A stretch of DNA of 64,000 bases, from NCBI GenBank assembly GCA_902781705.1, contig CACZKE010000013.1, forward strand, positions 1-64,000, in the 5' to 3' direction. The translations under genes were made by a program, and so were the position numbers. A model generated the notes under the pieces. The model saw only the letters and a program-made list of their open reading frames with translations, was not told the origin of the DNA and searched no databases. The number at the start of each line of letters is the position of its first letter. Positions within the stretch are counted from its first letter, which is position 1. Below are positions 1-64,000 of this stretch, in pieces. The DNA comes from an uncultured Bacteroidia bacterium (GTDB lineage Bacteria; Bacteroidota; Bacteroidia; Bacteroidales; UBA932).

Positions 1-37
1 CGGTCGGGACGGCTCTTTCATATTCACTGAGGAAGAT

Positions 38-1030
38 TTAGTCGGCGAGAGAGAAGCGCTTGAAGCAAAGAACCTTGGCTTCCTTGTCGATAGCGGCGAG
101 GGCCTGCTTCACGGTCTCCTTGTTGTCGCTGAGCTGGTACTCCTGCTCCTCGAGGGTGTTCTCCTTCAGGAACTTGGCGACACGGCCCTTGGCGATGTTC
201 TCGACCATCTGGGCGGGAAGGTTCGCGGCCTTCTCGGCACCGACGGTGGCGATGATCTCGCGGGCCTGGGCGGCCTGCTCCGGAGTGAGCCAACCCTTGG
301 CAGTGTTGGACTCGATATGATCCTCGCTGTCCACGTGGGCCGGGTTGATACCAACCTTCTTGAGGGCGGCGTCGATGGCCTTCTGGACCTGCTCGTCCTT
401 GGTCTTCTGGATGGCGATGGTCTTCTCGGACTCGAGCACCTCGGCGGGCACGGAGGCCTCATCGACGGCAACCGGGTTCATGGAAGCGACCTGCATCGCG
501 ATACCGCGGGCGATCTCGGCGGGAACCTCCTTGTTGAAGGCGACGATGGCGCCGAGCTTGCCGTTGAAGTGCACGTACTCGGACACGAACGGGGCCTCGA
601 TACCGGCATAGTAAGCCAGCACGTGCTTCTCACCGGTCTTGCCGGCCTGGTTGGTGATGTCCTCGTCGAGGGTGTAGCCCGTGGCGGTCTTGATGGCCTT
701 GAGGGCCTCGAGGTCGGCCGGGAACTCGGCGATGGCGGTGTCGGCGATGGTCGCGGCGAGGGCCTTGAAATCAGGCGTAGCGGCGACGAAGTCGGTCTCG
801 CAACCGAGGCACACGAGAATGGCCCTTCCACCGTTCACACGGCTCAGGACAGCACCCTGGGTGGTTTCGTTGTCACCCCGTTTGGCGAGGGTGGACTTAC
901 CCTTCTCGCGAAGGATCTCGACGGCACGCTTGAAATCGCCGTCGGCCTCGGTGAGGGCCTTCTTGCAATCCATCATACCGGCGCTGGTCATGTCGCGCAG
1001 CTTCTTGATGTCAGCTAAAGATACTGCCAT
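38..1030 (-). CDS. tsf: Translation elongation factor Ts
   Basis: This is the guanine nucleotide exchange factor for EF-Tu in the cytosol. The 330-residue product opens with an N-terminal UBA-like helical region (LRDMTSAGMMDCKKAL) that matches the EF-Ts signature closely. The TDFVAAT stretch of the core domain follows near residue 80. Full length is usual for Bacteroidota, which have a longer core than E. coli. It is the last gene of the rplM-rpsI-rpsB-tsf operon and starts 32 bases after the rpsB stop, which fits co-transcription. No terminator is visible in the 37 bases left downstream in the window. Identification is secure. Confidence 0.97.
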   Translation of the reverse strand: MAVSLADIKKLRDMTSAGMMDCKKALTEADGDFKRAVEILREKGKSTLAKRGDNETTQGAVLSRVNGGRAILVCLGCETDFVAATPDFKALAATIADTAIAEFPADLEALKAIKTATGYTLDEDITNQAGKTGEKHVLAYYAGIEAPFVSEYVHFNGKLGAIVAFNKEVPAEIARGIAMQVASMNPVAVDEASVPAEVLESEKTIAIQKTKDEQVQKAIDAALKKVGINPAHVDSEDHIESNTAKGWLTPEQAAQAREIIATVGAEKAANLPAQMVENIAKGRVAKFLKENTLEEQEYQLSDNKETVKQALAAIDKEAKVLCFKRFSLAD

Positions 1031-1062
1031 GGTGTTCTTGCTTTAAAAGGGTTTGACAAAAC

Positions 1063-1872
1063 TTACTCGGCGGCGGGAGTTTCCTCCTCGGCCTTGGGGG
1101 CGCGGCGGGGACGGAGTTTCTTGGCGGGAGCGGCCTCGGCGGCTTCGGCCTGGGGCTCGTTCTCAGCTTCCTTCTCCTTCTCCAGCTTGCGCTCATCGAG
1201 ACCTTCCTGGATGGCCTTGGTGAGGACATCGAGGATGAGGGCGATGGACTTGGTGGCGTCGTCGTTGGCCGGAATCACGTAATCAATCGGAGTGGGATCG
1301 CAGCAAGTGTCAACCATGGCGATTACCGGGATGTTCAGACGGTTGGCCTCCTTGACGGCATTGGCCTCCTTCTGGACGTCGACGACGAAGAGGGCGGAGG
1401 GGAGACGGCTCATGTCGCGGATGGACCCGAGGTTCTTCTCGAGCTTGGCGCGCTGACGCTCCACCTGGAGACGCTCTCTCTTGGCGAGTTTCTCGAACGT
1501 ACCATCTTCCTTCATCTTGTCGATGGTGTTCATTTTCTTGACGGCCTTGCGGATGGTCGGGAAATTGGTGAGCATTCCACCCGGCCAGCGCTCGGTCACG
1601 GACGGCATGTTGACGGCGGCAGCCTTCTCGGCGACGACGTCCTTAGCCTGCTTCTTGGTGGCGACGAAGAGGACTTTACGGCCGCTGCGGGCCATTTCCT
1701 TGAGCACTTCAGCCGCTTCGTCAATCTTCACGATGCTCTTGTGCAGGTCGATGATGTGGATACCGTTCTTCTGGTCGAAGATATACGGAGCCATCTTAGG
1801 GTTCCACTTGCGGGCGAGATGACCGAAGTGTGCACCTGCATCGAGCAGTTCCTGGAAATTTGTTCTGGACAT
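1063..1872 (-). CDS. rpsB: 30S ribosomal protein S2
   Basis: S2 is a structural protein of the small ribosomal subunit. The start chosen is the ATG at 1872, giving 269 residues that begin MSRTNFQELLDAGAHFGH, the conserved S2 N-terminus. The open frame runs 26 codons further upstream, but that part is basic, unconserved and lies in the leader, so it is left out. Motifs include GHLARKWNPKM and the FVVDVQKEANAVKEA segment. The C-terminal 35 residues are rich in Glu and Ala followed by Lys and Arg, a common lineage-specific tail. It is preceded by a 196-base spacer after rpsI and followed closely by tsf. Confidence 0.97.
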   Translation of the reverse strand: MSRTNFQELLDAGAHFGHLARKWNPKMAPYIFDQKNGIHIIDLHKSIVKIDEAAEVLKEMARSGRKVLFVATKKQAKDVVAEKAAAVNMPSVTERWPGGMLTNFPTIRKAVKKMNTIDKMKEDGTFEKLAKRERLQVERQRAKLEKNLGSIRDMSRLPSALFVVDVQKEANAVKEANRLNIPVIAMVDTCCDPTPIDYVIPANDDATKSIALILDVLTKAIQEGLDERKLEKEKEAENEPQAEAAEAAPAKKLRPRRAPKAEEETPAAE

Positions 1873-2068
1873 TGTGTCTAAAATTCTTTGTTTGTTTTTC
1901 TCTTTCTTCAATCCGGAGTAGCGGTCTTTACAAAGAGCCGGTCTCCGCAATTTTTCCGCAGTCTCGGCAATCCTTCTTGCAGCTCGGGAAGATTCTCATC
2001 CTCACCGGGATCGCAGGATTTAAGCAACCGGACTGTGCAAAAGCTGTAAATCAGTCCGTAGAGGCAAA
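1873..2068 (-). promoter_or_regulatory. Structured rpsI-rpsB spacer, possible rpsB leader
   Basis: This 196-base gap inside a ribosomal protein operon is long compared with the 9- and 32-base gaps next to it. On the minus strand it holds a perfect 7-bp inverted repeat, CGGACTG at 2058-2052 and CAGTCCG at 2035-2029, with a 16-base loop. Nearer rpsB there is a GCGG/CCGC pair enclosing CTTTGTAAAG. Neither stem is followed by a T-run, so this is not an intrinsic terminator. A cis-acting leader that adjusts S2/EF-Ts expression is an inference. I could not identify a convincing TAnnTTTG box here. Confidence 0.4.
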
Positions 2069-2458
2069 CTAACGCTTGCTGAACTGGAAGCGACGACGTG
2101 CGCCAGGCTGACCGGGCTTCTTACGCTCGACCTCACGGGCATCGCGGGTGAGGAAACCGGCGGCTTTCAGGGAAGCGCGATAGGCCTCCTTGTCCACCTC
2201 GCAAAGGGCGCGGGAGATACCCAGACGGACGGCCTCGGCCTGTCCTTTGGTACCACCGCCCACGAGCGTGACCTTGACGTCAAACTGACCTGCTGTGCCG
2301 GTAACTTCGAACGGCTGGTTCACGATGTACTGGAGGGTGTCCTCCTTGAAGTACTCGTTCACCGGGCGACCGTTGATGACGATGTTGCCAGTGCCGGCGA
2401 CAACATAAACACGAGCGACTGCTGATTTACGTCTTCCAAGGGCGTGTTTCTGTTCCAT
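2069..2458 (-). CDS. rpsI: 30S ribosomal protein S9
   Basis: S9 is a small-subunit protein whose C-terminal tail reaches toward the P-site tRNA. The 129-residue product starts with the typical [13 protein letters not shown] motif and has the [19 protein letters not shown] core. It ends in a basic [11 protein letters not shown] tail, as S9 proteins do (usually ending KR). It begins 9 bases after the rplM stop, the near-universal rplM-rpsI pairing, so the two are co-transcribed. Nothing unusual was seen. Confidence 0.97.
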
Positions 2459-2467
2459 GTGCTCTGT

Positions 2468-2920
2468 TTAGATTTCGTTTAAGGTAATGGTTTTGGGATT
2501 CTGCGCCTGGTGCGGGTGCTCAGCGCCTGCATACACGTACAGGTTGTTGATGAGCTTGTCACCAAGACGCGTCTTAGGAAGCATTCCGCGGACGGAACGG
2601 CGGATGAGTTCGGCCGGCCGGGACGCAAGGATCTCCTTCGGAGTGGTGAAGCGCTGTCCGCCCGGATAGCCGGTGTAACGGACGTAGACGCGGTCGGTCA
2701 TCTTCTTGCCGGTCAGACGGATCTTGTCGGCGTTGATGACGATCACGTTGTCGCCACAGTCCACATGCGGGGTGAAGCCGGGCTTGTTCTTGCCGCGGAG
2801 CACGAGGGCGACGCGGGAAGCCAGGCGACCCAGGATGAGGTCGGTTGCATCAATGACGAGCCACTCCTTGTTCACAGTCGCCTTGTTCAGGGAAACTGTC
2901 TTGTAGCTAAGTGTGTCCAC
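2468..2920 (-). CDS. rplM: 50S ribosomal protein L13, GTG start
   Basis: L13 is an early-assembling large-subunit protein. The open frame begins at 2992, but the conserved Bacteroidota N-terminus (VDTLSYKT) begins at a GTG codon at 2920-2918. No ATG lies between the promoter and this point that would give a sensible start. A GTG start giving 150 residues is therefore chosen. Motifs: DATDLILGRLAS, HVDCGDNVIVINADKI, RYTGYPGG and RGMLPK. It heads the operon rplM-rpsI-rpsB-tsf. A promoter box and a stem-loop lie directly upstream. Confidence 0.95.
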   Translation of the reverse strand: MDTLSYKTVSLNKATVNKEWLVIDATDLILGRLASRVALVLRGKNKPGFTPHVDCGDNVIVINADKIRLTGKKMTDRVYVRYTGYPGGQRFTTPKEILASRPAELIRRSVRGMLPKTRLGDKLINNLYVYAGAEHPHQAQNPKTITLNEI

Positions 2921-2954
2921 TGTCTTGATCTTTAATGGTTTAACAATAAAAAAT

Positions 2955-2988
2955 GCGATCCCCACACTTTTTGGGGACCGCAAAGGTA
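2955..2988 (-). promoter_or_regulatory. rplM operon promoter with 5'-end stem-loop
   Basis: The minus strand has the -7 box TACCTTTG at 2988-2981. It is directly followed by a 9-bp stem (arms 2981-2973 and 2963-2955, one G-U pair) with a 9-base loop. If transcription starts about 4 bases after the box, the mRNA would begin inside the 5' arm with TCCCC paired to GGGGA. That would give a stem-loop at the very 5' end, which could stabilise the mRNA or bind a ribosomal protein. The box is seen in sequence; the role of the stem is inference. Confidence 0.6.
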
Positions 2989-3017
2989 GCAATTATTCGG
3001 GATAAATCCAAATAATA

Positions 3018-5390
3018 TCAGAAGGGAAGCGTGCCGTCAATCCACTCCACGGTGGTTTCCGGATAGTTCATCGAGGAGACGTAACTCTTGCCGGTCAACG
3101 TGCGGCCGTTGCCGGAATGGTCGGCGATCGTGTTGCCGCTGCCCTCGTTGAAATACCAGGAGCCGATGAGGTCGGAACCGGAGACGTCGCTCTTGTACAT
3201 GTTCCCCGTGATGTCGGAGGCGCTGCGGGCGCTCTTCCACACGCGGGTGTAGGCGATGGTGCCCTGCACGTAGCGGTTGCCCTCGCAGGCATTGCCGATC
3301 ATGAAGGAGAACGGGAGGTTCCACTTGGCACCGACGCCGTTCATGTCCACGCCGTGGTCCTTGAGGTCGGCCGTGGCCTTCTGTTCGCCGTTGACATACA
3401 GGTAGGCCTTCTTCGCGCTGCGGGAGTACACGGCGGCCAGGTGGACCCACTCGCCGGTGGTCCAGTCCGTCGCCAGCTTGATCTCGGTGTACTCGCCGTT
3501 GGACCTCTTATCTCCGCCGCAGATGAGCTGGAACTGGTTGCTCTCGGTACGGAGGAGGAAGACGCCCTCGATGCCCATGATGGACTCGTTCTTGCCGGGG
3601 TTGCCCGCGGTGTTCACCCAGGTCTCCATGGTCACCTCGTCCAGGGTGGCGAGGTCGGAAGGCCAGGTATAGTCGAAGAACGCGTTCTTCATGTTCACGA
3701 CCTTGGCCTCCACCGGCTGGGGCTGACCGGGGATGTAGCGGAAGATGGCGTACCGGCCGTCGAAGGCGGAGCCGGCCGCATCCACGCCCACGACGAAGGC
3801 ATAATACTCGTCGTCTTCGCTTCCGTAATAATCGGTCTCCGTGTCAGGAAGCCTGGAGGAGGCGTAGTAGCTCAGCCAGTCCTCCTGCTGCGCCGCCATG
3901 TTCTTCATGTAGGCCACCAGGTCACCCTCGACGTCCTCGGCCTTGGCAAGCATGATCATATGCATCGGCGAGGTGCAAGCAGTCAGGGTGAATCCGAAAG
4001 CGGAATCTCCCCACTGGCTTTCAACCATGCCGAAGGATCCTTTCCAGATCTTGCTGCAGTCGGTCCAGACCATTTCGTTGCTCGTCACCGTCACCGGGAT
4101 GGAGGCCTCCAGGTCGCCGAACTTCGCGACGATGGTCGTCTCGCCCGGATTGCCGGCCACGACCGTATAATAGTTGCTATAGTACGGCCGCAGGGTCACG
4201 ATGGACTCGTCCGAGGAAGTGAAGGTGATGTTGCCCGTATCGGTGCAGTCCTCCGGAAGAAGTGTGGCGCTGAAATAGTTCATCGTCTTGCCGGCCTTGA
4301 GTTCGATGGAACTGATCGGGGTGTTGCTCCAGCCTTGCGTGAACTGGATGCCGGTGGCGTGGACCGGATCCGGCGTGCGGCCGACGAAGTTGTACACCAG
4401 GTACTCGCCGGTGAACTCGAACTCCTCGTCATAGCCGAGCACATAAGCGACGGCATCACCTATGTCGTTATAGCGCTGTGTCTGGGACTCGCCGGTGGTG
4501 AAGAGGTTCTTCGGGTCCTGGCCAGCATCCTTCCGCTCTTCCACCTGCTCGTACACCGTATTGGCGATGTCTTCGACATTGGTGAACTTGTCGGCGGAGA
4601 CGGCCTTGAAGTAGGCGTATTCACCGTCGAAGCCGGCGAGGTTCACGTCCACATGGGAGCCGGTAATCTGGCCGGACCAACTGTTCTTGTCCCACTTCGG
4701 CGTGTCGGTGATCGTCCAGGCACCGGTACGGTCGATGAGTTTGATCTTGTCGGCAACGGTCACCTTCACGGTGGCGGAGAGACCGTTCTGGGAAGCGGTG
4801 ATGGTCGCCTCGCCGAGGCCCACGGCCTGGATGAAGCCGTAGCTGACGGTCGCCACCTGCTCGTTGGAGGACTTCCACTCGAGGTTCAGCTGGTCGGTCG
4901 TCGGATCCTCACCCTCCACGGAACCGTCCGGGAGAAGGGTGGCCTTGACCTTGGTGGCACGGCCCACCAGGAGGTTGATCTCGCTCTTGTTGAGCTGGAT
5001 CGCCGTGGCGGGAACCCGCTCGGCGAACACGTTCACGATAGCGGTGACACTCTGGTCACCGGCCTTCGCGGTAATGAGGGCGACACCCTTGGCAAGGGTG
5101 GTCACGTTACCTTCCGCATCCACGGTGGCAACGGCCTCGTCGGAAGAGGTCCAGGCAAGCTTGTCCACGGAGGCGTTCTCCGGGACGAGGCCCACGGTGA
5201 GCGCCACGGGTTCGCCGATGACCACATAGCTGGTCTTCGGGCTGATCGAGAGGCCCTGGAGCGTCTCCTCCGCAGCCTCGGGGACCGGAATGGGATTGGT
5301 CGTATCCTCGTACGTGTCCACCTTGGTGCAGGAGAAGGTTGTCATCATTGCCACGCTGGCCGCGGCAAGAATGGAATATATCTTTTTCAT
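3018..5390 (-). CDS. Big2 and LamG domain surface lipoprotein of the PUL
   Basis: This 790-residue protein has a lipoprotein signal (MTTFSC lipobox, Cys21) and is probably exported to the cell surface. After the anchor come two bacterial Ig-like Big2 domains (about 45-125 and 130-215). Next is an unrecognised module of about 110 residues (215-330), a third Big2 domain (about 340-435), then a second copy of the unrecognised module (about 437-550). It ends in a LamG/concanavalin-like domain (about 555-790). The two unknown modules share a GxYxYF/GRYAIFRY ending, which suggests an internal duplication of an Ig-plus-module unit. No catalytic motif was found. As the last gene of a SusC/SusD operon with a GH18 enzyme, a glycan-binding role is likely, but this is inferred from context. 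Confidence 0.8.
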   Translation of the reverse strand: MKKIYSILAAASVAMMTTFSCTKVDTYEDTTNPIPVPEAAEETLQGLSISPKTSYVVIGEPVALTVGLVPENASVDKLAWTSSDEAVATVDAEGNVTTLAKGVALITAKAGDQSVTAIVNVFAERVPATAIQLNKSEINLLVGRATKVKATLLPDGSVEGEDPTTDQLNLEWKSSNEQVATVSYGFIQAVGLGEATITASQNGLSATVKVTVADKIKLIDRTGAWTITDTPKWDKNSWSGQITGSHVDVNLAGFDGEYAYFKAVSADKFTNVEDIANTVYEQVEERKDAGQDPKNLFTTGESQTQRYNDIGDAVAYVLGYDEEFEFTGEYLVYNFVGRTPDPVHATGIQFTQGWSNTPISSIELKAGKTMNYFSATLLPEDCTDTGNITFTSSDESIVTLRPYYSNYYTVVAGNPGETTIVAKFGDLEASIPVTVTSNEMVWTDCSKIWKGSFGMVESQWGDSAFGFTLTACTSPMHMIMLAKAEDVEGDLVAYMKNMAAQQEDWLSYYASSRLPDTETDYYGSEDDEYYAFVVGVDAAGSAFDGRYAIFRYIPGQPQPVEAKVVNMKNAFFDYTWPSDLATLDEVTMETWVNTAGNPGKNESIMGIEGVFLLRTESNQFQLICGGDKRSNGEYTEIKLATDWTTGEWVHLAAVYSRSAKKAYLYVNGEQKATADLKDHGVDMNGVGAKWNLPFSFMIGNACEGNRYVQGTIAYTRVWKSARSASDITGNMYKSDVSGSDLIGSWYFNEGSGNTIADHSGNGRTLTGKSYVSSMNYPETTVEWIDGTLPF

Positions 5391-5403
5391 ACTGTAAATA
5401 CTT

Positions 5404-6126
5404 TTAAAGCGTTCCTTTGATCCGGAGCGGAGCCGTCTCCACCCCGTTTACGGTGATGGTCAATGTTTCCGTGACCTCGGTTCCGAGGCGCTTCCAGCGG
5501 GCGTCGTAGCTGCCGCGGATGTCCACCCGGCTCCGGGCCGGAATCACGGCCGGAGCGTAGAGTTTCACGCGGCGGGGCGCCGTGACCTGGAGCGTCATGT
5601 CCGTGTCCGTGTCGTTGTACAGGGGGATCGAGAACGCGAAGTCCCCGAAGGAATCCCAAGCCAGCGCATTGACGGACACATCGGTCCGAAGTCCCTGTCC
5701 CAGGTCTTCCGCATAGCGGATCCGTCCTTCCGACTCGTCCCGGAGCACATAGCCCTTCACGGCGATGGAGTTCAGGACGTTGTCGGTTCCGTCGGAGGTG
5801 ACCACGGTCAGGTAGCGGGTCTGGTCGCCATAGAGGCTTTTCGGGTCGAAGACCGCCGTCAGGACGCCCTTGGCGCCGGGACGGAGGCTCCGCACGTCCA
5901 CCTCGCCGGTAAAGCAGCCGCAGGTGGAATGGACCTCCAGGATGGTGACCGTCTTCCCGGAAACATTTTCATACGGGTAACGGAGCGTCATGGCACCGCT
6001 GTCAAAGCGTACCGTGTCCACGCGCATTTCCGGCTCCGAAAAGCGGAGCAGCGCACTCCCCTGCGCCCTTGCCCCCAGCGGGAGGCAAAGGCACAGCAAG
6101 AGGGTGATGGTACGGAACTTCTCCAT
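5404..6126 (-). CDS. DUF1573 secreted protein
   Basis: The 240-residue product has a cleavable signal peptide (MEKFRTITLLLCLCLPLGARA-Q) and two Ig-like folds typical of the DUF1573 family. The first carries the family's STCGC motif near residue 90 and the FDPKSLYGDQTRYLTV segment. The start codon overlaps the stop of the upstream DUF1735 gene by one base (TAATG), so the genes are translationally coupled within the PUL operon. DUF1573 proteins have no proven biochemical function. The position suggests an accessory role at the cell envelope for this locus. Confidence 0.8.
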   Translation of the reverse strand: MEKFRTITLLLCLCLPLGARAQGSALLRFSEPEMRVDTVRFDSGAMTLRYPYENVSGKTVTILEVHSTCGCFTGEVDVRSLRPGAKGVLTAVFDPKSLYGDQTRYLTVVTSDGTDNVLNSIAVKGYVLRDESEGRIRYAEDLGQGLRTDVSVNALAWDSFGDFAFSIPLYNDTDTDMTLQVTAPRRVKLYAPAVIPARSRVDIRGSYDARWKRLGTEVTETLTITVNGVETAPLRIKGTL

Positions 6127-7289
6127 TATTCGGGGCAGCGGATGTTGGCTTCGGTATAGGTCACACTGCCGTGGGCAATGCCGTCATAACCGTTTCCGGT
6201 GAGGTCCTTGCCACGGTTCTCGGCGTCCAGTTTCCAGTAGCCCAGGAGCTTGTTCTCGCGGGCTTCCTTCACCGGGTCGGCGATGGAGCACTGGCCGTTC
6301 ACGAGCTCGGTCGGGGAAAGCAGGCGGCCCCAGACGCGGGCCTCGCTTACCTGGCCGTTCAGGTAACGTCCCTTCTCGGACATGCCGATCGCGAACTTGG
6401 AGTTATAGACCTTACCGAGGTTGATGCCCTTGCCGCCCATCGGGGTGGAGCTGTCCAGCTCGCCGTTGATGTACAGGTCGCAGGTCTGCTTGACACCGTC
6501 GGCAACGACGGCGATATGATACCACTTGCCGGTGTCGAAATGGGCCTTGGAGGTGATGGACACGCCCTGTCCGGCCAGCTGGAGCTGATTCGGGTCGCAG
6601 GAGATGTCGCCGAAGCGGAGGAGGAAGTTCTCTTCCACGCCGATCACCGAGGAGATGAACGGATTGGAGGAAGCCCAGCTGTTGGCCTTCACGCGGATCT
6701 CCATCGTGCAGACCTCCAGGGAGAGGGCCGGGTCGGAGACCGTGGACGGCATCTCGAAGTAGGAACCGCCGGGAAGGTTCGCCGCGGAGGCATAGACATA
6801 GCCGCGGATCACGAGGTAGGCATACTCCTCGCCCGGAACCGGACGCTGGGAGGTGCTGGTGCCCGTAATCCTGAGGGGCAGGCAGTAGATGACACCGTTC
6901 TTGAAGCCGTCGATGTTCACCTCGGCGGTGACGGGCTCGGAAACGGCGCTGCCGGCCTTGATGACGGTGCTCTTGCTGCTCAGGGTGACATTGGATTCCG
7001 GAAGGAACCAGTAGTTGGTGCCCTGGGACTGGTTGAAGGCCGCGAGGACGGCCGTGTCGCGCACCGGCTCGAAGTTCACGGTCACATCCTGGTCCACCTT
7101 GACGGAGGAGGCGATGGTGAAGGTGACGGGGCCGGAAGTCTCCAGGAAGGCGGCCATCTCGCCGCTTTCATTGGCCTGGAAGGCAACGATGCCGTTGTCG
7201 TAGAGGCCTTCGGAGTCGATCAGGCTCTTCTGGCAGGAGGCCATGAGGGCGATGGCGCCAAGCGCTATGACGATCTTTTTCATACCCAT
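6126..7289 (-). CDS. DUF1735 and LamG domain lipoprotein
   Basis: The lipobox LMASC shows a lipoprotein. The start could be the ATG at 7289 or, more typical for this class, MKK at 7283. Residues about 25-165 look like DUF1735, the Ig-like N-terminal domain found in GH18-associated Bacteroides proteins such as BT_3986/BT_3987. Residues about 175-385 form a LamG/concanavalin-like domain (FLLRFGDISC, WYHIAVVADG, DLYINGELD). It lies 3 bases after the GH18 gene, matching the Bacteroides gut N-glycan loci where a DUF1735-LamG protein accompanies an endo-N-acetylglucosaminidase. It is likely a surface glycan-binding protein (inference). Confidence 0.82.
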   Translation of the reverse strand: MGMKKIVIALGAIALMASCQKSLIDSEGLYDNGIVAFQANESGEMAAFLETSGPVTFTIASSVKVDQDVTVNFEPVRDTAVLAAFNQSQGTNYWFLPESNVTLSSKSTVIKAGSAVSEPVTAEVNIDGFKNGVIYCLPLRITGTSTSQRPVPGEEYAYLVIRGYVYASAANLPGGSYFEMPSTVSDPALSLEVCTMEIRVKANSWASSNPFISSVIGVEENFLLRFGDISCDPNQLQLAGQGVSITSKAHFDTGKWYHIAVVADGVKQTCDLYINGELDSSTPMGGKGINLGKVYNSKFAIGMSEKGRYLNGQVSEARVWGRLLSPTELVNGQCSIADPVKEARENKLLGYWKLDAENRGKDLTGNGYDGIAHGSVTYTEANIRCPE

Positions 7290-7292
7290 GGA

Positions 7293-8528
7293 TTATTTAT
7301 AGTATTCGACCTTCTGCTGGGCACGGATGCCCATGATGTGATGCTGGTAGCGGAAAAGCTTGCCCTTCTCGGCGCCCTCGGCCTCCAGACGCCAGTCACG
7401 CTGGCCGTGGAAGGAGGCGAAACCGCCCTTGTGGCCGTACTGCTGGCCGCAGGTGGAAGGCTGGAAGGAAGCCATCTGCTCGAGGTTGTGGCAACCCTCG
7501 GAATAGGTGTCACCCACGTTCTCGGTCACGATGATCTGCGCGGGGACCCAACCGTTCTCACGGTCCAGGTTGCTGCCGAAATCGCTCTGGGAAGCCGGGC
7601 TCGCACCGCCGGTGGAACCGTACTTCTGGTAGATCCAGAAGTTGCAGAGCTTCGCGAGGTCACGGTCACCGGCGCCGCTGTTGCGGTCGATGATCAGGAG
7701 CGTGCCCTCGTTGCCGGACTTGGGACCGATGAACTGGGACAGGTAGGCCACCATCGTGTTGAAAGCGGTTCCGCTGAGCGGGTCGCCTTCCGGCTCGTAG
7801 TCCAGGTCATAGCCGTCCAGGCCGTACTGCTCGATCTCGTCGAGAAGCACCTGGGAGGCATAGACACACCACTCCGGCCACTCGGGGCCACCTTCGGCGT
7901 CGCGGGAGTTCGCACCCTTGCCTGGATGGGCCTGCACGTCGGCGCGAAGGGCGGCGTTACCGGCTTCCAGGGCGGCGGACTCCAGTTCCTGGGCGGTCAT
8001 CTTGCCCTGGAGGATCTTGCCCATGTTGTCATACTTGTAGGCCTCGTAGGCCTTCATGAAGGAAGGAATCTGTGCTTCCATGCCCCAACGGGCGTTCTCG
8101 AGGATGCGGGTGATGCGGCAACCGACCACCTTCATACCCTTGATTTCCTGGCAGGCCTTCATTTCCTGGTAGTCCAGGGAGCCCTTCTTGGGGCAGCCGC
8201 CCCAGAGGTTGATCACATCGACGCTGTCCGGGATATCCGCAAAGCGGAAAGCCATGGAACCGTAGTCGGCAAAGAAGATATAGGAGATGCTGCGGGTGGT
8301 GATGCCGTTCTCGTCGAAGGCGGCCTTCTTCCAGTCACGCAGGCTCTGGTAATACGCCTCGTCGCGGACGGTGTTCACCGTACCGGTGCCCTGGATGAAT
8401 TCGGCCCAGGCCTCGCTCTGGTGGATGCCGGAGGTCCGTTCGATCTCCAGGGACTTCACGTCCTCCACCTTCTCGCAGGCGGCCAGCACGAGGGCGGCGC
8501 TCATCAGAATATAGAATGTCTTTTTCAT
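7293..8528 (-). CDS. GH18 family glycoside hydrolase, endo-N-acetylglucosaminidase-like
   Basis: The 411-residue lipoprotein (LVLAAC lipobox) contains the GH18 active-site motif DGYDLDYE near residue 245. The last Glu would be the catalytic acid and the preceding Asp would help the substrate-assisted mechanism. An upstream SISYIFFADYGS strand and a downstream LLIIDRN strand fit the TIM barrel. GH18 includes chitinases and endo-beta-N-acetylglucosaminidases. The neighbours (SusC, SusD, DUF1735-LamG) are the same set as in the Bacteroides EndoBT-type loci, so cleavage of the chitobiose core of N-glycans is the favoured substrate. Chitin-like oligomers remain possible. No GH92 or GH20 gene is nearby in this window. 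Confidence 0.85.
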   Translation of the reverse strand: MKKTFYILMSAALVLAACEKVEDVKSLEIERTSGIHQSEAWAEFIQGTGTVNTVRDEAYYQSLRDWKKAAFDENGITTRSISYIFFADYGSMAFRFADIPDSVDVINLWGGCPKKGSLDYQEMKACQEIKGMKVVGCRITRILENARWGMEAQIPSFMKAYEAYKYDNMGKILQGKMTAQELESAALEAGNAALRADVQAHPGKGANSRDAEGGPEWPEWCVYASQVLLDEIEQYGLDGYDLDYEPEGDPLSGTAFNTMVAYLSQFIGPKSGNEGTLLIIDRNSGAGDRDLAKLCNFWIYQKYGSTGGASPASQSDFGSNLDRENGWVPAQIIVTENVGDTYSEGCHNLEQMASFQPSTCGQQYGHKGGFASFHGQRDWRLEAEGAEKGKLFRYQHHIMGIRAQQKVEYYK

Positions 8529-8547
8529 AACCGTTTCTCTTTAAGGG

Positions 8548-10149
8548 TTATTTGCGGTCCCACCAGACTTTCGTGCCGCCGTTGTCTTCCTTGACGGAAG
8601 CAGCCTCGGAGGCCTCGCTGATGAGAAGATTGACACCCTCCTTGACGTTGGCGTTGTTGGCCGTGTACTCGGAGGTCGGATACACCAGGCGGCGGATCTG
8701 CTTCTGGGTGTCGATCAGGCCGCCGGAGTTGTTGGTGGCGGTCGGGATCACCCGCGGGTAGCCGGTGCGGCGGAACTCGGCCCAGGCCTCCATGCCCTCG
8801 GGGAACATGGTGATGTACTTCTGGGTGAGGATCTGCTCCAGGTGCCCTTCCGTCTCGCTCTGGCTGTCCCAGGAGACGGCGACGTCGGTGAGGTTGTTGC
8901 CGTAGGAGTTGCCGCCGGTCACGGGATCGGTGTAGGAGCCCACACCGTCGGTTCCGCGAAGGTATGCGTCGGCACCGGAGGCGCCGGCGATGGCGAAGCT
9001 GCGCTTCACGCCGGCCTCATAGGCGGCCTTGGCGGCAGCGGCGTCCCCGTTGCGGAGGAAGTACTCGGCCTTCAGGAAGTCGGCTTCGGCACCGGACATC
9101 CACTTGAGCGGGTCGCTGTTGGTGCAGTTCACGCGGGACCACAGGGTGGACTTGGGATAGTTGCTGTCCACGGCGGCGCCCATGCGGACACCGTAGTACT
9201 TGCCGTCGGAGCCGACGGTGAAGTAAGAGGCGCGGCGCGGGTCGTTGTAACTGTTCATGTAGGTCACGATGGTGGCGCCGGCCTTGGCGTCGCCGTCGTT
9301 GAAGTTGTACTCGATCACGTAGATCGGGTTCTCCCAGGCACCGGCGCCGGGATGCAGGAGGACGTCCTCCTCGATGAAGCCGGCAGCGCTGGAGAGGGCC
9401 TTCGCGGCCTCGGCCTTGTACAGGTCCTCGCTGGCATAGACCACGCGGGTGGCGAGGCGCAGGCGAAGCGTGTTGGCGAAGGCGAGCCACTTGTTCATGT
9501 TGCCGTAGAACACGTTGTCATAGTCCTCCAGGTAGGTGGAGGTACCGCCGTTCACCAGTTCCTGCAGCGTCTCGATGGCGCCGTCCAGGTCCTGGAACAT
9601 GGCCCGGTACACTTCCTCCTGGGTGTCATAGGCGACGTGGTTCACGCCGGTACCCAACTGGGTGTAGGGGATGGGGCCGTAAGCGTCGGTAACACGATGA
9701 AGGACAGCCACTTTCAGGATGTCGCCGAGGGCGGCGTCATAGGGGCTGGTCTCGCGGAGGGCGTTCAGTTTGGCCCACGGGGCCATGGCGCGGACGAAAG
9801 CGTCCTCGAACAGGGCCTTGGTCCAGCCGTCGGCCACAAGGTTGTACTCGTTGGTCTGGTGGAAACCGCTGTTGGAAGCGGCCTCGTAGTTCGCGAAGAT
9901 GTTGCCGGTCAGGCCCTGCACCACCTGGTAGGAGGCGGAGCCATATTCGTTGGAACCGTCATTCTGGTAGGAAGGAAGCACGTTGGCGATCATCTGGGAA
10001 ACGTAGGAACCCGTACGCATGTTGTCGTGTTCCATCATCTCCTCGTTCGCCTGCTCCTGGTTGGTGTTGCGGGCCGTGAAGTCCTTGACGCAGGAAACCA
10101 TCGAAACGGTAACGGCGGCCGCAAGGGTAAGAGTCAGTATCTTATTCAT
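8548..10149 (-). CDS. susD: SusD/RagB-like outer-membrane glycan-binding lipoprotein
   Basis: This 533-residue lipoprotein (VSMVSC lipobox) is the lid and binding partner of the SusC channel. It has the helical SusD-like fold: an N-terminal NxxQANEEMMEHDN segment, repeated TPR-like helices (KWLAFANTLRLRLATRV; SGAEADFLKAEYFLRNGDAAAAKAAYEAGV) and the C-terminal TQKYITMFPEGMEAWAEFRRTGYP motif, which is highly typical of the SusD_2 type. It starts 14 bases after the susC stop, the obligate SusC-SusD order. The symbol is used for the family; the substrate is not that of the starch system. Confidence 0.93.
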   Translation of the reverse strand: MNKILTLTLAAAVTVSMVSCVKDFTARNTNQEQANEEMMEHDNMRTGSYVSQMIANVLPSYQNDGSNEYGSASYQVVQGLTGNIFANYEAASNSGFHQTNEYNLVADGWTKALFEDAFVRAMAPWAKLNALRETSPYDAALGDILKVAVLHRVTDAYGPIPYTQLGTGVNHVAYDTQEEVYRAMFQDLDGAIETLQELVNGGTSTYLEDYDNVFYGNMNKWLAFANTLRLRLATRVVYASEDLYKAEAAKALSSAAGFIEEDVLLHPGAGAWENPIYVIEYNFNDGDAKAGATIVTYMNSYNDPRRASYFTVGSDGKYYGVRMGAAVDSNYPKSTLWSRVNCTNSDPLKWMSGAEADFLKAEYFLRNGDAAAAKAAYEAGVKRSFAIAGASGADAYLRGTDGVGSYTDPVTGGNSYGNNLTDVAVSWDSQSETEGHLEQILTQKYITMFPEGMEAWAEFRRTGYPRVIPTATNNSGGLIDTQKQIRRLVYPTSEYTANNANVKEGVNLLISEASEAASVKEDNGGTKVWWDRK

Positions 10150-10163
10150 AATCAGATGCCTCC

Positions 10164-13100
10164 TTATTCGTTAACGATACGGACAGTGACGCGACGGTTG
10201 GCTTCCGGGGAAGCGGACTTGTTCCAGTCGCCTTCTTCAGAGGTATAGGAGATCCGGTTGGGATCGATGCCTTCGTCCCGGAGTTTGGCGGCCACGACGG
10301 CGGCCCGCTTGGCGGCGAGTTCGCTGTTGATGGCGGGCGTACCGGTGGCGGTGTCGGCATAACCGGTCAGGACGACCTTGGCGGAAGGATTCTCCTTGAG
10401 AACCTGGCACATGCGGCCGAGTTTGAAGGATTCCTCCGGACGGAGATTGGTCTTGCCCAGGTCGAAGTTCAGGTCGGTGACGAAGATCTCGGTCTGGGCC
10501 TCGCTGTGGACGACCTTGACCACTTCCTTCACGACCTCCACGGGGACTTCCTTCTCCACGACCTTCTCCACGATCTTCTCGACCACGCGGGGTTCGGACG
10601 GGATACAGACGGGGGCTGCTTCGGCCTTCGGGGCCTTCTCGCCCTTCTTGCCGAACTTCACCTTCACGGAGAAACCGAGGTTGCGGGTGGAAGGAGCCAT
10701 GAACAGGTCGATGCCGGCGCCGTAGTTACCGGCGTTGGACACCTGCTCGGGATCGAATGGGGCCTTGCACAGGAGCATGGCGAGGTTGCGGCCCACCACG
10801 GCGAGGTTCAGGCTCTCGATCCAGGGAATCCGCTTTCCGAGGGGAACCTCGTAACCGAGGGAGACCTCGGCGAGGCGGATGTTCGTCATGTCATAGACAT
10901 AGTAGGCGCCGAGCGCGTTCTGGCCGTCGGCACCGGAGATGGTCTGCCAGTAGTCCTGGGCGCTCACCTGATAGTAGTTGCGGGCGTTGCCGAAGATGCC
11001 GGCGGGGGCGAAGTTGAAGCCGTCCTCGCGGCCTTCCAGCGTACGCTTGGTGACGCCGTAGGCATCCATGGTGGCCTCGGTGAGGGACACACCCACACCG
11101 CCCTTGCGCATGGTGAACATGAAGGCGAGGTTCAGGCCCTTCCAGGAGAACTGGTTCCGCCAGGAACCGGTCCAGTCGGGATTCGTGTTGCCGGCGTACC
11201 ACTGGGTGTCCGGGGTGCCGTCATTGGGGGCCTTGTGCATCACGCCGCCCTTGTCGGAAGGAGTCACGTACGGGGTACCGTCCTCGTTGGTCGCGAGGCC
11301 GGCGACGTACATTTCACCCACCGGACGACCCTCGATGAGCCACATGGTGACACCGGAAGTGCCGCCCACGCTCTCGCGGGTGCTCACGTAGTGCTCGTTG
11401 CCGCTGGTGTAGTCCAGCAGTTTCGCCACCTTGTTCACGTTCTTGGTCCAGATGAGGTTGGTGGTCCAGTTGAAGTCCCCGATGTCCTGGGTGAACATGC
11501 CGGAGAGTTCCACACCGCGGTTGTCGATCTGGCCGGCGTTCACATAGTAGGTGCTGTAACCGGACGTGGAGGCGTTGGTCGGAGTGAAAACCTGGTTGTA
11601 GGTGGAAGACTGGTAGTAGGTACCGGCGAGCTGGAGCTTGCTCTGGAACAGGCGGACGTCGGCGCCCACTTCCCAGGAACGGGTGCGCTCGGGCTGGAAG
11701 CCGGGAGCGGTGGCCCAGGTGTCGATGCGGGCGGTACCGCCCACGACCGGGTGCGTACCGTTGAAGATAAAGCGCTCCACCGGGTTACCCACCTCGGCGT
11801 AGGAAGCGCGGAGCTTGGCGTACGGGATGAAGTCGGACTTCTTGTCGAACATCTCGGTGATGAGCCAGGAGGCGCCCACGGACGGATAGAAGAAAGGCTT
11901 CACGCCGTCGGGACCGGCCATCTGGGAGGCCCAGTCCTCACGGGCGGTCGCCTCGATGAAGAAGAAGTTCTTGAAACCGAGGTTCAGGGTACCGAACACG
12001 GACTGGGTCTGGTCGCGGAAGGTGGCCTTGTCGAAGGCCTTGCCGGTAGCCATATTCGAGAAGGTGAAGAGGTTCGCCACACCGAGGAGGTCGCCGCCGA
12101 GGGCGGTGCCGCGGTAGAAGTAATCCTCGATGGAAGCACCCAAGACGGCGTTCACGGAGAACAGACTGTTGTCGCCGAAGGTCTTGTTCACGTTCAGGAG
12201 GACGTCGGCGTAGGTCTGGGTGGTCTTCTGGTCGTCATAGTAGTAGCGGCCGTACTTGCCGGCGAACAGACCGTTGGAGGAAGCATGGTGCTTCTGCTCG
12301 GCGATGGTGCCGTTGTTGTCCATGCGCACGCGGGCCTGGATGTCCAGCCAGGGAGTGATGTCGTAGGAGACCGAACCGCCCAGGATGTAGCGGTTCTTCT
12401 GGGCCTGGAACAGGTTGCGGTTCACGGTCCAGTAGGGGTTCTGCATGGACATCTCGTAAGCGCTCCAGTACTGCGTCGGGAAGTTACGGGTGGCGTTGTA
12501 GCGCTCATAGACCGTGTAGGCGTACAGGTTGTCGGACGGGGACATCAGGTACAGCGGCACGAGCGGGTTGTGGTACAGACCGCCGGAGAGCATGTTCTGC
12601 TCGTTCACGCGGATGAACATCCCGAGGAAACTCAGGTGGAGTCTGTCGTTCAGGAAGTCGGCCGTGTGGCGGAACGTCGCGTTGAAGCGGTCGTAGTTGT
12701 TGTTCGGGATGATGCCCTGAGCGTCGGTGTAACCGGCGGAGAAATAGGTCGAGGAATGCTCCTGGCCGGCGGACACGCTGAAGGAATGGGCGGTGTTGTA
12801 ACCGGTCTGGAAGAAATCCCGGATGTTCCAGGAAGGAGCGGCCTCGAGTTTTCCGCCCCAGGAAGCGTAGGAACCGGGCTTGGCGCCGTATTCGCTCTGG
12901 CGGCCCGGAAGCATCAGCGGGGAGGAGAAGGTCGTGTTGTTGGAGTAGGACACGTGGAAACCGTCCTCACCGGTGCGGGAGGTGAGCATGAGGATACCGT
13001 TCGCGGCCTTGTAACCGTACAGGGCGGCGGCGGAGGCACCCACGAGGGCGCTCATGTCGGCGATGTCCTCGGAATTGAGCATGGACATACCGTCACCGGA

Positions 13101-13733
13101 CAGGCCGGAACCGGAGTAGATGCTCCAGGAGTCGCCCGGGGTGGTCATCGACAGGGTCGGGAGCGGAATGCCGTCCAGGACGTAGAGGGCGTTGTTGGAG
13201 TTCTTGATGGATTTCGCACCACGCATGACGACCTTGGTCTCGCCGCCGGCGCCGGCGGCCGTCTCGTTGATCTGGACGCCCGCGATCTTGCCCGCGAGGG
13301 AGTTCACCATGTTGGCTTCGCGCGTGACGAAGACCTTGTCGTCCAGTTTCTGGACATTGTAGGTCACGGCCTTCTCCGCACGCTTGATGCCGAGGGCGGT
13401 GACGACGACCCCTTCGAGGACGGTGGCGTCCTCCTGCAGGGTGACGTTGATCACATCTCCGGTGACGGCCATCACCGCATCCACCATACCGATGTAGGAG
13501 AAGCGGAGTTGGGCAGCATCAGCCGGGACCTGGAGTGTGTAGTGTCCGTCGATGTCCGTGATCGTGCCGATGGTCGGCTGGCTCTCGACGACTACACCTG
13601 CACCGATGAGCGGCTCCCCGCTTGCATCCACCACGGTACCCGTGATGGTCCGCGTTTCCTGGGCAAAGCCGAGGACCGCGGCAAGAAGGGTTGCGAACAT
13701 CAGGCAGACTTTCCGTAAGCTGTTGTTACACAT
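10164..13733 (-). CDS. susC: SusC/RagA TonB-dependent transporter fused to a C-terminal OmpA-like domain
   Basis: This 1189-residue outer-membrane protein would import oligosaccharides with its SusD lid. Domain order: signal peptide (1-25), carboxypeptidase-regulatory-like domain (about 28-105: TITGTVVDASGEPLIGAGV), TonB-box region (EGVVVTALG), plug (about 120-235) and a 22-strand barrel to about residue 1030. Unlike ordinary SusC proteins, it continues with a Lys/Ala and Val-Glu-Lys rich linker (about 1031-1075). It then has a complete OmpA-like domain (about 1078-1189) with NFDLGKTNLRP, GYADTATG, NSELAAKRA and NRRV. The Asp and Arg that bind diaminopimelate in OmpA are present. The extension would sit in the periplasm, where it could tether the transporter to peptidoglycan (inference). 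Its promoter region is 13801-13808. Confidence 0.93.
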   Translation of the reverse strand: MCNNSLRKVCLMFATLLAAVLGFAQETRTITGTVVDASGEPLIGAGVVVESQPTIGTITDIDGHYTLQVPADAAQLRFSYIGMVDAVMAVTGDVINVTLQEDATVLEGVVVTALGIKRAEKAVTYNVQKLDDKVFVTREANMVNSLAGKIAGVQINETAAGAGGETKVVMRGAKSIKNSNNALYVLDGIPLPTLSMTTPGDSWSIYSGSGLSGDGMSMLNSEDIADMSALVGASAAALYGYKAANGILMLTSRTGEDGFHVSYSNNTTFSSPLMLPGRQSEYGAKPGSYASWGGKLEAAPSWNIRDFFQTGYNTAHSFSVSAGQEHSSTYFSAGYTDAQGIIPNNNYDRFNATFRHTADFLNDRLHLSFLGMFIRVNEQNMLSGGLYHNPLVPLYLMSPSDNLYAYTVYERYNATRNFPTQYWSAYEMSMQNPYWTVNRNLFQAQKNRYILGGSVSYDITPWLDIQARVRMDNNGTIAEQKHHASSNGLFAGKYGRYYYDDQKTTQTYADVLLNVNKTFGDNSLFSVNAVLGASIEDYFYRGTALGGDLLGVANLFTFSNMATGKAFDKATFRDQTQSVFGTLNLGFKNFFFIEATAREDWASQMAGPDGVKPFFYPSVGASWLITEMFDKKSDFIPYAKLRASYAEVGNPVERFIFNGTHPVVGGTARIDTWATAPGFQPERTRSWEVGADVRLFQSKLQLAGTYYQSSTYNQVFTPTNASTSGYSTYYVNAGQIDNRGVELSGMFTQDIGDFNWTTNLIWTKNVNKVAKLLDYTSGNEHYVSTRESVGGTSGVTMWLIEGRPVGEMYVAGLATNEDGTPYVTPSDKGGVMHKAPNDGTPDTQWYAGNTNPDWTGSWRNQFSWKGLNLAFMFTMRKGGVGVSLTEATMDAYGVTKRTLEGREDGFNFAPAGIFGNARNYYQVSAQDYWQTISGADGQNALGAYYVYDMTNIRLAEVSLGYEVPLGKRIPWIESLNLAVVGRNLAMLLCKAPFDPEQVSNAGNYGAGIDLFMAPSTRNLGFSVKVKFGKKGEKAPKAEAAPVCIPSEPRVVEKIVEKVVEKEVPVEVVKEVVKVVHSEAQTEIFVTDLNFDLGKTNLRPEESFKLGRMCQVLKENPSAKVVLTGYADTATGTPAINSELAAKRAAVVAAKLRDEGIDPNRISYTSEEGDWNKSASPEANRRVTVRIVNE

Positions 13734-13800
13734 TAGGTTGAAAATGTTTGGTTGATAATTATGTTATTGGTTTTTGTACAATATACAATTTTAGCGGGGC

Positions 13801-13808
13801 CAAAGATA
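13801..13808 (-). promoter_or_regulatory. PUL promoter, -7 box
   Basis: TATCTTTG on the minus strand lies 67 bases before the susC start. That leaves an AT-rich untranslated leader of about 65 bases (13734-13797). The only other box in this gap belongs to the divergent dus gene. No regulator gene (HTCS, SusR or ECF sigma/anti-sigma) adjoins the locus. Confidence 0.6.
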
Positions 13809-13882
13809 CTCCATTTTTATGAAATAAGAGCCATTTTTCTTCCGATTGGAAACGAAAAACGTCCAAATCTCTATAAAAATTG

Positions 13883-13890
13883 TATCTTTG
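13883..13890 (+). promoter_or_regulatory. dus promoter, -7 box next to start codon
   Basis: TATCTTTG ends only 7 bases before the ATG at 13898. With a start site about 4 bases past the box, the mRNA would have a leader of roughly 4 bases, that is, be nearly leaderless. Confidence 0.65.
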
Positions 13891-13897
13891 CACCGCC

Positions 13898-14929
13898 ATG
13901 AAAATCGGAACCATCGACCTGGGAGAGCGCCCCGTCGTGCTGGCGCCCATGGAGGACGTGACGGACGCGTCCTTCCGCATCCTGTGCCGGGAGGCCGGCG
14001 CGGCGATGGTCACCACCGAATTCGTCCCTTCAGACGGGCTCATCCGCGATGCCTCCAAGGCCATCGCGAAGATGCGCACCCTCGAAGAGGAATCCCCCGT
14101 CGCCATCCAGATCTACGGCCACATCCCCGAGTCCATGGTCGATGCCGCCCGCATGGCGGACCGCGCCGTGGAACTCGCCGGCGGCCATGGGGCCGATGCC
14201 ATCGACATCAACTGGGGCTGCCCGGTGTCGAAGATCGCCGGCCGGGGCGCCGGCAGCGGCATGCTCCGCGAGCCGGACAAACTCGTCGCCATCACGAAAG
14301 CCGTCGTGGACGCGGTGAAAAAGCCCGTCACGGTGAAGACGCGCCTGGGCTGGGACGACTCCTCCAAGATCATCGTGGACCTCGCGGAACGCCTGCAGGA
14401 CGTCGGTATCCAGGCCCTCACCATCCACGGCCGCACCCGCTGCCAGATGTACAAAGGCGAGGCCGACTGGACCCTCATCGGGGAGGTCAAGAACAATCCC
14501 CGGATGCATATCCCCATCATCGGCAACGGGGACATCAACAGCGCCGCTCGCGCGAAAGAGATGTTCGACCGCTACGGCGTGGACGGGATCATGGTCGGAC
14601 GCGCCAGTTTCGGCCATCCCTGGATCTTCACGGAAATCCGCCACCTGCTGGACACCGGCGAGGAGATGCCGCCCATGAACGTCCGCGACCGCGTGGCTCT
14701 CGCCAAGCGCCATTTCGGCCTCTCCATGGACCTCAAGGGTCCCGTGACGGGCATCTTCGAGATGCGCCGCCACCTCTCCTGCTATTTCAAGGGCCTCCCC
14801 GGCTTCAAGGAAACCCGCATCAAACTCGTCACTTCCAAGGATCCCGGCGAAATCCTCCGCACGCTGGACTATGTCGCTGAAAGATGGGGAGATGAGGCGC
14901 CGGAAGCGGAAGGGGCATACGGATTATAA
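13898..14929 (+). CDS. dusB: tRNA-dihydrouridine synthase
   Basis: This FMN enzyme reduces uridines in the D-loop of tRNA with NADPH. The 343-residue product starts [23 protein letters not shown], the Dus N-terminus, so the in-frame codons before 13898 are excluded; they also lie over the promoter. It carries NWGCPVSKI with the catalytic Cys, the VKTRLGWDD substrate motif, HGRTR and the FMN-phosphate motif IGNGDI followed by [13 protein letters not shown]. DusB-type assignment is by overall similarity; the exact uridine position is not determined here. It is divergent from the PUL, and pfkA follows 43 bases later with its own promoter. Confidence 0.92.
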
Positions 14930-14940
14930 GGGATTTTTCT

Positions 14941-14948
14941 TATCTTTG
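14941..14948 (+). promoter_or_regulatory. pfkA promoter, -7 box
   Basis: TATCTTTG begins 12 bases after the dus stop and 32 bases before the pfkA ATG. pfkA-lpxK can thus be transcribed separately from dus. Confidence 0.65.
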
Positions 14949-14972
14949 TGGGATTTAAAACCTGATCCTGCA

Positions 14973-15962
14973 ATGGAGAGACATATCAATACCATCGGTA
15001 TCCTCACTTCCGGAGGAGATGCACCCGGCATGAACGCGGCCATCCGTGCCGTCACCCGCTCCGCCCGTTACAACAATATCAATGTGGTAGGCGTCATGCG
15101 CGGCTACCAGGGCCTCATCGACAAGGAGTTCGTCAAGTTCACCTCCTCGTCCGTTTCCAACACCATCCAGCGCGGCGGCACCATCCTCAAGACCGCCCGT
15201 TCCAAGGCGTTCATGACCGAGGAAGGCCGCAAGCAGGCCTATGCCAACATGGTCGAGGCCGGCATCGACGCCCTCATCGTCATCGGCGGCAACGGATCCC
15301 TCACCGGCGCGCAGCTGTTCGCCCGGGAGTATGACATCCCCATCATCGGCCTTCCCGGTACCATCGACAACGACCTTTACGGGACGGACTCCACCATCGG
15401 CTACGACTCCGCGCTGAACACCATCGTGGAATGTGTCGACAAGATCCGCGACACCGCCAATTCCCACGACCGCATCTTCTTCATCGAGGTGATGGGCCGC
15501 GACGCGGGCTTCCTCGCGCAGAACAGCGCCATCGCTTCCGGCGCCGAGGCGGCGATCATCCCGGAGAGCGAGACGGACGTGGACCAACTCGCCGACTTCA
15601 TCGAGCGGGGCAAGCGCAAGAGCAAGAACAGCGCCATCGTCCTCGTCTCCGAGGCGCAGAAGGACGGCGTGGGCGGCGCTTTCTACTATGCCGAACGTGT
15701 CAAGAAGGAGTATCCCCAGTTCGACGCCCGCGTGACCATCCTCGGCCACCTGCAGCGCGGCGGTACGCCTTCCGCCTACGACCGCATCCTCGCCTCCCGC
15801 ATGGGCTATGCGGCCATCGAGGCCCTGCTGGAGGGACAGCGGAATGTCATGGTGGGCATCAAGAACGACGAGATCGTCTACGTCCCCATCTCCCGCGCCG
15901 TCAAGATGAACAAACCCATCAACCAGGAACTCATCACCGTCCTCAACGTCCTGAGCATATGA
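14973..15962 (+). CDS. pfkA: 6-phosphofructokinase
   Basis: It phosphorylates fructose 6-phosphate in glycolysis. The start is the ATG at 14973, giving 329 residues that begin [21 protein letters not shown]; the longer frame would start inside dus. Motifs include [12 protein letters not shown] (nucleotide site), PGTIDND (catalytic Asp), MGRDAG (sugar phosphate) and [10 protein letters not shown]. An oddity is that the usual GGDGS of ATP-dependent PFK reads GGNGS here (near residue 110), so the Asp that helps place Mg-ATP is Asn. The PPi-type GGDDS is not present either. ATP use is still the likely assignment. The stop overlaps the lpxK start by four bases. Confidence 0.93.
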
Positions 15963-17089
15963 TCCACCGGCTCGTGCTGGCTACGCGCCACCTGTTTTTC
16001 GACAAGGGCTGGAAAAAGTCGTACAAGGCCGACGTCCCCACCGTCTGCGTGGGCAACATCACCGTGGGCGGCACCGGAAAGACCCCGCACACGGAGATGA
16101 TCCTGCGGCACCTCCTCCAGAGCGACGAATGGGCCTATTCCAACATCGCCGTCCTCTCCCGGGGGTACAAGCGCAAGTCCAAGGGCTTCCAGAAGGTGAG
16201 CCGCGAGGGAACGGCCCTCGAGTTCGGCGACGAACCGCTGCAGATCGCGAAGAAGTTCCCCTCCGTGACTGTCGCCGTGGACAAGGACCGGGTGGAAGGA
16301 TGCCGGTTCCTGACGCATCCGGAGGAACTCCAGACCTCCAAGAAGGCCCGGAAAACCCTGGACAAGGACATCCCCAAGGCCGATATCATCGTCCTGGACG
16401 ACGCGTTCCAGTACCGCCGCCTCCGGGCGGACGTGAACATCGTCCTCATCGACTATAACCGTCCCGTGCAGAAGGACCGCCTGATGCCCTGGGGCAAACT
16501 CCGCGACCTCCCTTCCCGCCTCAAGGCGGCCGACATCCTCATCGTCACCAAGTGCCCGACCTACCTCGACGAGTGGGAGAAGGGGAAATGGGCGGCCCAG
16601 CTGGGTCTCAAGGACTACAGCACCGCCACCTGCACCGGCGTGCGGAAGAACGGCCGGAAACAGACCGTCCTTTTCACCACCATCGGTTACGAGCCCATGG
16701 TTCCGGTCTTCCCCGAGGAGTGCGACAGCCGCTTCACCTACGCCCAGCGCCTCGTCCTGTTCACCGGCATCGCCAAGGATACGCCCCTCAGGGCCTATCT
16801 GTCAGACAATTACAAGATTGTGCACCGTTTCGGTTTCCCCGACCACCACAAGTATTCCAACGGGGATATCAAGAAGGTGTGCAAGGCCGTGTACGCCTAT
16901 CCCACCGCCTGCGTCGTCACGACGGAAAAGGACGCCCAGCGCGTCGTGGACACGAAAAAAGTACCCGGAACCCTGCGCGAACGCCTGTTCCAGGTACCGA
17001 TCAATGTCCAGTTCCTCTCCCCTGCCGAGGAGGAGATTTTCGTGACTACGCTTGAGGGCCTCTTGCGAGGACTTCGTTCTGAACCCTGA
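15959..17089 (+). CDS. lpxK: Tetraacyldisaccharide 4'-kinase
   Basis: LpxK is the inner-membrane kinase that adds the 4'-phosphate to the lipid A precursor. The ATG at 15959 overlaps the pfkA stop (ATGA), giving 376 residues starting [20 protein letters not shown]. The Walker A motif [10 protein letters not shown] and the [12 protein letters not shown] motif (DDGFQH in E. coli) are clear, as is the [22 protein letters not shown] segment. It lacks the extra N-terminal length of enterobacterial LpxK and has an extended C-terminal domain, as in other Bacteroidota. Its last 44 bases overlap the convergent DAHP synthase gene tail to tail. Confidence 0.93.
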
Positions 17090-18146
17090 CGGATTCCTCG
17101 TGAATCGCGTTGAAAACGTCCTCGATGAACTTCTCTGAAAGCCCGTATTTGCGGGCTTTTTCTTTCATGCCCGCGAGCACCTGGTCCCAGCGGCCCGTCT
17201 GGAGGATGGCCACGTTGTGGGTGCGCTTGTACTCGCCGATCTTCTCGCTCACGTTCATCCGGGAACCGAAGGTATAGAGGAGGTTCTCGTCGATGATGTC
17301 GATCTGGGCGCGGAGCTGGTCGATGCCCTCGCGGTAATCCTGGTCCACGGAGTCCTTCTCGCGGATCTGCAGGCTTTCCAGCAGGGTGAGCAGGTCCGGC
17401 GGCGTGAGTTGCTGCTTCGCATCGGAAAGGGCCACAGACGGGTTGCAGTGGGATTCGATCATGAGGCCCTCCAGACCCAGGTCCATCGCCTGCTGGGACA
17501 GTTCCAGCAGATATTTCCGGTCACCTCCCATGTGGGACGGGTCGGCGAAGAACGGGAGGTCCGGGTAGCGGGTCCTCAGTTCGATGGCGATCTGCCAGCC
17601 CGGGGCGTTGCGGTACTGCGTGTTCTCCATCGTGGAGAATCCGCGGTGGATGACGCCGAGTTTCCGCACGCCGGCGCGGTTCAGGCGCTCCAGCGCCCCG
17701 ATCCACAGGTCCAGGTCCGGATTGACCGGGTTCTTCACCAGCACCGGGATATCCGTATCCTGGAGCGCATCGGCCATCTCCTGCATGAGGAAGGGATTGG
17801 CACTGGAACGGGCGCCCACCCAGAGCATATCCACGCCGTACTTAAGGCACTCGTACACATGTTTTTCCGTGGCGACTTCGCAGCACACCTTCATGCCGGT
17901 CTCTTCCTTGACCTTCTTGAGCCATTTGAGGCCGGGCGTGCCCACGCCTTCGAAACTGCCCGGATGCGTCCGGGGTTTCCAGATGCCCGCCCGGAACACG
18001 TGGATGCCTCTTGCGGCGAGGTCCCGGGCCGTTTCCATCACCTGCTCCTCGCTTTCCGCGCTGCAGGGTCCCGCGATCACCATCGGCCGCGGAAGCGTAA
18101 AGAATTCCCATTCGCTGACAGGGACGATATCGAGTGTTCTTGCCAT
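17046..18146 (-). CDS. aroF: Bifunctional DAHP synthase / chorismate mutase
   Basis: The N-terminal about 265 residues are a type I-beta DAHP synthase, the first step of the shikimate pathway (PEP plus erythrose 4-phosphate): MVIAGPCSAES, GIHVFRAGIWKPRT, ADPSHMGGDR, ESHCNP. The C-terminal about 90 residues are an AroQ chorismate mutase (LRAQIDIIDENLLYTFGSRM, EKIGEYKR, E[10 protein letters not shown]). The mutase part may also sense chorismate or prephenate for feedback control, as in related fusions (inference). It is the last gene of the pheA operon, 36 bases after tyrA, with a dispersed repeat in that gap. Confidence 0.94.
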   Translation of the reverse strand: MARTLDIVPVSEWEFFTLPRPMVIAGPCSAESEEQVMETARDLAARGIHVFRAGIWKPRTHPGSFEGVGTPGLKWLKKVKEETGMKVCCEVATEKHVYECLKYGVDMLWVGARSSANPFLMQEMADALQDTDIPVLVKNPVNPDLDLWIGALERLNRAGVRKLGVIHRGFSTMENTQYRNAPGWQIAIELRTRYPDLPFFADPSHMGGDRKYLLELSQQAMDLGLEGLMIESHCNPSVALSDAKQQLTPPDLLTLLESLQIREKDSVDQDYREGIDQLRAQIDIIDENLLYTFGSRMNVSEKIGEYKRTHNVAILQTGRWDQVLAGMKEKARKYGLSEKFIEDVFNAIHEESVRVQNEVLARGPQA

Positions 18147-18157
18147 AATTATTCCTT

Positions 18158-18185
18158 TGTCATTTCGAGCTTGTCGAGAAATCTA
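18158..18185. repeat. Dispersed palindromic repeat at the tyrA stop codon
   Basis: The sequence GTCATTTCGAGCTTGTCGAG followed by AAATCT belongs to the same family as copies at 26687, 35563, 36228, 47792 and 59286. On the minus strand the repeat begins right at the tyrA TAG and fills the gap before the DAHP synthase start. Confidence 0.65.
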
Positions 18186-19040
18186 CCGGATGATCTTCCG
18201 GATCCGGTTCGCCTCCTCGATGAGTTCCCGGACCTTATCCTCATCGAAATTGTCGATCGCCTCCCGGAACTGCTGCATCTTTTCGATGTAGGTGTCCATC
18301 ACGTGGAGGACGTTCTCCCGGTTCTGGGTGAGGATCGGGACCCACATGTCCGCGCTGGATTTCGCCAGGCGCACGGTGGAGGAGAAACCGCCGGACGCGA
18401 GGTCGAAGATGTGCTTCTCGTCCTGCTCCTTGTCCAGGACGGTGAGGGCCAGTGCAAACGACGTAACGTGCGAAATATGGGACACATACGCCGTATGGAC
18501 ATCATGCTGGGAAGCATTCATGTAAATGGGCCGCATGCACAGCGCGTCGTAGAGTTCCTCGATGGTCTTCACCGCCTTCGGGGCCGATTCCTCGCTGTTC
18601 GCGAAGATGCAGGCCCGGCCGTCGAACAGGTTCGGCACAGCCGCCCAGGGGCCGCTGTATTCCGTTCCCGCCATCGGGTGCGTGGACACGAACTGCTTCC
18701 GGCAGGGATGGTAGTGCGTCGCCTGGCAGATCTGCTCCTTGGTCGAGCACACGTCGATGACGATCTTCTCCGCCAGAGCGTCCTGCTGGAAACGGTCCAG
18801 GATGTCACACACGGTCTTGACGGCCTCGCCCACAGGGATGGCGACGACGATGATGTCGGCCTGCGCGATGCAGTCCTCGTAAGAGACGACATCGTCCACA
18901 AGGCCGATCTTCTTCGCCACCGCGGCGTTCACCGGCTCCTTCTCCACGCCCAGCACCCTGGACGCGAACCCGCGCCGCTTGAGGTCGATCGCCATGGAAC
19001 CCCCGATGAGGCCCAGGCCTATGATTCCGATGGTTTTCAT
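18183..19040 (-). CDS. tyrA: Prephenate dehydrogenase
   Basis: It oxidises prephenate to 4-hydroxyphenylpyruvate for tyrosine synthesis. The 285-residue product has the Rossmann motif GLGLIGGSMA, a DVCSTKE segment, the substrate loop STHPMAGTEYSGP and the SHISHVTSFALA helix. No ACT domain follows, so allosteric control by tyrosine through such a domain is not evident. The ATG overlaps the aminotransferase stop (ATGA), a sign of translational coupling. The third gene of pheA-aminotransferase-tyrA-aroF. Confidence 0.94.
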   Translation of the reverse strand: MKTIGIIGLGLIGGSMAIDLKRRGFASRVLGVEKEPVNAAVAKKIGLVDDVVSYEDCIAQADIIVVAIPVGEAVKTVCDILDRFQQDALAEKIVIDVCSTKEQICQATHYHPCRKQFVSTHPMAGTEYSGPWAAVPNLFDGRACIFANSEESAPKAVKTIEELYDALCMRPIYMNASQHDVHTAYVSHISHVTSFALALTVLDKEQDEKHIFDLASGGFSSTVRLAKSSADMWVPILTQNRENVLHVMDTYIEKMQQFREAIDNFDEDKVRELIEEANRIRKIIR

Positions 19041-20269
19041 AATTGTAAAAACGCCTTCACCTTCTCCAGCGCCTTCTCCAACTTCGGAACCGGGGCGCAG
19101 AGGGAGATGCGGATATAGTCGTCACCGTTGTGGCCGAAAATGAAGCCCGGGGCCATGAACACGCCGGCACCGTAGAGGATGGCGTTCGAAACGGCCTCGC
19201 CGCGCGTCTTGCCGGATGCTTCCGCCTCACGCAGGATGACGGAGAGTTTGTCATTCCGGCTTTCGGCAGGCAACTTCCCGAACACGAACAGCCCGGCTCC
19301 GTTCGGATCATACTCGGCGCCGAGGGCGTCCATGATCTGCCCGGCCACTTTGGCACGGCGGAGGTACTCGGCGTTCAGGGTGGCGAACCACTCCGGACCG
19401 GCCTTGAGGGCCTCCACGGCCGCAAGTTGCAGGGGCTTGAACATGCCGGAATCCATCTGGGACTTCACCTTGAGGATCTCGCGGATGTAGTCGGCCTCGC
19501 CGCCCACCATGCCGATACGCCAGCCGGCCATGTTGTGGGCCTTCGAGAGGGAATTCATCTCCAGGCAGCACTCCTTGGCACCCGGGACGGCAAGCAGGGA
19601 CAGCGGATGCTCGTTACGGATGAAACTGTACGGGTTGTCATTGACGATGAGGATCCCATGGCGACGGCCGAAATCGGCGATCTTCGCGTAAAGTTCCTCC
19701 GTCGCACGGGCGCCCGTGGGCATACCCGGATAGTTGGTCCACATCATTTTCACGCCGGTGAGGTCCATCGCCTCCAGGGCGTCGAAATCCGGCACCCAGC
19801 CCTTTTCGGCCACGAGGTCGTACTTGATGACCTCCGCCTCCGCGATCTGGGAGGCCGACGTATAGGTGGGATAGCCCGGATCCGGGACCAGCACCTTATC
19901 GCCGGCGTTGAGGAAGGTGAGCGAAATCAGGAGGATACCCTCCTTGGAGCCCGTCAGGGGCTGGATTTCGGTCCCTGGATCCAGCGTCACGCCGTAATAG
20001 CGGGCGTACCAGTCGGAAAGGGCCTGGCGAAGTTCGGGAAGGCCCATGTAACTCTGGTAGCCATGGACACCGTCCAGTACGGCCGTCTTCGCGACGACCT
20101 CCAGGGCGGCCCGAGGCGGGGTTCCGTCGGGGGAACCGATCCCGAGGTTGATGATGGGGTCCTCCCCGCGGGCGGCGCGCTCCTGGTTGAGTTTGGCCAT
20201 TTCCCGGTTCTTGATGGAGAAGAAATACTCTTTGACGGACTCAGTCCTCTTGGCAGGTTGGATGATCAT
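19037..20269 (-). CDS. Class I/II aminotransferase of the aromatic operon
   Basis: This PLP enzyme probably transaminates aromatic keto acids, prephenate or aspartate in Phe/Tyr synthesis. The ATG at 20269 overlaps the pheA stop (ATGA), giving 410 residues; the 41 upstream codons lie inside pheA. The pyridoxal Lys sits in NSLSKAHNMAGWRIG; other fold I motifs are NLGIGSPDGTPP, VPDPGYPTY and NDNPYSF. The C-terminal domain holds an unusual stretch, LPAESRNDKLSVILREAEAS, that looks like an in-frame insertion of the dispersed repeat. Which amino acid is the natural substrate cannot be decided from sequence. Confidence 0.9.
   Translation of the reverse strand: MIIQPAKRTESVKEYFFSIKNREMAKLNQERAARGEDPIINLGIGSPDGTPPRAALEVVAKTAVLDGVHGYQSYMGLPELRQALSDWYARYYGVTLDPGTEIQPLTGSKEGILLISLTFLNAGDKVLVPDPGYPTYTSASQIAEAEVIKYDLVAEKGWVPDFDALEAMDLTGVKMMWTNYPGMPTGARATEELYAKIADFGRRHGILIVNDNPYSFIRNEHPLSLLAVPGAKECCLEMNSLSKAHNMAGWRIGMVGGEADYIREILKVKSQMDSGMFKPLQLAAVEALKAGPEWFATLNAEYLRRAKVAGQIMDALGAEYDPNGAGLFVFGKLPAESRNDKLSVILREAEASGKTRGEAVSNAILYGAGVFMAPGFIFGHNGDDYIRISLCAPVPKLEKALEKVKAFLQL
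19197..19271. repeat. Probable in-frame repeat insertion in the aminotransferase gene
   Basis: Read on the minus strand, the core GGAATGACA, a short spacer and GTCATCCTGCG with flanking GC-rich arms resembles the double-arm copy in rsmE (59286-59368). It encodes an extra Ser/Arg/Glu/Lys-rich stretch in the C-terminal domain. The match is weaker than in atpG or rsmE. Confidence 0.4.
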
Positions 20270-21093
20270 AAGGCTGCGTGATATTCGCCCAGGATGTCGA
20301 GGTCCTCCAGGAGCGGGCGTACTGCCGTGAGGGCCTGTTGGTAACGGAGATAATTGTCGAATTTGATGTCGGCATAGAAGAAGTACTGCCACTCCCTCCC
20401 GGGGATCGGAAGGGACTGGATTCGGGTCAGGTTCATATCGTAGAACGATAAAATCGTCAGAATGTGCGCCAGGGAACCGGGCTTGTGCGGCAAGGTGAAG
20501 CAGATGGAGGCCTTGTCGATGTCGTCCACGGCGACTTCGTACCCGTCGTCAAAGACCAGGAAGCGGGTGTAGTTCTGCTTGTACGTCTCGATACCGGGCG
20601 CCAGGATCTGAAGCCCGTAGAGTTCTGCGGCCAGGGTCGATGCCACCGCGCCTACACCCCGCAACTTCTTTTCCGCCACATCGGCCGCACTCTTGGCCGT
20701 GTCCTCGGATTCCACGAGATGGATCCAGGGAGCCTCCTTCTCGAAAAAGGTGCGCGTCTGGTTGATGGCCATGTAGTGTGTCCGCACTTCGCGGATGTCT
20801 TTCAGGGACTGTCCGGGCAGGGCCATCAGGTTCTGCTGGATACGCAGATACACCTCGCCCTTGACCTTCCGGTCATACTTGCGCAGGAGTTCGAAATTAT
20901 GGATGAGACCGCCCGAGAGCGTGTTTTCGATGGCCATGACAGCCGCATCGGCCATCCCGGCCCCGAGGGCCCGGTACAGGTCCTCGAACGTGTCGCACTC
21001 GACGATGGACGGGGATTCCTCGCCGGCGTAGAAAGACCGGGCGGCCTGCTCATGGAAGCAGCCCTTGTAGCCCTGTATCGCTATCCTTTTCAT
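20266..21093 (-). CDS. pheA: Prephenate dehydratase with ACT domain
   Basis: It converts prephenate to phenylpyruvate. Start at ATG 21093 gives 275 residues (MKRIAIQGYKGCFHEQAA). The catalytic domain shows the G-x-x-G-x-x-H-E-A motif, AVMAIENTLSGG and the YKQNYTRFLV motif, whose Thr-Arg-Phe is essential in the family. The C-terminal ACT domain (about 190-275) has CFTLPHKPGSLAHIL and a SLPIPGREWQY form of the ESRP-like Phe-binding site, so feedback by phenylalanine is likely. Unlike the E. coli P-protein it has no chorismate mutase part; that activity is fused to DAHP synthase at 17046. First gene of the operon, behind an attenuator. Confidence 0.94.
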   Translation of the reverse strand: MKRIAIQGYKGCFHEQAARSFYAGEESPSIVECDTFEDLYRALGAGMADAAVMAIENTLSGGLIHNFELLRKYDRKVKGEVYLRIQQNLMALPGQSLKDIREVRTHYMAINQTRTFFEKEAPWIHLVESEDTAKSAADVAEKKLRGVGAVASTLAAELYGLQILAPGIETYKQNYTRFLVFDDGYEVAVDDIDKASICFTLPHKPGSLAHILTILSFYDMNLTRIQSLPIPGREWQYFFYADIKFDNYLRYQQALTAVRPLLEDLDILGEYHAAL

Positions 21094-21105
21094 GGCGCGT
21101 TCATG

Positions 21106-21174
21106 AAAAAGGGCCATCCGCATTCCGGACAGCCCAACATAAATCTTCTATACCTATGATGATACAACGTCCGG
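21106..21174 (-). promoter_or_regulatory. pheA attenuator: terminator and alternative antiterminator stem
   Basis: On the minus strand, arm GGGCTGTCCG (21135-21126), loop GAATG and arm CGGATGGCCC (21120-21111) form a 10-bp stem with two G-U pairs. It is followed by TTTTT (21110-21106), an intrinsic terminator ending 12 bases before the pheA ATG. CCGGAC at 21174-21169, just after the leader peptide stop, can instead pair perfectly with GTCCGG at 21130-21125, taking away the terminator's 5' arm. This is the layout of ribosome-mediated attenuation. Stalling at Phe/Tyr codons would leave CCGGAC free; reading to the stop codon would cover it. Confidence 0.8.
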
Positions 21175-21177
21175 CTA

Positions 21178-21228
21178 TTACCGATCCTGATAATAGTATT
21201 TGGTAAAACCGAAGCCGTAAAATCGCAT
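21178..21228 (-). CDS. Phe/Tyr-rich leader peptide of the pheA operon
   Basis: A 16-codon reading frame, MRFYGFGFTKYYYQDR, ends in tandem stops TAA TAG. Three Phe and four Tyr codons in 16 are far beyond chance and match the end products of the genes behind it (pheA, aminotransferase, tyrA, DAHP synthase/chorismate mutase). It starts about 19 bases after the expected transcription start and stops 3 bases before the antiterminator arm. It would act in cis by ribosome stalling when charged tRNA-Phe or tRNA-Tyr is scarce. Confidence 0.85.
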   Translation of the reverse strand: MRFYGFGFTKYYYQDR

Positions 21229-21250
21229 TGCCTTGTTAAGTTCGTTTCGG

Positions 21251-21280
21251 CAAAGGTAAATAAAATAATTTACAATGCAA
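21251..21280 (-). promoter_or_regulatory. pheA operon promoter
   Basis: The minus strand has TTG at 21280-21278, 19 bases, then TACCTTTG at 21258-21251, which fits the Bacteroidota -33/-7 consensus. It lies directly after the frr stop, so the aromatic operon starts its own transcript. Confidence 0.7.
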
Positions 21281-21282
21281 GG

Positions 21283-21849
21283 TTAAACCGTAAGAATTTC
21301 CTTCTCCTTGGCAGCGATGACGGCATCCACGTTCTTGACGTACTTGTCAGTCACCTTCTGGAGTTCATCTTCGCCCTCCTTCTCGCCGTCCTCGGAGAGG
21401 CCCTCGTTCTTCTGGGCCTTCTTGAGGATGTCGATGCCGTCGCGGCGCGCGTTGCGGATGGTCACCTTCGTCGTTTCACCCTGGGCCTTCGCCTTCTTGA
21501 TGAGTTCGCGGCGGCGCTCCTCGGTGAGGGCGGGCACCACGCAGCGGATGATCTCTCCGTTGTTGGACGGGGTGAGACCCACGTTGGCGTCCAGGATCGC
21601 CTTCTCGATCTTGGAGATCATGTTCCGTTCCCAAGGCTGGATGGCGATGGTCTTCGCATCGGGCGTGGTGATGGATGCGACCTGGTTCAGCGGCGTGGCG
21701 CTGCCGTAGTAGTCCACCATCACTCCGTTTAAGATCGCCGGGGAGGCCTTGCCCACCCGGTAGTTCTTGAGGTCTTCCTCCAGGAAATCCACCGCTTCCT
21801 GCATCTTGAGGTCGGCGGCGTCCACAATTTCTTTCGCTCTCGGTAACAT
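21283..21849 (-). CDS. frr: Ribosome recycling factor
   Basis: RRF splits the post-termination ribosome together with EF-G. The ATG at 21849 gives 188 residues and aligns with the usual start. An ATG 8 codons upstream lies almost at the expected transcription start and is rejected. Motifs: KASPAILNGVMVDYYGSATPL, ITTPDAKTIAIQPWE, TEERRRELIKKAK and RNARRDGID. There is a small Glu/Gly-rich insertion near residue 150 (SEDGEKEGEDEL). A pyrH gene, its usual partner, lies about 1.5 kb away, separated by the RAYT insertion. Confidence 0.95.
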   Translation of the reverse strand: MLPRAKEIVDAADLKMQEAVDFLEEDLKNYRVGKASPAILNGVMVDYYGSATPLNQVASITTPDAKTIAIQPWERNMISKIEKAILDANVGLTPSNNGEIIRCVVPALTEERRRELIKKAKAQGETTKVTIRNARRDGIDILKKAQKNEGLSEDGEKEGEDELQKVTDKYVKNVDAVIAAKEKEILTV

Positions 21850-21878
21850 AGTTCTCGTGCTTTTTTCAGTCAATCATG

Positions 21879-21886
21879 CAAATATA
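21879..21886 (-). promoter_or_regulatory. frr promoter, -7 box
   Basis: TATATTTG on the minus strand lies 29 bases before the chosen frr ATG, with a TTG at 21911-21909. This gives frr a promoter independent of the RAYT gene upstream. Confidence 0.6.
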
Positions 21887-21929
21887 ATAAAAATCCGCGG
21901 ACTATCACCAACTTCCATGCCGGGAGGAC

Positions 21930-22000
21930 GGATTTGTTCCCGCCTTTCCGTCTTCCCCCCTCCCTTTTCCCCTTCCCGCCTTTCCTCTCTTCTCATCCAC
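21930..22000. other. Polypyrimidine tract with G-quadruplex potential on the minus strand
   Basis: About 70 bases of nearly pure C/T on the plus strand lie between the frr promoter and repeat element 1. The minus strand at 21977-21955 reads as four G-runs (3, 4, 3 and 6 Gs) with spacers of 2, 4 and 1 bases, fulfilling the usual G-quadruplex pattern. There is no coding potential. Confidence 0.6.
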
Positions 22001-22012
22001 CGTCCGCATCTG

Positions 22013-22120
22013 CGTCGAATGGAAACGCCTGTATCTTCGTTAATTACGCGAAAGTACCCGGGAAAAATCTCCCGGGTATTTTTGCGCAACACGCTACATA
22101 TCAATGATTTCCATTCAACG
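22013..22120 (+). repeat. 108-bp REP-like element, copy 1
   Basis: The element has 12-bp terminal inverted repeats (CGTCGAATGGAA at 22013, TTCCATTCAACG ending 22120). A central palindrome around 22048-22086 has core arms of AGTACCCGGGA type with an AAAATC loop. The right end lies inside the RAYT coding sequence and encodes its last residues (SLNGNH). Same orientation as copy 3 and opposite to copy 2. Confidence 0.8.
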
Positions 22121-23078
22121 ACTCTTTTGGGAGCGGAGTCGCTTTCCGCCTGGCAAGGCGCTTTTTGACCGGTAAATGCAGAAACTTGTTCACTTGCTCG
22201 GGAACGGCGTCCGTCTTTCCCCGCAGGAAAACAGCCAATTCCTGCCGCTGAGACTCCGGCATGCGCTGCAGGTCATGGATGTCTTTCAGTTTCCCGGCAC
22301 GTAGCAGCAGACCTGTCATCCGGTTGTAACACAAATCGGATTTGCCGACGGTCTCTTCTTTGATGTCATATTCACTGCCGGTGGTGGCATGCATCGCAAC
22401 CAGCATGTTCCCGTAGCTTCCAAAATAAGCGATCGCCGCCTCATAATCAATGACATTATAGATACTGACAATGAAATCCACGAGTTGGAAGATCTCTTCC
22501 TTATCCAGATCTTTGATCAGGCGGGCAACCTGGGCATAGTTCAAAGGTTTTCCAGCCTTGAAGCTGGCCTTCACTTCCTTGACCGCCTTCTGCAACGGCC
22601 ATCGGGCATTCCGGATAACCAGTTTTTCAGAGAAAGGATGGTCACTGGCCGCATAGGCCAGATAATTCCACCGATACTCCTCCGCCCTTGCGGTCAGTTT
22701 CCGTTCCACCGGGTTGTTGCCGACATAGACCAGATTGGTCCGCGCCTTTTTCTCCTCCCGCTTGGGTGCCCTCCCGAACGGTCCTTCCAGTACCGGGCCT
22801 TTCTGCAGGAACCAGTCATTGTGATTCTTGGAAAACGTAGTAGCCGTCTCCCTTTTGAACTGCTCCAAGTCCTCCTTTTTTTCCGCGACCACAGAATCAT
22901 GGACATGGTCCGGCATCTCGCACAGGGACAGGACACGGATTCCGTGCTTCCTGGCCATGACGCAATAATGGGTGAAGAAGACAAGGTGGTCAGTGTAGGT
23001 GTAGAACAGTACACCCCTGTCAGCCATCCGCTGGTAACAATGTGTCAATGTATTCTTGTAGAACGTCCGACGCCTCAT
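22101..23078 (-). CDS. RAYT-like (REP-associated, IS200-type) transposase
   Basis: The 325-residue protein resembles Y1 HUH transposases of the REP-associated type. It has the metal-binding HUH motif in MPDHVH (His58, His60), the basic helix EDLEQFKRETATTFSKNHN, and NPVERKL followed by YRWNYLAY. Two things are odd. First, the helix that normally carries the nucleophilic Tyr (KxxYxxYFN in canonical RAYTs) has Thr there and no obvious Tyr. Second, there is a C-terminal extension of about 150 residues. It is bracketed by inverted copies of the 108-bp element, the expected substrate. It may be a domesticated or divergent enzyme; activity is unproven. Confidence 0.8.
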   Translation of the reverse strand: MRRRTFYKNTLTHCYQRMADRGVLFYTYTDHLVFFTHYCVMARKHGIRVLSLCEMPDHVHDSVVAEKKEDLEQFKRETATTFSKNHNDWFLQKGPVLEGPFGRAPKREEKKARTNLVYVGNNPVERKLTARAEEYRWNYLAYAASDHPFSEKLVIRNARWPLQKAVKEVKASFKAGKPLNYAQVARLIKDLDKEEIFQLVDFIVSIYNVIDYEAAIAYFGSYGNMLVAMHATTGSEYDIKEETVGKSDLCYNRMTGLLLRAGKLKDIHDLQRMPESQRQELAVFLRGKTDAVPEQVNKFLHLPVKKRLARRKATPLPKESLNGNH

Positions 23079-23085
23079 ACCTTCG

Positions 23086-23120
23086 CAACTTTAAATGGAC
23101 GGAGCCTGGGCCCGGGCTCC
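23086..23120 (-). promoter_or_regulatory. Palindrome and weak -7 box before the RAYT gene
   Basis: GGAGCCTGGGCCCGGGCTCC at 23101-23120 is a 20-bp near-perfect palindrome. It is followed on the minus strand by TAAAGTTG (23093-23086), one base off the -7 consensus, 7 bases before the RAYT ATG. The palindrome would occupy the promoter spacer, where an operator or hairpin could hold expression down. No good -33 box was seen, so this is tentative. Confidence 0.35.
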
Positions 23121-23209
23121 TTACCCCACGAATATCGGAAGGTTTTTCCGGTTTTGCAAGCCTTGCGACAATACTACACAAGGATTTCGGTGGAAACCGG
23201 GCGCTAGCC

Positions 23210-23317
23210 CGTAGAATGGAACAAACAATCCATCAATAACTTATGCAAAAGTACCCGGGAAAAATCTCCCGGGTACTTTTACATAATCGGCAATCATTCA
23301 CCCGTTTCCATTCGACG
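23210..23317 (-). repeat. 108-bp REP-like element, copy 2 (inverted)
   Basis: Same length as the other copies, with ends CGTAGAATGGAA and TTCCATTCGACG. The central stem has 20-base arms (23241-23260 and 23267-23286) with one mismatch and loop AAAATC. Its right flank, read in reverse complement, matches the left flank of copy 3 almost base for base. It lies between the RAYT start and the pyrH stop and could also act as a terminator. Confidence 0.85.
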
Positions 23318-23365
23318 GCTCTTCGGTCGAGGAAGGCGCCTTGAAAGACGGATCGGCAGGCAATC

Positions 23366-24070
23366 CTACGGATGTACGAGCGTCCCCACCTTTTCGCCCT
23401 CGATGAGCTTGGTGAGGTTGCCGATGGCGTTCATGTCGAAGACGATGATGGGCATGTTGCCGTCGGAGCAGAGGGCGTAGGCGGTCTGGTCCATCACTTT
23501 GAGGTGTTTGGAGATGGCTTCGTCGAAAGTGAGTTCGTCGTATTTCACGGCGGTGGGATCCTTTTCCGGGTCGGCGGTATAGACGCCATCGACGCGGGTG
23601 CCCTTCAGGAGGGCGTCGGCGCCGATTTCGAGGGCGCGGAGGGCGGCGCCGGAATCGGTGGTGAAGAAGGGGTTACCGGTGCCGCCGGCGATGAGGGCGA
23701 CCCCGCCCCGTTCGAGGACTTTCACGGCGTCGTCACGCATGTAGTACTTCGCGACGGGCTCCATGGGCGTAGCCGTAAACACCTGGGCTTCAACGCCTTC
23801 GTCCTTGATGAACATGGAGAGGGCGAGGGAGTTGATGACGGTGGCGAGCATGCCCATCTTGTCGCCGTCCACCCGGTCGAAACCCTTGCCCACGCCCTGC
23901 AGGCCGCGGAAAATATTGCCGCCGCCGTTGACGATGGCGATCTGGAGGCCGGCTTTCGCGGCGGCCGCGATTTCTTTTGCGTAAGCGGACAGGCTGTCCG
24001 TATCCAGGCCCTTTCCGGCCGGGCCGCCGAGGCTTTCGCCGCTGAGTTTGAGGAGGACTCTCTTATACAT
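23366..24070 (-). CDS. pyrH: UMP kinase
   Basis: This hexameric bacterial UMP kinase makes UDP for pyrimidine nucleotide and envelope sugar synthesis. The 234-residue product starts MYKRVLLKLSGESLGG. It has the NGGGNIFRG nucleotide motif, DKMGMLATVINSLAL, RGGVALIAGGTGNPFFTTDS and the TADPEKDP acceptor loop. Feedback by UTP and activation by GTP are family properties. It belongs functionally with frr; here RAYT and two repeat elements lie between them. Confidence 0.96.
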   Translation of the reverse strand: MYKRVLLKLSGESLGGPAGKGLDTDSLSAYAKEIAAAAKAGLQIAIVNGGGNIFRGLQGVGKGFDRVDGDKMGMLATVINSLALSMFIKDEGVEAQVFTATPMEPVAKYYMRDDAVKVLERGGVALIAGGTGNPFFTTDSGAALRALEIGADALLKGTRVDGVYTADPEKDPTAVKYDELTFDEAISKHLKVMDQTAYALCSDGNMPIIVFDMNAIGNLTKLIEGEKVGTLVHP

Positions 24071-24095
24071 GTCTAGAATGGATTCAGATTTGAAA

Positions 24096-24143
24096 CAAAA
24101 GTATCGAAATATTATGAAACTTGCAAGAAAGACGTTATATTTG
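24096..24143. promoter_or_regulatory. Divergent promoters for pyrH and sdhC
   Basis: The 107-base gap holds TACTTTTG on the minus strand (24103-24096), 25 bases before the pyrH ATG. TATATTTG on the plus strand (24136-24143) lies 34 bases before the sdhC ATG. Both fit the TAnnTTTG pattern; -33 boxes are weak. Confidence 0.55.
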
Positions 24144-24177
24144 CATACTTATTGACTAACGCAACAACTAACTTATA

Positions 24178-24939
24178 ATGGCTAATTTTCTGACCTCCTC
24201 CATCGGCAAGAAGTTCATCCAGAGCGTCAGCGGCGCTTTCCTGATCATCTTCCTGCTCCTGCACGGTACCATTAATTTCTTCTCCGTCATCGACTCCATG
24301 AAGGGTCAGTTCGGGAAGGTGGCTGAAGATGCCGTCCGTTTCTCCGAGGGCGACGGCTGGTTCCAGCTGGGCTGCGACTTCATGAGCACGCCGGTCATCG
24401 ACATCATGGTTCCGATCCTCGCGCTGGGATTCCTCATCCACATCATCTACGGCATCTGGCTCTCCGTGGAAAACTACACCAAGCGTGGCGGCATCAAGCG
24501 CTATGAGGTGGCGTCCAAGGCGAAGAACGACAGCTGGTCCGCGAAGAACATGTTCGTCCTGGGCATCATCGTCCTGGGCTTCATCGCGTTCCACCTGACC
24601 CATTTCTGGGCCAAGATGCAGCTCCGCGAGTTCATGGGCGGTGAGGCCGAGAACCCTTACTACCTGCTGATCACCACCTTCAAGAACTGGTGGGTCCTCG
24701 CCCTGTACATCGTGTGGTTCTTCTTCATCTGGCTGCACCTGAACCATGGTTTCTGGTCCATGTTCCAGACCATCGGCTGGAACAACAAGAAGTGGTTCAA
24801 ACGCCTGAAAGTCATCGGCATCATCGTGAGCACCTGCATCGTCCTCCTGTTCCTGTGCACCGCGGTCAACGCGTTCGTCGAGGCGAACTTCGTGACGGCT
24901 TCCCATCAGTGGACGGCGCCCCTTCTTGCAAAATTTTAA
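24178..24939 (+). CDS. sdhC: Succinate dehydrogenase/fumarate reductase cytochrome b subunit
   Basis: This is the b558-type membrane anchor that holds haems and passes electrons between quinones and the flavoprotein. The 253 residues form five hydrophobic segments. Conserved His residues occur in LLLHGTINF, FLIHIIYG, FHLTHFW and WLHLNHGFW, the haem-ligand pattern of this family. In Bacteroidota this gene is normally followed directly by sdhA and sdhB (frdA, frdB). Here the next unit is the trp leader and trpB, so the gene is an orphan in this window. Confidence 0.9.
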   Translation: MANFLTSSIGKKFIQSVSGAFLIIFLLLHGTINFFSVIDSMKGQFGKVAEDAVRFSEGDGWFQLGCDFMSTPVIDIMVPILALGFLIHIIYGIWLSVENYTKRGGIKRYEVASKAKNDSWSAKNMFVLGIIVLGFIAFHLTHFWAKMQLREFMGGEAENPYYLLITTFKNWWVLALYIVWFFFIWLHLNHGFWSMFQTIGWNNKKWFKRLKVIGIIVSTCIVLLFLCTAVNAFVEANFVTASHQWTAPLLAKF

Positions 24940-24947
24940 AAAATTTC

Positions 24948-24978
24948 TTGCAATTTAGATTTATTCTCTACATCTTTG
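24948..24978 (+). promoter_or_regulatory. trpB leader promoter
   Basis: TTG at 24948-24950, 20 bases, then CATCTTTG at 24971-24978 (one base off TAnnTTTG). The leader ATG is 8 bases after the box, giving a very short untranslated stretch. Confidence 0.6.
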
Positions 24979-24985
24979 CAACAAG

Positions 24986-25042
24986 ATGAGAACAATGATG
25001 GTCAACAACTTCTGGTGGCGCACTTGCAATTCCGCATTGTAA
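24986..25042 (+). CDS. trpL: Trp leader peptide
   Basis: An 18-codon frame, MRTMMVNNFWWRTCNSAL, has tandem Trp codons at positions 10-11 (25013-25018) and ends in TAA at 25040. It lies between a promoter and a perfect terminator upstream of trpB, as in classical trp operon attenuators. A ribosome stalled at the Trp codons would cover the first arm of the protector hairpin, while one reaching the stop would cover the second. The product has no expected function of its own. Confidence 0.88.
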   Translation: MRTMMVNNFWWRTCNSAL

Positions 25043-25112
25043 GTCGCATCGCCATAGGTATAGGAGACCATGAAAAGATAAAGGCGCGCTGACTTACAGC
25101 GCGCCTTTTTTT
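25022..25112 (+). terminator. trp attenuator: protector, antiterminator and terminator stems
   Basis: Three mutually exclusive pairings are visible. Protector: ACTTGCAAT (25022-25030) with ATTGTAAGT (25036-25044), 9 bp with one G-U. Antiterminator: TGTAAGTC (25038-25045) with GACTTACA (25091-25098), 8 bp perfect. Terminator: GGCGCGCTG (25083-25091) with CAGCGCGCC (25097-25105), loop ACTTA, then seven Ts (25106-25112). The antiterminator takes the terminator's loop and neighbouring bases. This is a complete leader-peptide attenuator. Confidence 0.88.
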
Positions 25113-25151
25113 GTGCAGAAATCAATTGTCAAATACTTAACAAATAACACC

Positions 25152-26516
25152 ATGAGACAGAAAAAGTACCTGCTCCCGGAATCTGAGATTCCGACCCATT
25201 TCTTCAACATCCAGGCGGTCATGCCCAACAAGCCCCTGCCGTTCCTGAATCCGGCCACCAAGGAGCCCCTGAAGCCCGAAGACCTGTATCCCGTCTTCGT
25301 GGAGGAGTGCGCCCGCCAGGAACTCAACCAGACGGACGAGTGGATTCCCATCCCGGAGGCCGTCCGTGAGCAGTACGCCGCCTACCGCTGCACCCCGCTC
25401 GTGCGTGCCTATGAACTGGAGGAGGCCCTCGGCACCCCGGCCCACATCTATTTCAAGAACGAGTCCGTCTCGCCCGCCGGCAGCCACAAGCTGAACTCCG
25501 CCCTGGCCCAGGCCTACTATGCCAAGCAGCAGGGAATCACCAACATCACCACCGAGACCGGCGCCGGCCAGTGGGGCGGTGCCCTGAGCTACGCGGCCAA
25601 GAAGTTCGGCCTGGAATGCGCCGTCTATATGGTGAAGGTGAGCTACAACCAGAAGCCCTACCGCCGGAGCATCATGCAGACCTTCGGCGCGGCCATCACC
25701 CCTTCCCCGTCCATGTCCACCCGTGCCGGTAAGGATATCCTCACCGTGAATCCCAACGACCAGGGCTCCCTGGGCAGCGCCATTTCCGAGGCGATCGAAC
25801 TGGCCGTCACCACGCCCAACTGCAAGTACACCCTGGGGTCCGTGCTCAACCACGTGTGCCTGCACCAGACCGTCATCGGCCTGGAAGCCGAGAAGCAGAT
25901 GGAACTTGCCGGCGAGTATCCGGACATCGTGATTGCCTGCTTCGGCGGCGGCTCCAACTTCTCCGGCATCGCCTACCCGTTCATGCGGCACAACATCCGG
26001 GACGGCAAGAAGACCCGCTTCATCGCCGCCGAGCCGGCCAGCTGCCCCAAGCTGACCCGCGGCAAGTTCGAGTATGACTTCGGCGACGAGGCCGGCATGA
26101 CCCCGCTCCTTCCCATGTACACGCTGGGTCACACCTTCAAGCCCGCGACCATCCATGCCGGCGGACTCCGCTACCACGGGGCCGGCGTCATCATGTCCCA
26201 GCTCATGAAGGACGGCTTCATGGAGGCCATCGACCTGGACCAGACCGAGACCTTCAAGGCCGGCATCCTTTTCGCCCAGACCGAGGGCATCATCCCGGCT
26301 CCGGAGTCCTGCCACGCCATCGCCGCCACCATCCGGGAGGCCCTGAAGTGCAAGGAGACCGGCGAGCAGAAGACCATCCTCTTCAACCTGTCCGGCCACG
26401 GCTTCGTGGACATGGCCGCCTACGACCAGTACATCTCCGGCGAGCTGCAGGACTACCACCTGAGCGACGAGGAACTTGCCAAGTATATCAAGAGTGCCGA
26501 TGTGCTGAATCAGTAA
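25152..26516 (+). CDS. trpB: Tryptophan synthase beta chain, TrpB2 type
   Basis: It joins indole and serine to give tryptophan with PLP. The 454-residue protein is longer than ordinary TrpB (about 400) and has the TrpB2 features: RCTPLVRAYELEEALG, SPAGSHKLNSALAQAYY with the PLP Lys, TETGAGQWGGALSYAA and the phosphate-binding GGGSNFSG. TrpB2 proteins often work without TrpA, as an indole-salvaging enzyme. No trpA or other trp gene is near. The start at 25152 follows the attenuator; the open frame further upstream would begin at the terminator's T-run and is rejected. Confidence 0.94.
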   Translation: MRQKKYLLPESEIPTHFFNIQAVMPNKPLPFLNPATKEPLKPEDLYPVFVEECARQELNQTDEWIPIPEAVREQYAAYRCTPLVRAYELEEALGTPAHIYFKNESVSPAGSHKLNSALAQAYYAKQQGITNITTETGAGQWGGALSYAAKKFGLECAVYMVKVSYNQKPYRRSIMQTFGAAITPSPSMSTRAGKDILTVNPNDQGSLGSAISEAIELAVTTPNCKYTLGSVLNHVCLHQTVIGLEAEKQMELAGEYPDIVIACFGGGSNFSGIAYPFMRHNIRDGKKTRFIAAEPASCPKLTRGKFEYDFGDEAGMTPLLPMYTLGHTFKPATIHAGGLRYHGAGVIMSQLMKDGFMEAIDLDQTETFKAGILFAQTEGIIPAPESCHAIAATIREALKCKETGEQKTILFNLSGHGFVDMAAYDQYISGELQDYHLSDEELAKYIKSADVLNQ

Positions 26517-26564
26517 GGTCTCCGTGACGGGTGCCCCGGTTGCCACCCTGCCGCCCCGGGACTC

Positions 26565-26672
26565 CGTCGAATGGAAACGGCTGAATGATTGCCGATTATG
26601 CAAAAGTACCCGGGAGAAATTTCCCGGGTACTTTCATGTAATACGCTCATTGTCAAAAGCTTCCATTCGACA
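26565..26672 (+). repeat. 108-bp REP-like element, copy 3
   Basis: Terminal repeats CGTCGAATGGAA and TTCCATTCGACA; central stem arms 26596-26615 and 26622-26641 around loop GAAATT. It sits between the convergent trpB and aminopeptidase genes, where the GC-rich stem followed by Ts could terminate both transcripts. It is 3.2 kb from the RAYT gene, showing spread in trans. Confidence 0.85.
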
Positions 26673-26686
26673 GCCACCCTGAGAAA

Positions 26687-26724
26687 GATTCCTTTGTCGG
26701 GCAAAAGCCCTCGTCGGAATGACA
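26687..26724. repeat. Dispersed palindromic repeat, intergenic
   Basis: GATTCCTTTGTCGGGC, AAAA, then GCCCTCGTCGGAATGAC is a member of the GATTCC...GGAATGAC repeat family. It lies 14 bases beyond REP-like copy 3 and before the aminopeptidase stop. Confidence 0.65.
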
Positions 26725-26741
26725 CTAAGGGACGGGCCCCC

Positions 26742-28544
26742 TTACATCGGCAAGGTCTTTTCCCGCAGCCAGGCAGCGATTTCCGCGGGGAGGCGGGGCG
26801 AGAGGGTGCGGTACACGTGCTCGTTGTAGGCGTTGAGCCAGGCGATCTCCTCCCGGGTCATCAGGTCACGGACCAGGACCGAGGTGTCGTAGTGGCAGAG
26901 GGTGAGGGGCTCGAAGGAGTACCAGGTGCCGAAGTCGTTCGTGCCGTCTTCGCGTACGAGGACCACGTTCTCATGGCGTACGCCGTGCATGCCTTCCCGG
27001 TACAGGCCCGGTTCGATCGTATTGATGATGCCCGGGATGTACGGATAGGCGTTGAAGTTCTGCCGGAACTCCTGCGGTCCTTCGTGGACATTGAGGAAGA
27101 ATCCCACGCCATGGCCGGTGCCATGGCCGAAGTTACGCTTGCTCTGCCAGAGGGCGTTGCGGGCGAGGATGTCCAGGTGACAGCCGCAGGTTCCCTGGGG
27201 GAACACGGCCATGGACAGGTCGATATGGCATTTCATCACGAGGGTGTAATCCTCCTTCTCCAAGGCGGTGCAGGGGCCCATGGGCACGGTACGGGTGATG
27301 TCCGTGGTGCCGAACAGGTACTGTCCGCCGGAATCGCAGAGGTAGAGCCCGTGCGGCTCCAGGACCGGTGCGTTTTCATGCGGCGTGACATAGTGCGGCA
27401 GGGCTGCGCCGGGGCCGTAGGCCGATATGGTCTCGAAACTGTCTCCCCGGTAGCCCGGAATCTCCGCCCGGAGGGACTGGAGTTTGCAGGCCGCCTGCCA
27501 CTCGTCCACCAGGCCGGCCTGGCCTTCCAGCCAGTAGAGGAACTTCTCCACGGCGAGGCCGTCCTCGAGGTGCGCCTCCCGCATGCCCTCGATCTCGACC
27601 GGATTTTTCACGGATTTCTTGAGCGGGATGGGCGAAAGGCCTTCCACGACATCGTAGTCCCCCTCCTTCAGCGCCTCGCGGATATGGATGTTCAGCGTGC
27701 CCGGATCCACATAGATCCGGTCCACGTCGTTATGGACATAGGTAGAGAGCGCCAGGACGGCCTCTTCGTAATCGCAGAGGGTGACCTCGTCGGCGGCCAG
27801 TTCGTCGAAGCTCGCCTGCGTTTCCTCGTCGGGAGCGGCAAAGGCATCCTTGCGGACGAACCAGTACACCTGCTCCATGGTCACGAGCAGGTACGAAATC
27901 ACGACCGGATTGTATTCCACGTCGGAGCCGCGGACATTCAGCAGCCAGGCGATCTCGTCGAGGGCCGTCACCAGGAAAGCGTCCACCCCCTGGACGATCA
28001 TCCACTTGCGGAGCCAATGGATCCGGGCCTCCCGGGATTCGCCCGTCAGGTCCTCCCCGAGCGTGATGATGGGGGTCGACGGAATGGCGGGGCGGTCTTT
28101 CCACATCGGCGACAGCAAATCAGGGACGGACACAACCTGAACCGGGACATCGAACGCCTGCCGAAGCACCGCAATCGCGGAAACGGTCTGGCACAGGCCG
28201 TCCACGGCGATCACCGGCTCCTCAAATCCCCGCGACGCAAGCCACTGGGGGATAGGCACTTGTTCGGGAACCCGCATCTTGTGCAGTTCGATACCCGTCC
28301 CGGCGAGTTGCTTCACCGCTTGGATGAAATACCGCGTGTCGGTCCAGAGCCCGGCGTGGTCCAGGGTGATGCACAGGTCACCCGCCTCCCCGGTAAAACC
28401 GGACACCCACTCGACCTGCTTCCACCGGCGGGCCGGATACTCGCTGGCATGGGGATCGCTCCCCGTAAGGATGACGGCATCCCAGCCCCTTTCCCGCATC
28501 AGGGAACGGATGGCTTCCACGCGCTGCGCAAAGATGTTTTCCAT
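26742..28544 (-). CDS. pepP: Aminopeptidase P family protein (Xaa-Pro aminopeptidase)
   Basis: It removes an N-terminal residue that precedes proline. The 600-residue cytosolic protein has the three-domain layout of the eukaryote-like APP group: two creatinase-type N-terminal domains (about 1-300) and a C-terminal pita-bread domain. The dinuclear metal ligands are visible in LCDSGGQYLFGTTDITRT (two Asp), GHGTGHGVGF (His), NTIEPGLY (Glu) and RHENVV (Glu). Start at ATG 28544; the 16 codons upstream run into the divergent promoter. No signal peptide. Confidence 0.92.
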   Translation of the reverse strand: MENIFAQRVEAIRSLMRERGWDAVILTGSDPHASEYPARRWKQVEWVSGFTGEAGDLCITLDHAGLWTDTRYFIQAVKQLAGTGIELHKMRVPEQVPIPQWLASRGFEEPVIAVDGLCQTVSAIAVLRQAFDVPVQVVSVPDLLSPMWKDRPAIPSTPIITLGEDLTGESREARIHWLRKWMIVQGVDAFLVTALDEIAWLLNVRGSDVEYNPVVISYLLVTMEQVYWFVRKDAFAAPDEETQASFDELAADEVTLCDYEEAVLALSTYVHNDVDRIYVDPGTLNIHIREALKEGDYDVVEGLSPIPLKKSVKNPVEIEGMREAHLEDGLAVEKFLYWLEGQAGLVDEWQAACKLQSLRAEIPGYRGDSFETISAYGPGAALPHYVTPHENAPVLEPHGLYLCDSGGQYLFGTTDITRTVPMGPCTALEKEDYTLVMKCHIDLSMAVFPQGTCGCHLDILARNALWQSKRNFGHGTGHGVGFFLNVHEGPQEFRQNFNAYPYIPGIINTIEPGLYREGMHGVRHENVVLVREDGTNDFGTWYSFEPLTLCHYDTSVLVRDLMTREEIAWLNAYNEHVYRTLSPRLPAEIAAWLREKTLPM

Positions 28545-28554
28545 GGTACGATTA

Positions 28555-28585
28555 TTGACAATTTTCACAAATATAGATATATTTG
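28555..28585. promoter_or_regulatory. Back-to-back divergent promoters
   Basis: CAAATATA-GA-TATATTTG (28568-28585) places a minus-strand -7 box TATATTTG and a plus-strand TATATTTG two bases apart, as an 18-bp palindrome. The plus promoter also has TTG at 28555-28557 with a 20-base spacer. Two polymerases could hardly bind at once, so the genes on either side may be expressed in competition. Confidence 0.6.
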
Positions 28586-28609
28586 CAGACAATTAAAACG
28601 AAAAGAACG

Positions 28610-29524
28610 ATGACTGAAGACCCCCTCGAGAGAATCGAGCGCGAAGAGCGCGAAAGGAAAGAGCGTAATGGCGGACTGAAGACGACCACCATCATCCTGG
28701 CCGTCGTCGCGCTGGCCCTGGCCGGCGCCCTGGCCTGGATCTGGAGCCAGAAAAGCGGCCTCGTCCATGAACTGGAAGGCGAAAAGGCGGAACTCACCGA
28801 ACAACTCCTGCACCTGCAGAGCGACTTCGAGAACCTGAATTCCGACTACGAGAACATCAACAGCCAGCTGGATACTTCCCGCGAGCAGGTGGCCCTCCTC
28901 ATCGAGAAGCTTTCCAAGACCGAAGCCACGAACCGGGCGAAGATCCGCCAGTACGAGAAGGAGCTGGGCACCCTGCGCTCCATCATGCGCGGCTATATCG
29001 TCCAGATCGACTCCCTGAACACCCTGAACAAGAAGCTCACGGCCGATGCCGCAGCAGCACGCCAGGAGGCCGCCGAGAGCCGCCGGGCCAATGAGAACCT
29101 CACCCGCCAGGTGGAGAACCTGTCCGGACAGGTGGCCGCCGGGGCCGTCATCAAGGCCCGCGGCCTGCACGTCAACGCCTACAACGGTTCCGACAAGGTG
29201 ACCGACCGTTCCAGCCGCGTGACCTACCTCGTCGCCACGCTCTCGCTCGTAGAAAACGAGATCGCCGAACGGGGTCCGGTCCGCGTCTATGTCCGCGTGA
29301 CGGACCCGAACGGAAACGTCCTCCAGAACGCCTCCTCCACGACCGCCACCATCGGCGGAGCGCCTGTCGCCACTTCCGCTTCCCGTGAAGTGGACTACGA
29401 AGGCCAGGAAGTGGAGATGAGCATCTACGTCAAGGACGTGGGCGAGTTCGTCAAGGGCATCTACACCGTGGAAGCCTATACCGTAAACGGCCAGGTTGGC
29501 CGCGCGGAACTGATGCTCCGGTAA
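28610..29524 (+). CDS. Single-pass membrane protein with coiled coil and Ig-like C-terminal domain
   Basis: I do not recognise a named family beyond a Bacteroidota conserved hypothetical. The 304-residue product has a charged cytosolic start (LERIEREERERKE), one membrane segment (about 28-48), a long coiled coil (about 50-190, Glu/Leu/Asn rich) and a C-terminal beta-rich domain (about 195-304). The last includes VRVYVRVTDPNGNVL and ends VGRAELMLR, Ig-like by appearance. Start at 28610 because the promoter -7 box ends at 28585. The next gene, hemW, begins 1 base after its stop. Confidence 0.7.
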   Translation: MTEDPLERIEREERERKERNGGLKTTTIILAVVALALAGALAWIWSQKSGLVHELEGEKAELTEQLLHLQSDFENLNSDYENINSQLDTSREQVALLIEKLSKTEATNRAKIRQYEKELGTLRSIMRGYIVQIDSLNTLNKKLTADAAAARQEAAESRRANENLTRQVENLSGQVAAGAVIKARGLHVNAYNGSDKVTDRSSRVTYLVATLSLVENEIAERGPVRVYVRVTDPNGNVLQNASSTTATIGGAPVATSASREVDYEGQEVEMSIYVKDVGEFVKGIYTVEAYTVNGQVGRAELMLR

Positions 29525-29525
29525 G

Positions 29526-30602
29526 ATGATCTACATCCACGTCCCCTTCTGCAAGCGTTTCTGCACGTACTGCGACTTCTATTCGGAGATAGGGCGGGAC
29601 GGTTGTTTCAAGCCCTATGCCGATGAACTCTGTGCGGAGATCCGCCGCAGGGCGCGTGAAATCGACGACAATCCCAAGACTCTGTATTTCGGCGGCGGCA
29701 CCCCTTCGGTGCTGCCCCTTTCCGTTTTGTCCCGCATCCTCATCACCCTGGACGAGGTCGGCCACGGGGGACCTTACCGGGAGTTTACGATGGAAGTGAA
29801 CCCGGAGGATATCGTGGAGCGCGGCCGCAGTTACGCGGACAGTCTCCTTTCCCTCGGGGTGAACCGGATCAGCATCGGCATCCAGTCCTTCGACGACGAC
29901 CTCCTGCGATGGATGAACCGCCGGCACGACGCCGCCCGGGCCCGCGAGGCCTTCCGGATCGTCCGGGAAGCCGGTTTCAGGAACGTAAGCATCGACCTGA
30001 TCTTCGGCATCAGCCACCTCTCCGACGAGGTCTGGGCCGCCACGGTCGACGAGGCCGTTGCCCTGGGCCCCGAGCACATCTCCTGCTACCAATTGACGGT
30101 CGAAGGTGAGAGCGCCCTTGCGGAGATGGTCGCCGACGGGCGGTACACCGAGGCCGACGACGCCCTCTGCCGCCGCCAATATGACATCCTCTGTCAGAAA
30201 CTGGCAGAGGCCGGTTACCGGCACTACGAGATCTCCAACTTCGCCAAGCCCGGCTTCGAAGCCGTCCACAACGGCGGCTACTGGGCCCGGCGCCCGTATG
30301 CGGGATTCGGCCCCGGAGCGCATTCTTTCCGCGGTTCTTCCCGCTCTTGGAACAGTAAGACACTTCAGGGATGGACAGCCGCCTCGGAGGTTCTCTCCCC
30401 CGAAGACACGCTCGTGGAAACCGTCATGCTGGCGCTGCGGACTGACAAGGGCATCGACGCGGACTTCCTGCACGGAAATTGCAGTATGGATGATATCGGA
30501 TCACTCGTGAAAAACGGGGCCCTGGTCCGCGAAGGGGACCGCTACCGCATCCCTGAGGACCACTTCTTCGTTTCCGACGAGATCATCCGCGAACTGATTT
30601 AA
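29526..30602 (+). CDS. hemW: Radical SAM heme chaperone HemW
   Basis: HemW proteins bind heme and a 4Fe-4S cluster and are thought to deliver heme to membrane enzymes; they were long annotated as coproporphyrinogen III oxidase. The 358 residues start MIYIHVPFCKRFCTYCDFYS with the radical SAM motif C-x3-C-x2-C and the HemW-type HVPFC. They continue with FGGGTPS, EVNPED, NRISIGIQSF and YEISNFAKPG. The extra Cys of true HemN (CX2CXC) is absent, which supports HemW. It is preceded without a gap by the coiled-coil gene. Confidence 0.92.
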   Translation: MIYIHVPFCKRFCTYCDFYSEIGRDGCFKPYADELCAEIRRRAREIDDNPKTLYFGGGTPSVLPLSVLSRILITLDEVGHGGPYREFTMEVNPEDIVERGRSYADSLLSLGVNRISIGIQSFDDDLLRWMNRRHDAARAREAFRIVREAGFRNVSIDLIFGISHLSDEVWAATVDEAVALGPEHISCYQLTVEGESALAEMVADGRYTEADDALCRRQYDILCQKLAEAGYRHYEISNFAKPGFEAVHNGGYWARRPYAGFGPGAHSFRGSSRSWNSKTLQGWTAASEVLSPEDTLVETVMLALRTDKGIDADFLHGNCSMDDIGSLVKNGALVREGDRYRIPEDHFFVSDEIIRELI

Positions 30603-30614
30603 CCACATCGTACC

Positions 30615-30989
30615 ATGTCCAAAAGCAAATCATTCTTCTCCATCCTCTTAGGCCTGGCCGCCGGCACCGCCATCGGCATGCTTTACGCACCCGACAAGGG
30701 CTGGAAGACCCGCGCCCGCATCCGCCGTGCCGCCGAGAACGGCTACGAAGACCTCAAGGAAGACCTGGACAATCTCGGCACCAAGGTCGATGAAAAGACC
30801 GCCGAAGCCCGGGAAACCATCAAGGACCTCAGCGGGAAGCTCAAGGAAAAGGCCGGCGCCATCAAGGAAGAGGCCCGCGCCAAGCTTGAAGAGCAGCTCG
30901 CCCGCCTCGAAGAAGCCCTGAAGCAGGCCGAAAAGGCCGCTGAAGAGGCTGTTGACGATACTGAGGCGCCTGCCGCCGACGAACAATGA
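30615..30989 (+). CDS. YtxH domain protein
   Basis: The 124-residue protein has one N-terminal membrane segment with the small-residue motif GLAAGTAIGMLYAPDKG typical of YtxH proteins. A long, charged Glu/Lys/Ala helix follows. YtxH proteins are linked to general stress in Firmicutes; here the function is unknown. The stop overlaps the start of the next gene (ATGA), so the envelope genes 30615-32264 form one operon. Confidence 0.82.
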   Translation: MSKSKSFFSILLGLAAGTAIGMLYAPDKGWKTRARIRRAAENGYEDLKEDLDNLGTKVDEKTAEARETIKDLSGKLKEKAGAIKEEARAKLEEQLARLEEALKQAEKAAEEAVDDTEAPAADEQ

Positions 30990-31348
30990 GCCACTTCACC
31001 CAGCCGGCCGAGGACCTCTCCCGGAAAGCCCGGGAGTATGTGGACCTTCGCGTGGACGAGGTAAAACTCTCCGCAGCGAAAGGTCTGTCCGTCTCCCTGT
31101 CCAAACTCTCGGGCATGATCCTGATCCTGGGCGTGGCCACGGTATTCGTGCTGGTGCTCTCCTTCGGGCTCATCATCCTGGTGGGCGAACTCATCGGGAG
31201 TTACGCCTGGGCCGCCCTCGGCACGGCCGCCCTCCTGGGCGTCGCCCTGTGGATCCTCATCCGGAAGCGGGAAACCCTGTTCCGCGATACGTTCGTACCC
31301 CTGTTTGTCGGACTGTTTTTCAACCAGGACGATGAGACCAAAGAATAA
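30986..31348 (+). CDS. Phage-holin-family (DUF1469-like) membrane protein
   Basis: The 120-residue protein has an N-terminal amphipathic helix (EDLSRKAREYVDLRVDEVKLSAAKG) and two membrane segments (about 43-65 and 72-92). This is the pattern of PF07332/DUF1469 proteins found next to YtxH genes in many bacteria. No phage genes are near, so holin is only a family label. Overlapping starts and stops on both sides show tight coupling. Confidence 0.78.
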   Translation: MSHFTQPAEDLSRKAREYVDLRVDEVKLSAAKGLSVSLSKLSGMILILGVATVFVLVLSFGLIILVGELIGSYAWAALGTAALLGVALWILIRKRETLFRDTFVPLFVGLFFNQDDETKE

Positions 31349-31577
31349 CTACCGGGATATCAAGACGCTGGACGAGCTCACGGCCGAGCTCCTGCGCTGC
31401 AAGCAGGAGATTGACGCGCAGGGCGAATCCGTGCAGGAGAGTCTCGGACAGGTGCAAACCTTCTACACGCCCAGGCACGTCGCCCTTTCCGCCTTCCAGC
31501 GCTTCGCCCTGGACAACCATCTGTATACCATCGGCATCAATGCCGTCCGTGGACTCCGTAAACTCCTCGAAAAATGA
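31332..31577 (+). CDS. Small conserved protein of the YtxH/holin cluster
   Basis: An 81-residue soluble protein starting MRPKNNYRDIKTLDELTAEL. Its ATG lies inside the end of the holin-like gene and its stop overlaps the next start, so translation is coupled. It has an N-terminal helix, a possible coiled coil and a C-terminal hydrophobic patch (GINAVRGLRKLL). I do not recognise a domain. Confidence 0.7.
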   Translation: MRPKNNYRDIKTLDELTAELLRCKQEIDAQGESVQESLGQVQTFYTPRHVALSAFQRFALDNHLYTIGINAVRGLRKLLEK

Positions 31578-32044
31578 CCTACCTCCGCCGCGCCCTCAAA
31601 TACTTCATCCAGATTTCGCTGCTTCTCGCCGCCATCCTTGCGGTCCTGATGGGAACCGGCATGGTGTCCAAGGATATCGCCGTCGCCTTCCAGCATGGCT
31701 GGACTTCCGTCTGGTGGATCCTCGCCGCCTTCGCCGCGATGTCCCTCGCCTACCCTTTCTTCGGCTACCAGAAGCGGAAAATCCAACTGGCCGGCGATCC
31801 GGCCGAATATAAGGAGGGCATCGTGGAGGCGCTCAAGATCCGTGGATACGTCCTGGAAAGCGACCGGGACGGCGTTCTCTCTTTCCACCTGTCATCCCCG
31901 CTCAACCGGGCCGCCCGGATGTGGGAAGACAGAGTGACTCTCACCCCGGTCCTGGGCGGGTTCGAGGCGGAAGGCCTCTCCCGCGACCTGGTCCGGGTCA
32001 TCAGTGCTGTTGAACACCACTTCAGAAATTATGGAAACGACTGA
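31574..32044 (+). CDS. Two-segment membrane protein of unknown function
   Basis: The 156-residue product has two predicted membrane helices (about 11-30 and 45-65) followed by a cytosolic domain of about 90 residues with alternating strands (GVLSFHLSSP, VTLTPVLGGFEAEGL). No catalytic motif is visible. It starts within the previous stop codon (ATGA) and its last 14 bases overlap the next gene. Context suggests an envelope-maintenance operon. Confidence 0.7.
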   Translation: MTYLRRALKYFIQISLLLAAILAVLMGTGMVSKDIAVAFQHGWTSVWWILAAFAAMSLAYPFFGYQKRKIQLAGDPAEYKEGIVEALKIRGYVLESDRDGVLSFHLSSPLNRAARMWEDRVTLTPVLGGFEAEGLSRDLVRVISAVEHHFRNYGND

Positions 32045-32264
32045 CACCCAAAGATTCAAGACCGTTGCCAAGTTCTCCGAGCGCATGCCCGCCGAAATCC
32101 TCGCCGGCATGCTCAATGACAACGGCATTCCCGCCGGCGTCTTCGGCGCCGACTCCTCCTACCCTTCCCTCGGCTATGTGAAGGCCATCGAGGTGAAAGT
32201 CAACGAATCCGACTTCGAGCGCGCCCTCGCCCTCGTTCCGGCGCAGGATCGCGTGCAGGAGTAA
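32031..32264 (+). CDS. DUF2007-like small protein
   Basis: The 77-residue protein resembles DUF2007 (putative signal-transducing, PII-like fold): an FSERMPAEILAGMLNDNGIPAGVFG helix-turn followed by EVKVNESDFERALALV. The start at ATG 32031 lies inside the preceding gene. No ligand is known. Last gene of the small operon; the pyrG promoter follows. Confidence 0.72.
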   Translation: METTDTQRFKTVAKFSERMPAEILAGMLNDNGIPAGVFGADSSYPSLGYVKAIEVKVNESDFERALALVPAQDRVQE

Positions 32265-32304
32265 TTTTTAAGCCGCCTTGAGCGGACCTTTCTGAAAAAA
32301 TCCT

Positions 32305-32312
32305 TAAATTTG
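32305..32312 (+). promoter_or_regulatory. pyrG promoter, -7 box
   Basis: TAAATTTG lies 23 bases before the pyrG ATG. A short GC-rich inverted repeat, CCGC/GCGG, at 32274-32286 precedes it and may help end the upstream transcript. Confidence 0.5.
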
Positions 32313-32335
32313 TGTCCCGATAAATCCTAAAAGAG

Positions 32336-33919
32336 ATGTCGGGCACTTTTTTCATTTTCGTCACCGGAGGCGTCGTTTCCTCCCTGGGAAAGGGGATTAT
32401 CTCCTCCAGTATCGGCAAGTTACTCCAGAGTTCCGGTTACCGGGTCACCATCCAGAAATTCGACCCGTACATCAACATCGACCCGGGTACGTTAAATCCT
32501 TATGAGCACGGAGAGTGCTACGTCACGGAGGACGGGATGGAGACGGACCTGGACCTCGGGCACTACGAGCGCTTCACCGGCATCCGGACCACCCGGCGGA
32601 ACTCGATGACGACGGGGAAGATCTACCAGGCGGTCATCGACAAGGAGCGTCGGGGAGATTATCTCGGGAAGACGATCCAGGTGGTCCCGCACATCACCGA
32701 CGAAATCAAGCGCCGGATCATGGCCAATGCATCCGAGGGGGAGTTCGACTTCATCATCACGGAGATCGGCGGCACCATCGGCGACATCGAGAGCGCGCCC
32801 TTCATGGAGGCGATCCGGCAGCTCCGCTGGGAACTCTCCGGACGGACCCTGAGCATCCACCTGACCTACATCCCCTACCTCCGGGCGGCCGGAGAACTGA
32901 AGACCAAACCTACCCAGCATTCCGTCAAGGAACTGCAGGGCATGGGCATCCAGCCGGACATCCTGGTCCTGAGGACGGAGAAGCACCTGGAACGGGGATT
33001 GCTGGACAAGGTAGCCTCCTTCTGCAACGTAGCCAAGGACTGTGTTATCCAGAGCGAGGACCTGCCCAGCATCTACGAGGTGCCGCTGAACATGCACCGG
33101 CAGGGACTGGACGCCCGCATCCTGGAAAAGTTCGGCCTGAAGCAGGAACCTGAACACCTCCAGGCGCTCGCCGTCTGGGAGGACTTCGTCCGGAAGGAGA
33201 AGTCCCTGACGGACAGTGTCACGGTAGGTCTCGTGGGCAAATACGACCTCCAGGACGCCTACAAGAGCATCCGGGAGAGCCTCCACATCGCCGGGGTCCA
33301 TGCCGGACGGAAGGTGGAAATCCGCTTTGTCAACAGTGAAACCTTCACGCCGGATGCTTTGGCGGGTGTCGATGGCATCGTCATCTGTCCGGGATTCGGC
33401 CGGCGGGGCATTCAGGGGAAGATCGACGCGGTCCGGTACGCCCGGGAGCACGACCTCCCCTGCTTCGGCATCTGCCTCGGGATGCAGATGATGGTCATCG
33501 AATTCGCCCGGGACGTGCTGGGCTGGGCCGATGCAGACAGTACCGAGATGAACCCGAAAACCGCCCACAACGTCATCGACCTCATGGAGGAACAGAAGAA
33601 AATCACGGCGATGGGCGGAACCATGCGGCTCGGAACCTACGGCTGTGACCTTTCCGAAGGAAGCCGCGTCCGGAACATCTACGGCTGCGCCCATATCACC
33701 GAACGGCACCGTCACCGGTACGAGTTCAACAATGCCTGCCGGGCGGACTTTGAGGCCGCCGGCATGCGCTGCACGGGCCTCAATACGGAGAACGACCTCG
33801 TGGAAATCGTGGAAATCCCGACGCTCCGCTGGTTCATCGGTACCCAGTTCCATCCGGAATATGCCACGACGGTCCTCCAGCCGCATCCGTTGTTCCTGGA
33901 TTTCGTAAAGACCTTATAA
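32336..33919 (+). CDS. pyrG: CTP synthase
   Basis: It aminates UTP to CTP using glutamine and ATP. The 527 residues comprise a synthase domain (about 1-265; FVTGGVVSSLGKGI P-loop, KFDPYINIDPGTLNPYEHGECYVTEDG, EIGGTIGDIES) and a class I glutamine amidotransferase domain (about 280-527). The latter has GIVICPGFGRRGIQGK, the nucleophile in CFGICLGMQ and the His/Glu pair in QFHPEY. All catalytic residues are present. purF follows 2 bases after the stop, pairing pyrimidine and purine steps that both use glutamine. Confidence 0.96.
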   Translation: MSGTFFIFVTGGVVSSLGKGIISSSIGKLLQSSGYRVTIQKFDPYINIDPGTLNPYEHGECYVTEDGMETDLDLGHYERFTGIRTTRRNSMTTGKIYQAVIDKERRGDYLGKTIQVVPHITDEIKRRIMANASEGEFDFIITEIGGTIGDIESAPFMEAIRQLRWELSGRTLSIHLTYIPYLRAAGELKTKPTQHSVKELQGMGIQPDILVLRTEKHLERGLLDKVASFCNVAKDCVIQSEDLPSIYEVPLNMHRQGLDARILEKFGLKQEPEHLQALAVWEDFVRKEKSLTDSVTVGLVGKYDLQDAYKSIRESLHIAGVHAGRKVEIRFVNSETFTPDALAGVDGIVICPGFGRRGIQGKIDAVRYAREHDLPCFGICLGMQMMVIEFARDVLGWADADSTEMNPKTAHNVIDLMEEQKKITAMGGTMRLGTYGCDLSEGSRVRNIYGCAHITERHRHRYEFNNACRADFEAAGMRCTGLNTENDLVEIVEIPTLRWFIGTQFHPEYATTVLQPHPLFLDFVKTL

Positions 33920-33921
33920 AG

Positions 33922-35301
33922 ATGGATTTCCGTTCTTTGCACGAAGAATGCGGCGTGTTCGGGGCCATCGGGGTGGAGAACGCCTACGACGTGGTCATGA
34001 CCGGCTTGGCGGCCCTGCAGCACCGGGGCCAGGAGGGGTGCGGCATCGCCTATACGGACGAGGATGGGGAAATCCATGTGGACAAGGGGCCGGGGCTCGT
34101 GTTCCGTGTCTTCTCACAGGTCATCCCGGGAAGCCATCCGGGGCGGAGCGCCATCGGCCATGTCCGGTACGGGACGGCCGGCGGGCGGGAAGCGGACAAC
34201 ATCCAGCCGTTCGCCTTCCATCAGCACGGGGACGACTACGCCATCGCCCATAACGGAAACATTGTCAATGCCAAGGAGTTGAAAGCGGCGATGGGCCACC
34301 GCGAAGTCCTGTTCAGCTCCTCCTCCGACAGCGAGATCCTGGGGCATCTGGTGAAGATGCCGCCCTACGGGAAGGCTCCCCTTTCCGGCGATACCCTCTC
34401 GCTCGCCCTCAACCGGATCGAGGGCGCCTTCTCCTACCTGGTCCTGATCCCGGACCGGCTCTATGCCGCCCGGGACAAGCACGGATTCCGTCCGCTGTCC
34501 ATCGGCCGGCTGGGAAGCGGCTTTGTCTTCAGCAGCGAGACCTGCGCCCTGGGCGCTGTCGGCGCACGGCATATCCGCGATGTGGAGCCTGGCGAACTGA
34601 TTACGGCCGATGCCTCGGGCCTCCGGACCCGCCGCTGGTCCCGATTCCGCCGCAACGCCCTCTGCGCGATGGAATACATCTATTTCGCCCGCCCCGACAG
34701 CGACATCGAAGGGGTCAATGTCCACGCCTTCCGGAAGGAATCCGGCCGGATTCTCTTCGAGGAGAATCCCGTGGAGGCCGACATGGTCTTCGGCGTCCCG
34801 GACTCCGGCCTGAGCCCCGCCATCGGCTATTCCGAAAGGAGCGGCATCCCCCTGGAAATGGGCGTCATCAAGAATTTCTACGTGGGCCGGACCTTCATCG
34901 AGCCCACCCAGCAGATGCGGGAAGCCGGCGTCCGCCTGAAGCTGACACCGGTCCGAAGTGTCGTGAAAGGGAAAGACGTCGTGGTCATCGACGATTCCAT
35001 CGTCCGGGGCACCACCTCCCGGCAACTTGTGAAGATGCTCCGGGACGCCGGTGCCCGGCATGTGCACCTGCGCATTTCCTCGCCTCCCCTGAAGCACCCC
35101 TGCTTCTACGGCATCGACATTTCCTCGGAATCGGAGCTAATCTCCTCCCGGCTGGACATGGAGGAAGTCCGCCGTTTCATCGGCGCGGACTCCCTCGCCT
35201 TCCTCTCGAAAGAAGGCTTGCTCCTCGCCGGCCACCGCACCGACCTGTGCATGGCCTGCTTCGACGGGAACTACCCGACGGCACTGTATTCTTTCCGGTA
35301 A
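33922..35301 (+). CDS. purF: Amidophosphoribosyltransferase
   Basis: First committed step of purine synthesis: PRPP plus glutamine to phosphoribosylamine. The 459-residue precursor begins with a short propeptide before the N-terminal nucleophile Cys (EECGVFG). It has the class II glutaminase motifs RYGTAGG, HNGNIVN and SDSE, and the PRPP loop VVVIDDSIVRGTTS. The four Cys that bind a 4Fe-4S cluster in the B. subtilis enzyme are all present (ALCAMEYIYFARPDS, HPCFYGID, LCMACFDG), so oxygen sensitivity is expected. It converges on atpG with only 3 bases between stops. Confidence 0.95.
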   Translation: MDFRSLHEECGVFGAIGVENAYDVVMTGLAALQHRGQEGCGIAYTDEDGEIHVDKGPGLVFRVFSQVIPGSHPGRSAIGHVRYGTAGGREADNIQPFAFHQHGDDYAIAHNGNIVNAKELKAAMGHREVLFSSSSDSEILGHLVKMPPYGKAPLSGDTLSLALNRIEGAFSYLVLIPDRLYAARDKHGFRPLSIGRLGSGFVFSSETCALGAVGARHIRDVEPGELITADASGLRTRRWSRFRRNALCAMEYIYFARPDSDIEGVNVHAFRKESGRILFEENPVEADMVFGVPDSGLSPAIGYSERSGIPLEMGVIKNFYVGRTFIEPTQQMREAGVRLKLTPVRSVVKGKDVVVIDDSIVRGTTSRQLVKMLRDAGARHVHLRISSPPLKHPCFYGIDISSESELISSRLDMEEVRRFIGADSLAFLSKEGLLLAGHRTDLCMACFDGNYPTALYSFR

Positions 35302-35304
35302 AGG

Positions 35305-36222
35305 CTACTTTTCCTGACTGCCGCCGGCGAGGTCGAGGATCTCGGCCGTAATCTTCTGCTGGCGGGATTTGTTGTACTGGAGAGTGAGTTCCTGGAGGAG
35401 GTCTTCGCCGTTGTCGGTGGCCGTCTGCATGGCGACGGTGCGGGCGGCATGCTCGGAGGCGTTGCTGTCCAGAAGGGCCGTGTAGAACTTGAGTTTCAGG
35501 GACTTGGGAAGGAGCTCCTCGAGGAGTTCCCGGGCCGAGGGTTCCAGGATGTAATCGGTTTCAGATTCCTTCGCTTCGCTCGGAATGACAGGGGTGGAAG
35601 GAAGGAAGGTTTCCCGGACGGGAACCTGCTTGCCGGAGGAAACGAAGTGGTTGTAAACGAGCTCCACCCGGTCGATGCTTCCGGTGCGGAAGTCTTCCAT
35701 CAGCTGCCCGGCCAGGGCGGCGGCCTCCGCGTAGGAAGGCTTGTCGGCCAGGTCGTGGAAGTCCGCAGGGGAAGGATGCCCCACCTTTTTCATCGCTTCG
35801 GCCATCTTGCGGCCGACACTGTAGACCGTCACCTGCGCATCCCCGTAAGACCGAATAGTCTCCAAGGCAAGCCGCACGGCATTGGCATTGAACGCGCCGC
35901 AAAGGGAGGAATTCGATGCGAAAGCGACGATAGCGACCTTTTCTCCCGCCGATGTCTCCGGGCCGGGGGTGACGCTTTCCTCCGCGTCGCTTCGCGACCC
36001 AATACGGGCATATGCTCCGGAAAGCGCCACCCCCGGTCCTCCAATCTGAGCGGTCAAGCGCCCCAGCATCTCCTGCAACTTCCGTTCATACGGGCGCATG
36101 CCTTCGATGGCCTGCTGGGCCTTGCGGAGTTTGGCGGAGGCGACGAGTTTCATCGCGGAGGTGATCTTCAGCGTACTCTTGACGGAGGCGATGCGGCCTT
36201 TGATTTCTTTTAATGACGGCAT
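35305..36222 (-). CDS. atpG: ATP synthase gamma subunit
   Basis: The rotating central stalk of F1. The 305-residue product has the N-terminal helix LKEIKGRIASVKSTLKITSAMKLVA, the VAIVAFASNSSLCGAFNAN strand and a C-terminal helix (AMQTATDNGEDLLQELTLQYNKSRQQKITAEILDLAGG). It is somewhat longer than the usual about 290. Part of the excess, PVIPSEAKESET near residue 220, is encoded by an in-frame copy of the dispersed repeat. Another loop near residue 75-95 also looks long. Last gene of the atp operon. Confidence 0.95.
   Translation of the reverse strand: MPSLKEIKGRIASVKSTLKITSAMKLVASAKLRKAQQAIEGMRPYERKLQEMLGRLTAQIGGPGVALSGAYARIGSRSDAEESVTPGPETSAGEKVAIVAFASNSSLCGAFNANAVRLALETIRSYGDAQVTVYSVGRKMAEAMKKVGHPSPADFHDLADKPSYAEAAALAGQLMEDFRTGSIDRVELVYNHFVSSGKQVPVRETFLPSTPVIPSEAKESETDYILEPSARELLEELLPKSLKLKFYTALLDSNASEHAARTVAMQTATDNGEDLLQELTLQYNKSRQQKITAEILDLAGGSQEK
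35563..35590. repeat. Dispersed palindromic repeat inside atpG
   Basis: AGATTCCTTCGCTTCGCTCG followed by GAATGACA is nearly identical to the intergenic copy at 47792-47820. It is read through in frame on the minus strand as IPSEAKES. Confidence 0.8.
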
Positions 36223-36227
36223 AGGGC

Positions 36228-36277
36228 AGATTCTTCGCTTCGCTCAGAATGACAAAATGAATCGCTCAGAACGACAA
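36228..36277. repeat. Dispersed repeat, one and a half copies, between atpA and atpG
   Basis: AGATTCTTCGCTTCGCTCAG then AATGACA is followed at once by a second partial unit, GAATCGCTCAGAACGACAA, ending at the atpA stop codon. It fills almost the entire atpA-atpG gap (55 bases). Confidence 0.75.
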
Positions 36278-37858
36278 TTACATTCCCGCGATGATCGCGG
36301 CGGCTTCGGTGCGGATGATTTCGCCGATCTCATCGGTCATCTTGCCGTCGGCCAGCGGGGCGATGACATCGTCCTTGTGGGCGGCGCGGAGGCGGTCCAG
36401 GAAGAGTTCCTGGAACTCGCGGACACGGGTGACCGGGATGTCCCGCATGAGGGCGTTCGTGCCGCAATAGAGGACAGCGACCTGTTCGCCCACGGGCATC
36501 GGGCTGTACTGGGGCTGGATGAGGAGTTGGTTGTTCTTGCGGCCCTTGTCCAGGGCCATCTCCGTGACCTTGTCCATGTCGGAGGAGAACTTGGAGAAGG
36601 CCTCCAGTTCGCTGTATTGGGCCTGGTCGATCTTGAGGGTACCGGCCACTTTCTTCATGGATTTCACCTGGGCGCTGCCGCCCACACGGGAGACGCTGAT
36701 ACCCACGTTGATGGCCGGACGGATGCCCTGGTTGAAGAGGGCGCTCTCCAGGTAGATCTGGCCGTCGGTGATGGAGATGACGTTGGTCGGGATATAGGCC
36801 GATACGTCGCCGGCCTGGGTCTCGATGATCGGGAGGGCGGTGAGGGAGCCGCCGCCGCGCACTTTCCCGTGAAGGACTTCCGGGAGGTCATTCATCTGCT
36901 CGGCAACTTCCTGCTGGTCAATAATTTTCGCCGCCCGCTCCAGGAGACGGGAGTGCAGGTAGAAGATATCGCCCGGATAGGCCTCGCGACCGGACGGGCG
37001 CTTCAGGATCAGGGACACCTCACGGTAGGCGACGGCCTGCTTCGAGAGGTCGTCATACACGACGAGGGCATGGCGTCCCGTGTCGCGGAAAAACTCGCCG
37101 ATGGCGGCGCCGGCGAAAGGCGCATAATACTGCAGGGCGGCCGGATCGGCAGCCGTGGCGGCGACGACGACCGTATAGTCCATCGCCCCGTGCTCCCGGA
37201 GCGTCTTGACGATGCTCGCGACCGTGGAACCCTTCTGGCCCACAGCCACATAGATGCAGTACACGGGCTTCCCGTCCAGGAAGTTCTGCCGCTGGTTGAT
37301 GATGGTGTCGATGGCAATGGCGGTCTTTCCCGTCTGGCGGTCGCCGATGATGAGTTCACGCTGGCCGCGGCCGATCGGGATCATCGCGTCGATGGCCTTG
37401 AGGCCCGTCTGCAGCGGCTCGCTCACCGGCTGGCGGTAGATGACGCCCGGGGCCTTGCGCTCCAGGGGCATATCAACCTTCTCCCCTTCGATGGCGCCCA
37501 GGCCGTCCAGGGGGTTGCCCAGCGGATCCACGACGCGGCCCACCATGGACTCGCCCACCGGGATGGAGGCGATGCGGCGGGTACGCCGGACCACGGCCCC
37601 TTCCTTCAGGAGGTCCGTCGGGCCCATCAGGACGGCGCCCACGTTGTCCGGTTCCAGGTTCATCACGACGGCCATCACGCCGTCGCCGCAGTCCAGCAGT
37701 TCGCCGGCCTCGGCATGGTCCAGCCCGTAGATGCGCACGACACCGTCGCTCACCTGCAGGACCTTGCCGATCTCCTCGAACTGGAGGTCGCTCTTCATTT
37801 CCCGGAGCTGGCTCAGCAGCACTTCGGAGATTTCACTGGGTTTTATCGCATTTGCCAT
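36278..37858 (-). CDS. atpA: ATP synthase alpha subunit
   Basis: Non-catalytic nucleotide-binding subunit of F1. The 526 residues show the P-loop [13 protein letters not shown], the preceding [12 protein letters not shown], the [23 protein letters not shown] signature and the N-terminal ISEVLLSQL delta-binding helix. It starts 2 bases after the atpH stop. Nothing unusual in the protein. Confidence 0.97.
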
Positions 37859-37860
37859 AC

Positions 37861-38418
37861 TTACACGATTCTTCTGTTTTTCTCGATGAACTGGAGCCGG
37901 ATGAGCTCCAGCTGGCGGGAGACGCTCTTGTCGATCATCGCATCGTCGATGTCGAACACGAATCCCCCGATGAGGGACGGATCTACCTCCACGTCGATCT
38001 GCGCCTCGCAGCCGGTCCGTTCCCGGACCAGGGCCTTGAGTCGTTCCAGGAGGCTGTCCGGCGGCGGAACCGCCACCTTCAGGGACGCCTTCCGGATGCC
38101 GATGCTCCGGCGGTACCGGTCCACGAAATCCCTGAGCGTGAGCGGCAGGAGGTCGGTCCGGCCGTTTGCCATCATCAGGCGGATGAACCGCTCGAGGTCC
38201 GTTTCCATGGGCCCGTCCAGCGCGGCGCGGAGCAGTTTCATCTTCTCCGCATCCGAGACGACATCCTTCGCCGCCACCATCCGGGAGAGGTCCGGGACCT
38301 CGCCGATGACCCGGGCGAGCCTTTCCGCCTGGGCGCAGACGGCCTCGCCCCGACCGGTCTCATGGACATACTTGGTCAGGGCTTCCGCGTAACGAAGACG
38401 GACGATGCTCGTATTCAT
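37861..38418 (-). CDS. atpH: ATP synthase delta subunit
   Basis: Part of the peripheral stalk (OSCP homologue) joining F1 to the b subunits. The 185-residue product starts [16 protein letters not shown] and ends with the two-domain pattern ([30 protein letters not shown]-type C-terminus). Its ATG overlaps the atpF stop by one base. Sequence divergence is normal for this subunit; position in the operon confirms it. Confidence 0.94.
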
Positions 38419-38921
38419 CAGTTGATGCCGGCTCGGGTGGTTTCGTCGACCATCTTGTCAATGTACTCCCGCTGGGCCTCGTCGACGGAAAGGTCCTTGC
38501 GGAGAATCTTCTCGGCGATGGACACGGAGAGGAGGGCGACCTCCTTCCGGACGTCCCGGAGGGCCGATTCCTTCTCGGCCGCGATCTGCGTGCGGGCGTC
38601 GGCAAGGATCTTGTCGGCCTCCGCGCGCGCCTGCTCCTTCGCCTCGGCGAGGATCCGTGCCTTGGTCTCGGACGCCTCCTTGAGGATGGCGCTCTGCTCC
38701 TTGCGGGCCTCGTCGAGCATTTGCCGCTGTTCCTCCGCCAAAGCCGCCATCCGCGCCTCAATGGCACGGGCGTCCGCGATGGACTGGTCTATCCGTTCTT
38801 TCCGTTTCCGGACCATATCCGTGATGACGGGAAATCCGAATTTCGCAAGCACAAAGAAGACGATGCCGAAAATCAGCGTCATCCAGAACAGGAGTCCGAA
38901 ATCAGGCGTAATGAGTGACAT
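38418..38921 (-). CDS. atpF: ATP synthase subunit b
   Basis: Peripheral stalk subunit with one N-terminal membrane segment (LLFWMTLIFGIVFFVLAKFG) and a long charged helix (about 35-165) that dimerises. The 167-residue length is typical. Located between atpE and atpH as usual. Confidence 0.95.
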   Translation of the reverse strand: MSLITPDFGLLFWMTLIFGIVFFVLAKFGFPVITDMVRKRKERIDQSIADARAIEARMAALAEEQRQMLDEARKEQSAILKEASETKARILAEAKEQARAEADKILADARTQIAAEKESALRDVRKEVALLSVSIAEKILRKDLSVDEAQREYIDKMVDETTRAGIN

Positions 38922-38925
38922 GGTT

Positions 38926-39177
38926 CTACTTGCCGATCAGGCAGACAAGGATGGCGAAAAGGCAGGCACCTTCCACAAGCGCGCCGATGATGATGGCGGT
39001 GAGCCGGTAATGATCAGCCTTTTCCGGCTGGCGGGCACCGGCTTCAAGAGCGGCCTTACCGATGTTACCGATACCGAAAGCGGCGGCGATAGCGGCGATA
39101 CCCGCTCCCAGGGCCGCACCGGCCTTACCGAGCGCAGCGCTGCCGACAGCCTGAAGAATCATCGTAGAGAGTAGCAT
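38926..39177 (-). CDS. atpE: ATP synthase subunit c
   Basis: Proteolipid of the rotor ring: two membrane helices joined by a polar loop (GARQPEKADHY). The first helix is glycine-rich (GAALGAGIAAIAAAFGIGNIG); the second carries the ion-binding Glu in IIGALVEGACLFAILVC. The residues near that Glu do not obviously form the Na+ motif, so proton coupling is more likely. 83 residues. Confidence 0.95.
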   Translation of the reverse strand: MLLSTMILQAVGSAALGKAGAALGAGIAAIAAAFGIGNIGKAALEAGARQPEKADHYRLTAIIIGALVEGACLFAILVCLIGK

Positions 39178-39197
39178 AATTCTATGGTTTTAATGGT

Positions 39198-40238
39198 TTA
39201 TTCTTTTTCCTCCTCAGGATGCTGTCGGCTGAGGCCGATAAACACGCTGGAGAGCATCGTAAATATATATGCTTGCAGGAACGCCACCAGGAGTTCCAAA
39301 ATATCCATGAAAACACCGAAGACAACCGCGATGACAGTCAGTCCCGAATTCATCGCTGCCCCGAGTTCCGCCGTCAGGAAAACAACCGCAACGACACCCA
39401 GGATCATCATATGTCCCGCCAGTATGTTGGCAAAAAGCCGGACCATCAAGGAGAAAGGTTTGGTAAACATACCGATGATTTCGATCAGGGGCATCAAGGG
39501 GATGACCTTCAGGAACATCGGGACGTCCGGCCAGAAAATGTCTTTGTAATAATGCTTGTTTCCGAACAGGTTCACGGCCAGGAATGTGAACATCGCCATG
39601 GCAAAGGTGACCGCAATGTTACCGGTGATGTTAGCCCCGCCCGGGAAGAACGGGACGATTCCCAGCAGGTTGTTCACGAAGATGAAAAAGAACGCCGTAA
39701 GGAGATAAGGAGAATATCGCTTGTAATCGGGTCCCACGCAAGGTTTGATGATATCGTCTTCCACCATGGAGACAAGCATCTCGATGAGGCCGGCAAAGCC
39801 ACCGGGAGCCTCCTCCCGTGCATCGTGTTTCTTGTACCAACGCGCTCCTATGAGAATCAGAAGCACCAGCACGAGACTGTTGAACATCAGACCCGCAACG
39901 TTCTTTGTTATCGAGATATCCAGGGGACGCACATCACCGTCCGGCGTCTGTTCCATAATCCTTTCTTTGTGGGTTTCCGGGTCGTGGACCAAGTAGAAAC
40001 CCTCATAAGGGCCTTCTTCCAAATGACGGGAAGAAAAGACATGCCACCCTGTAGTCTTGCTATGGACGATGACAGGCAACGGGATACTTACGGGGTGACC
40101 GTTGACGGTCGTGATGTGCCATTCATAGGAATCCAGTACATGGCCATAAAGGTACTCGTCCATATCCAGCTCCTCTGCGGACAAAGGAACCGGTAATATC
40201 GACAGGAACAAAACGGCTATGTACCTCAACCACTTCAT
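39198..40238 (-). CDS. atpB: ATP synthase subunit a
   Basis: Stator channel subunit. The ATG at 40238 overlaps the atpC stop (ATGA), giving 346 residues. As in other Bacteroidota it has a cleavable-looking signal (MKWLRYIAVLFLSILPVPLSA) and a periplasmic N-terminal domain of about 110 residues before the membrane part. The essential Arg lies in the SLMVRLFANILAGHMMI helix, and the last helix is LVAFLQAYIFTMLSSVFIGL. No atpI gene is present between atpC and atpB. Confidence 0.95.
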   Translation of the reverse strand: MKWLRYIAVLFLSILPVPLSAEELDMDEYLYGHVLDSYEWHITTVNGHPVSIPLPVIVHSKTTGWHVFSSRHLEEGPYEGFYLVHDPETHKERIMEQTPDGDVRPLDISITKNVAGLMFNSLVLVLLILIGARWYKKHDAREEAPGGFAGLIEMLVSMVEDDIIKPCVGPDYKRYSPYLLTAFFFIFVNNLLGIVPFFPGGANITGNIAVTFAMAMFTFLAVNLFGNKHYYKDIFWPDVPMFLKVIPLMPLIEIIGMFTKPFSLMVRLFANILAGHMMILGVVAVVFLTAELGAAMNSGLTVIAVVFGVFMDILELLVAFLQAYIFTMLSSVFIGLSRQHPEEEKE

Positions 40239-40476
40239 ACTTCCACGCAAGCTTCTACCTGATTGTCATGCACTTCCACGAATCCCGAAGCGATGGAGAG
40301 GCGCTGTTCGCCGCTCTCGTTGACATAGACGATGTCGCCCTGGTCCAGGGAGGAGATCAGGGGGGCGTGGTCCTTCAGGACCTCGAACGGCGCCAGCGAG
40401 CCCGGCAGCGTCACGGCCGACACCTCCGTCTCCACGAGCGTCCCCTCGGGGGATACGATATGCAGTCTGATATCCA

Positions 40477-40477
<1 letters not shown>
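40235..40477 (-). CDS. atpC: ATP synthase epsilon subunit
   Basis: Short epsilon subunit (80 residues) with only the beta-sandwich domain (VSPEGTLVETEVSAVTLPGSLAPFEVLKDHAPL); the C-terminal helical regulatory domain is missing, as is common in Bacteroidota. Regulation by the extended helices seen in E. coli is therefore not possible here. The start overlaps the atpD stop by one base. Confidence 0.94.
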
Positions 40478-42036
<1,559 letters not shown>

Positions 42037-42046
42037 TCAAAATCCG

Positions 42047-44251
42047 TCACTTCCGTCCTCCAGAAGGCAAATGTTCCAGCCAAAAGCGAAACATGGTCCG
42101 GTACAGGTGCATCGTCGTGTTCTCGCGCTCGCTGATGCCGTGGGTACGCATCGGATAGGCCATCATGGAGAACTGCTTGTCCTGTTTCACGAGTTCGTTC
42201 ACCAGCATTTCGCAGCTCTGGTAGTGGACGTTGTCATCCCCGGTGCCGTGGATCAGGAGAAGGTCCCCCTGCAGGCCGGCGGCGTGGGTAATCGGGGATC
42301 CTTCCCGATAGCCGTCCGGATTCGTGGAAGGAAGGCCCATGTAGCGCTCCTGGTAGATGGAGTCATAGAGGAACTGCGAATAGACGCCCGCGACGGCAAT
42401 TCCCACGCGGTAGATGTCCGGATACTCGAACATCAGGTGCGCGGTGGAGGATCCGCCGCCGCTCCAGCCCCAGACGCCGATGCGTTCCGGGTCCATGAAC
42501 GGGAACATCTGCTCCGCCAGACGGACCGCCTTCGCATGGTCCTGCATCGCCAGGATACCCACTTTTCCGTAGATGGATTTCCGCCATTCCCGTCCCTTGG
42601 GATTGTTCGTCCCCCGCGGGTCGATGCTCATGACGATGTACCCCTGCTGGGCCAGCAACTGATTCCAGTAGTCACCCGACCAACTGTCCTGGACGGTCGA
42701 GGAGGCCGGTTCGCCGTAGATATGGAAGATGACGGGGTATTTCTTCGCAGGGTCGAAGTCCCGGGGCTTGATCATCCAGCCGTCCAGGACGGCCTCGCCG
42801 ATATCGACCTGGAAGTATTCCCGGGTCCGGAAGCCGTAGGAGGCATAGACCTCCTTGAGCGCAGCGTTGGTTTCCAGCGTGCGGACGACCTTGTGGTCCG
42901 GAAGGGTGACCATCTCATACACCCGCGGCGTGGCGGAATTGCTGTAGGAGCACAGGGCGAACTTCGCACCCGGGGAGATATTGTAGGAATATACCCCGTG
43001 GAATCCTTCCGGCGTCACGCGCTCCGCTTTCCCCTTTCCGTCCAGCCGGCTGCGGTACAGATACTGCTCCACGGCGCTGTCCGGCGAGGCCAGGTAATAG
43101 ACATAACCGCCTTTCGTGTCGATTTCCAGCACATCGATCACATCGAACTCACCCTTGGTGATGAGGGTTTCCTTCTTCCCGTCGCGGGTTACGCGGTACA
43201 GGTGCAGCCAGCCGTCCTTTTCGCTGGTCCAGGTGAAATACTTGTTGCCGTCCAGCCAGACGATGTTGTCATGGACATTGAGGAAGGCGTCGTCATGGTC
43301 GCTGTAGAAAGGTTCCAGGGCCAGGGTCCGGACGTTGCCGTAATACACGGTGTTGGTGTTCTGGAGGCGGTTCAGCTGCTGGATCATCACCTCGTCGGTC
43401 CCGGGGACGAACTCCATCCGGGCGATGTAGTTCTCGCGCGGGTCGCCCGGTACCGGGAACCACTCCGTCCGGGCGGTCTCCACGTCCACGACGCCCACCT
43501 GCACGGCCGAATTCGTGGTCCCGGCCTTGGGATAAGGCAGCGGGATGGTGAAGGAATAGAGCGAGTCTATGTTATTGATCATCAGGAAGGTTCCCGTTCC
43601 TTCCGTATCGGAGTGCCAATAGGCGATCCGGTCCCCGGCCGGGTTCCAGCGCCAGCCGTCGTAGCAGCTCAGTTCCTCTTCGTACACCCAGTCGAAGTTG
43701 CCGTTCACGAACCGGTCTCCGCCGTCGAAGGTAAGCCTCCGGCGCTCTCCGGTGGCGACGTCCTCCACATAGAGGTCGTTGTAATAGACATAGCCGAACT
43801 TGTCCCCCGCGGGCGACAGCTTCCCGTACATCATCCGGGCGGGCTCCAGGCCTTTTCCGAGCTGACGGAGCTTGCCGGAGGCAACGTCCAGGAGCCAGTA
43901 GTCGCCCCGGGTGTTGCGCCGCCAGACCCTACGGGAGTTCGTGTAAATCACCAGCTTCGTGCGGTCCTCCGACCATTCGTACCCCTGCATCCGGAGTGGA
44001 CGCTCCGCCCCTTCCGGGATGAAGGCCGACGCGGGGACGACGACCGTCTCCGCAAGCGTGGCAGCATCCACGCGGACCAGGCCGTCCGCCGTGAAGGCGG
44101 AGTAGGAGCGGCCGTCCTCCAGCCACGTGGGCTGCGGGACGCCCCGGGCGCGGAACGTGCCTTTGACGTAAATGTCTTCGAGGGTGATTTCAGGCTGGGC
44201 CTGCAGCGCCGTGGTCATGCATAGCAGCGCAAGAAGGACAAGGTGCCTCAT
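42047..44251 (-). CDS. Dipeptidyl peptidase IV (family S9B)
   Basis: Secreted serine peptidase that removes X-Pro or X-Ala dipeptides. The 734 residues have a signal peptide (MRHLVLLALLCMTTALQA), an eight-bladed beta-propeller (about 25-490) and an alpha/beta hydrolase domain. The catalytic Ser lies in GVWGWSGGGSST, the Asp in GTGDDNVHYQ and the His in RTHGISE. Start at ATG 44251; upstream codons overlap the dacB gene. Such enzymes serve peptide use in asaccharolytic and gut Bacteroidota. It ends 28 bases before the atp promoter box. Confidence 0.93.
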   Translation of the reverse strand: MRHLVLLALLCMTTALQAQPEITLEDIYVKGTFRARGVPQPTWLEDGRSYSAFTADGLVRVDAATLAETVVVPASAFIPEGAERPLRMQGYEWSEDRTKLVIYTNSRRVWRRNTRGDYWLLDVASGKLRQLGKGLEPARMMYGKLSPAGDKFGYVYYNDLYVEDVATGERRRLTFDGGDRFVNGNFDWVYEEELSCYDGWRWNPAGDRIAYWHSDTEGTGTFLMINNIDSLYSFTIPLPYPKAGTTNSAVQVGVVDVETARTEWFPVPGDPRENYIARMEFVPGTDEVMIQQLNRLQNTNTVYYGNVRTLALEPFYSDHDDAFLNVHDNIVWLDGNKYFTWTSEKDGWLHLYRVTRDGKKETLITKGEFDVIDVLEIDTKGGYVYYLASPDSAVEQYLYRSRLDGKGKAERVTPEGFHGVYSYNISPGAKFALCSYSNSATPRVYEMVTLPDHKVVRTLETNAALKEVYASYGFRTREYFQVDIGEAVLDGWMIKPRDFDPAKKYPVIFHIYGEPASSTVQDSWSGDYWNQLLAQQGYIVMSIDPRGTNNPKGREWRKSIYGKVGILAMQDHAKAVRLAEQMFPFMDPERIGVWGWSGGGSSTAHLMFEYPDIYRVGIAVAGVYSQFLYDSIYQERYMGLPSTNPDGYREGSPITHAAGLQGDLLLIHGTGDDNVHYQSCEMLVNELVKQDKQFSMMAYPMRTHGISERENTTMHLYRTMFRFWLEHLPSGGRK

Positions 44252-44261
44252 AATGAGCAGA

Positions 44262-45755
44262 TTATAACAGGGTTTCGATAAGGCCTCCGAGGATATCACG
44301 GAGGACGCTGGTCTTGACGGCGGCGCCGCCCACCAGGATGGAGAAAACATGGGTGGGATGGCCTTCCGTGTCCAGCACGTAGCCGGAATAGCAGAGGACG
44401 CCGTCCATGGATCCGCTCTTGAAGCGGAGGCGGGCTTTCTGCGCGGCGGGAAGTTTCGGAAGGACGGTGGCCAGCGTACCCTCGCCGGGCTGCGGCAGGC
44501 TCGTGAGGAAGGCGTCGAAGGCCTTGGAACGGGCCATCGACCGGAGATAGGCGGTCATGAAAGCCGGGGAAAGGAGGTTCTTGCGGGAAAGGCCGGAACC
44601 GTCTTCCTGATAGATACCGTCCAGCATTCCCGTGGGAATCCCGGCCTGGGCGAACAGGTCTTCCAGGACTTCGCGCGCGGCGACGCGGCAACTGTCATAG
44701 ACCGCAACCCCGCATGCCTTCTCGCCCATCTGGCGGAAGATCGCCTCCGCATAGAAGTTGTCGCTTTCCACGTTGGTCCGGCGAACGATCCGCGAAAGGA
44801 CCGGAGAAAGGGAAGTACCGATCACCCGGGGACTTCCGGCCTTTTCCATGGGCACGAAATCACTCCCGCGGACATAGCCGTCCCGGTCGATGTCGGCATA
44901 GCCGCCGGAAACGTCCCAGCCGGTGCTCCGGAGGTTCTGCCAGAAATAGTAGGCGCAGGTGAGGGCTCCGTATTTGTTCGCGAAATGCTCCATCTTGGGC
45001 TTGCGGTCCGCAGCGAAAGTACCACGCAGTTCCGAATAAGGGGCCAAGTCCGTGGTGTACAGGTACAGACTGTTGCCGGTCCCCCTGGGGCCGGTCACCG
45101 AACGGTTCGTGAAATGCATCCAGGGCGTGTCGGGATAACGCTGGGCCACTTTCACGGGTTCGCCCTCCAGGGCGGCCGACACGCTGTAGTCGATGGCATT
45201 CTCATAGAAGCTCAGGGCGCTTGTTCCCGCCCCGTAATAAGTCCCGGTGTCATCGTAACCCCAGGTCGTATTCTCCAGATGGCCCTCGTACGCCCGGCCG
45301 TCACCGATGATCCGGCCGTCGATCCGCGATATCCCGGCTTGCTTCAGGAGGGATTTCCACCGCCAGAACAGGGCGTCGGGCTTGACGGCCATGGTATCCA
45401 CCACGCCGATGGTGGGGTCTCCCCCGCCTACGATGTACACATCCCCATGCAGGGTGCCGTCCTCCACGGTGCCGGTATAGCCGATGCCCGTCTCGAAACG
45501 GAAACCGTCACCCAGCGCATGCAGGGCCGTCCCCGTGGTCACGAGTTTCATGTTCGACGCCGATACCATCCGCCGCTGCGCCTCCCTTTGGGCCAGCACG
45601 TTCCCCTTCATATCCTGCACCATCACGCCCACGAGGGCGCTCCTGAGCGGTTCCCGCCCCGCTGCCTGGTCCACTTTCTGCTGGAGTGTTGTCTGCGCCT
45701 GCACCGTCACGCAGGCCATGAGGGCGCATAATGCCCCGATCCATCTGATTCGCAT
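44262..45755 (-). CDS. dacB: D-alanyl-D-alanine carboxypeptidase/endopeptidase (PBP4, family S13)
   Basis: Periplasmic peptidoglycan hydrolase. The 497-residue product has a signal peptide (MRIRWIGALCALMACVTVQA) and the penicillin-binding motifs SASNMK (SxxK), SDN in VESDNFYAE, and KSG in RFKSGSMDG, as in the PBP4 family (KTG more usual). Its ATG lies 4 bases after the -7 box TATCTTTG, implying a leaderless mRNA. The 12 codons upstream in frame cover the promoter and are excluded. Confidence 0.93.
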   Translation of the reverse strand: MRIRWIGALCALMACVTVQAQTTLQQKVDQAAGREPLRSALVGVMVQDMKGNVLAQREAQRRMVSASNMKLVTTGTALHALGDGFRFETGIGYTGTVEDGTLHGDVYIVGGGDPTIGVVDTMAVKPDALFWRWKSLLKQAGISRIDGRIIGDGRAYEGHLENTTWGYDDTGTYYGAGTSALSFYENAIDYSVSAALEGEPVKVAQRYPDTPWMHFTNRSVTGPRGTGNSLYLYTTDLAPYSELRGTFAADRKPKMEHFANKYGALTCAYYFWQNLRSTGWDVSGGYADIDRDGYVRGSDFVPMEKAGSPRVIGTSLSPVLSRIVRRTNVESDNFYAEAIFRQMGEKACGVAVYDSCRVAAREVLEDLFAQAGIPTGMLDGIYQEDGSGLSRKNLLSPAFMTAYLRSMARSKAFDAFLTSLPQPGEGTLATVLPKLPAAQKARLRFKSGSMDGVLCYSGYVLDTEGHPTHVFSILVGGAAVKTSVLRDILGGLIETLL

Positions 45756-45759
45756 ACCG

Positions 45760-45788
45760 CAAAGATACCGATAAAATTCGTACCTTTG
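45760..45788. promoter_or_regulatory. Divergent promoters of dacB and galE
   Basis: Minus strand TATCTTTG at 45767-45760 for dacB, and plus strand TACCTTTG at 45781-45788 for galE, 12 bases apart. The galE ATG is 21 bases past its box; the dacB ATG is 4 bases past its box. Confidence 0.65.
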
Positions 45789-45809
45789 CATAGCTTAAAC
45801 CGAGTGAAA

Positions 45810-46838
45810 ATGAAAAAGACAGTGCTTGTATCCGGCGGGGCGGGCTTCATCGGAAGCCACGTGACCGTGGAACTCATCGAGGCGGGCTACGACGTGGTGG
45901 TCGCCGACAATTTCTCCAACTGCGACCGCACCTGTTTCGAGGGCGTGAAAAAGATCACCGGACGGGAAGACATTCCGCTGGTGGAGATGGACTTCTGCGA
46001 CCGGGAGGCCGTGAAGCGGATCTTTGCCGACTATCCCATCGACGCGGTCATCCATTTCGCCGCCTTCAAGGCCGTGGGCGAGTCCGTGGAGAAGCCCCTG
46101 ATGTACTACCGGAACAACCTGACCAGTTTCCTCAACGTGCTGGAGGCCGCGCAGGAGAAGGGCGGCTGCAACGTGCTGTTCTCCTCTTCCGCCACCGTTT
46201 ACGGAGAACCCGAGGTGGTTCCCGTGACGGAAAAGACCCCGCGCAAGCCCGCCACGTCGCCCTACGGCAACACCAAGACCATGTGCGAAGACATTCTCCG
46301 CGACACGGTGAAAGCCACCGGCGGCACCGTCAAGGGCATCCTCCTCCGCTATTTCAACCCCATTGGCGCACACCCGAGCGCCCTCATCGGCGAACTTCCC
46401 CGCGGGGTTCCCAACAACCTCGTGCCGTACATCACCCAGACGGCCATCGGCAAGCGCGAGTGCCTGTCCATCTTCGGCAACGACTATCCCACCCCGGACG
46501 GCACCTGCCTCCGCGATTACATCGACATCGTAGACCTCGCCAAGGCCCATGTCTTCGCGGTCACCCGCATGATCGAAGGCAAGATGAAGGAGAACTGCGA
46601 GGTCTTCAACATCGGCACCGGCCGTCCTGTCTCCGTGCTGGAACTGGTCACCGCCTTCGAGAAGGTGAACGGCGTTCCCGTCCCGCACAAGTTCGCCCCG
46701 CGCCGTCCCGGCGACGTCACCGCCATCTGGGCCGATCCCACCCTCGCCAACGAAGAGATGGGCTGGAAGGCCACCCGTACCGTCGAGCAGACTCTCGCCG
46801 CCGCCTGGGCCTGGGAAAAGCACCTGGCCGGAAAATAA
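45810..46838 (+). CDS. galE: UDP-glucose 4-epimerase
   Basis: Interconverts UDP-glucose and UDP-galactose for the Leland-free galactose route and for envelope glycans. 342 residues with the NAD motif GGAGFIGSHV, FAAFKAVGES, SSSATVYGEP and the catalytic YGNTK (Tyr-x3-Lys), plus RYFNPIGAHPS and RDYIDIVDLA. Start at ATG 45810; the earlier in-frame ATG falls in the promoter. It stands alone, followed by a hairpin at 46877-46908. Confidence 0.95.
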   Translation: MKKTVLVSGGAGFIGSHVTVELIEAGYDVVVADNFSNCDRTCFEGVKKITGREDIPLVEMDFCDREAVKRIFADYPIDAVIHFAAFKAVGESVEKPLMYYRNNLTSFLNVLEAAQEKGGCNVLFSSSATVYGEPEVVPVTEKTPRKPATSPYGNTKTMCEDILRDTVKATGGTVKGILLRYFNPIGAHPSALIGELPRGVPNNLVPYITQTAIGKRECLSIFGNDYPTPDGTCLRDYIDIVDLAKAHVFAVTRMIEGKMKENCEVFNIGTGRPVSVLELVTAFEKVNGVPVPHKFAPRRPGDVTAIWADPTLANEEMGWKATRTVEQTLAAAWAWEKHLAGK

Positions 46839-46876
46839 CGTCCCGACCAATATACTGATACTCAGTAAATTACCTG

Positions 46877-46908
46877 AAATTCCCTGGTACATTTTCACCA
46901 GGGAATTT
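46877..46908 (+). terminator. Hairpin after galE
   Basis: Perfect 12-bp stem, AAATTCCCTGGT and ACCAGGGAATTT, with an 8-base loop, followed by only a short T stretch. It lies 38 bases after the galE stop and 30 bases before the esterase ATG. It is most likely a terminator, but could shape the 5' end of the esterase mRNA. Confidence 0.55.
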
Positions 46909-46938
46909 TGCATAAACAATTGATAATACGATACTTAA

Positions 46939-47793
46939 ATGAGACGCAAAACCATTCTTGTCTGCATCTTTCTCGCGCTGGGGCTGTGTGCCATGGCGGC
47001 GGAGACAGTGCCGTACACCATGAAGTACAAGGGTGAAACACGGACATACTGGCTGTACGTCCCCGAGGGAGCCGACGCCGCAACGCCGCTCGTGCTGGTG
47101 ATGCACGGGTATGGCGGGAAAGCCGAAGGATATTGCCCGGAAATGCTGGAAGTCGCTGAAAGGGAGGGCTTTGCCGTATGCTATCCGCAGGGCGAGAAGG
47201 ATGCGAAAGGAAAGACCGGCTGGAATGTCGGATATGATGTCCAGCAGGGACTGGAACGGGATGACGTGGGGTTCGTGAAGGCCCTCGTCAGGCACCTGCA
47301 GCGGCGCCACCGCATCGGCCGGGACAACGTCTTCATGTCCGGCATGTCCAACGGCGGGGAGATGACCTACTTCATGGCCTACCGCTACCCGGACCTGTTC
47401 CGAGCGTACGCCACGATTGCCGGACTCACCATGCAGTGGGCCTACAAGGACTGGAAGGCGAAAAAGCCCGTCCCCATCATGGAGGTCCATGGCACCGCTG
47501 ACAAGACCTCCATGTGGGAGGGCGACCCGACCGACACCGGCGGCTGGGGCGCGTATATCGCCGTTCCGCTGGCTGTCGGCTATTGGGCGGCACAGGCCCG
47601 CTGTACGCACGAGGAAACCGTCACGCTGCCGCAGAAGGGCGAACACCCGGTCGTCCTGCACCGCTATCTGGGCGGGGATGACGGCATCGAGGTCCGGCTA
47701 TATGAGGTGCAGGGCGCCAAGCACAGTTGGCACCTCAAAGACATGGATACGTGCGAGGAGATGTGGGGGTTCTTCCGGCAGTATTTGAAGTAG
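46939..47793 (+). CDS. Secreted esterase, PHB depolymerase/feruloyl esterase-like
   Basis: The 284-residue product has a signal peptide (IFLALGLCAMAAE) and an alpha/beta hydrolase fold. The nucleophile Ser is in FMSGMSNGGEM, the Asp in HGTADKTSMW and the His in GAKHSWHL; MHGYGG would form the oxyanion hole. It matches the LpqC/poly(3-hydroxybutyrate) depolymerase-like group, which includes carbohydrate esterases of family CE1. The real substrate is unknown; an acyl or feruloyl group on plant glycans is plausible. Confidence 0.82.
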   Translation: MRRKTILVCIFLALGLCAMAAETVPYTMKYKGETRTYWLYVPEGADAATPLVLVMHGYGGKAEGYCPEMLEVAEREGFAVCYPQGEKDAKGKTGWNVGYDVQQGLERDDVGFVKALVRHLQRRHRIGRDNVFMSGMSNGGEMTYFMAYRYPDLFRAYATIAGLTMQWAYKDWKAKKPVPIMEVHGTADKTSMWEGDPTDTGGWGAYIAVPLAVGYWAAQARCTHEETVTLPQKGEHPVVLHRYLGGDDGIEVRLYEVQGAKHSWHLKDMDTCEEMWGFFRQYLK

Positions 47794-47820
47794 ATTCCTT
47801 CGCTTCGCTCGGAATGACAA
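47792..47820. repeat. Dispersed palindromic repeat at a stop codon
   Basis: AGATTCCTTCGCTTCGCTCG followed by GAATGACAA overlaps the esterase TAG stop and ends at the stop of the LytTR remnant, filling the gap between two convergent genes. Confidence 0.8.
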
Positions 47821-48063
47821 TTATCTGTTTCCAAGTGCTTCGCGCAGGGCGGGGCGGTAGAGGTCGCTGACGGGGAGGGTGACGCCGCCTTCGAGGATGA
47901 CGGAGGTGCGGGTGAATTCCCGGACGAGGGAAAGGTTCACGAGGTAGGAGCGGTGGATGCGCTGGAAGCGGCCGCCTGTTCGCTGAAAGAATCGGCCCGT
48001 TCGCTGAAAAATAAACGTTGCGGCGGGGTTCTTGATAAACCTGCCGATGCATGCATGCCCCAT
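47821..48063 (-). pseudogene. Truncated LytTR DNA-binding domain
   Basis: The last about 50 residues (GRFQRIHRSYLVNLSLVREF to LPVSDLYRPALREAL) are the C-terminal half of a LytTR DNA-binding domain. The usual N-terminal strands of LytTR and the receiver domain are missing. The sequence before Arg-Phe-Gln is a repeat-derived stretch (FQRTGRFFQRTGG). Together with the 21-bp tandem duplication at 47960-48010, this points to a decayed response-regulator gene. Without its first half it should not bind DNA. Confidence 0.7.
47960..48010. repeat. 21-bp tandem repeat, about 2.4 units
   Basis: Units start CGCTGGAA (47960), CGCTGAAA (47981) and CGCTGAAA (48002), spaced exactly 21 bases. They fall at the 5' break of the LytTR remnant and probably arose by slippage. 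Confidence 0.65.
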
Positions 48064-48090
48064 CGTAGTGTAACTAAAACCGAAGAAGTC

Positions 48091-49134
48091 ATGAAACAGC
48101 GCTTACTCCCCCTCCTCGTAGTCCTGTCTGTCCAGGCCTGCGCCAAGGATACGATCGACAACCTCATCCCCGACAACGAAGACCCCGCCTCCACGGTAAC
48201 GACCGCCGATGACTCGGCGGGCAAGGATATTACCACAGACAATGACGATGATGACGTGAACAATGCCACCTTCGAGCGGACGGTGAAAGTAACCTATAGC
48301 GGCAGTTCAGCCAGCGTGGACGGTGCAACCGACGACTTTTCCGTCAGCATCGACGGAGCCGGCGTAACCATTACGAACAACGGATCCGAGGTCGTGATCT
48401 ACGAACTTTCCGGTTCCTCATCCAACGGGTATTTCAAGTTGTACGGCACCCGGAAGCAGGAGATTCTCCTCAGCGGCCTCACCCTTACCAATACCAAGGG
48501 TGCCGCCATCAACAACCAGAGCCACAAGCGCACCTATGTGGTCGTGAAGGGCACGAACACCCTCGCCGACGGCGCCTCCTACACGGAAACGCCTGATGAC
48601 GAGGACGAAAAGGCCGCCTTCTTCTCCGAGGGTCAGTTGGTCTTCAGCGGCGACGGTTCCCTGACCGTGAACGCCACCGGCAAAGCCGGCATCACCTCTG
48701 ACGACTATGTCCGCTTCATGGACGCACCCCGAGTGAAAGTCACCTCCAGCGCCGGACACGGCGTCCGGGGAAAGGAAGCCATCATCGTGAGCGACGGGAC
48801 CATCGACGTGAATGTGTCCGGAACCGGAAAGAAAGGTTTTTCCTCCGATACGCTGGTCTATTTCGGCGGCGGAGTGACCACCATCAAGACCACCGGATCC
48901 GCCGGCGAGGTCGATGGCGAACTGACCGGCGTCGCCGGCATCAAGGCCGACCTGCGCTTCGTCATGGACGACGGCACGCTCACCGTCACCAGCACCGGGA
49001 CGGGTGCCAAGGGTATCAGCGGCGACAACGTGGCCTACTTCAACGGCGGAACCGTGACCGTGACGGCCAGCGGGGCCAATTATGGCAGCAGCTCGTCCGG
49101 CGGCATGGGCGGCGGTCCGGGCTGGGGCTGGTAG
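48091..49134 (+). CDS. Carbohydrate-binding (Cthe_2159-like) surface lipoprotein
   Basis: The 347-residue lipoprotein (LSVQAC lipobox) resembles the Cthe_2159-type carbohydrate-binding family (PF14262), right-handed beta-helix proteins that bind polygalacturonate with calcium. Repeated beta-helix turns run through the protein (VTITNNGSEVVIYELSGSS, ILLSGLTLTNTKGAAINNQS, GSLTVNATGKAGITSDDYVRF, GTIDVNVSGTGKKGFSSDTL, GTLTVTSTGTGAKGISGDN). It ends in a Gly/Ser tail. An acidic Asp/Asn-rich linker follows the anchor. Start at ATG 48091. I saw no clear promoter upstream. It lies just before the VTC/DUF4956 genes, a grouping seen with this family in other phyla. Confidence 0.75.
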   Translation: MKQRLLPLLVVLSVQACAKDTIDNLIPDNEDPASTVTTADDSAGKDITTDNDDDDVNNATFERTVKVTYSGSSASVDGATDDFSVSIDGAGVTITNNGSEVVIYELSGSSSNGYFKLYGTRKQEILLSGLTLTNTKGAAINNQSHKRTYVVVKGTNTLADGASYTETPDDEDEKAAFFSEGQLVFSGDGSLTVNATGKAGITSDDYVRFMDAPRVKVTSSAGHGVRGKEAIIVSDGTIDVNVSGTGKKGFSSDTLVYFGGGVTTIKTTGSAGEVDGELTGVAGIKADLRFVMDDGTLTVTSTGTGAKGISGDNVAYFNGGTVTVTASGANYGSSSSGGMGGGPGWGW

Positions 49135-49150
49135 GATTGGAAATATTGTG

Positions 49151-49158
49151 TATCTTTG
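49151..49158 (+). promoter_or_regulatory. Promoter of the VTC cluster, -7 box
   Basis: TATCTTTG lies 17 bases after the preceding stop and 17 bases before the ATG at 49176. The four overlapping genes 49176-51976 are probably one transcript from here. Confidence 0.6.
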
Positions 49159-49175
49159 CAAGATTTACAATTACC

Positions 49176-49586
49176 ATGAAACGGATACTCACCCTCATCG
49201 CCCTAGCCCTCGTCCTGGCCGTTCCGGCCCTGGGACAGACGGCGACGCCCAAGATCAACAAGAAGAACCTCGTGATCAAGGAGTGGAAGACCGACCCCAA
49301 GAGCGGGGCCAAGAGTCTGGACCATATCACGACCTTCAACGCCGACGGCAAGAAGATCGAGGAGATCGAATACAACGCATACGGCCAGAAATGGCGCAAG
49401 CGCTTCGAATACGGGGCCGACGGAAAGTGCACCAAGGAATACCTGTACAACGAGCGGAACAAGCTGGAGACCGTCCGGAAGTTCGAATACAACGAGTTCG
49501 GGCGGAAGAAGACCCAGTACAACTACGACCCCAAGGGGAAACTCGTCTCCATCAAGGTCTACGAATATCTCACCGAAGATGCCTGA
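49176..49586 (+). CDS. Small secreted protein with YD/RHS-like repeats
   Basis: The 136-residue product has a signal peptide (ILTLIALALVLAVPALG-Q). It then has four short repeats of the form Asn/Tyr-x-x-Gly-Lys followed by aromatic-rich strands (TTFNADGKKIEEIEYN, FEYGADGKCTKEYLYN, FEYNEFGRKKTQYNYD). These resemble single YD/RHS repeats. No enzyme motif is present. Its stop overlaps the start of the VTC gene, so it is part of the cluster. Confidence 0.7.
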   Translation: MKRILTLIALALVLAVPALGQTATPKINKKNLVIKEWKTDPKSGAKSLDHITTFNADGKKIEEIEYNAYGQKWRKRFEYGADGKCTKEYLYNERNKLETVRKFEYNEFGRKKTQYNYDPKGKLVSIKVYEYLTEDA

Positions 49587-50376
49587 GGAAGCGCATATCT
49601 GTTTCGTGGAACCGTTGCAGGCCCTCGCCCCCATCACCCTCGACGAGATGGAATCGGTGAAACTGATGAACCGGGTGGACACGAAATATCTTACGGATGA
49701 GAAGACGCTGCTGGGCGTTCTCCGGGATGCGGCGGAGGCCGGCTACCGGGTCCTTGTCGCCGACGGCGCCCGGATCAGTCCCTACGACTCCGTGTACTTC
49801 GACACCGAAGGCCTCCGGATGTTCTCCGACCACCACAACAAGCGGCTTCGCCGGCAGAAGGTGCGCACCCGCGCCTATGTCAATTCCGGGGACGCCTTCC
49901 TGGAGATCAAGCGGAAGAACAACCGGGGCCGGACGAAGAAAAAGCGGACACAGATTCCGGTCGCCGAACTGCCGGACTTCCGGGGCGACGAAGCGGCCTG
50001 CCGTTACCTCGCCGACCACTCGGACTTCGAAGCGGGACAACTGCTGCCCACGCTCGAGACCCTGTTCAAGCGGATTACGCTGGTGAACCCGGCCCGGACC
50101 GAACGGGTCACCATCGACACCCGGCTGTGTTTCAAGAACTTCCGGACCGGTCTTGAAACGTCCCTCCTCGATGCCGTCATCATCGAGATCAAGCAGGACG
50201 GCCACGCCGCCTCGCAGATGAAGGGCATCCTCCTCGACCACCGGGTGAAACCCGCCCGGATCAGCAAATACTGCATCGCCGTCACCCTCACGGACCCCTC
50301 GGCCAAATCCAACCGGTTCAAGGTGAAGGTGCGCCAGATCGAAAAAACCATCCACCATCAAATCACTGTCGCATGA
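49579..50376 (+). CDS. VTC-domain protein, polyphosphate polymerase family
   Basis: The 265-residue cytosolic protein matches the VTC domain (PF09359), the tunnel-shaped catalytic domain that makes polyphosphate from ATP in yeast Vtc4. Visible are the LMNRVDTKYLT start, DSVYFDT, the basic RRQKVRTRAYVNSG and EIKRKNNRGRTKKKR stretches lining the tunnel, and the metal-binding Glu in VIIEIK. Bacterial members next to DUF4956 are a recurrent pair whose product has not been generally shown. The start and stop both overlap neighbours. Confidence 0.85.
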   Translation: MPEEAHICFVEPLQALAPITLDEMESVKLMNRVDTKYLTDEKTLLGVLRDAAEAGYRVLVADGARISPYDSVYFDTEGLRMFSDHHNKRLRRQKVRTRAYVNSGDAFLEIKRKNNRGRTKKKRTQIPVAELPDFRGDEAACRYLADHSDFEAGQLLPTLETLFKRITLVNPARTERVTIDTRLCFKNFRTGLETSLLDAVIIEIKQDGHAASQMKGILLDHRVKPARISKYCIAVTLTDPSAKSNRFKVKVRQIEKTIHHQITVA

Positions 50377-51140
50377 TCTCAATGCAAGACCTGGACGAGT
50401 TCAACCTCTCCGACGATAATTTCCTGGATGTCCAGACCATCACGGACGCCATGATGACGACTTCCCAGAACCTGACCGAACTTGTCATCCGTTTCTTCCT
50501 GAACCTCCTCGTGTGCTGGGTCATCGTGGGGCTGTTCTACTACCGGAAGAGCCGCCGGCGCGACTACTATTTCACATTCATGGTGTTCTCCACGGCCATG
50601 CTCATGCTCCTGTACATCATGGGCAACGTGGAAGTGGGAGTGGGCCTCACCCTGGGCCTGTTCGCCATTTTCGGGGTGATCCGGTACCGGACGGAGACCG
50701 TGCCCATCCGGGAGATGACCTACCTGTTCGTCATCATCGCCCTGGCGGCGATGAACGGCCTGGCGCCGCTCTATCACGTCGTGGGCGCCACCGGGCCGGA
50801 GCCGCACTATGCGCTGAACTGGGGCGCGCTCCTGGTCACCGTCCTCTCGAACTTCCTGGTCGTGGCCCTGATCTGGGTCCTGGAGAACGAGAAACTCCTC
50901 AGGCACACCTCCACGAAACTCGTGCTGTATGACCGCATCGACCTGATCGTTCCGGAGAAACGGGCCGAACTGATCGCCGACCTGGAGAAGCGCGTGGGCG
51001 TGAAGGTGGACAACCTGGAGGTCGGGCACGTGGACTTTCTCCGCGACGCGGCCTTCATCAAGATCTTCTATACCCTGGACAAGGGACAGACCGGCTCCAT
51101 CGACCAGATTACCCGGGCCAAAGACTTCGTAGAGCAATGA
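50373..51140 (+). CDS. DUF4956 membrane protein
   Basis: 255 residues with three to four membrane segments (about 32-58, 65-85, 88-105, 120-165) and a C-terminal cytosolic alpha/beta domain of about 85 residues (YDRIDLIVPEKRAELIADLEKRVGVKV). The FAIFGVIRYRTETVPIREMTYLF stretch is the DUF4956 hallmark. It overlaps the VTC gene by four bases. By analogy to yeast VTC complexes it may be the membrane partner of the polymerase (inference). Confidence 0.85.
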   Translation: MISMQDLDEFNLSDDNFLDVQTITDAMMTTSQNLTELVIRFFLNLLVCWVIVGLFYYRKSRRRDYYFTFMVFSTAMLMLLYIMGNVEVGVGLTLGLFAIFGVIRYRTETVPIREMTYLFVIIALAAMNGLAPLYHVVGATGPEPHYALNWGALLVTVLSNFLVVALIWVLENEKLLRHTSTKLVLYDRIDLIVPEKRAELIADLEKRVGVKVDNLEVGHVDFLRDAAFIKIFYTLDKGQTGSIDQITRAKDFVEQ

Positions 51141-51976
51141 AAAGGATCCTGATCACCCTCCTGGCGCTGGTTCCCTTTTGCGCCATCGCCCAGACCACTT
51201 ACGACGAAGGGACGTCCTTCGGTGCCCGCGCCACCGTGGAGGCCGATGTGAAAGTGGCGAACGGCCTGCACATCCTGGCCCATGAAGAGGCGCGCTACTA
51301 CTCCAATGGTGAAGACATCATGCGGCTCTATACCGGCATCGGCATGGAGTACAAGGTTCTCCCGTTCCTGAAGGTGGGAGCCGAGTACGAACTGATCAAC
51401 CGGTACAAGTACGACGAGGACCTCCTGGCCAATGCCTGGAGCATCCGGCACCGGGGAAACTTCTTCCTCACCGGCACCTGGAAAACGCCCTGGTGGCAGT
51501 TCGGCGTCAAGGAAACCCTCCGCCTGACGCACCGGCCGGACGATTTCAACGCCTTCCAGGCACCGCGCAACGCCCTGGCCCTCAAGTCCAAGGTCTCGGT
51601 GAAATACCGCGGCTGGGAGAATATCATCCCCCATGCGGCCTTCGAACTGCGGAACACGCTGAATGATGCGGCCTATTCCGGCACCTACAACCCCTCGGCC
51701 GAAAAGAACAAGGACAAGTACACGGACGAGGAGTTCCTGGGCTATACCCACGCCTACGTGAACCGCTACCGCCTCCAGTTGGGCGTGACGGTCAAGTTCA
51801 ACAAGCACCACGAACTGGACTTCTATCTCCTCGGCGACCACTACAAGGACAAGGAGATCGACACGAACCGCGAAGGTTCCTCCAGTTGGGAGAAGAACAG
51901 ACTCGTCCTCAAGTCCATCGACTGGTACACCGGGAACATGATTTCCGCCGGCGTGGGCTACAAATGGTCGTTCTGA
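51137..51976 (+). CDS. DUF2490 outer-membrane beta-barrel protein
   Basis: The 279 residues begin with a signal peptide (LITLLALVPFCAIAQ) and are followed by alternating amphipathic strands (EYELINRYKYDED, LKSKVSVKYRGW, YRLQLGVTVKFNKHHELDFYLL). The protein ends in a Phe-terminated strand (GVGYKWSF), the signal for outer-membrane barrel assembly. DUF2490 proteins have no proven function. As the last gene of the VTC cluster it may be an outer-membrane pore or anchor for the system. Confidence 0.82.
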   Translation: MKRILITLLALVPFCAIAQTTYDEGTSFGARATVEADVKVANGLHILAHEEARYYSNGEDIMRLYTGIGMEYKVLPFLKVGAEYELINRYKYDEDLLANAWSIRHRGNFFLTGTWKTPWWQFGVKETLRLTHRPDDFNAFQAPRNALALKSKVSVKYRGWENIIPHAAFELRNTLNDAAYSGTYNPSAEKNKDKYTDEEFLGYTHAYVNRYRLQLGVTVKFNKHHELDFYLLGDHYKDKEIDTNREGSSSWEKNRLVLKSIDWYTGNMISAGVGYKWSF

Positions 51977-51995
51977 GGAGCGTCCCGCATATAAG

Positions 51996-52032
51996 AAAGG
52001 TGTCCGGAACCAGTGCTCCGGACACCTTTTTT
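51996..52032. terminator. Bidirectional intrinsic terminator
   Basis: AAAGGTGTCCGGA (51996-52008) and TCCGGACACCTTT (52017-52029) form a perfect stem around ACCAGTGC, with T-runs in both directions. It ends the VTC cluster and the convergent 52051 gene. Confidence 0.85.
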
Positions 52033-52050
52033 ATGTCGATGGTGCGGCTC

Positions 52051-52332
52051 TTACTCGCCGAGCCCCTTCTTGACTGCTTCGCTGAGCTTGTCGTAGAGGC
52101 CGTCGGTCTTCTCAAGAAGCTCCTTGCGGATGCCGTCATAGTAGGCGCGCTTGCTGCCCTCGGGCTTGCCCAGCTTGTTGCGGAGCTCGTTGAAAAGGTC
52201 CACGGCACCGTCGATGAGGTCGGCGACCTCGTCGGCATTCTTGCCCGGATGGACGGAGAGGAACAGGGCGCAGTCGTCCACGAACGCACCGATCACATAC
52301 TCGATGTCTTTCTTGATGTCACGAAGATTCAT
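52051..52332 (-). CDS. Small conserved alpha-helical protein
   Basis: The 93-residue soluble protein starts MNLRDIKKDIEYVIGAFVDD and is predicted all-helical with two helical hairpins (ADEVADLIDGAVDLFNELRNKLG; KLSEAVKKGLGE). I recognise it only as a conserved Bacteroidota hypothetical. Its promoter and first seven codons are duplicated 2.8 kb away at 55122-55178, which shows that foreign DNA entered beside it. Confidence 0.75.
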   Translation of the reverse strand: MNLRDIKKDIEYVIGAFVDDCALFLSVHPGKNADEVADLIDGAVDLFNELRNKLGKPEGSKRAYYDGIRKELLEKTDGLYDKLSEAVKKGLGE

Positions 52333-52369
52333 ATACTTTCACTCGTTTAGAATTGTCGATGCAAATATA
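52313..52369. repeat. 57-bp direct repeat, left copy, with promoter
   Basis: It spans the first seven codons, the leader and the -7 box TATATTTG (minus strand 52369-52362) of the 52051 gene. The copy at 55122-55178 is the same length and differs at only about three positions; the two are in the same orientation. Confidence 0.85.
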
Positions 52370-52396
52370 GTGATTTTTCGCAAAACATAGCCTCAA

Positions 52397-54904
52397 CTAA
52401 CGAACAATCACCGGAGGTGCTGTCGGGACGAAGGACCGGCTGCCGTTCTCTGCAACCTTCATCGGGGGTCTGGCAGCGGCGGCGTTGACCGAAGCCTTAC
52501 GGTTTACGGCATCGTAGTTGAGGAAGGCGTCGAAACTGACGCTTTCACCGCTGCGCTTCATGATCTGCTGGTATATCGCCCAGCGTGACGGAGCGTTGAA
52601 ATACTCCATGCCTTCGCGCATCATGCTGTTAGGCGTCGGCCTGTATGCGCCTTTTTCATAGAGGGCGCCGCCTTCATGGATGCCGACCTCGCCTTTGTAG
52701 CGGTCGTCAGCCAGGAAAGCGCTCCACCTGACCGTCTTGGGATCGTTCGTGAAATCAACGTTGGAGTACCACCCGTATTTTTTGTAAGCATCGTTATACT
52801 CGGCGATGTGCTCGGCCGGGGCGGCACCCGCGAACTGACTGTATTCGTCAGCCAGGAAGGCGAAACCGTGTCCTCCCGCCTCATGACGGAGCGTGCTGCC
52901 GAAGACCGACGGATCGTTGCCCATGGAGGATAGATAGGCTACGCCCGTCTGATGGTCGGAGAACAAGAAGCTCGTACCGGCGTGGCGACGCGAGTTGACC
53001 AAGACGGTGACCAGCAGATTGTCGCGGGATTTGATACCGGGCACCTTCATGGCGTATTCATAGCATTTATCGTGATTGCCCCTGACGTATGAGCCGTTGC
53101 CGAACATGGTGGAAAATGCGGTACTGCAACCGTCGCCGATCCGGGCATTCTTCGAGACAGCTTTCACTGCATATACGTTGAAGCGGTTGCGGAACGATTT
53201 GTAAGGCTCGATGGCGAAGAACTCTTCCATGGACTGCTTCATGACCTTCTCATAAAGTCCGTCCCTGCCCATATCCCTGTCGGTGTAGGCATCGCCCATG
53301 AATACGATGTTGATACCCTTGCCGACGGTGGCTTTCTGCAGCGTCATCACTTCGCCATCCTTCGAGTAGTCAACGGATTCATAGGTGTCGGGAATTTCGG
53401 CAGGGCCCAGCAGGGTTTCCAGGAAAGGAATCAGGTCAGAGGAGGCTGTCTTGCCGAAACGTTTCTTGACCGGATCCGGATAATCGGCGAAGGAACTGAA
53501 CAAGATATTGCCGTCCTGATCGTACACTTCGGCCACCGGAACGGCCATGGAGTATGCCGCGTCGTATTTTGTGTAATAAAAGTTGTACCATTGGTCGTAG
53601 CCTCTCTGGATGCATTCATTCTTCTGCAACCCGTAATCGGTGAAGGGTTCGAATCCTTCTGCGACCTGGATTGTGGCGATGACTTCCAGGCCGTCCTGCT
53701 TGTACTTGTCGTAATACCGCTTGAGTTCCGGCATCAGCTCTTTGGAGAAAGGACACCAGGTCGCCCAGATGATATATACCGTATATTTGTTGTCCTTGAC
53801 CACATCCGGGATGGAGAAGGTGGTACCGTCGAGATTCTCCAGCACCTTGCCTTCAAGCCAAAACCTATAACCTGGAATATCCAGGTCGGAAATGTCGAAG
53901 CCATAGTTTTCCTTTTGCCATAGATTGCCATCGGTGATGAAGGCAACCAAATCGTCCCTGCTGTGGAACAGAGAGGAGATTTTTCCGGACAGACAGTTGT
54001 TGTACACGTGCATGAACGCGCTGTAAGACGCCCAGCTGGACGGAATGCTGCCGGAGAACTTATTGTGACCGAGCTGCAGAGACTCCAGGACAGGGGACTG
54101 GAGGCTCTGGGGCAAGGGGCCTTCCATCGAACTGTTGATGTTGACCTCGAAATGGGTCAGTTTTTTCATGTCCGCGAAAACGTCGGACAGCGAGGTCATG
54201 CCTGTGCTCTGGATGACGATTTTCTCAAGGCCGGTAAGCTTGCTGAACGAATCAGGCAGCGTTCCCTGAAGGCCGGGCTCGTCTAAAATGCGGATTCCTG
54301 AAAGCATGTCGCCGAAATCACCGATGCACTCCGGCATTTCCCGATTGATTCCGTAACCGCTGAGGGATATCTGGACGGTCTGCGTTTCGGGATTAAAAGA
54401 GAATCCCGGCAAGGATCCGTCCGGCGTCCAGGGTTGCTTCTCCCATCCCTTGGCGCCCCAGGCTTCAAGGACCCTTTCCATGATCTGACGGGCCTGGAGC
54501 TCCTTGCTTGACGTTCCCGGAGTGACGGTTACGGAACACGTCGCGGTCTTCCCGCCGTCGGCAGTCGTCACGGTGATGGTCGCCGATCCGGTTTTGACGG
54601 CAGTCACTTTTCCCTTGTCGTCAACCGTTGCAATGCCGGTATCGGAGGACTTCCAACTGACATCCTTATTGGACGCATTGCCCGGAGATATGGTGGCCGT
54701 CAATGTTTCGGAGCTCCCTTCTACAAGGCTGAGGGATGATTTATTGAGAGAGACTCCCGTCACCGAGACTGTTGTCGGCGTCGGTGTCGGTGTCGGTGTC
54801 GGTGTAGGGTCTGGCTCCTGATGCTGACATCCGGAAAACAAAGCGGCACACGCGGCAAACGCTGTCATTGCCACCAGGCGGAGTGTAAGGAAGGATCGTT
54901 CCAT
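52397..54904 (-). CDS. Multidomain lipoprotein: Big2, leucine-rich, thioredoxin-like, M64 peptidase
   Basis: 835 residues from ATG 54904 (a TTG three codons earlier is less likely). Order: lipobox ALFSGC; a Thr-Pro repeat linker; a Big2 domain (about 45-125); a leucine-rich region (about 190-310); a thioredoxin-like domain (about 345-490) with WATWCPFSKEL, so only one Cys of the CxxC pair; and a C-terminal M64 (IgA-peptidase-like) metallopeptidase (about 510-760). The last has TLRHEAGGHGFAFLADEY, a spaced form of the HExxH zinc motif with the family's downstream DEY. Base composition is visibly less GC-rich than its neighbours. Its place between long direct repeats suggests it was acquired. 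Confidence 0.85.
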   Translation of the reverse strand: MERSFLTLRLVAMTAFAACAALFSGCQHQEPDPTPTPTPTPTPTTVSVTGVSLNKSSLSLVEGSSETLTATISPGNASNKDVSWKSSDTGIATVDDKGKVTAVKTGSATITVTTADGGKTATCSVTVTPGTSSKELQARQIMERVLEAWGAKGWEKQPWTPDGSLPGFSFNPETQTVQISLSGYGINREMPECIGDFGDMLSGIRILDEPGLQGTLPDSFSKLTGLEKIVIQSTGMTSLSDVFADMKKLTHFEVNINSSMEGPLPQSLQSPVLESLQLGHNKFSGSIPSSWASYSAFMHVYNNCLSGKISSLFHSRDDLVAFITDGNLWQKENYGFDISDLDIPGYRFWLEGKVLENLDGTTFSIPDVVKDNKYTVYIIWATWCPFSKELMPELKRYYDKYKQDGLEVIATIQVAEGFEPFTDYGLQKNECIQRGYDQWYNFYYTKYDAAYSMAVPVAEVYDQDGNILFSSFADYPDPVKKRFGKTASSDLIPFLETLLGPAEIPDTYESVDYSKDGEVMTLQKATVGKGINIVFMGDAYTDRDMGRDGLYEKVMKQSMEEFFAIEPYKSFRNRFNVYAVKAVSKNARIGDGCSTAFSTMFGNGSYVRGNHDKCYEYAMKVPGIKSRDNLLVTVLVNSRRHAGTSFLFSDHQTGVAYLSSMGNDPSVFGSTLRHEAGGHGFAFLADEYSQFAGAAPAEHIAEYNDAYKKYGWYSNVDFTNDPKTVRWSAFLADDRYKGEVGIHEGGALYEKGAYRPTPNSMMREGMEYFNAPSRWAIYQQIMKRSGESVSFDAFLNYDAVNRKASVNAAAARPPMKVAENGSRSFVPTAPPVIVR

Positions 54905-55121
54905 ATCACACAAGCATTTGATTATAAAACATTTATCTACCCGCCGTCAAACAAGGGCGTGTCAAAAACGGCACTACATTCGAAAGTTACTGGTTTTCAA
55001 TGGAAAAACCAAATTTACGTCTTACGGCATGTTTTATAACCCCTGCTGTTGTACTTGGTGTTGAATCAGTTGCGTCTTAAAACGTCAAAAACCAGATGGC
55101 AACCATTCTATATGGCCTATT
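54905..55121. other. AT-rich intergenic stretch upstream of the M64 gene
   Basis: This low-GC stretch holds one likely promoter for the M64 gene: TAAATTTG on the minus strand (55017-55010), giving a leader of about 100 bases. No open frame of note, RNA gene or transposon end was recognised. It forms the right part of the DNA lying between the 57-bp repeats. Confidence 0.5.
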
Positions 55122-55178
55122 TTGATGTCACGAAGATACATATCCTTTCACTCGTTTAGAATTGTCGATGCAAATATA
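55122..55178. repeat. 57-bp direct repeat, right copy
   Basis: It duplicates the promoter and first codons of the 52051 gene. Here the reading frame continues only a short way after LRDIK before the sequence diverges, so this is a non-functional 5' fragment. Confidence 0.85.
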
Positions 55179-55189
55179 ACAATATTTTT

Positions 55190-55197
55190 TAACTTTG
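55190..55197 (+). promoter_or_regulatory. Promoter of the radical SAM gene, -7 box
   Basis: TAACTTTG ends 4 bases before the ATG at 55202, so the mRNA is expected to be leaderless. Confidence 0.6.
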
Positions 55198-55201
55198 GCC
55201 C

Positions 55202-56080
55202 ATGGACTTGGAAGGAAGGCGGTATCGCACGGCCGGGGAGCCGGGACAGAAACTGGTCGTAGATGCGGGTTTCACGTGCCCGCATGGCCGGTGTACGTTC
55301 TGCGACAATGCCGCGTTCCATCCTTCGTACAGCGTCCCGTCCAAGAGCATCACGCAGCAGATTGACGAGGGGATTGCCTTCCACGCGGCCAGAGGCCGGA
55401 CACAGGGACCTTATCTGGCTTATTTCCAGTCATTTTCCAATTCTTTTGCCTCCCTTGAGCGCCTGAAGGCCGTGTACGGGGAAGCGTTGGCGCACCCGGC
55501 GGTGGAGGGCATCGTCATCGGCACGCGGCCGGACTGTGTGGATGCGGAGAAACTGGACTTCATCGCTTCGCTGGGCTGTGCGCGGATGGAATACGGGATC
55601 GAGTCCTGCCGGGACGAAACCCTCCGGCGGGTGCATCGCGGGCATGATTTCGCCTGCACGGAACGGGCCGTGCAGGAAACGGCCGCACGGGGGATTCCGG
55701 TCTGCGGCCATTTCATCCTGGGCCTCCCGGGCGAAACGCGGGAAACGCTGCTGGAGGACGTCGCGCACATCAACGCTCTCCCCCTGGACACGGTCAAGTT
55801 TCACCAGTTGCAGATCCTGAAGGGAACGCCGATGGCGGAGGAATTCGCCGCCCGGCCGGAGGATTTCGTCCGGTGGACGCTGGACGGGTATATCGACCTG
55901 CTCTCCGACATCCTGGAGCGCCTGCGGCCGGATATCGCCATCGGCCGTCTTGCCGCCAGCGTGCCGCCCCGCTATCTCGCCGTCCCCGGCTGGGGCGTCA
56001 AGGCCGCGGAGTTATCCGCTCGGCTGGAAACCCGCCTGCGCGAACGCGACGCCTGGCAGGGAAAACTATTCCTGCCCTGA
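55202..56080 (+). CDS. TIGR01212-family radical SAM protein (YhcC-like)
   Basis: 292 residues with a radical SAM cluster motif in FTCPHGRCTFCDN (C-x4-C-x2-C, a short form; many relatives have a longer first loop). Other motifs are YFQSFSNSFA, IGTRPDCVD, EYGIESCRDETLRRVHRGHD and GLPGETRE. The YhcC group has no established reaction. It converges with def, overlapping by 15 bases. Confidence 0.85.
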   Translation: MDLEGRRYRTAGEPGQKLVVDAGFTCPHGRCTFCDNAAFHPSYSVPSKSITQQIDEGIAFHAARGRTQGPYLAYFQSFSNSFASLERLKAVYGEALAHPAVEGIVIGTRPDCVDAEKLDFIASLGCARMEYGIESCRDETLRRVHRGHDFACTERAVQETAARGIPVCGHFILGLPGETRETLLEDVAHINALPLDTVKFHQLQILKGTPMAEEFAARPEDFVRWTLDGYIDLLSDILERLRPDIAIGRLAASVPPRYLAVPGWGVKAAELSARLETRLRERDAWQGKLFLP

Positions 56081-56752
56081 AGGCCACCAATCGGGGCGGG
56101 TGTAGTCGAAGGCACGCCGCTCCGCTGCCCAGGCAGGGGATACGAAAACGGTATCGGCCCGGTCGATATAGAGTTTCCCGTCCAGATGGTCACATTCGTG
56201 CTGGAAGATGACGGCGGTATAGCCGGTGACGGTATCACGCTTAGGCTGAAGCGTTTCCGCATCGACATAAGAGACAATGACGGAGGTGTACCGGGGGACG
56301 AGCCCCCGCATGGGCGGAACGGAAAGGCATCCTTCCGGTCCCTTGCCCATGGGCCCGGACAAGCTGTCCAGGTGCGGATTCAGGTAGCACTCGAAGGGAC
56401 TCCCCTCCTTGTCGAAGCGCTGCACCCAGATGACACGCTTGTCGATGCCGACCTGGGGAGCGGCGATTCCCACGCCGTCCTGCTTCGGGGATTTCACGGT
56501 GGAGAGCATCTTGGCCATCAGCGTCCGAAGGTCCTTCGACTTCAATTCGGCAGGCGTCAGGTCGGCACTGGGAGTCCGGAGGACCGGACTGTCATCCGGC
56601 AGCACGGTCACATACATCACCGAATCGGACTCCCGGATGATGGTGCGCTCCTCGGGCGTAAAGGCCTTCGGACGGTTGACGGCCAGGAACACCGCCGCCA
56701 CGATCAGGATCGGGAAAAGGTACCGGTTGATCTGTCTCATCGTCATGCTCAT
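56066..56752 (-). CDS. def: Peptide deformylase with N-terminal membrane anchor
   Basis: The catalytic domain has all three PDF motifs: GVGIAAPQVG, EGCLSVP and QHECDHLDG, so metal binding by Cys and two His is intact. It is 228 residues long because of an N-terminal hydrophobic segment (INRYLFPILIVAAVFLAVN) and a spacer of about 35 residues. Ordinary PDF is cytosolic; this form would be membrane-anchored or exported. It starts within the radA stop (ATGA). A second, cytosolic deformylase may exist elsewhere in the genome. Confidence 0.9.
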   Translation of the reverse strand: MSMTMRQINRYLFPILIVAAVFLAVNRPKAFTPEERTIIRESDSVMYVTVLPDDSPVLRTPSADLTPAELKSKDLRTLMAKMLSTVKSPKQDGVGIAAPQVGIDKRVIWVQRFDKEGSPFECYLNPHLDSLSGPMGKGPEGCLSVPPMRGLVPRYTSVIVSYVDAETLQPKRDTVTGYTAVIFQHECDHLDGKLYIDRADTVFVSPAWAAERRAFDYTRPDWWPSGQE

Positions 56753-58113
56753 CGGAACAGGGATTTTACGAGGGCCGGAATGTCGGCAACCTTGACGACG
56801 TCGATGCCCTCGGGTTTACGGTCGAAACGGGTGTAGGAGGAAACGAAGATGCGGCGGAAGCCCAGACGGGCCGCTTCCACGGCGCGGCGCTCGGCCTGGG
56901 AGACGGGGCGGATCTCGCCGCTGAGGCCCACTTCGCCGGCGAAGCAGACATCATTCGGGATGGCGTAATCGAAGTTGGAGGAGAGCACGGCCACCACGAC
57001 CGCCAGGTCGCAGGCTGGGTCCGTGATCCGGAGGCCGCCGGCCATGTTCAGGAATACGTCTTTCTGGGAGAGTTTGAATCCGGCCCGGCGCTCCAGCACG
57101 GCGAGGAGCATATTCAGGCGGCGGACGTCAAAGCCCGTCGCGCTGCGCTGCGCCGTACCGTACACGGCCGACGAAACCAGCGCCTGCACTTCGAACATGA
57201 AGGGGCGGTTGCCGTCCAGCATGGCGCTGATGGCCGTGCCGCTGAGACCCGCTTCGTGCTGAGGGATCAGCAGTTCCGAAGGATTGGCCACCTGCCTGAG
57301 TCCGGCACCGGTCATCTCGAAGACCGCCAGTTCGGAGGTGGAGCCGAAACGGTTCTTGATGCTCCTCAGGACCCGGTAGGCACCCCGGTTTTCGCCCTCG
57401 AACTGGAGGACCACATCGACAATGTGCTCCAGGACTTTCGGACCGGCGATGGTCCCCTCCTTCGTGATGTGGCCGATGAGGATGACGGGAATCCCGCTGC
57501 CCTTGGCGAAGCGGAGGAGCGAGGCGGCGACTTCCTTCACCTGCGAAACGGAGCCGGCGGTGGATTCCACGTTCTGGCTGTACATCGTCTGGACCGAGTC
57601 CACGATGACGAGGTCCGGGGCCACGGATTCCGCTTCCGCGAGGATGTTGTCCATCAGCGTTTCGCTGTAAATCAGACAGTTGGAAGCATCGCCACCCAGG
57701 CGGTCCGCCCGCATCTTCACCTGCTTGACGCTCTCTTCGCCCGTGACGTACAGGACCTTGAGGTTCGGACAGGAAAGCGGGATCTGCAGGGATAAGGTGG
57801 ACTTGCCGATACCGGGCTCGCCGCCCATCAGTACCAGGGACCCCTTGACGATGCCGCCGCCGAGGAGCCGGTCCACCTCGGCATTGCCGAGGGAAACGCG
57901 GTCCTCCGCCGTCGTGGACACCTCTTTCAGGGGCATCGGCTTCCGCCCGGCACCTGGAACGGACACCGATGCGGACAAGGGCCGCTTACCGGTGACCACT
58001 TCCTTCTCCACCATCGTATTCCATTCCCCGCAGGCGGGGCACTTGCCCATCCACTTGGAGTATTCGTTGCCGCAGTTCGAGCAGAACCAAACGGTCTTCG
58101 CTTTTGTCGCCAT
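56749..58113 (-). CDS. radA: DNA repair protein RadA/Sms
   Basis: RecA-like branch-migration helicase. 454 residues: four-Cys zinc finger (CSNCG, CPACG) at the N-terminus, Walker A GGEPGIGKSTL, the RadA-specific KNRFGSTSELAVFEM motif and a C-terminal Lon-like domain with LRITDPACDLAVVVAVLSS. Preceded by a -7-like TATCTTCG (58142-58135) that overlaps the end of the upstream terminator. Confidence 0.96.
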   Translation of the reverse strand: MATKAKTVWFCSNCGNEYSKWMGKCPACGEWNTMVEKEVVTGKRPLSASVSVPGAGRKPMPLKEVSTTAEDRVSLGNAEVDRLLGGGIVKGSLVLMGGEPGIGKSTLSLQIPLSCPNLKVLYVTGEESVKQVKMRADRLGGDASNCLIYSETLMDNILAEAESVAPDLVIVDSVQTMYSQNVESTAGSVSQVKEVAASLLRFAKGSGIPVILIGHITKEGTIAGPKVLEHIVDVVLQFEGENRGAYRVLRSIKNRFGSTSELAVFEMTGAGLRQVANPSELLIPQHEAGLSGTAISAMLDGNRPFMFEVQALVSSAVYGTAQRSATGFDVRRLNMLLAVLERRAGFKLSQKDVFLNMAGGLRITDPACDLAVVVAVLSSNFDYAIPNDVCFAGEVGLSGEIRPVSQAERRAVEAARLGFRRIFVSSYTRFDRKPEGIDVVKVADIPALVKSLFR

Positions 58114-58143
58114 ATCGCGTTTCCTTTACTTACGCGAAGATAC

Positions 58144-58178
58144 AAAAAAAAGATATTGTTCCAACCTGGGACAATATC
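58144..58178 (-). terminator. Intrinsic terminator of the small lipoprotein gene
   Basis: On the minus strand, an 11-bp stem (58178-58168 with 58162-58152, one G-U) is followed by eight Ts. It ends the 58207 gene and lies just before the radA promoter. Confidence 0.8.
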
Positions 58179-58206
58179 CGATCCATAGGAGGATATGAAG
58201 GGGAAA

Positions 58207-58422
58207 TTACTCGCCCTTGACTTCCTCGACGACCTCCTGGGCAGCGGCAGCGACGGTGTCGGCAGCAGCGGCGACAGTGGAATCGACAGCCTCGGCGGTG
58301 GCCTCGACGGCCTCCTCGACAGCAGCCTCGGCCTCAGCGGCCTTCTTGGAATTGTTGTTGCCGCAAGCGCTGGCAGCAACCATCATCGCGACGATGGCGA
58401 CGGACACAAATACCTTTTTCAT
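58207..58422 (-). CDS. Small Ala/Glu-rich lipoprotein
   Basis: 71 residues: lipobox AASAC followed by a NNNSKK linker and a helix of Ala, Glu and Val with short repeats (EAVEATAEAV, DSTVAAAADTV). It resembles small envelope lipoproteins of the Lpp type by composition only. Start at MKK 58422. It has its own promoter (TAATTTTG, 58473-58466) and terminator, so it may be highly expressed. Confidence 0.75.
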   Translation of the reverse strand: MKKVFVSVAIVAMMVAASACGNNNSKKAAEAEAAVEEAVEATAEAVDSTVAAAADTVAAAAQEVVEEVKGE

Positions 58423-58465
58423 AGCTGATAAGATATACATTGGTAAAAAAACACTTTTCCGGCCG

Positions 58466-58549
58466 CAAAATTACATCGCATTCCGGACATTTCAAAGAAT
58501 TTTTTAAAAAAATTATAATCTTGGAATGCCCTTGGTATGCAGCGGCATA
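58466..58549 (-). promoter_or_regulatory. Promoter of the lipoprotein gene and AT-rich spacer
   Basis: TAATTTTG (58473-58466, minus) is the likely -7 box. The rest of the gap is A/T-rich (runs near 58500-58520) with a weak GCATA/TATGC stem at 58535-58550 that may end the phosphoesterase transcript. Nothing else was recognised. Confidence 0.45.
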
Positions 58550-59041
58550 TCAGCGTTTTAGTTCGAACACCTCCATATCGTGGATATTTCCGCTATCAAT
58601 ATGAAAGCGGAGGGCCGTCCGAACCGCGTGCCAGCCCTGTTTTCCACAGGCTCCCGGATTGATATACAGCAAGTTGAATGATTTATCCCGCATGACCTTC
58701 AAGATATGGGAATGTCCGCACACGAACACGTCGGGGCGATACTGCCGGATCAGGGCCCGCGCCTCGGGATAGTAATGCCCGGGCGACCCGCCGATGTGCG
58801 TCATCAGGATTTTCAGCCCTTCGCACTCCCAGAAACGGTACACCGGACAGTCGAAAATGAGTTTCCGGTCGTCGCAATTGCCGATGACGCCTTTCATGGG
58901 CTTGAACGCCGCGATCTCCGCCGCCGTATCCAGTCCCCCGCCAAAGTCCCCGGCATGCCAGACCTCGTCCACCGGCTGCAGGAACTCCTTGAATTCGGGG
59001 CTGAATACCCCGTGACTGTCCGATATGAGGCCGATATACAT
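58550..59041 (-). CDS. Metallophosphoesterase, YfcE/MJ0936 type
   Basis: 163-residue cytosolic phosphodiesterase with the complete dimetal motif set: DSHG near the start, GDFGG, GNCDD, THIGG and GHSH. The single-domain size fits the YfcE/MJ0936 family, which hydrolyses phosphodiesters in vitro; the natural substrate is unknown. Starts 3 bases after the rsmE stop, in the operon mutL-rhomboid-EEP-tsaC-rsmE-this gene. Confidence 0.88.
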   Translation of the reverse strand: MYIGLISDSHGVFSPEFKEFLQPVDEVWHAGDFGGGLDTAAEIAAFKPMKGVIGNCDDRKLIFDCPVYRFWECEGLKILMTHIGGSPGHYYPEARALIRQYRPDVFVCGHSHILKVMRDKSFNLLYINPGACGKQGWHAVRTALRFHIDSGNIHDMEVFELKR

Positions 59042-59044
59042 ATG

Positions 59045-59821
59045 CTACCCCCGCGCCAGATACACCGCCGTGGCAGCGACGACTGCGGCCGTTTCGGTAC
59101 GGAGGCGGGAGGCACCGAGGTGCACGGGGATGTAGCCGTGCTCGATGGCGAGGCGCGCCTCTTCCGGCGAGAAATCCCCTTCCGGGCCGATCAGGATGGT
59201 AATGTCCGTTGCGGTGCTCGTGGCAAGGGCCTCCTGGATGGAGATGCGGCGGGTGTCGCCTTCGAAGCAGTACGCGATGAGTTTGAGAGATTCCTTCACC
59301 TGCTCCACAGGTTCGGAATGACAAGGTGTACTGTCATTTCGACCGAGCGAAGCGAGTGGAGAAATCTGTATGAAATCCTTGACGGACAGGGGCTCGGCGA
59401 TTTCGGGGATGCGGGCCTTGAGGGACTGTTTGGTGGCGGAAAGGGCGATCCGGTAAGCCCGGTCGGTCTTGTAGACTTTCCGTTCGGAGCGCTCACCGAT
59501 GACGGGGACGATGCGGTCCACGCCTACCTCGGTGGCTTTTTCCACGAACCACTCGAAACGGTCGTTGTTCTTCGTGGGACAGCAGGCGACGGTGAGCCGG
59601 TACGGATGGCCGCCCCAGCCGGGGATGGCCTCCAGCACCTCCGCTTCGGCCGATTTCGGGTTGTCGTCCGTCAACCGGCAGCGGAACATCGTCCCGCAGC
59701 CGTCGATGACGTGGATTTCATCCCCGACCCGGTGGCGCAGCACCCGGACGCAGTGCCCGGATTCGTCGCTGTCCAGCCGGCAGAGGCGGCCGTCGGAGTC
59801 GTATGCGTAAAAAAGTTCCAC
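59045..59821 (-). CDS. rsmE: 16S rRNA (uracil1498-N3)-methyltransferase
   Basis: SPOUT methyltransferase of the small subunit rRNA. 258 residues: N-terminal PUA-like domain, then CPTKNNDRFEWFVEKATEVGVDRIVPV, and the SAM-binding knot ILIGPEGDFSPEE and HLGASRLRTETA. It is about 20-25 residues longer than usual. The excess (SPLASLGRNDSTPCHSEPVE and flanks, about 145-172) is encoded by a double copy of the dispersed repeat inserted in frame. The insertion lies before the knot and may be tolerated as a surface loop. Confidence 0.93.
   Translation of the reverse strand: MELFYAYDSDGRLCRLDSDESGHCVRVLRHRVGDEIHVIDGCGTMFRCRLTDDNPKSAEAEVLEAIPGWGGHPYRLTVACCPTKNNDRFEWFVEKATEVGVDRIVPVIGERSERKVYKTDRAYRIALSATKQSLKARIPEIAEPLSVKDFIQISPLASLGRNDSTPCHSEPVEQVKESLKLIAYCFEGDTRRISIQEALATSTATDITILIGPEGDFSPEEARLAIEHGYIPVHLGASRLRTETAAVVAATAVYLARG
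59286..59368. repeat. Dispersed repeat, inverted pair, inside rsmE
   Basis: AGATTCCTTCACCTGCTCC...GGTTCGGAATGACA and TGTCATTTCGACCGAGCGAA...GGAGAAATCT face each other around GGTGTAC. The unit is 83 bases and is read through in frame on the minus strand. Confidence 0.85.
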
Positions 59822-60424
59822 CTACATCCGGATAATCTGAACCTGACCGTCCATGGCGACTTTGATGATCTGGGAGGCCTTGCCGGTGGAGCCGGCGTCA
59901 AAGGAGGGCGGAACGACGAAGTCCACGGCATCCTTGATCTCCTGCGGAATGTCGCTGAAGCGCTTGGGCGTGGGCTCGCCGGAGATATTGGCCGATGTGC
60001 TCACGAGGGGACGTCCCAGTTTGAAAATCAAGTCTTTGCAGAAATCGAACAGCGGAATGCGGATGCCCACGGAGCCATCCTCGGCCACCGCATTCCAGGC
60101 GAGGTGCCAGCGGTCGCCGGGCTCTCCCTCGATACCTGCCTGGGCCTCGGGATAGATGATCGTCATCGGGCTGTCATTGACTTCGACGAGATCCACGGCC
60201 ATCGGGGGGATCTCCCGCACGTATTTCGCGACCATGTCCAGGTCATTGGCCAGCAGCACCAGCGACTTGGCTTCGCTGCGCCGCTTGATTTCAAAGATGC
60301 GCGCCACCGCGGAAGGGTTCGTGGCGTCGCAGCCCAGGCCCCACACGGTGTCGGTCGGATACAGGATCGTGCCGCCGGCGCGAAGGGTCTTCAGGGCTTC
60401 GGCAAGGACTTCATCTCTTTTCAT
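59822..60424 (-). CDS. tsaC: Threonylcarbamoyl-AMP synthase
   Basis: Makes threonylcarbamoyl-AMP for the t6A37 modification of tRNAs decoding ANN codons. 200 residues of the short TsaC type (no Sua5 domain), with GGTILYPTDTVWGLGCDA, KRRSEAKSLVLL and the STSANISGEPTP motif. It starts inside the end of the EEP gene and is followed without a gap by rsmE. Confidence 0.93.
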   Translation of the reverse strand: MKRDEVLAEALKTLRAGGTILYPTDTVWGLGCDATNPSAVARIFEIKRRSEAKSLVLLANDLDMVAKYVREIPPMAVDLVEVNDSPMTIIYPEAQAGIEGEPGDRWHLAWNAVAEDGSVGIRIPLFDFCKDLIFKLGRPLVSTSANISGEPTPKRFSDIPQEIKDAVDFVVPPSFDAGSTGKASQIIKVAMDGQVQIIRM

Positions 60425-61493
60425 AGAAAGTGGTTATGACGGGATAATGGTCGGAATACTTGACTTTCGGGACCTCGCAGCGGACGGCCTCCAGGTCTCT
60501 CGGATACAGGATATAGTCGATGCGGAGCAGCGGCCACAGTGTCCGGAACGTGGCGCCGAAGCCCTTCCCCGCCTTGACAAAAGCGTCGCTGCGGCCGCGG
60601 GACAGCCGGTACAGCGTATAGGACAGCGGATTGTCGTTGAAATCCCCGAGCACGACCGAGCGGACCGGGCAGGCATCCACGTCCTGCATGACGGCATCGA
60701 CCTGCCGGGGGCGCTGGACGATGGAACGGCGCATCTTGCGGCCGGTATCCTCCACCGCCTCGTCGTCCACTTTCTTCAGCGAACGGACCAGACCCGAGAG
60801 CGAAATGTTGTAACTCTCGAAATGGCAGTTGTAGAAGCGTAAGACCGTGGAATCCAACTGGACGTCCGTATGGAGCGCCATGTTCGTGGATTTCTCGAAA
60901 TCGATCTTCCCCTTGTACAGGACGGGCCGACGGGTGAGCGTGACGTTCCCGGCATGGCCTTTCTCCCCAGTAAGTACGTAATAATCGGCATGATAGCCCG
61001 GGAAATGGTCCCGGAACCAGGCCTCCATGTTCAGGGCGTTGGGCAGATAGAATTCCTGGAGGCAGATGACGTCGGCCTCCGTCTTCCGGAGGTAGGCGGC
61101 GATGGAATCGGCCAGGACGAGACGACGCTCACCCATATCCCCGTGGGCGAAGAGGCCCACATTGTAGGATACCACTTTCAGAGTGGGTTCACGTTCCGGT
61201 TCGGGTGCCTTCCTCTGGTAATACTTTCCAATCAGGAAGATCGCCGGCAGGAGCATCAGGAACAGGAATCCGGTCATCCGCGAGCGCCGGACCAGGGCCC
61301 AGATGAAAAACAGGGTCGTCAGGATCACCAGCGGGATGAACAGCAGGCCGAAGATGGTGAAGAACCAGGCCTTGGCCGGATTCACGAACACGGACAGGTA
61401 ACTCAGCAGGAGCAGGCCCGCAATGATGAGGGCCGCCGTCCCGAAAGTCAGGCGCGAGAACCAGCCGGGGCGTTTCTTTTCTACCTCCGCCAT
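60411..61493 (-). CDS. Endonuclease/exonuclease/phosphatase family membrane protein
   Basis: 360 residues: three N-terminal membrane segments (about 12-35, 40-65, 72-92) and a C-terminal EEP domain facing the periplasm or cytosol. Catalytic motifs are VVSYNVGLF (Asn), ICLQEFY (Glu), VVLGDFNDNP (Asp/Asn) and SDHYPVI (Asp-His). Substrate may be a nucleic acid, a phosphoester or a lipid; the family is broad. This EEP plus rhomboid plus mutL arrangement recurs in Bacteroidales. Confidence 0.87.
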   Translation of the reverse strand: MAEVEKKRPGWFSRLTFGTAALIIAGLLLLSYLSVFVNPAKAWFFTIFGLLFIPLVILTTLFFIWALVRRSRMTGFLFLMLLPAIFLIGKYYQRKAPEPEREPTLKVVSYNVGLFAHGDMGERRLVLADSIAAYLRKTEADVICLQEFYLPNALNMEAWFRDHFPGYHADYYVLTGEKGHAGNVTLTRRPVLYKGKIDFEKSTNMALHTDVQLDSTVLRFYNCHFESYNISLSGLVRSLKKVDDEAVEDTGRKMRRSIVQRPRQVDAVMQDVDACPVRSVVLGDFNDNPLSYTLYRLSRGRSDAFVKAGKGFGATFRTLWPLLRIDYILYPRDLEAVRCEVPKVKYSDHYPVITTFYEKR

Positions 61494-62131
61494 ATCGCTC
61501 CGGTTTTACGCCAGTACAGGACCAGCAGGAAGGCGAACAGGGCACCGCCCAGGTGTGCGAAATGGGCGATGCCCATCTGCGTTCCGGTAATGCCGGTCAG
61601 GAGTTCGATGCCGATGAAGATGGCGACCATCCACTTCGCATCCAGGGTGACCGGCGGGAAGATCAGGGTCATCCGGGCCTGCGGATACAGCATCGCAAAG
61701 GCGACGAGAACGCCGTAGATGGCGCCCGAAGCGCCCACGACCGGGGTCCGGAGCAAGTCGATGTACGCCGCGCTGTTCGGGGACAGGGACTGCGCCTGGA
61801 GCCACTCCACGCCCGTGTGCAGGGCGACGGCGCCGAAACCGGCCACGAAATACAGGATCAGGAACTTGTTCGTCCCGAGCGCCCGTTCCACCACCATGCC
61901 GAACATCACGAGGGTGTACATGTTGAACAGGATGTGCATGAAGCCCCCGTGCATGAACATGTGCGTGAGGGGTTGCCACCAGCGGAACAGGGGCGAAGCC
62001 GGATAGAACATCGCGAAGGTCCCGTACATGAAATCCTGGTTGATCAGCGTGGCGACGAAGACGATCACGTTGGTGATGAGGATGTTCCGGGTTACCTTCG
62101 GGATATTTTCGAGAAAAGCAGGCAAGGCCAT
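61481..62131 (-). CDS. Rhomboid family intramembrane serine protease
   Basis: 216 residues with six membrane helices. The catalytic Ser is in VVGASGAIYGVL and the His in IAHFAHLGGALFAF; HMFMHGGFMHILFNM provides the HxxxxN region. It cleaves membrane-spanning substrates, which are unknown here. It begins 1 base after the mutL stop and its end overlaps the EEP gene. Confidence 0.92.
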   Translation of the reverse strand: MALPAFLENIPKVTRNILITNVIVFVATLINQDFMYGTFAMFYPASPLFRWWQPLTHMFMHGGFMHILFNMYTLVMFGMVVERALGTNKFLILYFVAGFGAVALHTGVEWLQAQSLSPNSAAYIDLLRTPVVGASGAIYGVLVAFAMLYPQARMTLIFPPVTLDAKWMVAIFIGIELLTGITGTQMGIAHFAHLGGALFAFLLVLYWRKTGAIWRR

Positions 62132-62132
62132 G

Positions 62133-63950
62133 TCAGAATCGTTTGTCGATCTCCTCCAGCGGCAGGATGCTGATGATCCGGCGGCCGGCGGAGGTGAATT
62201 CGGGGTTTTCGGATGCGAGGAGGGCGTCCACGAGGCGCTGGGCCTCGGTGGGCGAGGTAAGTTTTTCCCCGCCGGAAGCGCCCAGGAGGGCGAACTTCTG
62301 CGCGAGGGACTGCTCCATCATTTCGGGAAGGGCGCTGTGGTCCTCGCCGAGGATGAGGATGAGGTCTCCCACCATGGTGTGGACCTTGCCGGCCTCGGTG
62401 CTGTAGCCTTCGGGGACGCCGTTCACGACTACCGTGTCGGTCCCGAAGGCGTCGATATCGAAGCCCAGGCGCCGCAGCAGGTCCTGGTGCTCGTCGAAGA
62501 GCAGGCGGCCGCCCACCCCGACATTGACCTGGACGGGAAAGAGGGTGCTCTGGCTCACATGGGCCTCTTTGCCGAGGACTTTGAGGAAACGGTCGTAGAG
62601 GATGCGCTCCCGGGCGCGGGCGACGTTCACGATCATCACCCCGGAAGCCGACTGGGAGAAGATGTATTTTCCCTGGACGGTGAGGACCTGCGCCGACGGC
62701 ATCGTGCGGTCTTCGAAGAGTTTCCCGTAGTCCTCATGCTTGTCCACGGTATAGGAAGGGCGCATGGACGGCTGAGGGCCTGCGCCACCTTGAACAGGAG
62801 CGAAGTCCCTGTCGTCCAGGTACTTGTCTCCAGCAGTGAAGGGATTGTAGGTCGGGTCCACGCCGGCCGTGGGGATACTCACGGGACGGTATTCGTCGAA
62901 GCGGGTGCCCAGTACCGGCATCTCCCGCGCCTCGGGATTGTCGAAGTCGATGGCGCCGCCGGCGCCGCCGCGGGCCGTGGCTTCCCGGACGCAGGCATAG
63001 AGGGTCTGGAAGATGACGCTGTCCTCCTCGAACTTGATCTCGGTCTTGGTGGGGTGGATGTTCACGTCGATGGTGGAAGGGTCCACCTCCAGGAAGATGA
63101 AATAGGACGGCGTCGTTCCCTCCGGAATCAGCGCCTCATAGGCCTTCATGACGGCCTTGTGCAGGTAGGGACTCCGGAAATAGCGGCTGTTGACAAAGAG
63201 GAACTGGTTCCCCAGGGTCTTCTTCGCGGATTCTGGCCGGCCCACGAACCCGTGGATCCGGACGATGGTGGTATCGGCCTCGATGTCCGTCACTTCCCCG
63301 ACGACGGCGCTTCCGAGAAGGTCCATCACCCTGAATTTCAGGGATTTCGCCGGTTTGAGGACATGGATGTCCCGGCCGTTGTGGATGAGGGTGAAAGCGA
63401 TGTCCGGCCGGGTGAGGGCGACGCGCTGGAACTCCTCCACGATGTGGCGGAACTCCACGTTGTCGGACTTGAGGAACTTGCGGCGGGCAGGGACGTTGTA
63501 AAAGAGGTTCCGGACCGCGAAGTTGGAGCCCTTGGGGGTGGCGACTTCGCGGGTGGCCAGGTGCTCGGAGCCGGAGAATTCCACCTCCACGCCCACTTCG
63601 TCCTCTTCGCGGCGGGTCCTCAGGACCACATCGGCGACGGCGGCGATGGAAGCGAGGGCCTCCCCGCGGAAACCGAAAGTGATGATTTCCTGCAGGTCCT
63701 CGGCCGTGGCGATCTTGGAGGTGGCATGGCGTTCGAAGCACAGGACGGCATCGTCCGGGGACATGCCGCAGCCGTTGTCGATGACCTGGATGAGGGTGCG
63801 TCCGGCGTCCGTCACGGTGACGGAAACCTGCGTCGCGCCGGCGTCCACGGCATTCTCCATGAGTTCCTTCACCACGGAAGCGGGCCGCTGGACGACCTCT
63901 CCCGCGGCGATCATGTCCGCGATGTTCCGGGGTAGGATCCTGAGTTCCAT
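62133..63950 (-). CDS. mutL: DNA mismatch repair protein MutL
   Basis: 605 residues. GHKL ATPase motifs at the N-terminus: ELMENAVDAGAT, DNGCGM, TSKI and TFGFRGEAL. The C-terminal dimerisation domain (about 415-605) lacks an obvious DQHAxxERxxYE endonuclease motif at the usual place; the nearest sequence is ARARERILYDRFL, so nicking activity is uncertain. First visible gene of the operon; it follows a partial upstream gene without a gap. Confidence 0.94.
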   Translation of the reverse strand: MELRILPRNIADMIAAGEVVQRPASVVKELMENAVDAGATQVSVTVTDAGRTLIQVIDNGCGMSPDDAVLCFERHATSKIATAEDLQEIITFGFRGEALASIAAVADVVLRTRREEDEVGVEVEFSGSEHLATREVATPKGSNFAVRNLFYNVPARRKFLKSDNVEFRHIVEEFQRVALTRPDIAFTLIHNGRDIHVLKPAKSLKFRVMDLLGSAVVGEVTDIEADTTIVRIHGFVGRPESAKKTLGNQFLFVNSRYFRSPYLHKAVMKAYEALIPEGTTPSYFIFLEVDPSTIDVNIHPTKTEIKFEEDSVIFQTLYACVREATARGGAGGAIDFDNPEAREMPVLGTRFDEYRPVSIPTAGVDPTYNPFTAGDKYLDDRDFAPVQGGAGPQPSMRPSYTVDKHEDYGKLFEDRTMPSAQVLTVQGKYIFSQSASGVMIVNVARARERILYDRFLKVLGKEAHVSQSTLFPVQVNVGVGGRLLFDEHQDLLRRLGFDIDAFGTDTVVVNGVPEGYSTEAGKVHTMVGDLILILGEDHSALPEMMEQSLAQKFALLGASGGEKLTSPTEAQRLVDALLASENPEFTSAGRRIISILPLEEIDKRF

Positions 63951-64000
63951 CTAGCCGAGGAGGGAATAGAACTTCGTGATGTAGATCAGGACCACGGCCA
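63951..64000 (-). CDS. C-terminal fragment of an unidentified gene
   Basis: Only the last 15 full codons (AVVLIYITKFYSLLG) and a TAG stop are in the window, directly before the mutL ATG. The residues are hydrophobic, suggesting a membrane segment near the C-terminus. The family cannot be told. Confidence 0.55.
   Translation of the reverse strand, partial: AVVLIYITKFYSLLG

Follow-up and report, generated by a model that had tools for sequence, protein, structure and literature searches.

A putative tryptophan attenuator in front of a stand-alone trpB2 in gut Bacteroidales

Introduction

In trpL, the tryptophan attenuator of the E. coli trp operon, a leader open reading frame (ORF) with tandem UGG codons is combined with mutually exclusive protector, antiterminator, and terminator helices, and the target is trpE-A. 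The role of TrpB2 when it stands alone has been debated. Trp attenuators have also been predicted in Actinobacteria, including one before trpB2A of Corynebacterium diphtheriae. In the accessible text of that study, leaders with Trp codons precede trp genes, one operon has trpB2 first, and the C. diphtheriae trpB2 lies together with trpA in an operon that is called biosynthetic (PMC1262725). For Flavobacterium psychrophilum, a 2021 study reported strong indications that leader peptides attenuate operons for amino-acid biosynthesis; the portion of the article that is available does not mention tryptophan or trp (PMC9723704). Tryptophan salvage is regulated in Chlamydia trachomatis as well, where trpRBA includes trpA and is controlled by the proteins TrpR and YtgR, according to the accessible parts of two reports (PMC7755916, PMC6504234). 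Finally, a Bacteroides thetaiotaomicron protein that is 59% identical to the TrpB2 of Thermotoga benefited a trpA mutant of E. coli only beside a wild-type strain, which the authors read, in the available text, as use of cross-fed indole (PMC11535334). Our literature search, which covered few subscription papers and is not proof of absence, found no Trp attenuator before a stand-alone trpB2 and no recognised Trp leaders from Bacteroidales.

Here we describe a leader at positions 24948-25112 of a 64,000-nucleotide stretch of DNA ("the window") from an uncultured member of the Bacteroidales. Like E. coli trpL, it has a leader ORF with tandem UGG codons and mutually exclusive helices. One computation also gives the two the same order of folding energies across ribosome positions, but for the window the energy does not exceed that of shuffles. 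Unlike trpL, the leader precedes a trpB2 that stands alone, matches to trpA, trpC, trpD, and trpE being absent from the genome, it has no Rfam match, and its predicted 5' UTR is only about 4 nt long.

Results

A single trpB2 in a genome with no match to trpA, trpC, trpD, or trpE

The product of the gene behind the leader scored 695.6 bits against NF009057 (cut-off 366) and 598.9 bits against TIGR01415 (cut-off 518.85). Against the trpB model TIGR00263 it scored just 154.4, under the cut-off of 392.45. The best solved relatives (6hul, 4qys, and 6hte) also point to TrpB2. A genome search found one copy of trpB2, and profile searches of the genome (43 contigs, 98.97% complete) found no match at E <= 0.001 for trpA, trpC, trpD, or trpE. 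As a control, each of these families was matched in 14 of 14 control genomes. The first-pass annotation had called this a lone TrpB2, and it was right to; the genome search that it proposed, for a second trpB with trpA, turned up neither. We also found no match for tryptophanase (TIGR02617) in this genome, while 7 of 50 genomes had matches, none of them over the cut-off.

About 4 kb from trpB2 lies an apparent cluster for phenylalanine and tyrosine biosynthesis. It includes an aminotransferase, identified by profile; a prephenate dehydratase-like protein, with scores below the cut-offs; and a prephenate dehydrogenase and a DAHP synthase/chorismate mutase, which we read from the ORFs by eye. 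Given this cluster and the absence of trpA, trpC, trpD, and trpE, the cell probably makes chorismate and is missing the Trp branch. TrpB2 could make tryptophan from indole without TrpA, a reaction for which a B. thetaiotaomicron homologue has been reported (PMC11535334). Its substrates would be serine or a serine derivative and indole, which other microbes nearby probably supply, and the cell itself would have no de novo pathway for tryptophan.

Directly upstream of the leader is a gene (24178-24939) for a b558-type cytochrome b of succinate dehydrogenase/fumarate reductase (sdhC-like). Our scan found no terminator of its own, and we read no neighbour after it as subunit A or B.

Table 1. Features of the trpB2 locus, with positions in the window.
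Feature	Position	Strand	Details	Basis
Predicted sigma-ABfr promoter	24948..24978	+	TTG 24948-24950 (-33 region); CATCTTTG 24971-24978 (-7 box)	
Leader ORF	24986..25042	+	MRTMMVNNFWWRTCNSAL; stop UAA 25040-25042	sequence; WW leader in relatives
Tandem Trp codons	25013..25018	+	UGG UGG	sequence
Protector hairpin (1:2)	25022-25030 with 25036-25044	+	9 pairs, one G-U	folding, covariation
Antiterminator segment 2	25038..25045	+	contains the stop codon; 8 pairs with segment 3; possible extension 25050-25053	
Antiterminator segment 3	25091..25098	+	inside the terminator hairpin; possible extension 25083-25086	
Intrinsic terminator (3:4)	25080..25112	+	25080-25091 with 25097-25108, 12 bp, loop ACTTA; seven Ts 25106-25112	covariation
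trpB2 (TrpB-like PLP enzyme)	25152..26516	+		profile search; best solved relatives
Apparent Phe/Tyr biosynthesis cluster	17046-21123	-	about 4 kb from trpB2	profiles, ORF reading

Anatomy of the leader

According to the first-pass annotation, a leader ORF encoding Trp-Trp is joined by a protector of 9 bp, an antiterminator of 8 bp, and a terminator, these helices being mutually exclusive; we found every one of these parts in the sequence (Table 1). The one correction concerns the terminator: its seven Ts are there, but we count 12 pairs instead of 9, the 9 being the G+C-rich part. The 1:2, 2:3, and 3:4 helices exclude each other because their sequences overlap, and the terminator lies 40 nt before the start of trpB2. 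The leader RNA folds with z = -6.2 (none of 200 shuffles was as stable), and most of this value comes from the two hairpins.

We interpret this element as a ribosome-mediated transcription attenuator that makes expression of trpB2 depend on charged tRNA-Trp, with a probability of roughly 85%. If the cell had enough tryptophan, the ribosome would reach and cover the UAA in segment 2, the 3:4 terminator would form, and transcription would end before trpB2. If tryptophan were low, the ribosome would stall at UGG UGG and the protector would be broken, leaving segment 2 to pair with segment 3; this pairing would block the terminator, and trpB2 would be transcribed. Without translation, the protector would keep segment 2, which should lead to termination.

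A structured leader with an intrinsic terminator could also be a T-box, a riboswitch, or a TRAP-type element that senses tryptophan. We consider this extremely improbable, as no Rfam family matched at its gathering score, either in the window or over the attenuators of 13 related loci, and the form of the leader, tandem Trp codons included, is that of a coding one.

Conservation of the leader

We compared the window to its best 80 relatives (of at least 594). These are mostly metagenome-assembled genomes (MAGs) from ruminant and other gut samples, with labels such as Bacteroidales, Bacteroidaceae, Prevotellaceae, and similar. One locus (L046) has no upstream sequence and was excluded from the attenuator counts, which leaves 79. 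In 49 of these 79 usable relatives, from the best 80 of at least 594, trpB2 is preceded by an ORF of under 50 codons with two or three adjacent Trp codons (WW or WWW) and then by a hairpin with a T-rich tail. Counting the window, two Trp codons are adjacent in 31 cases and three in 19. The first-pass annotation had raised the loss of the Trp codons in close relatives as a point against attenuation. In a tree of TrpB2 proteins (built by a quick method), the window falls within a clade of 50 rows, and 44 of the 49 members that could be assessed have kept the leader and its codons. The five without it are L011, L022, L038, L039, and L047.

Apart from the Trp residues, the leader peptides of the relatives differ at most positions. 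This bears on the idea that the leader acts chiefly on translation, or that its peptide acts in trans, with termination being secondary. A trans role has been published for the trp leader peptide of another phylum (peTrpL of Sinorhizobium meliloti; PMC7298713, accessible text). Given the divergent peptides, and a terminator with a seven-T tail just upstream of the gene, we view such a role as quite unlikely here.

Five loci (L022, L038, L039, L067, and L075) have, by our own reading, a hairpin and a T-run before trpB2 and no WW leader. Perhaps they lost the attenuator and retained the terminator as an insulator of the upstream gene. This would fit with another explanation for the window, in which the hairpin is mainly a terminator or insulator for the sdhC-like gene and the WW ORF is incidental. 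Within 24600-25400, the hairpin is the only + strand terminator that our scan found after that gene, which ends at 24939. If the WW ORF were incidental, however, we would not expect to find it with an alternative pairing partner in 49 of the 79 usable relatives (best 80 of at least 594). The covariation of the protector and a well-placed predicted promoter just before the leader ORF (both described below) also argue against this explanation, as does the location of pattern hits: when we scanned both strands of the 80 related loci (together 1,648,448 bases) for ATG, TGGTGG, a stop codon, and a terminator-like hairpin, all 36 hits, at 28 loci, were upstream of trpB2. (WWW leaders count twice.) Overall, the insulator explanation seems unlikely, if a little less so than an effect on translation or in trans. 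The hairpin may still have a second role as an insulator within the attenuator that we favor.

With a laxer rule for the hairpin, there were 47 hits in the 80 loci, of which 39 were upstream of trpB2 and 8 were elsewhere. We also searched for the class-A pattern ("class" refers to our own sorting of the attenuators into four structural classes) in 299 genomes of the family. This search required an exact pattern and therefore undercounts; it gave 17 matches, 14 of them preceding trpB2. The matches in G157, G162, and G248 are not before trpB2, and we take them to be chance.

Within the window's own genome (G000), a pattern that runs from TGGTGG to T6, and which covers only sites where 68-98 nt separate the Trp codons from a run of six Ts, found the window's site again and 9 other places. 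The other places that we checked are L185, L189, L193, L197, L201, L173, L175, and L179; L177 is the L175 site, one base on. The only other place with both an ATG and a hairpin is at position 62987 of contig C14, where it overlaps the end of what we read as an integrase-like ORF, and we rejected this candidate as chance.

Tests of the pairings

To examine covariation, we used an alignment (A1) of 25 class-A leaders. The 30 class-A loci were reduced to these 25 by omission of L012 and of L016, L017, L021, and L028, the latter four having different leaders and hairpins. The terminator has 38 doubly changed cells, as compared to 14.8 ± 3.0 in shuffled data, and the protector has 5, as compared to 0.8 ± 0.8. 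For both helices, 0 of 500 shuffles were as high, but these counts come from related rows and should not be taken as probabilities. The antiterminator showed no excess among these 25 leaders: its core is 98.5% paired and nearly invariant. Of the three stems whose covariance the first-pass annotation suggested analyzing, two covary and the antiterminator shows no excess. A nearly invariant core would be expected if segment 2 has to match segments 1 and 3 alike and also contains the stop codon, but such invariance does not prove the pairing. As for the possible extension of the antiterminator, its innermost pair is present in only 5 of the 25 sequences.

The antiterminator does differ between classes. 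Across 50 loci, each locus's own segments fit better than swapped ones, both for 2:3 and for 1:2 (P = 0.0002 each, permutation test; these P values ignore the relatedness of the loci). When the classes were taken one at a time, class D alone gave a significant swap test for 2:3 (P = 0.0006), and class A alone did so for 1:2 (P = 0.0002).

Effect of ribosome position on folding

We modeled four states of the ribosome: with its A site on the first Trp codon, with its A site on the second, at the stop codon, or absent. For each state, we computed the interaction of the terminator's arm and loop with the upstream RNA, with the RNA cut at the loop and with an assumed ribosome footprint. For these four states, in that order, the median interaction across the 50 loci is -7.4, -7.0, -2.1, and -1.3 kcal/mol. 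The values are -7.4, -6.6, -1.6, and -0.1 kcal/mol for the window and -8.6, -10.1, 0.0, and -0.7 kcal/mol for the E. coli trpL control. The stalled state is stronger than the stop state by at least 2 kcal in 37 of the 50 loci, and the reverse occurs in none.

The antiterminator energy of the window is not better than that of shuffled upstream segments (P = 0.24); 11 of the 50 loci have P <= 0.05. With an alternate measure that uses pairing probabilities, the stalled and stop states are strictly separated in only 6 of the 50 loci. We prefer the energy measure because the pairing probabilities count weak pairings that a terminator would displace.

A predicted promoter just before the leader ORF

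The -7 box of the window matches TAnnTTTG at 5 of 6 positions, and transcription is predicted to start near 24982. We required at least 5 of 6 matches to this consensus, which we took from the accessible text of a study of B. thetaiotaomicron that reports a box centred at -7 and 5' UTRs of under 10 nt for about 3.7% of cases (PMC7366714). In 32 of the 50 attenuators, the distance from the end of such a box to the first in-frame ATG is 5-8 nt, and in 29 of these it is 7 or 8 nt; the rate further upstream would lead us to expect about 5 such attenuators. Of these 32, 31 also have TTG 22-23 nt upstream of the box. In 18 of the 32, no Met besides the first precedes the Trp codons; the window, with three Met, is not among these 18. 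The positions of the boxes suggest that the leader mRNA is near-leaderless in these 32 attenuators, including the window's, with a predicted 5' UTR of about 4 nt. Every class C and class E locus is among the other 18 of the 50, and in these classes the best box is mostly 19-32 nt from the ATG.

Similarity to the leaders of trp operons

We examined 20 stretches around trpA in relatives (L118-L137). In 14 of them, there is a WW or WWW leader with a TrpB-like start no more than 300 nt behind it; we take this start to be marked by the GEFGG motif. (Examples are L119:6641, L128:6701, and L129:9615.) These operons are trpB-first. A similar operon leader, without the check for the TrpB start, is present at L123, and five further stretches have no accepted leader.

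The class E attenuators of trpB2 align to the operon leaders over nearly their full length, with 97-101 identical of 110-117 positions, and those of class C have 36-53 identities over 40-63 positions; both are above the highest shuffle. Two class-A sequences were tried beside the window: L016 is identical to operon leaders at 33 of 34 positions (score 49, where shuffles reach at most 23), and L001 is borderline (28, where they reach 26). The window's leader has no similarity above shuffles (24 versus 25), which makes descent from an operon attenuator an inference in its case. Likely, attenuators passed repeatedly between the trp operon and trpB2, by transfer or duplication, and the operon was lost in the window's lineage.

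In the genomes of the best 80 relatives (of at least 594), trpA scored over its cut-off in 26 (7 of 50 and 19 of 30), and trpC was found in 10 of 50 genomes examined, all of which also have trpA; the completeness of these genomes is not given, so the absence of a single gene may be a gap. trpA is absent from 42 of the 50 genomes with the attenuator, versus 12 of 30 without it. As the other 8 of the 50 do have trpA, the attenuator is not tied to loss of the pathway. Both traits follow clades, and a test with independent pairs gave a median P of 1, so we make no causal claim about the attenuator and the loss of trpA.

One genome in the window's TrpB2 clade (G011, with loci L011 and L123) has trpA and no WW leader before trpB2. 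This 3.7 Mb MAG may be mixed, or the operon may have been regained.

Discussion

On the sequence evidence, the best reading of this locus appears to be that a gut Bacteroidales bacterium auxotrophic for tryptophan controls an enzyme of indole salvage by ribosome-mediated attenuation. The first-pass annotation had tied TrpB2 to tryptophan starvation, and the anatomy and conservation of the leader support this link. Read-through would be what responds to tryptophan. The link is compatible with indole salvage, as such regulation is what we would expect of a salvage gene in a genome without trpA, trpC, trpD, and trpE, so the indole-salvage reading is not displaced.

The mechanism is classical. What appears to be new, given the literature that we searched, is its target, a gene of an auxotroph; its occurrence in the order Bacteroidales; and a leader that is probably near-leaderless. 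C. diphtheriae and C. trachomatis both have trpA, in contrast to the window's genome, and the parallel to C. trachomatis is one of logic only. The host shares its phylum, and probably leader-peptide attenuation, with F. psychrophilum, whose reported targets are biosynthetic operons rather than a salvage gene. Also close are the WW or WWW leaders of Bacteroidales trp operons, to which the attenuators of classes C and E align; these precede complete operons, and most have a longer gap from the -7 box to the ATG. A broader scenario is that auxotrophic Bacteroidales kept the lost pathway's kind of attenuator on an indole-salvage enzyme, that stalling on a near-leaderless mRNA senses tryptophan via initiation at the extreme 5' end, and that leaders moved between the trp operon and trpB2 more than once. 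We see this combination as an even bet.

A probable attenuator with Trp codons, on the sole trp gene that turned up in the genome, would tell us which signal the cell links to TrpB2. Trp leaders are now documented in Bacteroidales, both before lone trpB2 genes and before full trp operons, and the former offer a natural case of leader-peptide control on an mRNA that is probably near-leaderless. More broadly, the idea that indole salvage is a response to tryptophan starvation becomes directly testable in Bacteroidales of the rumen and gut.
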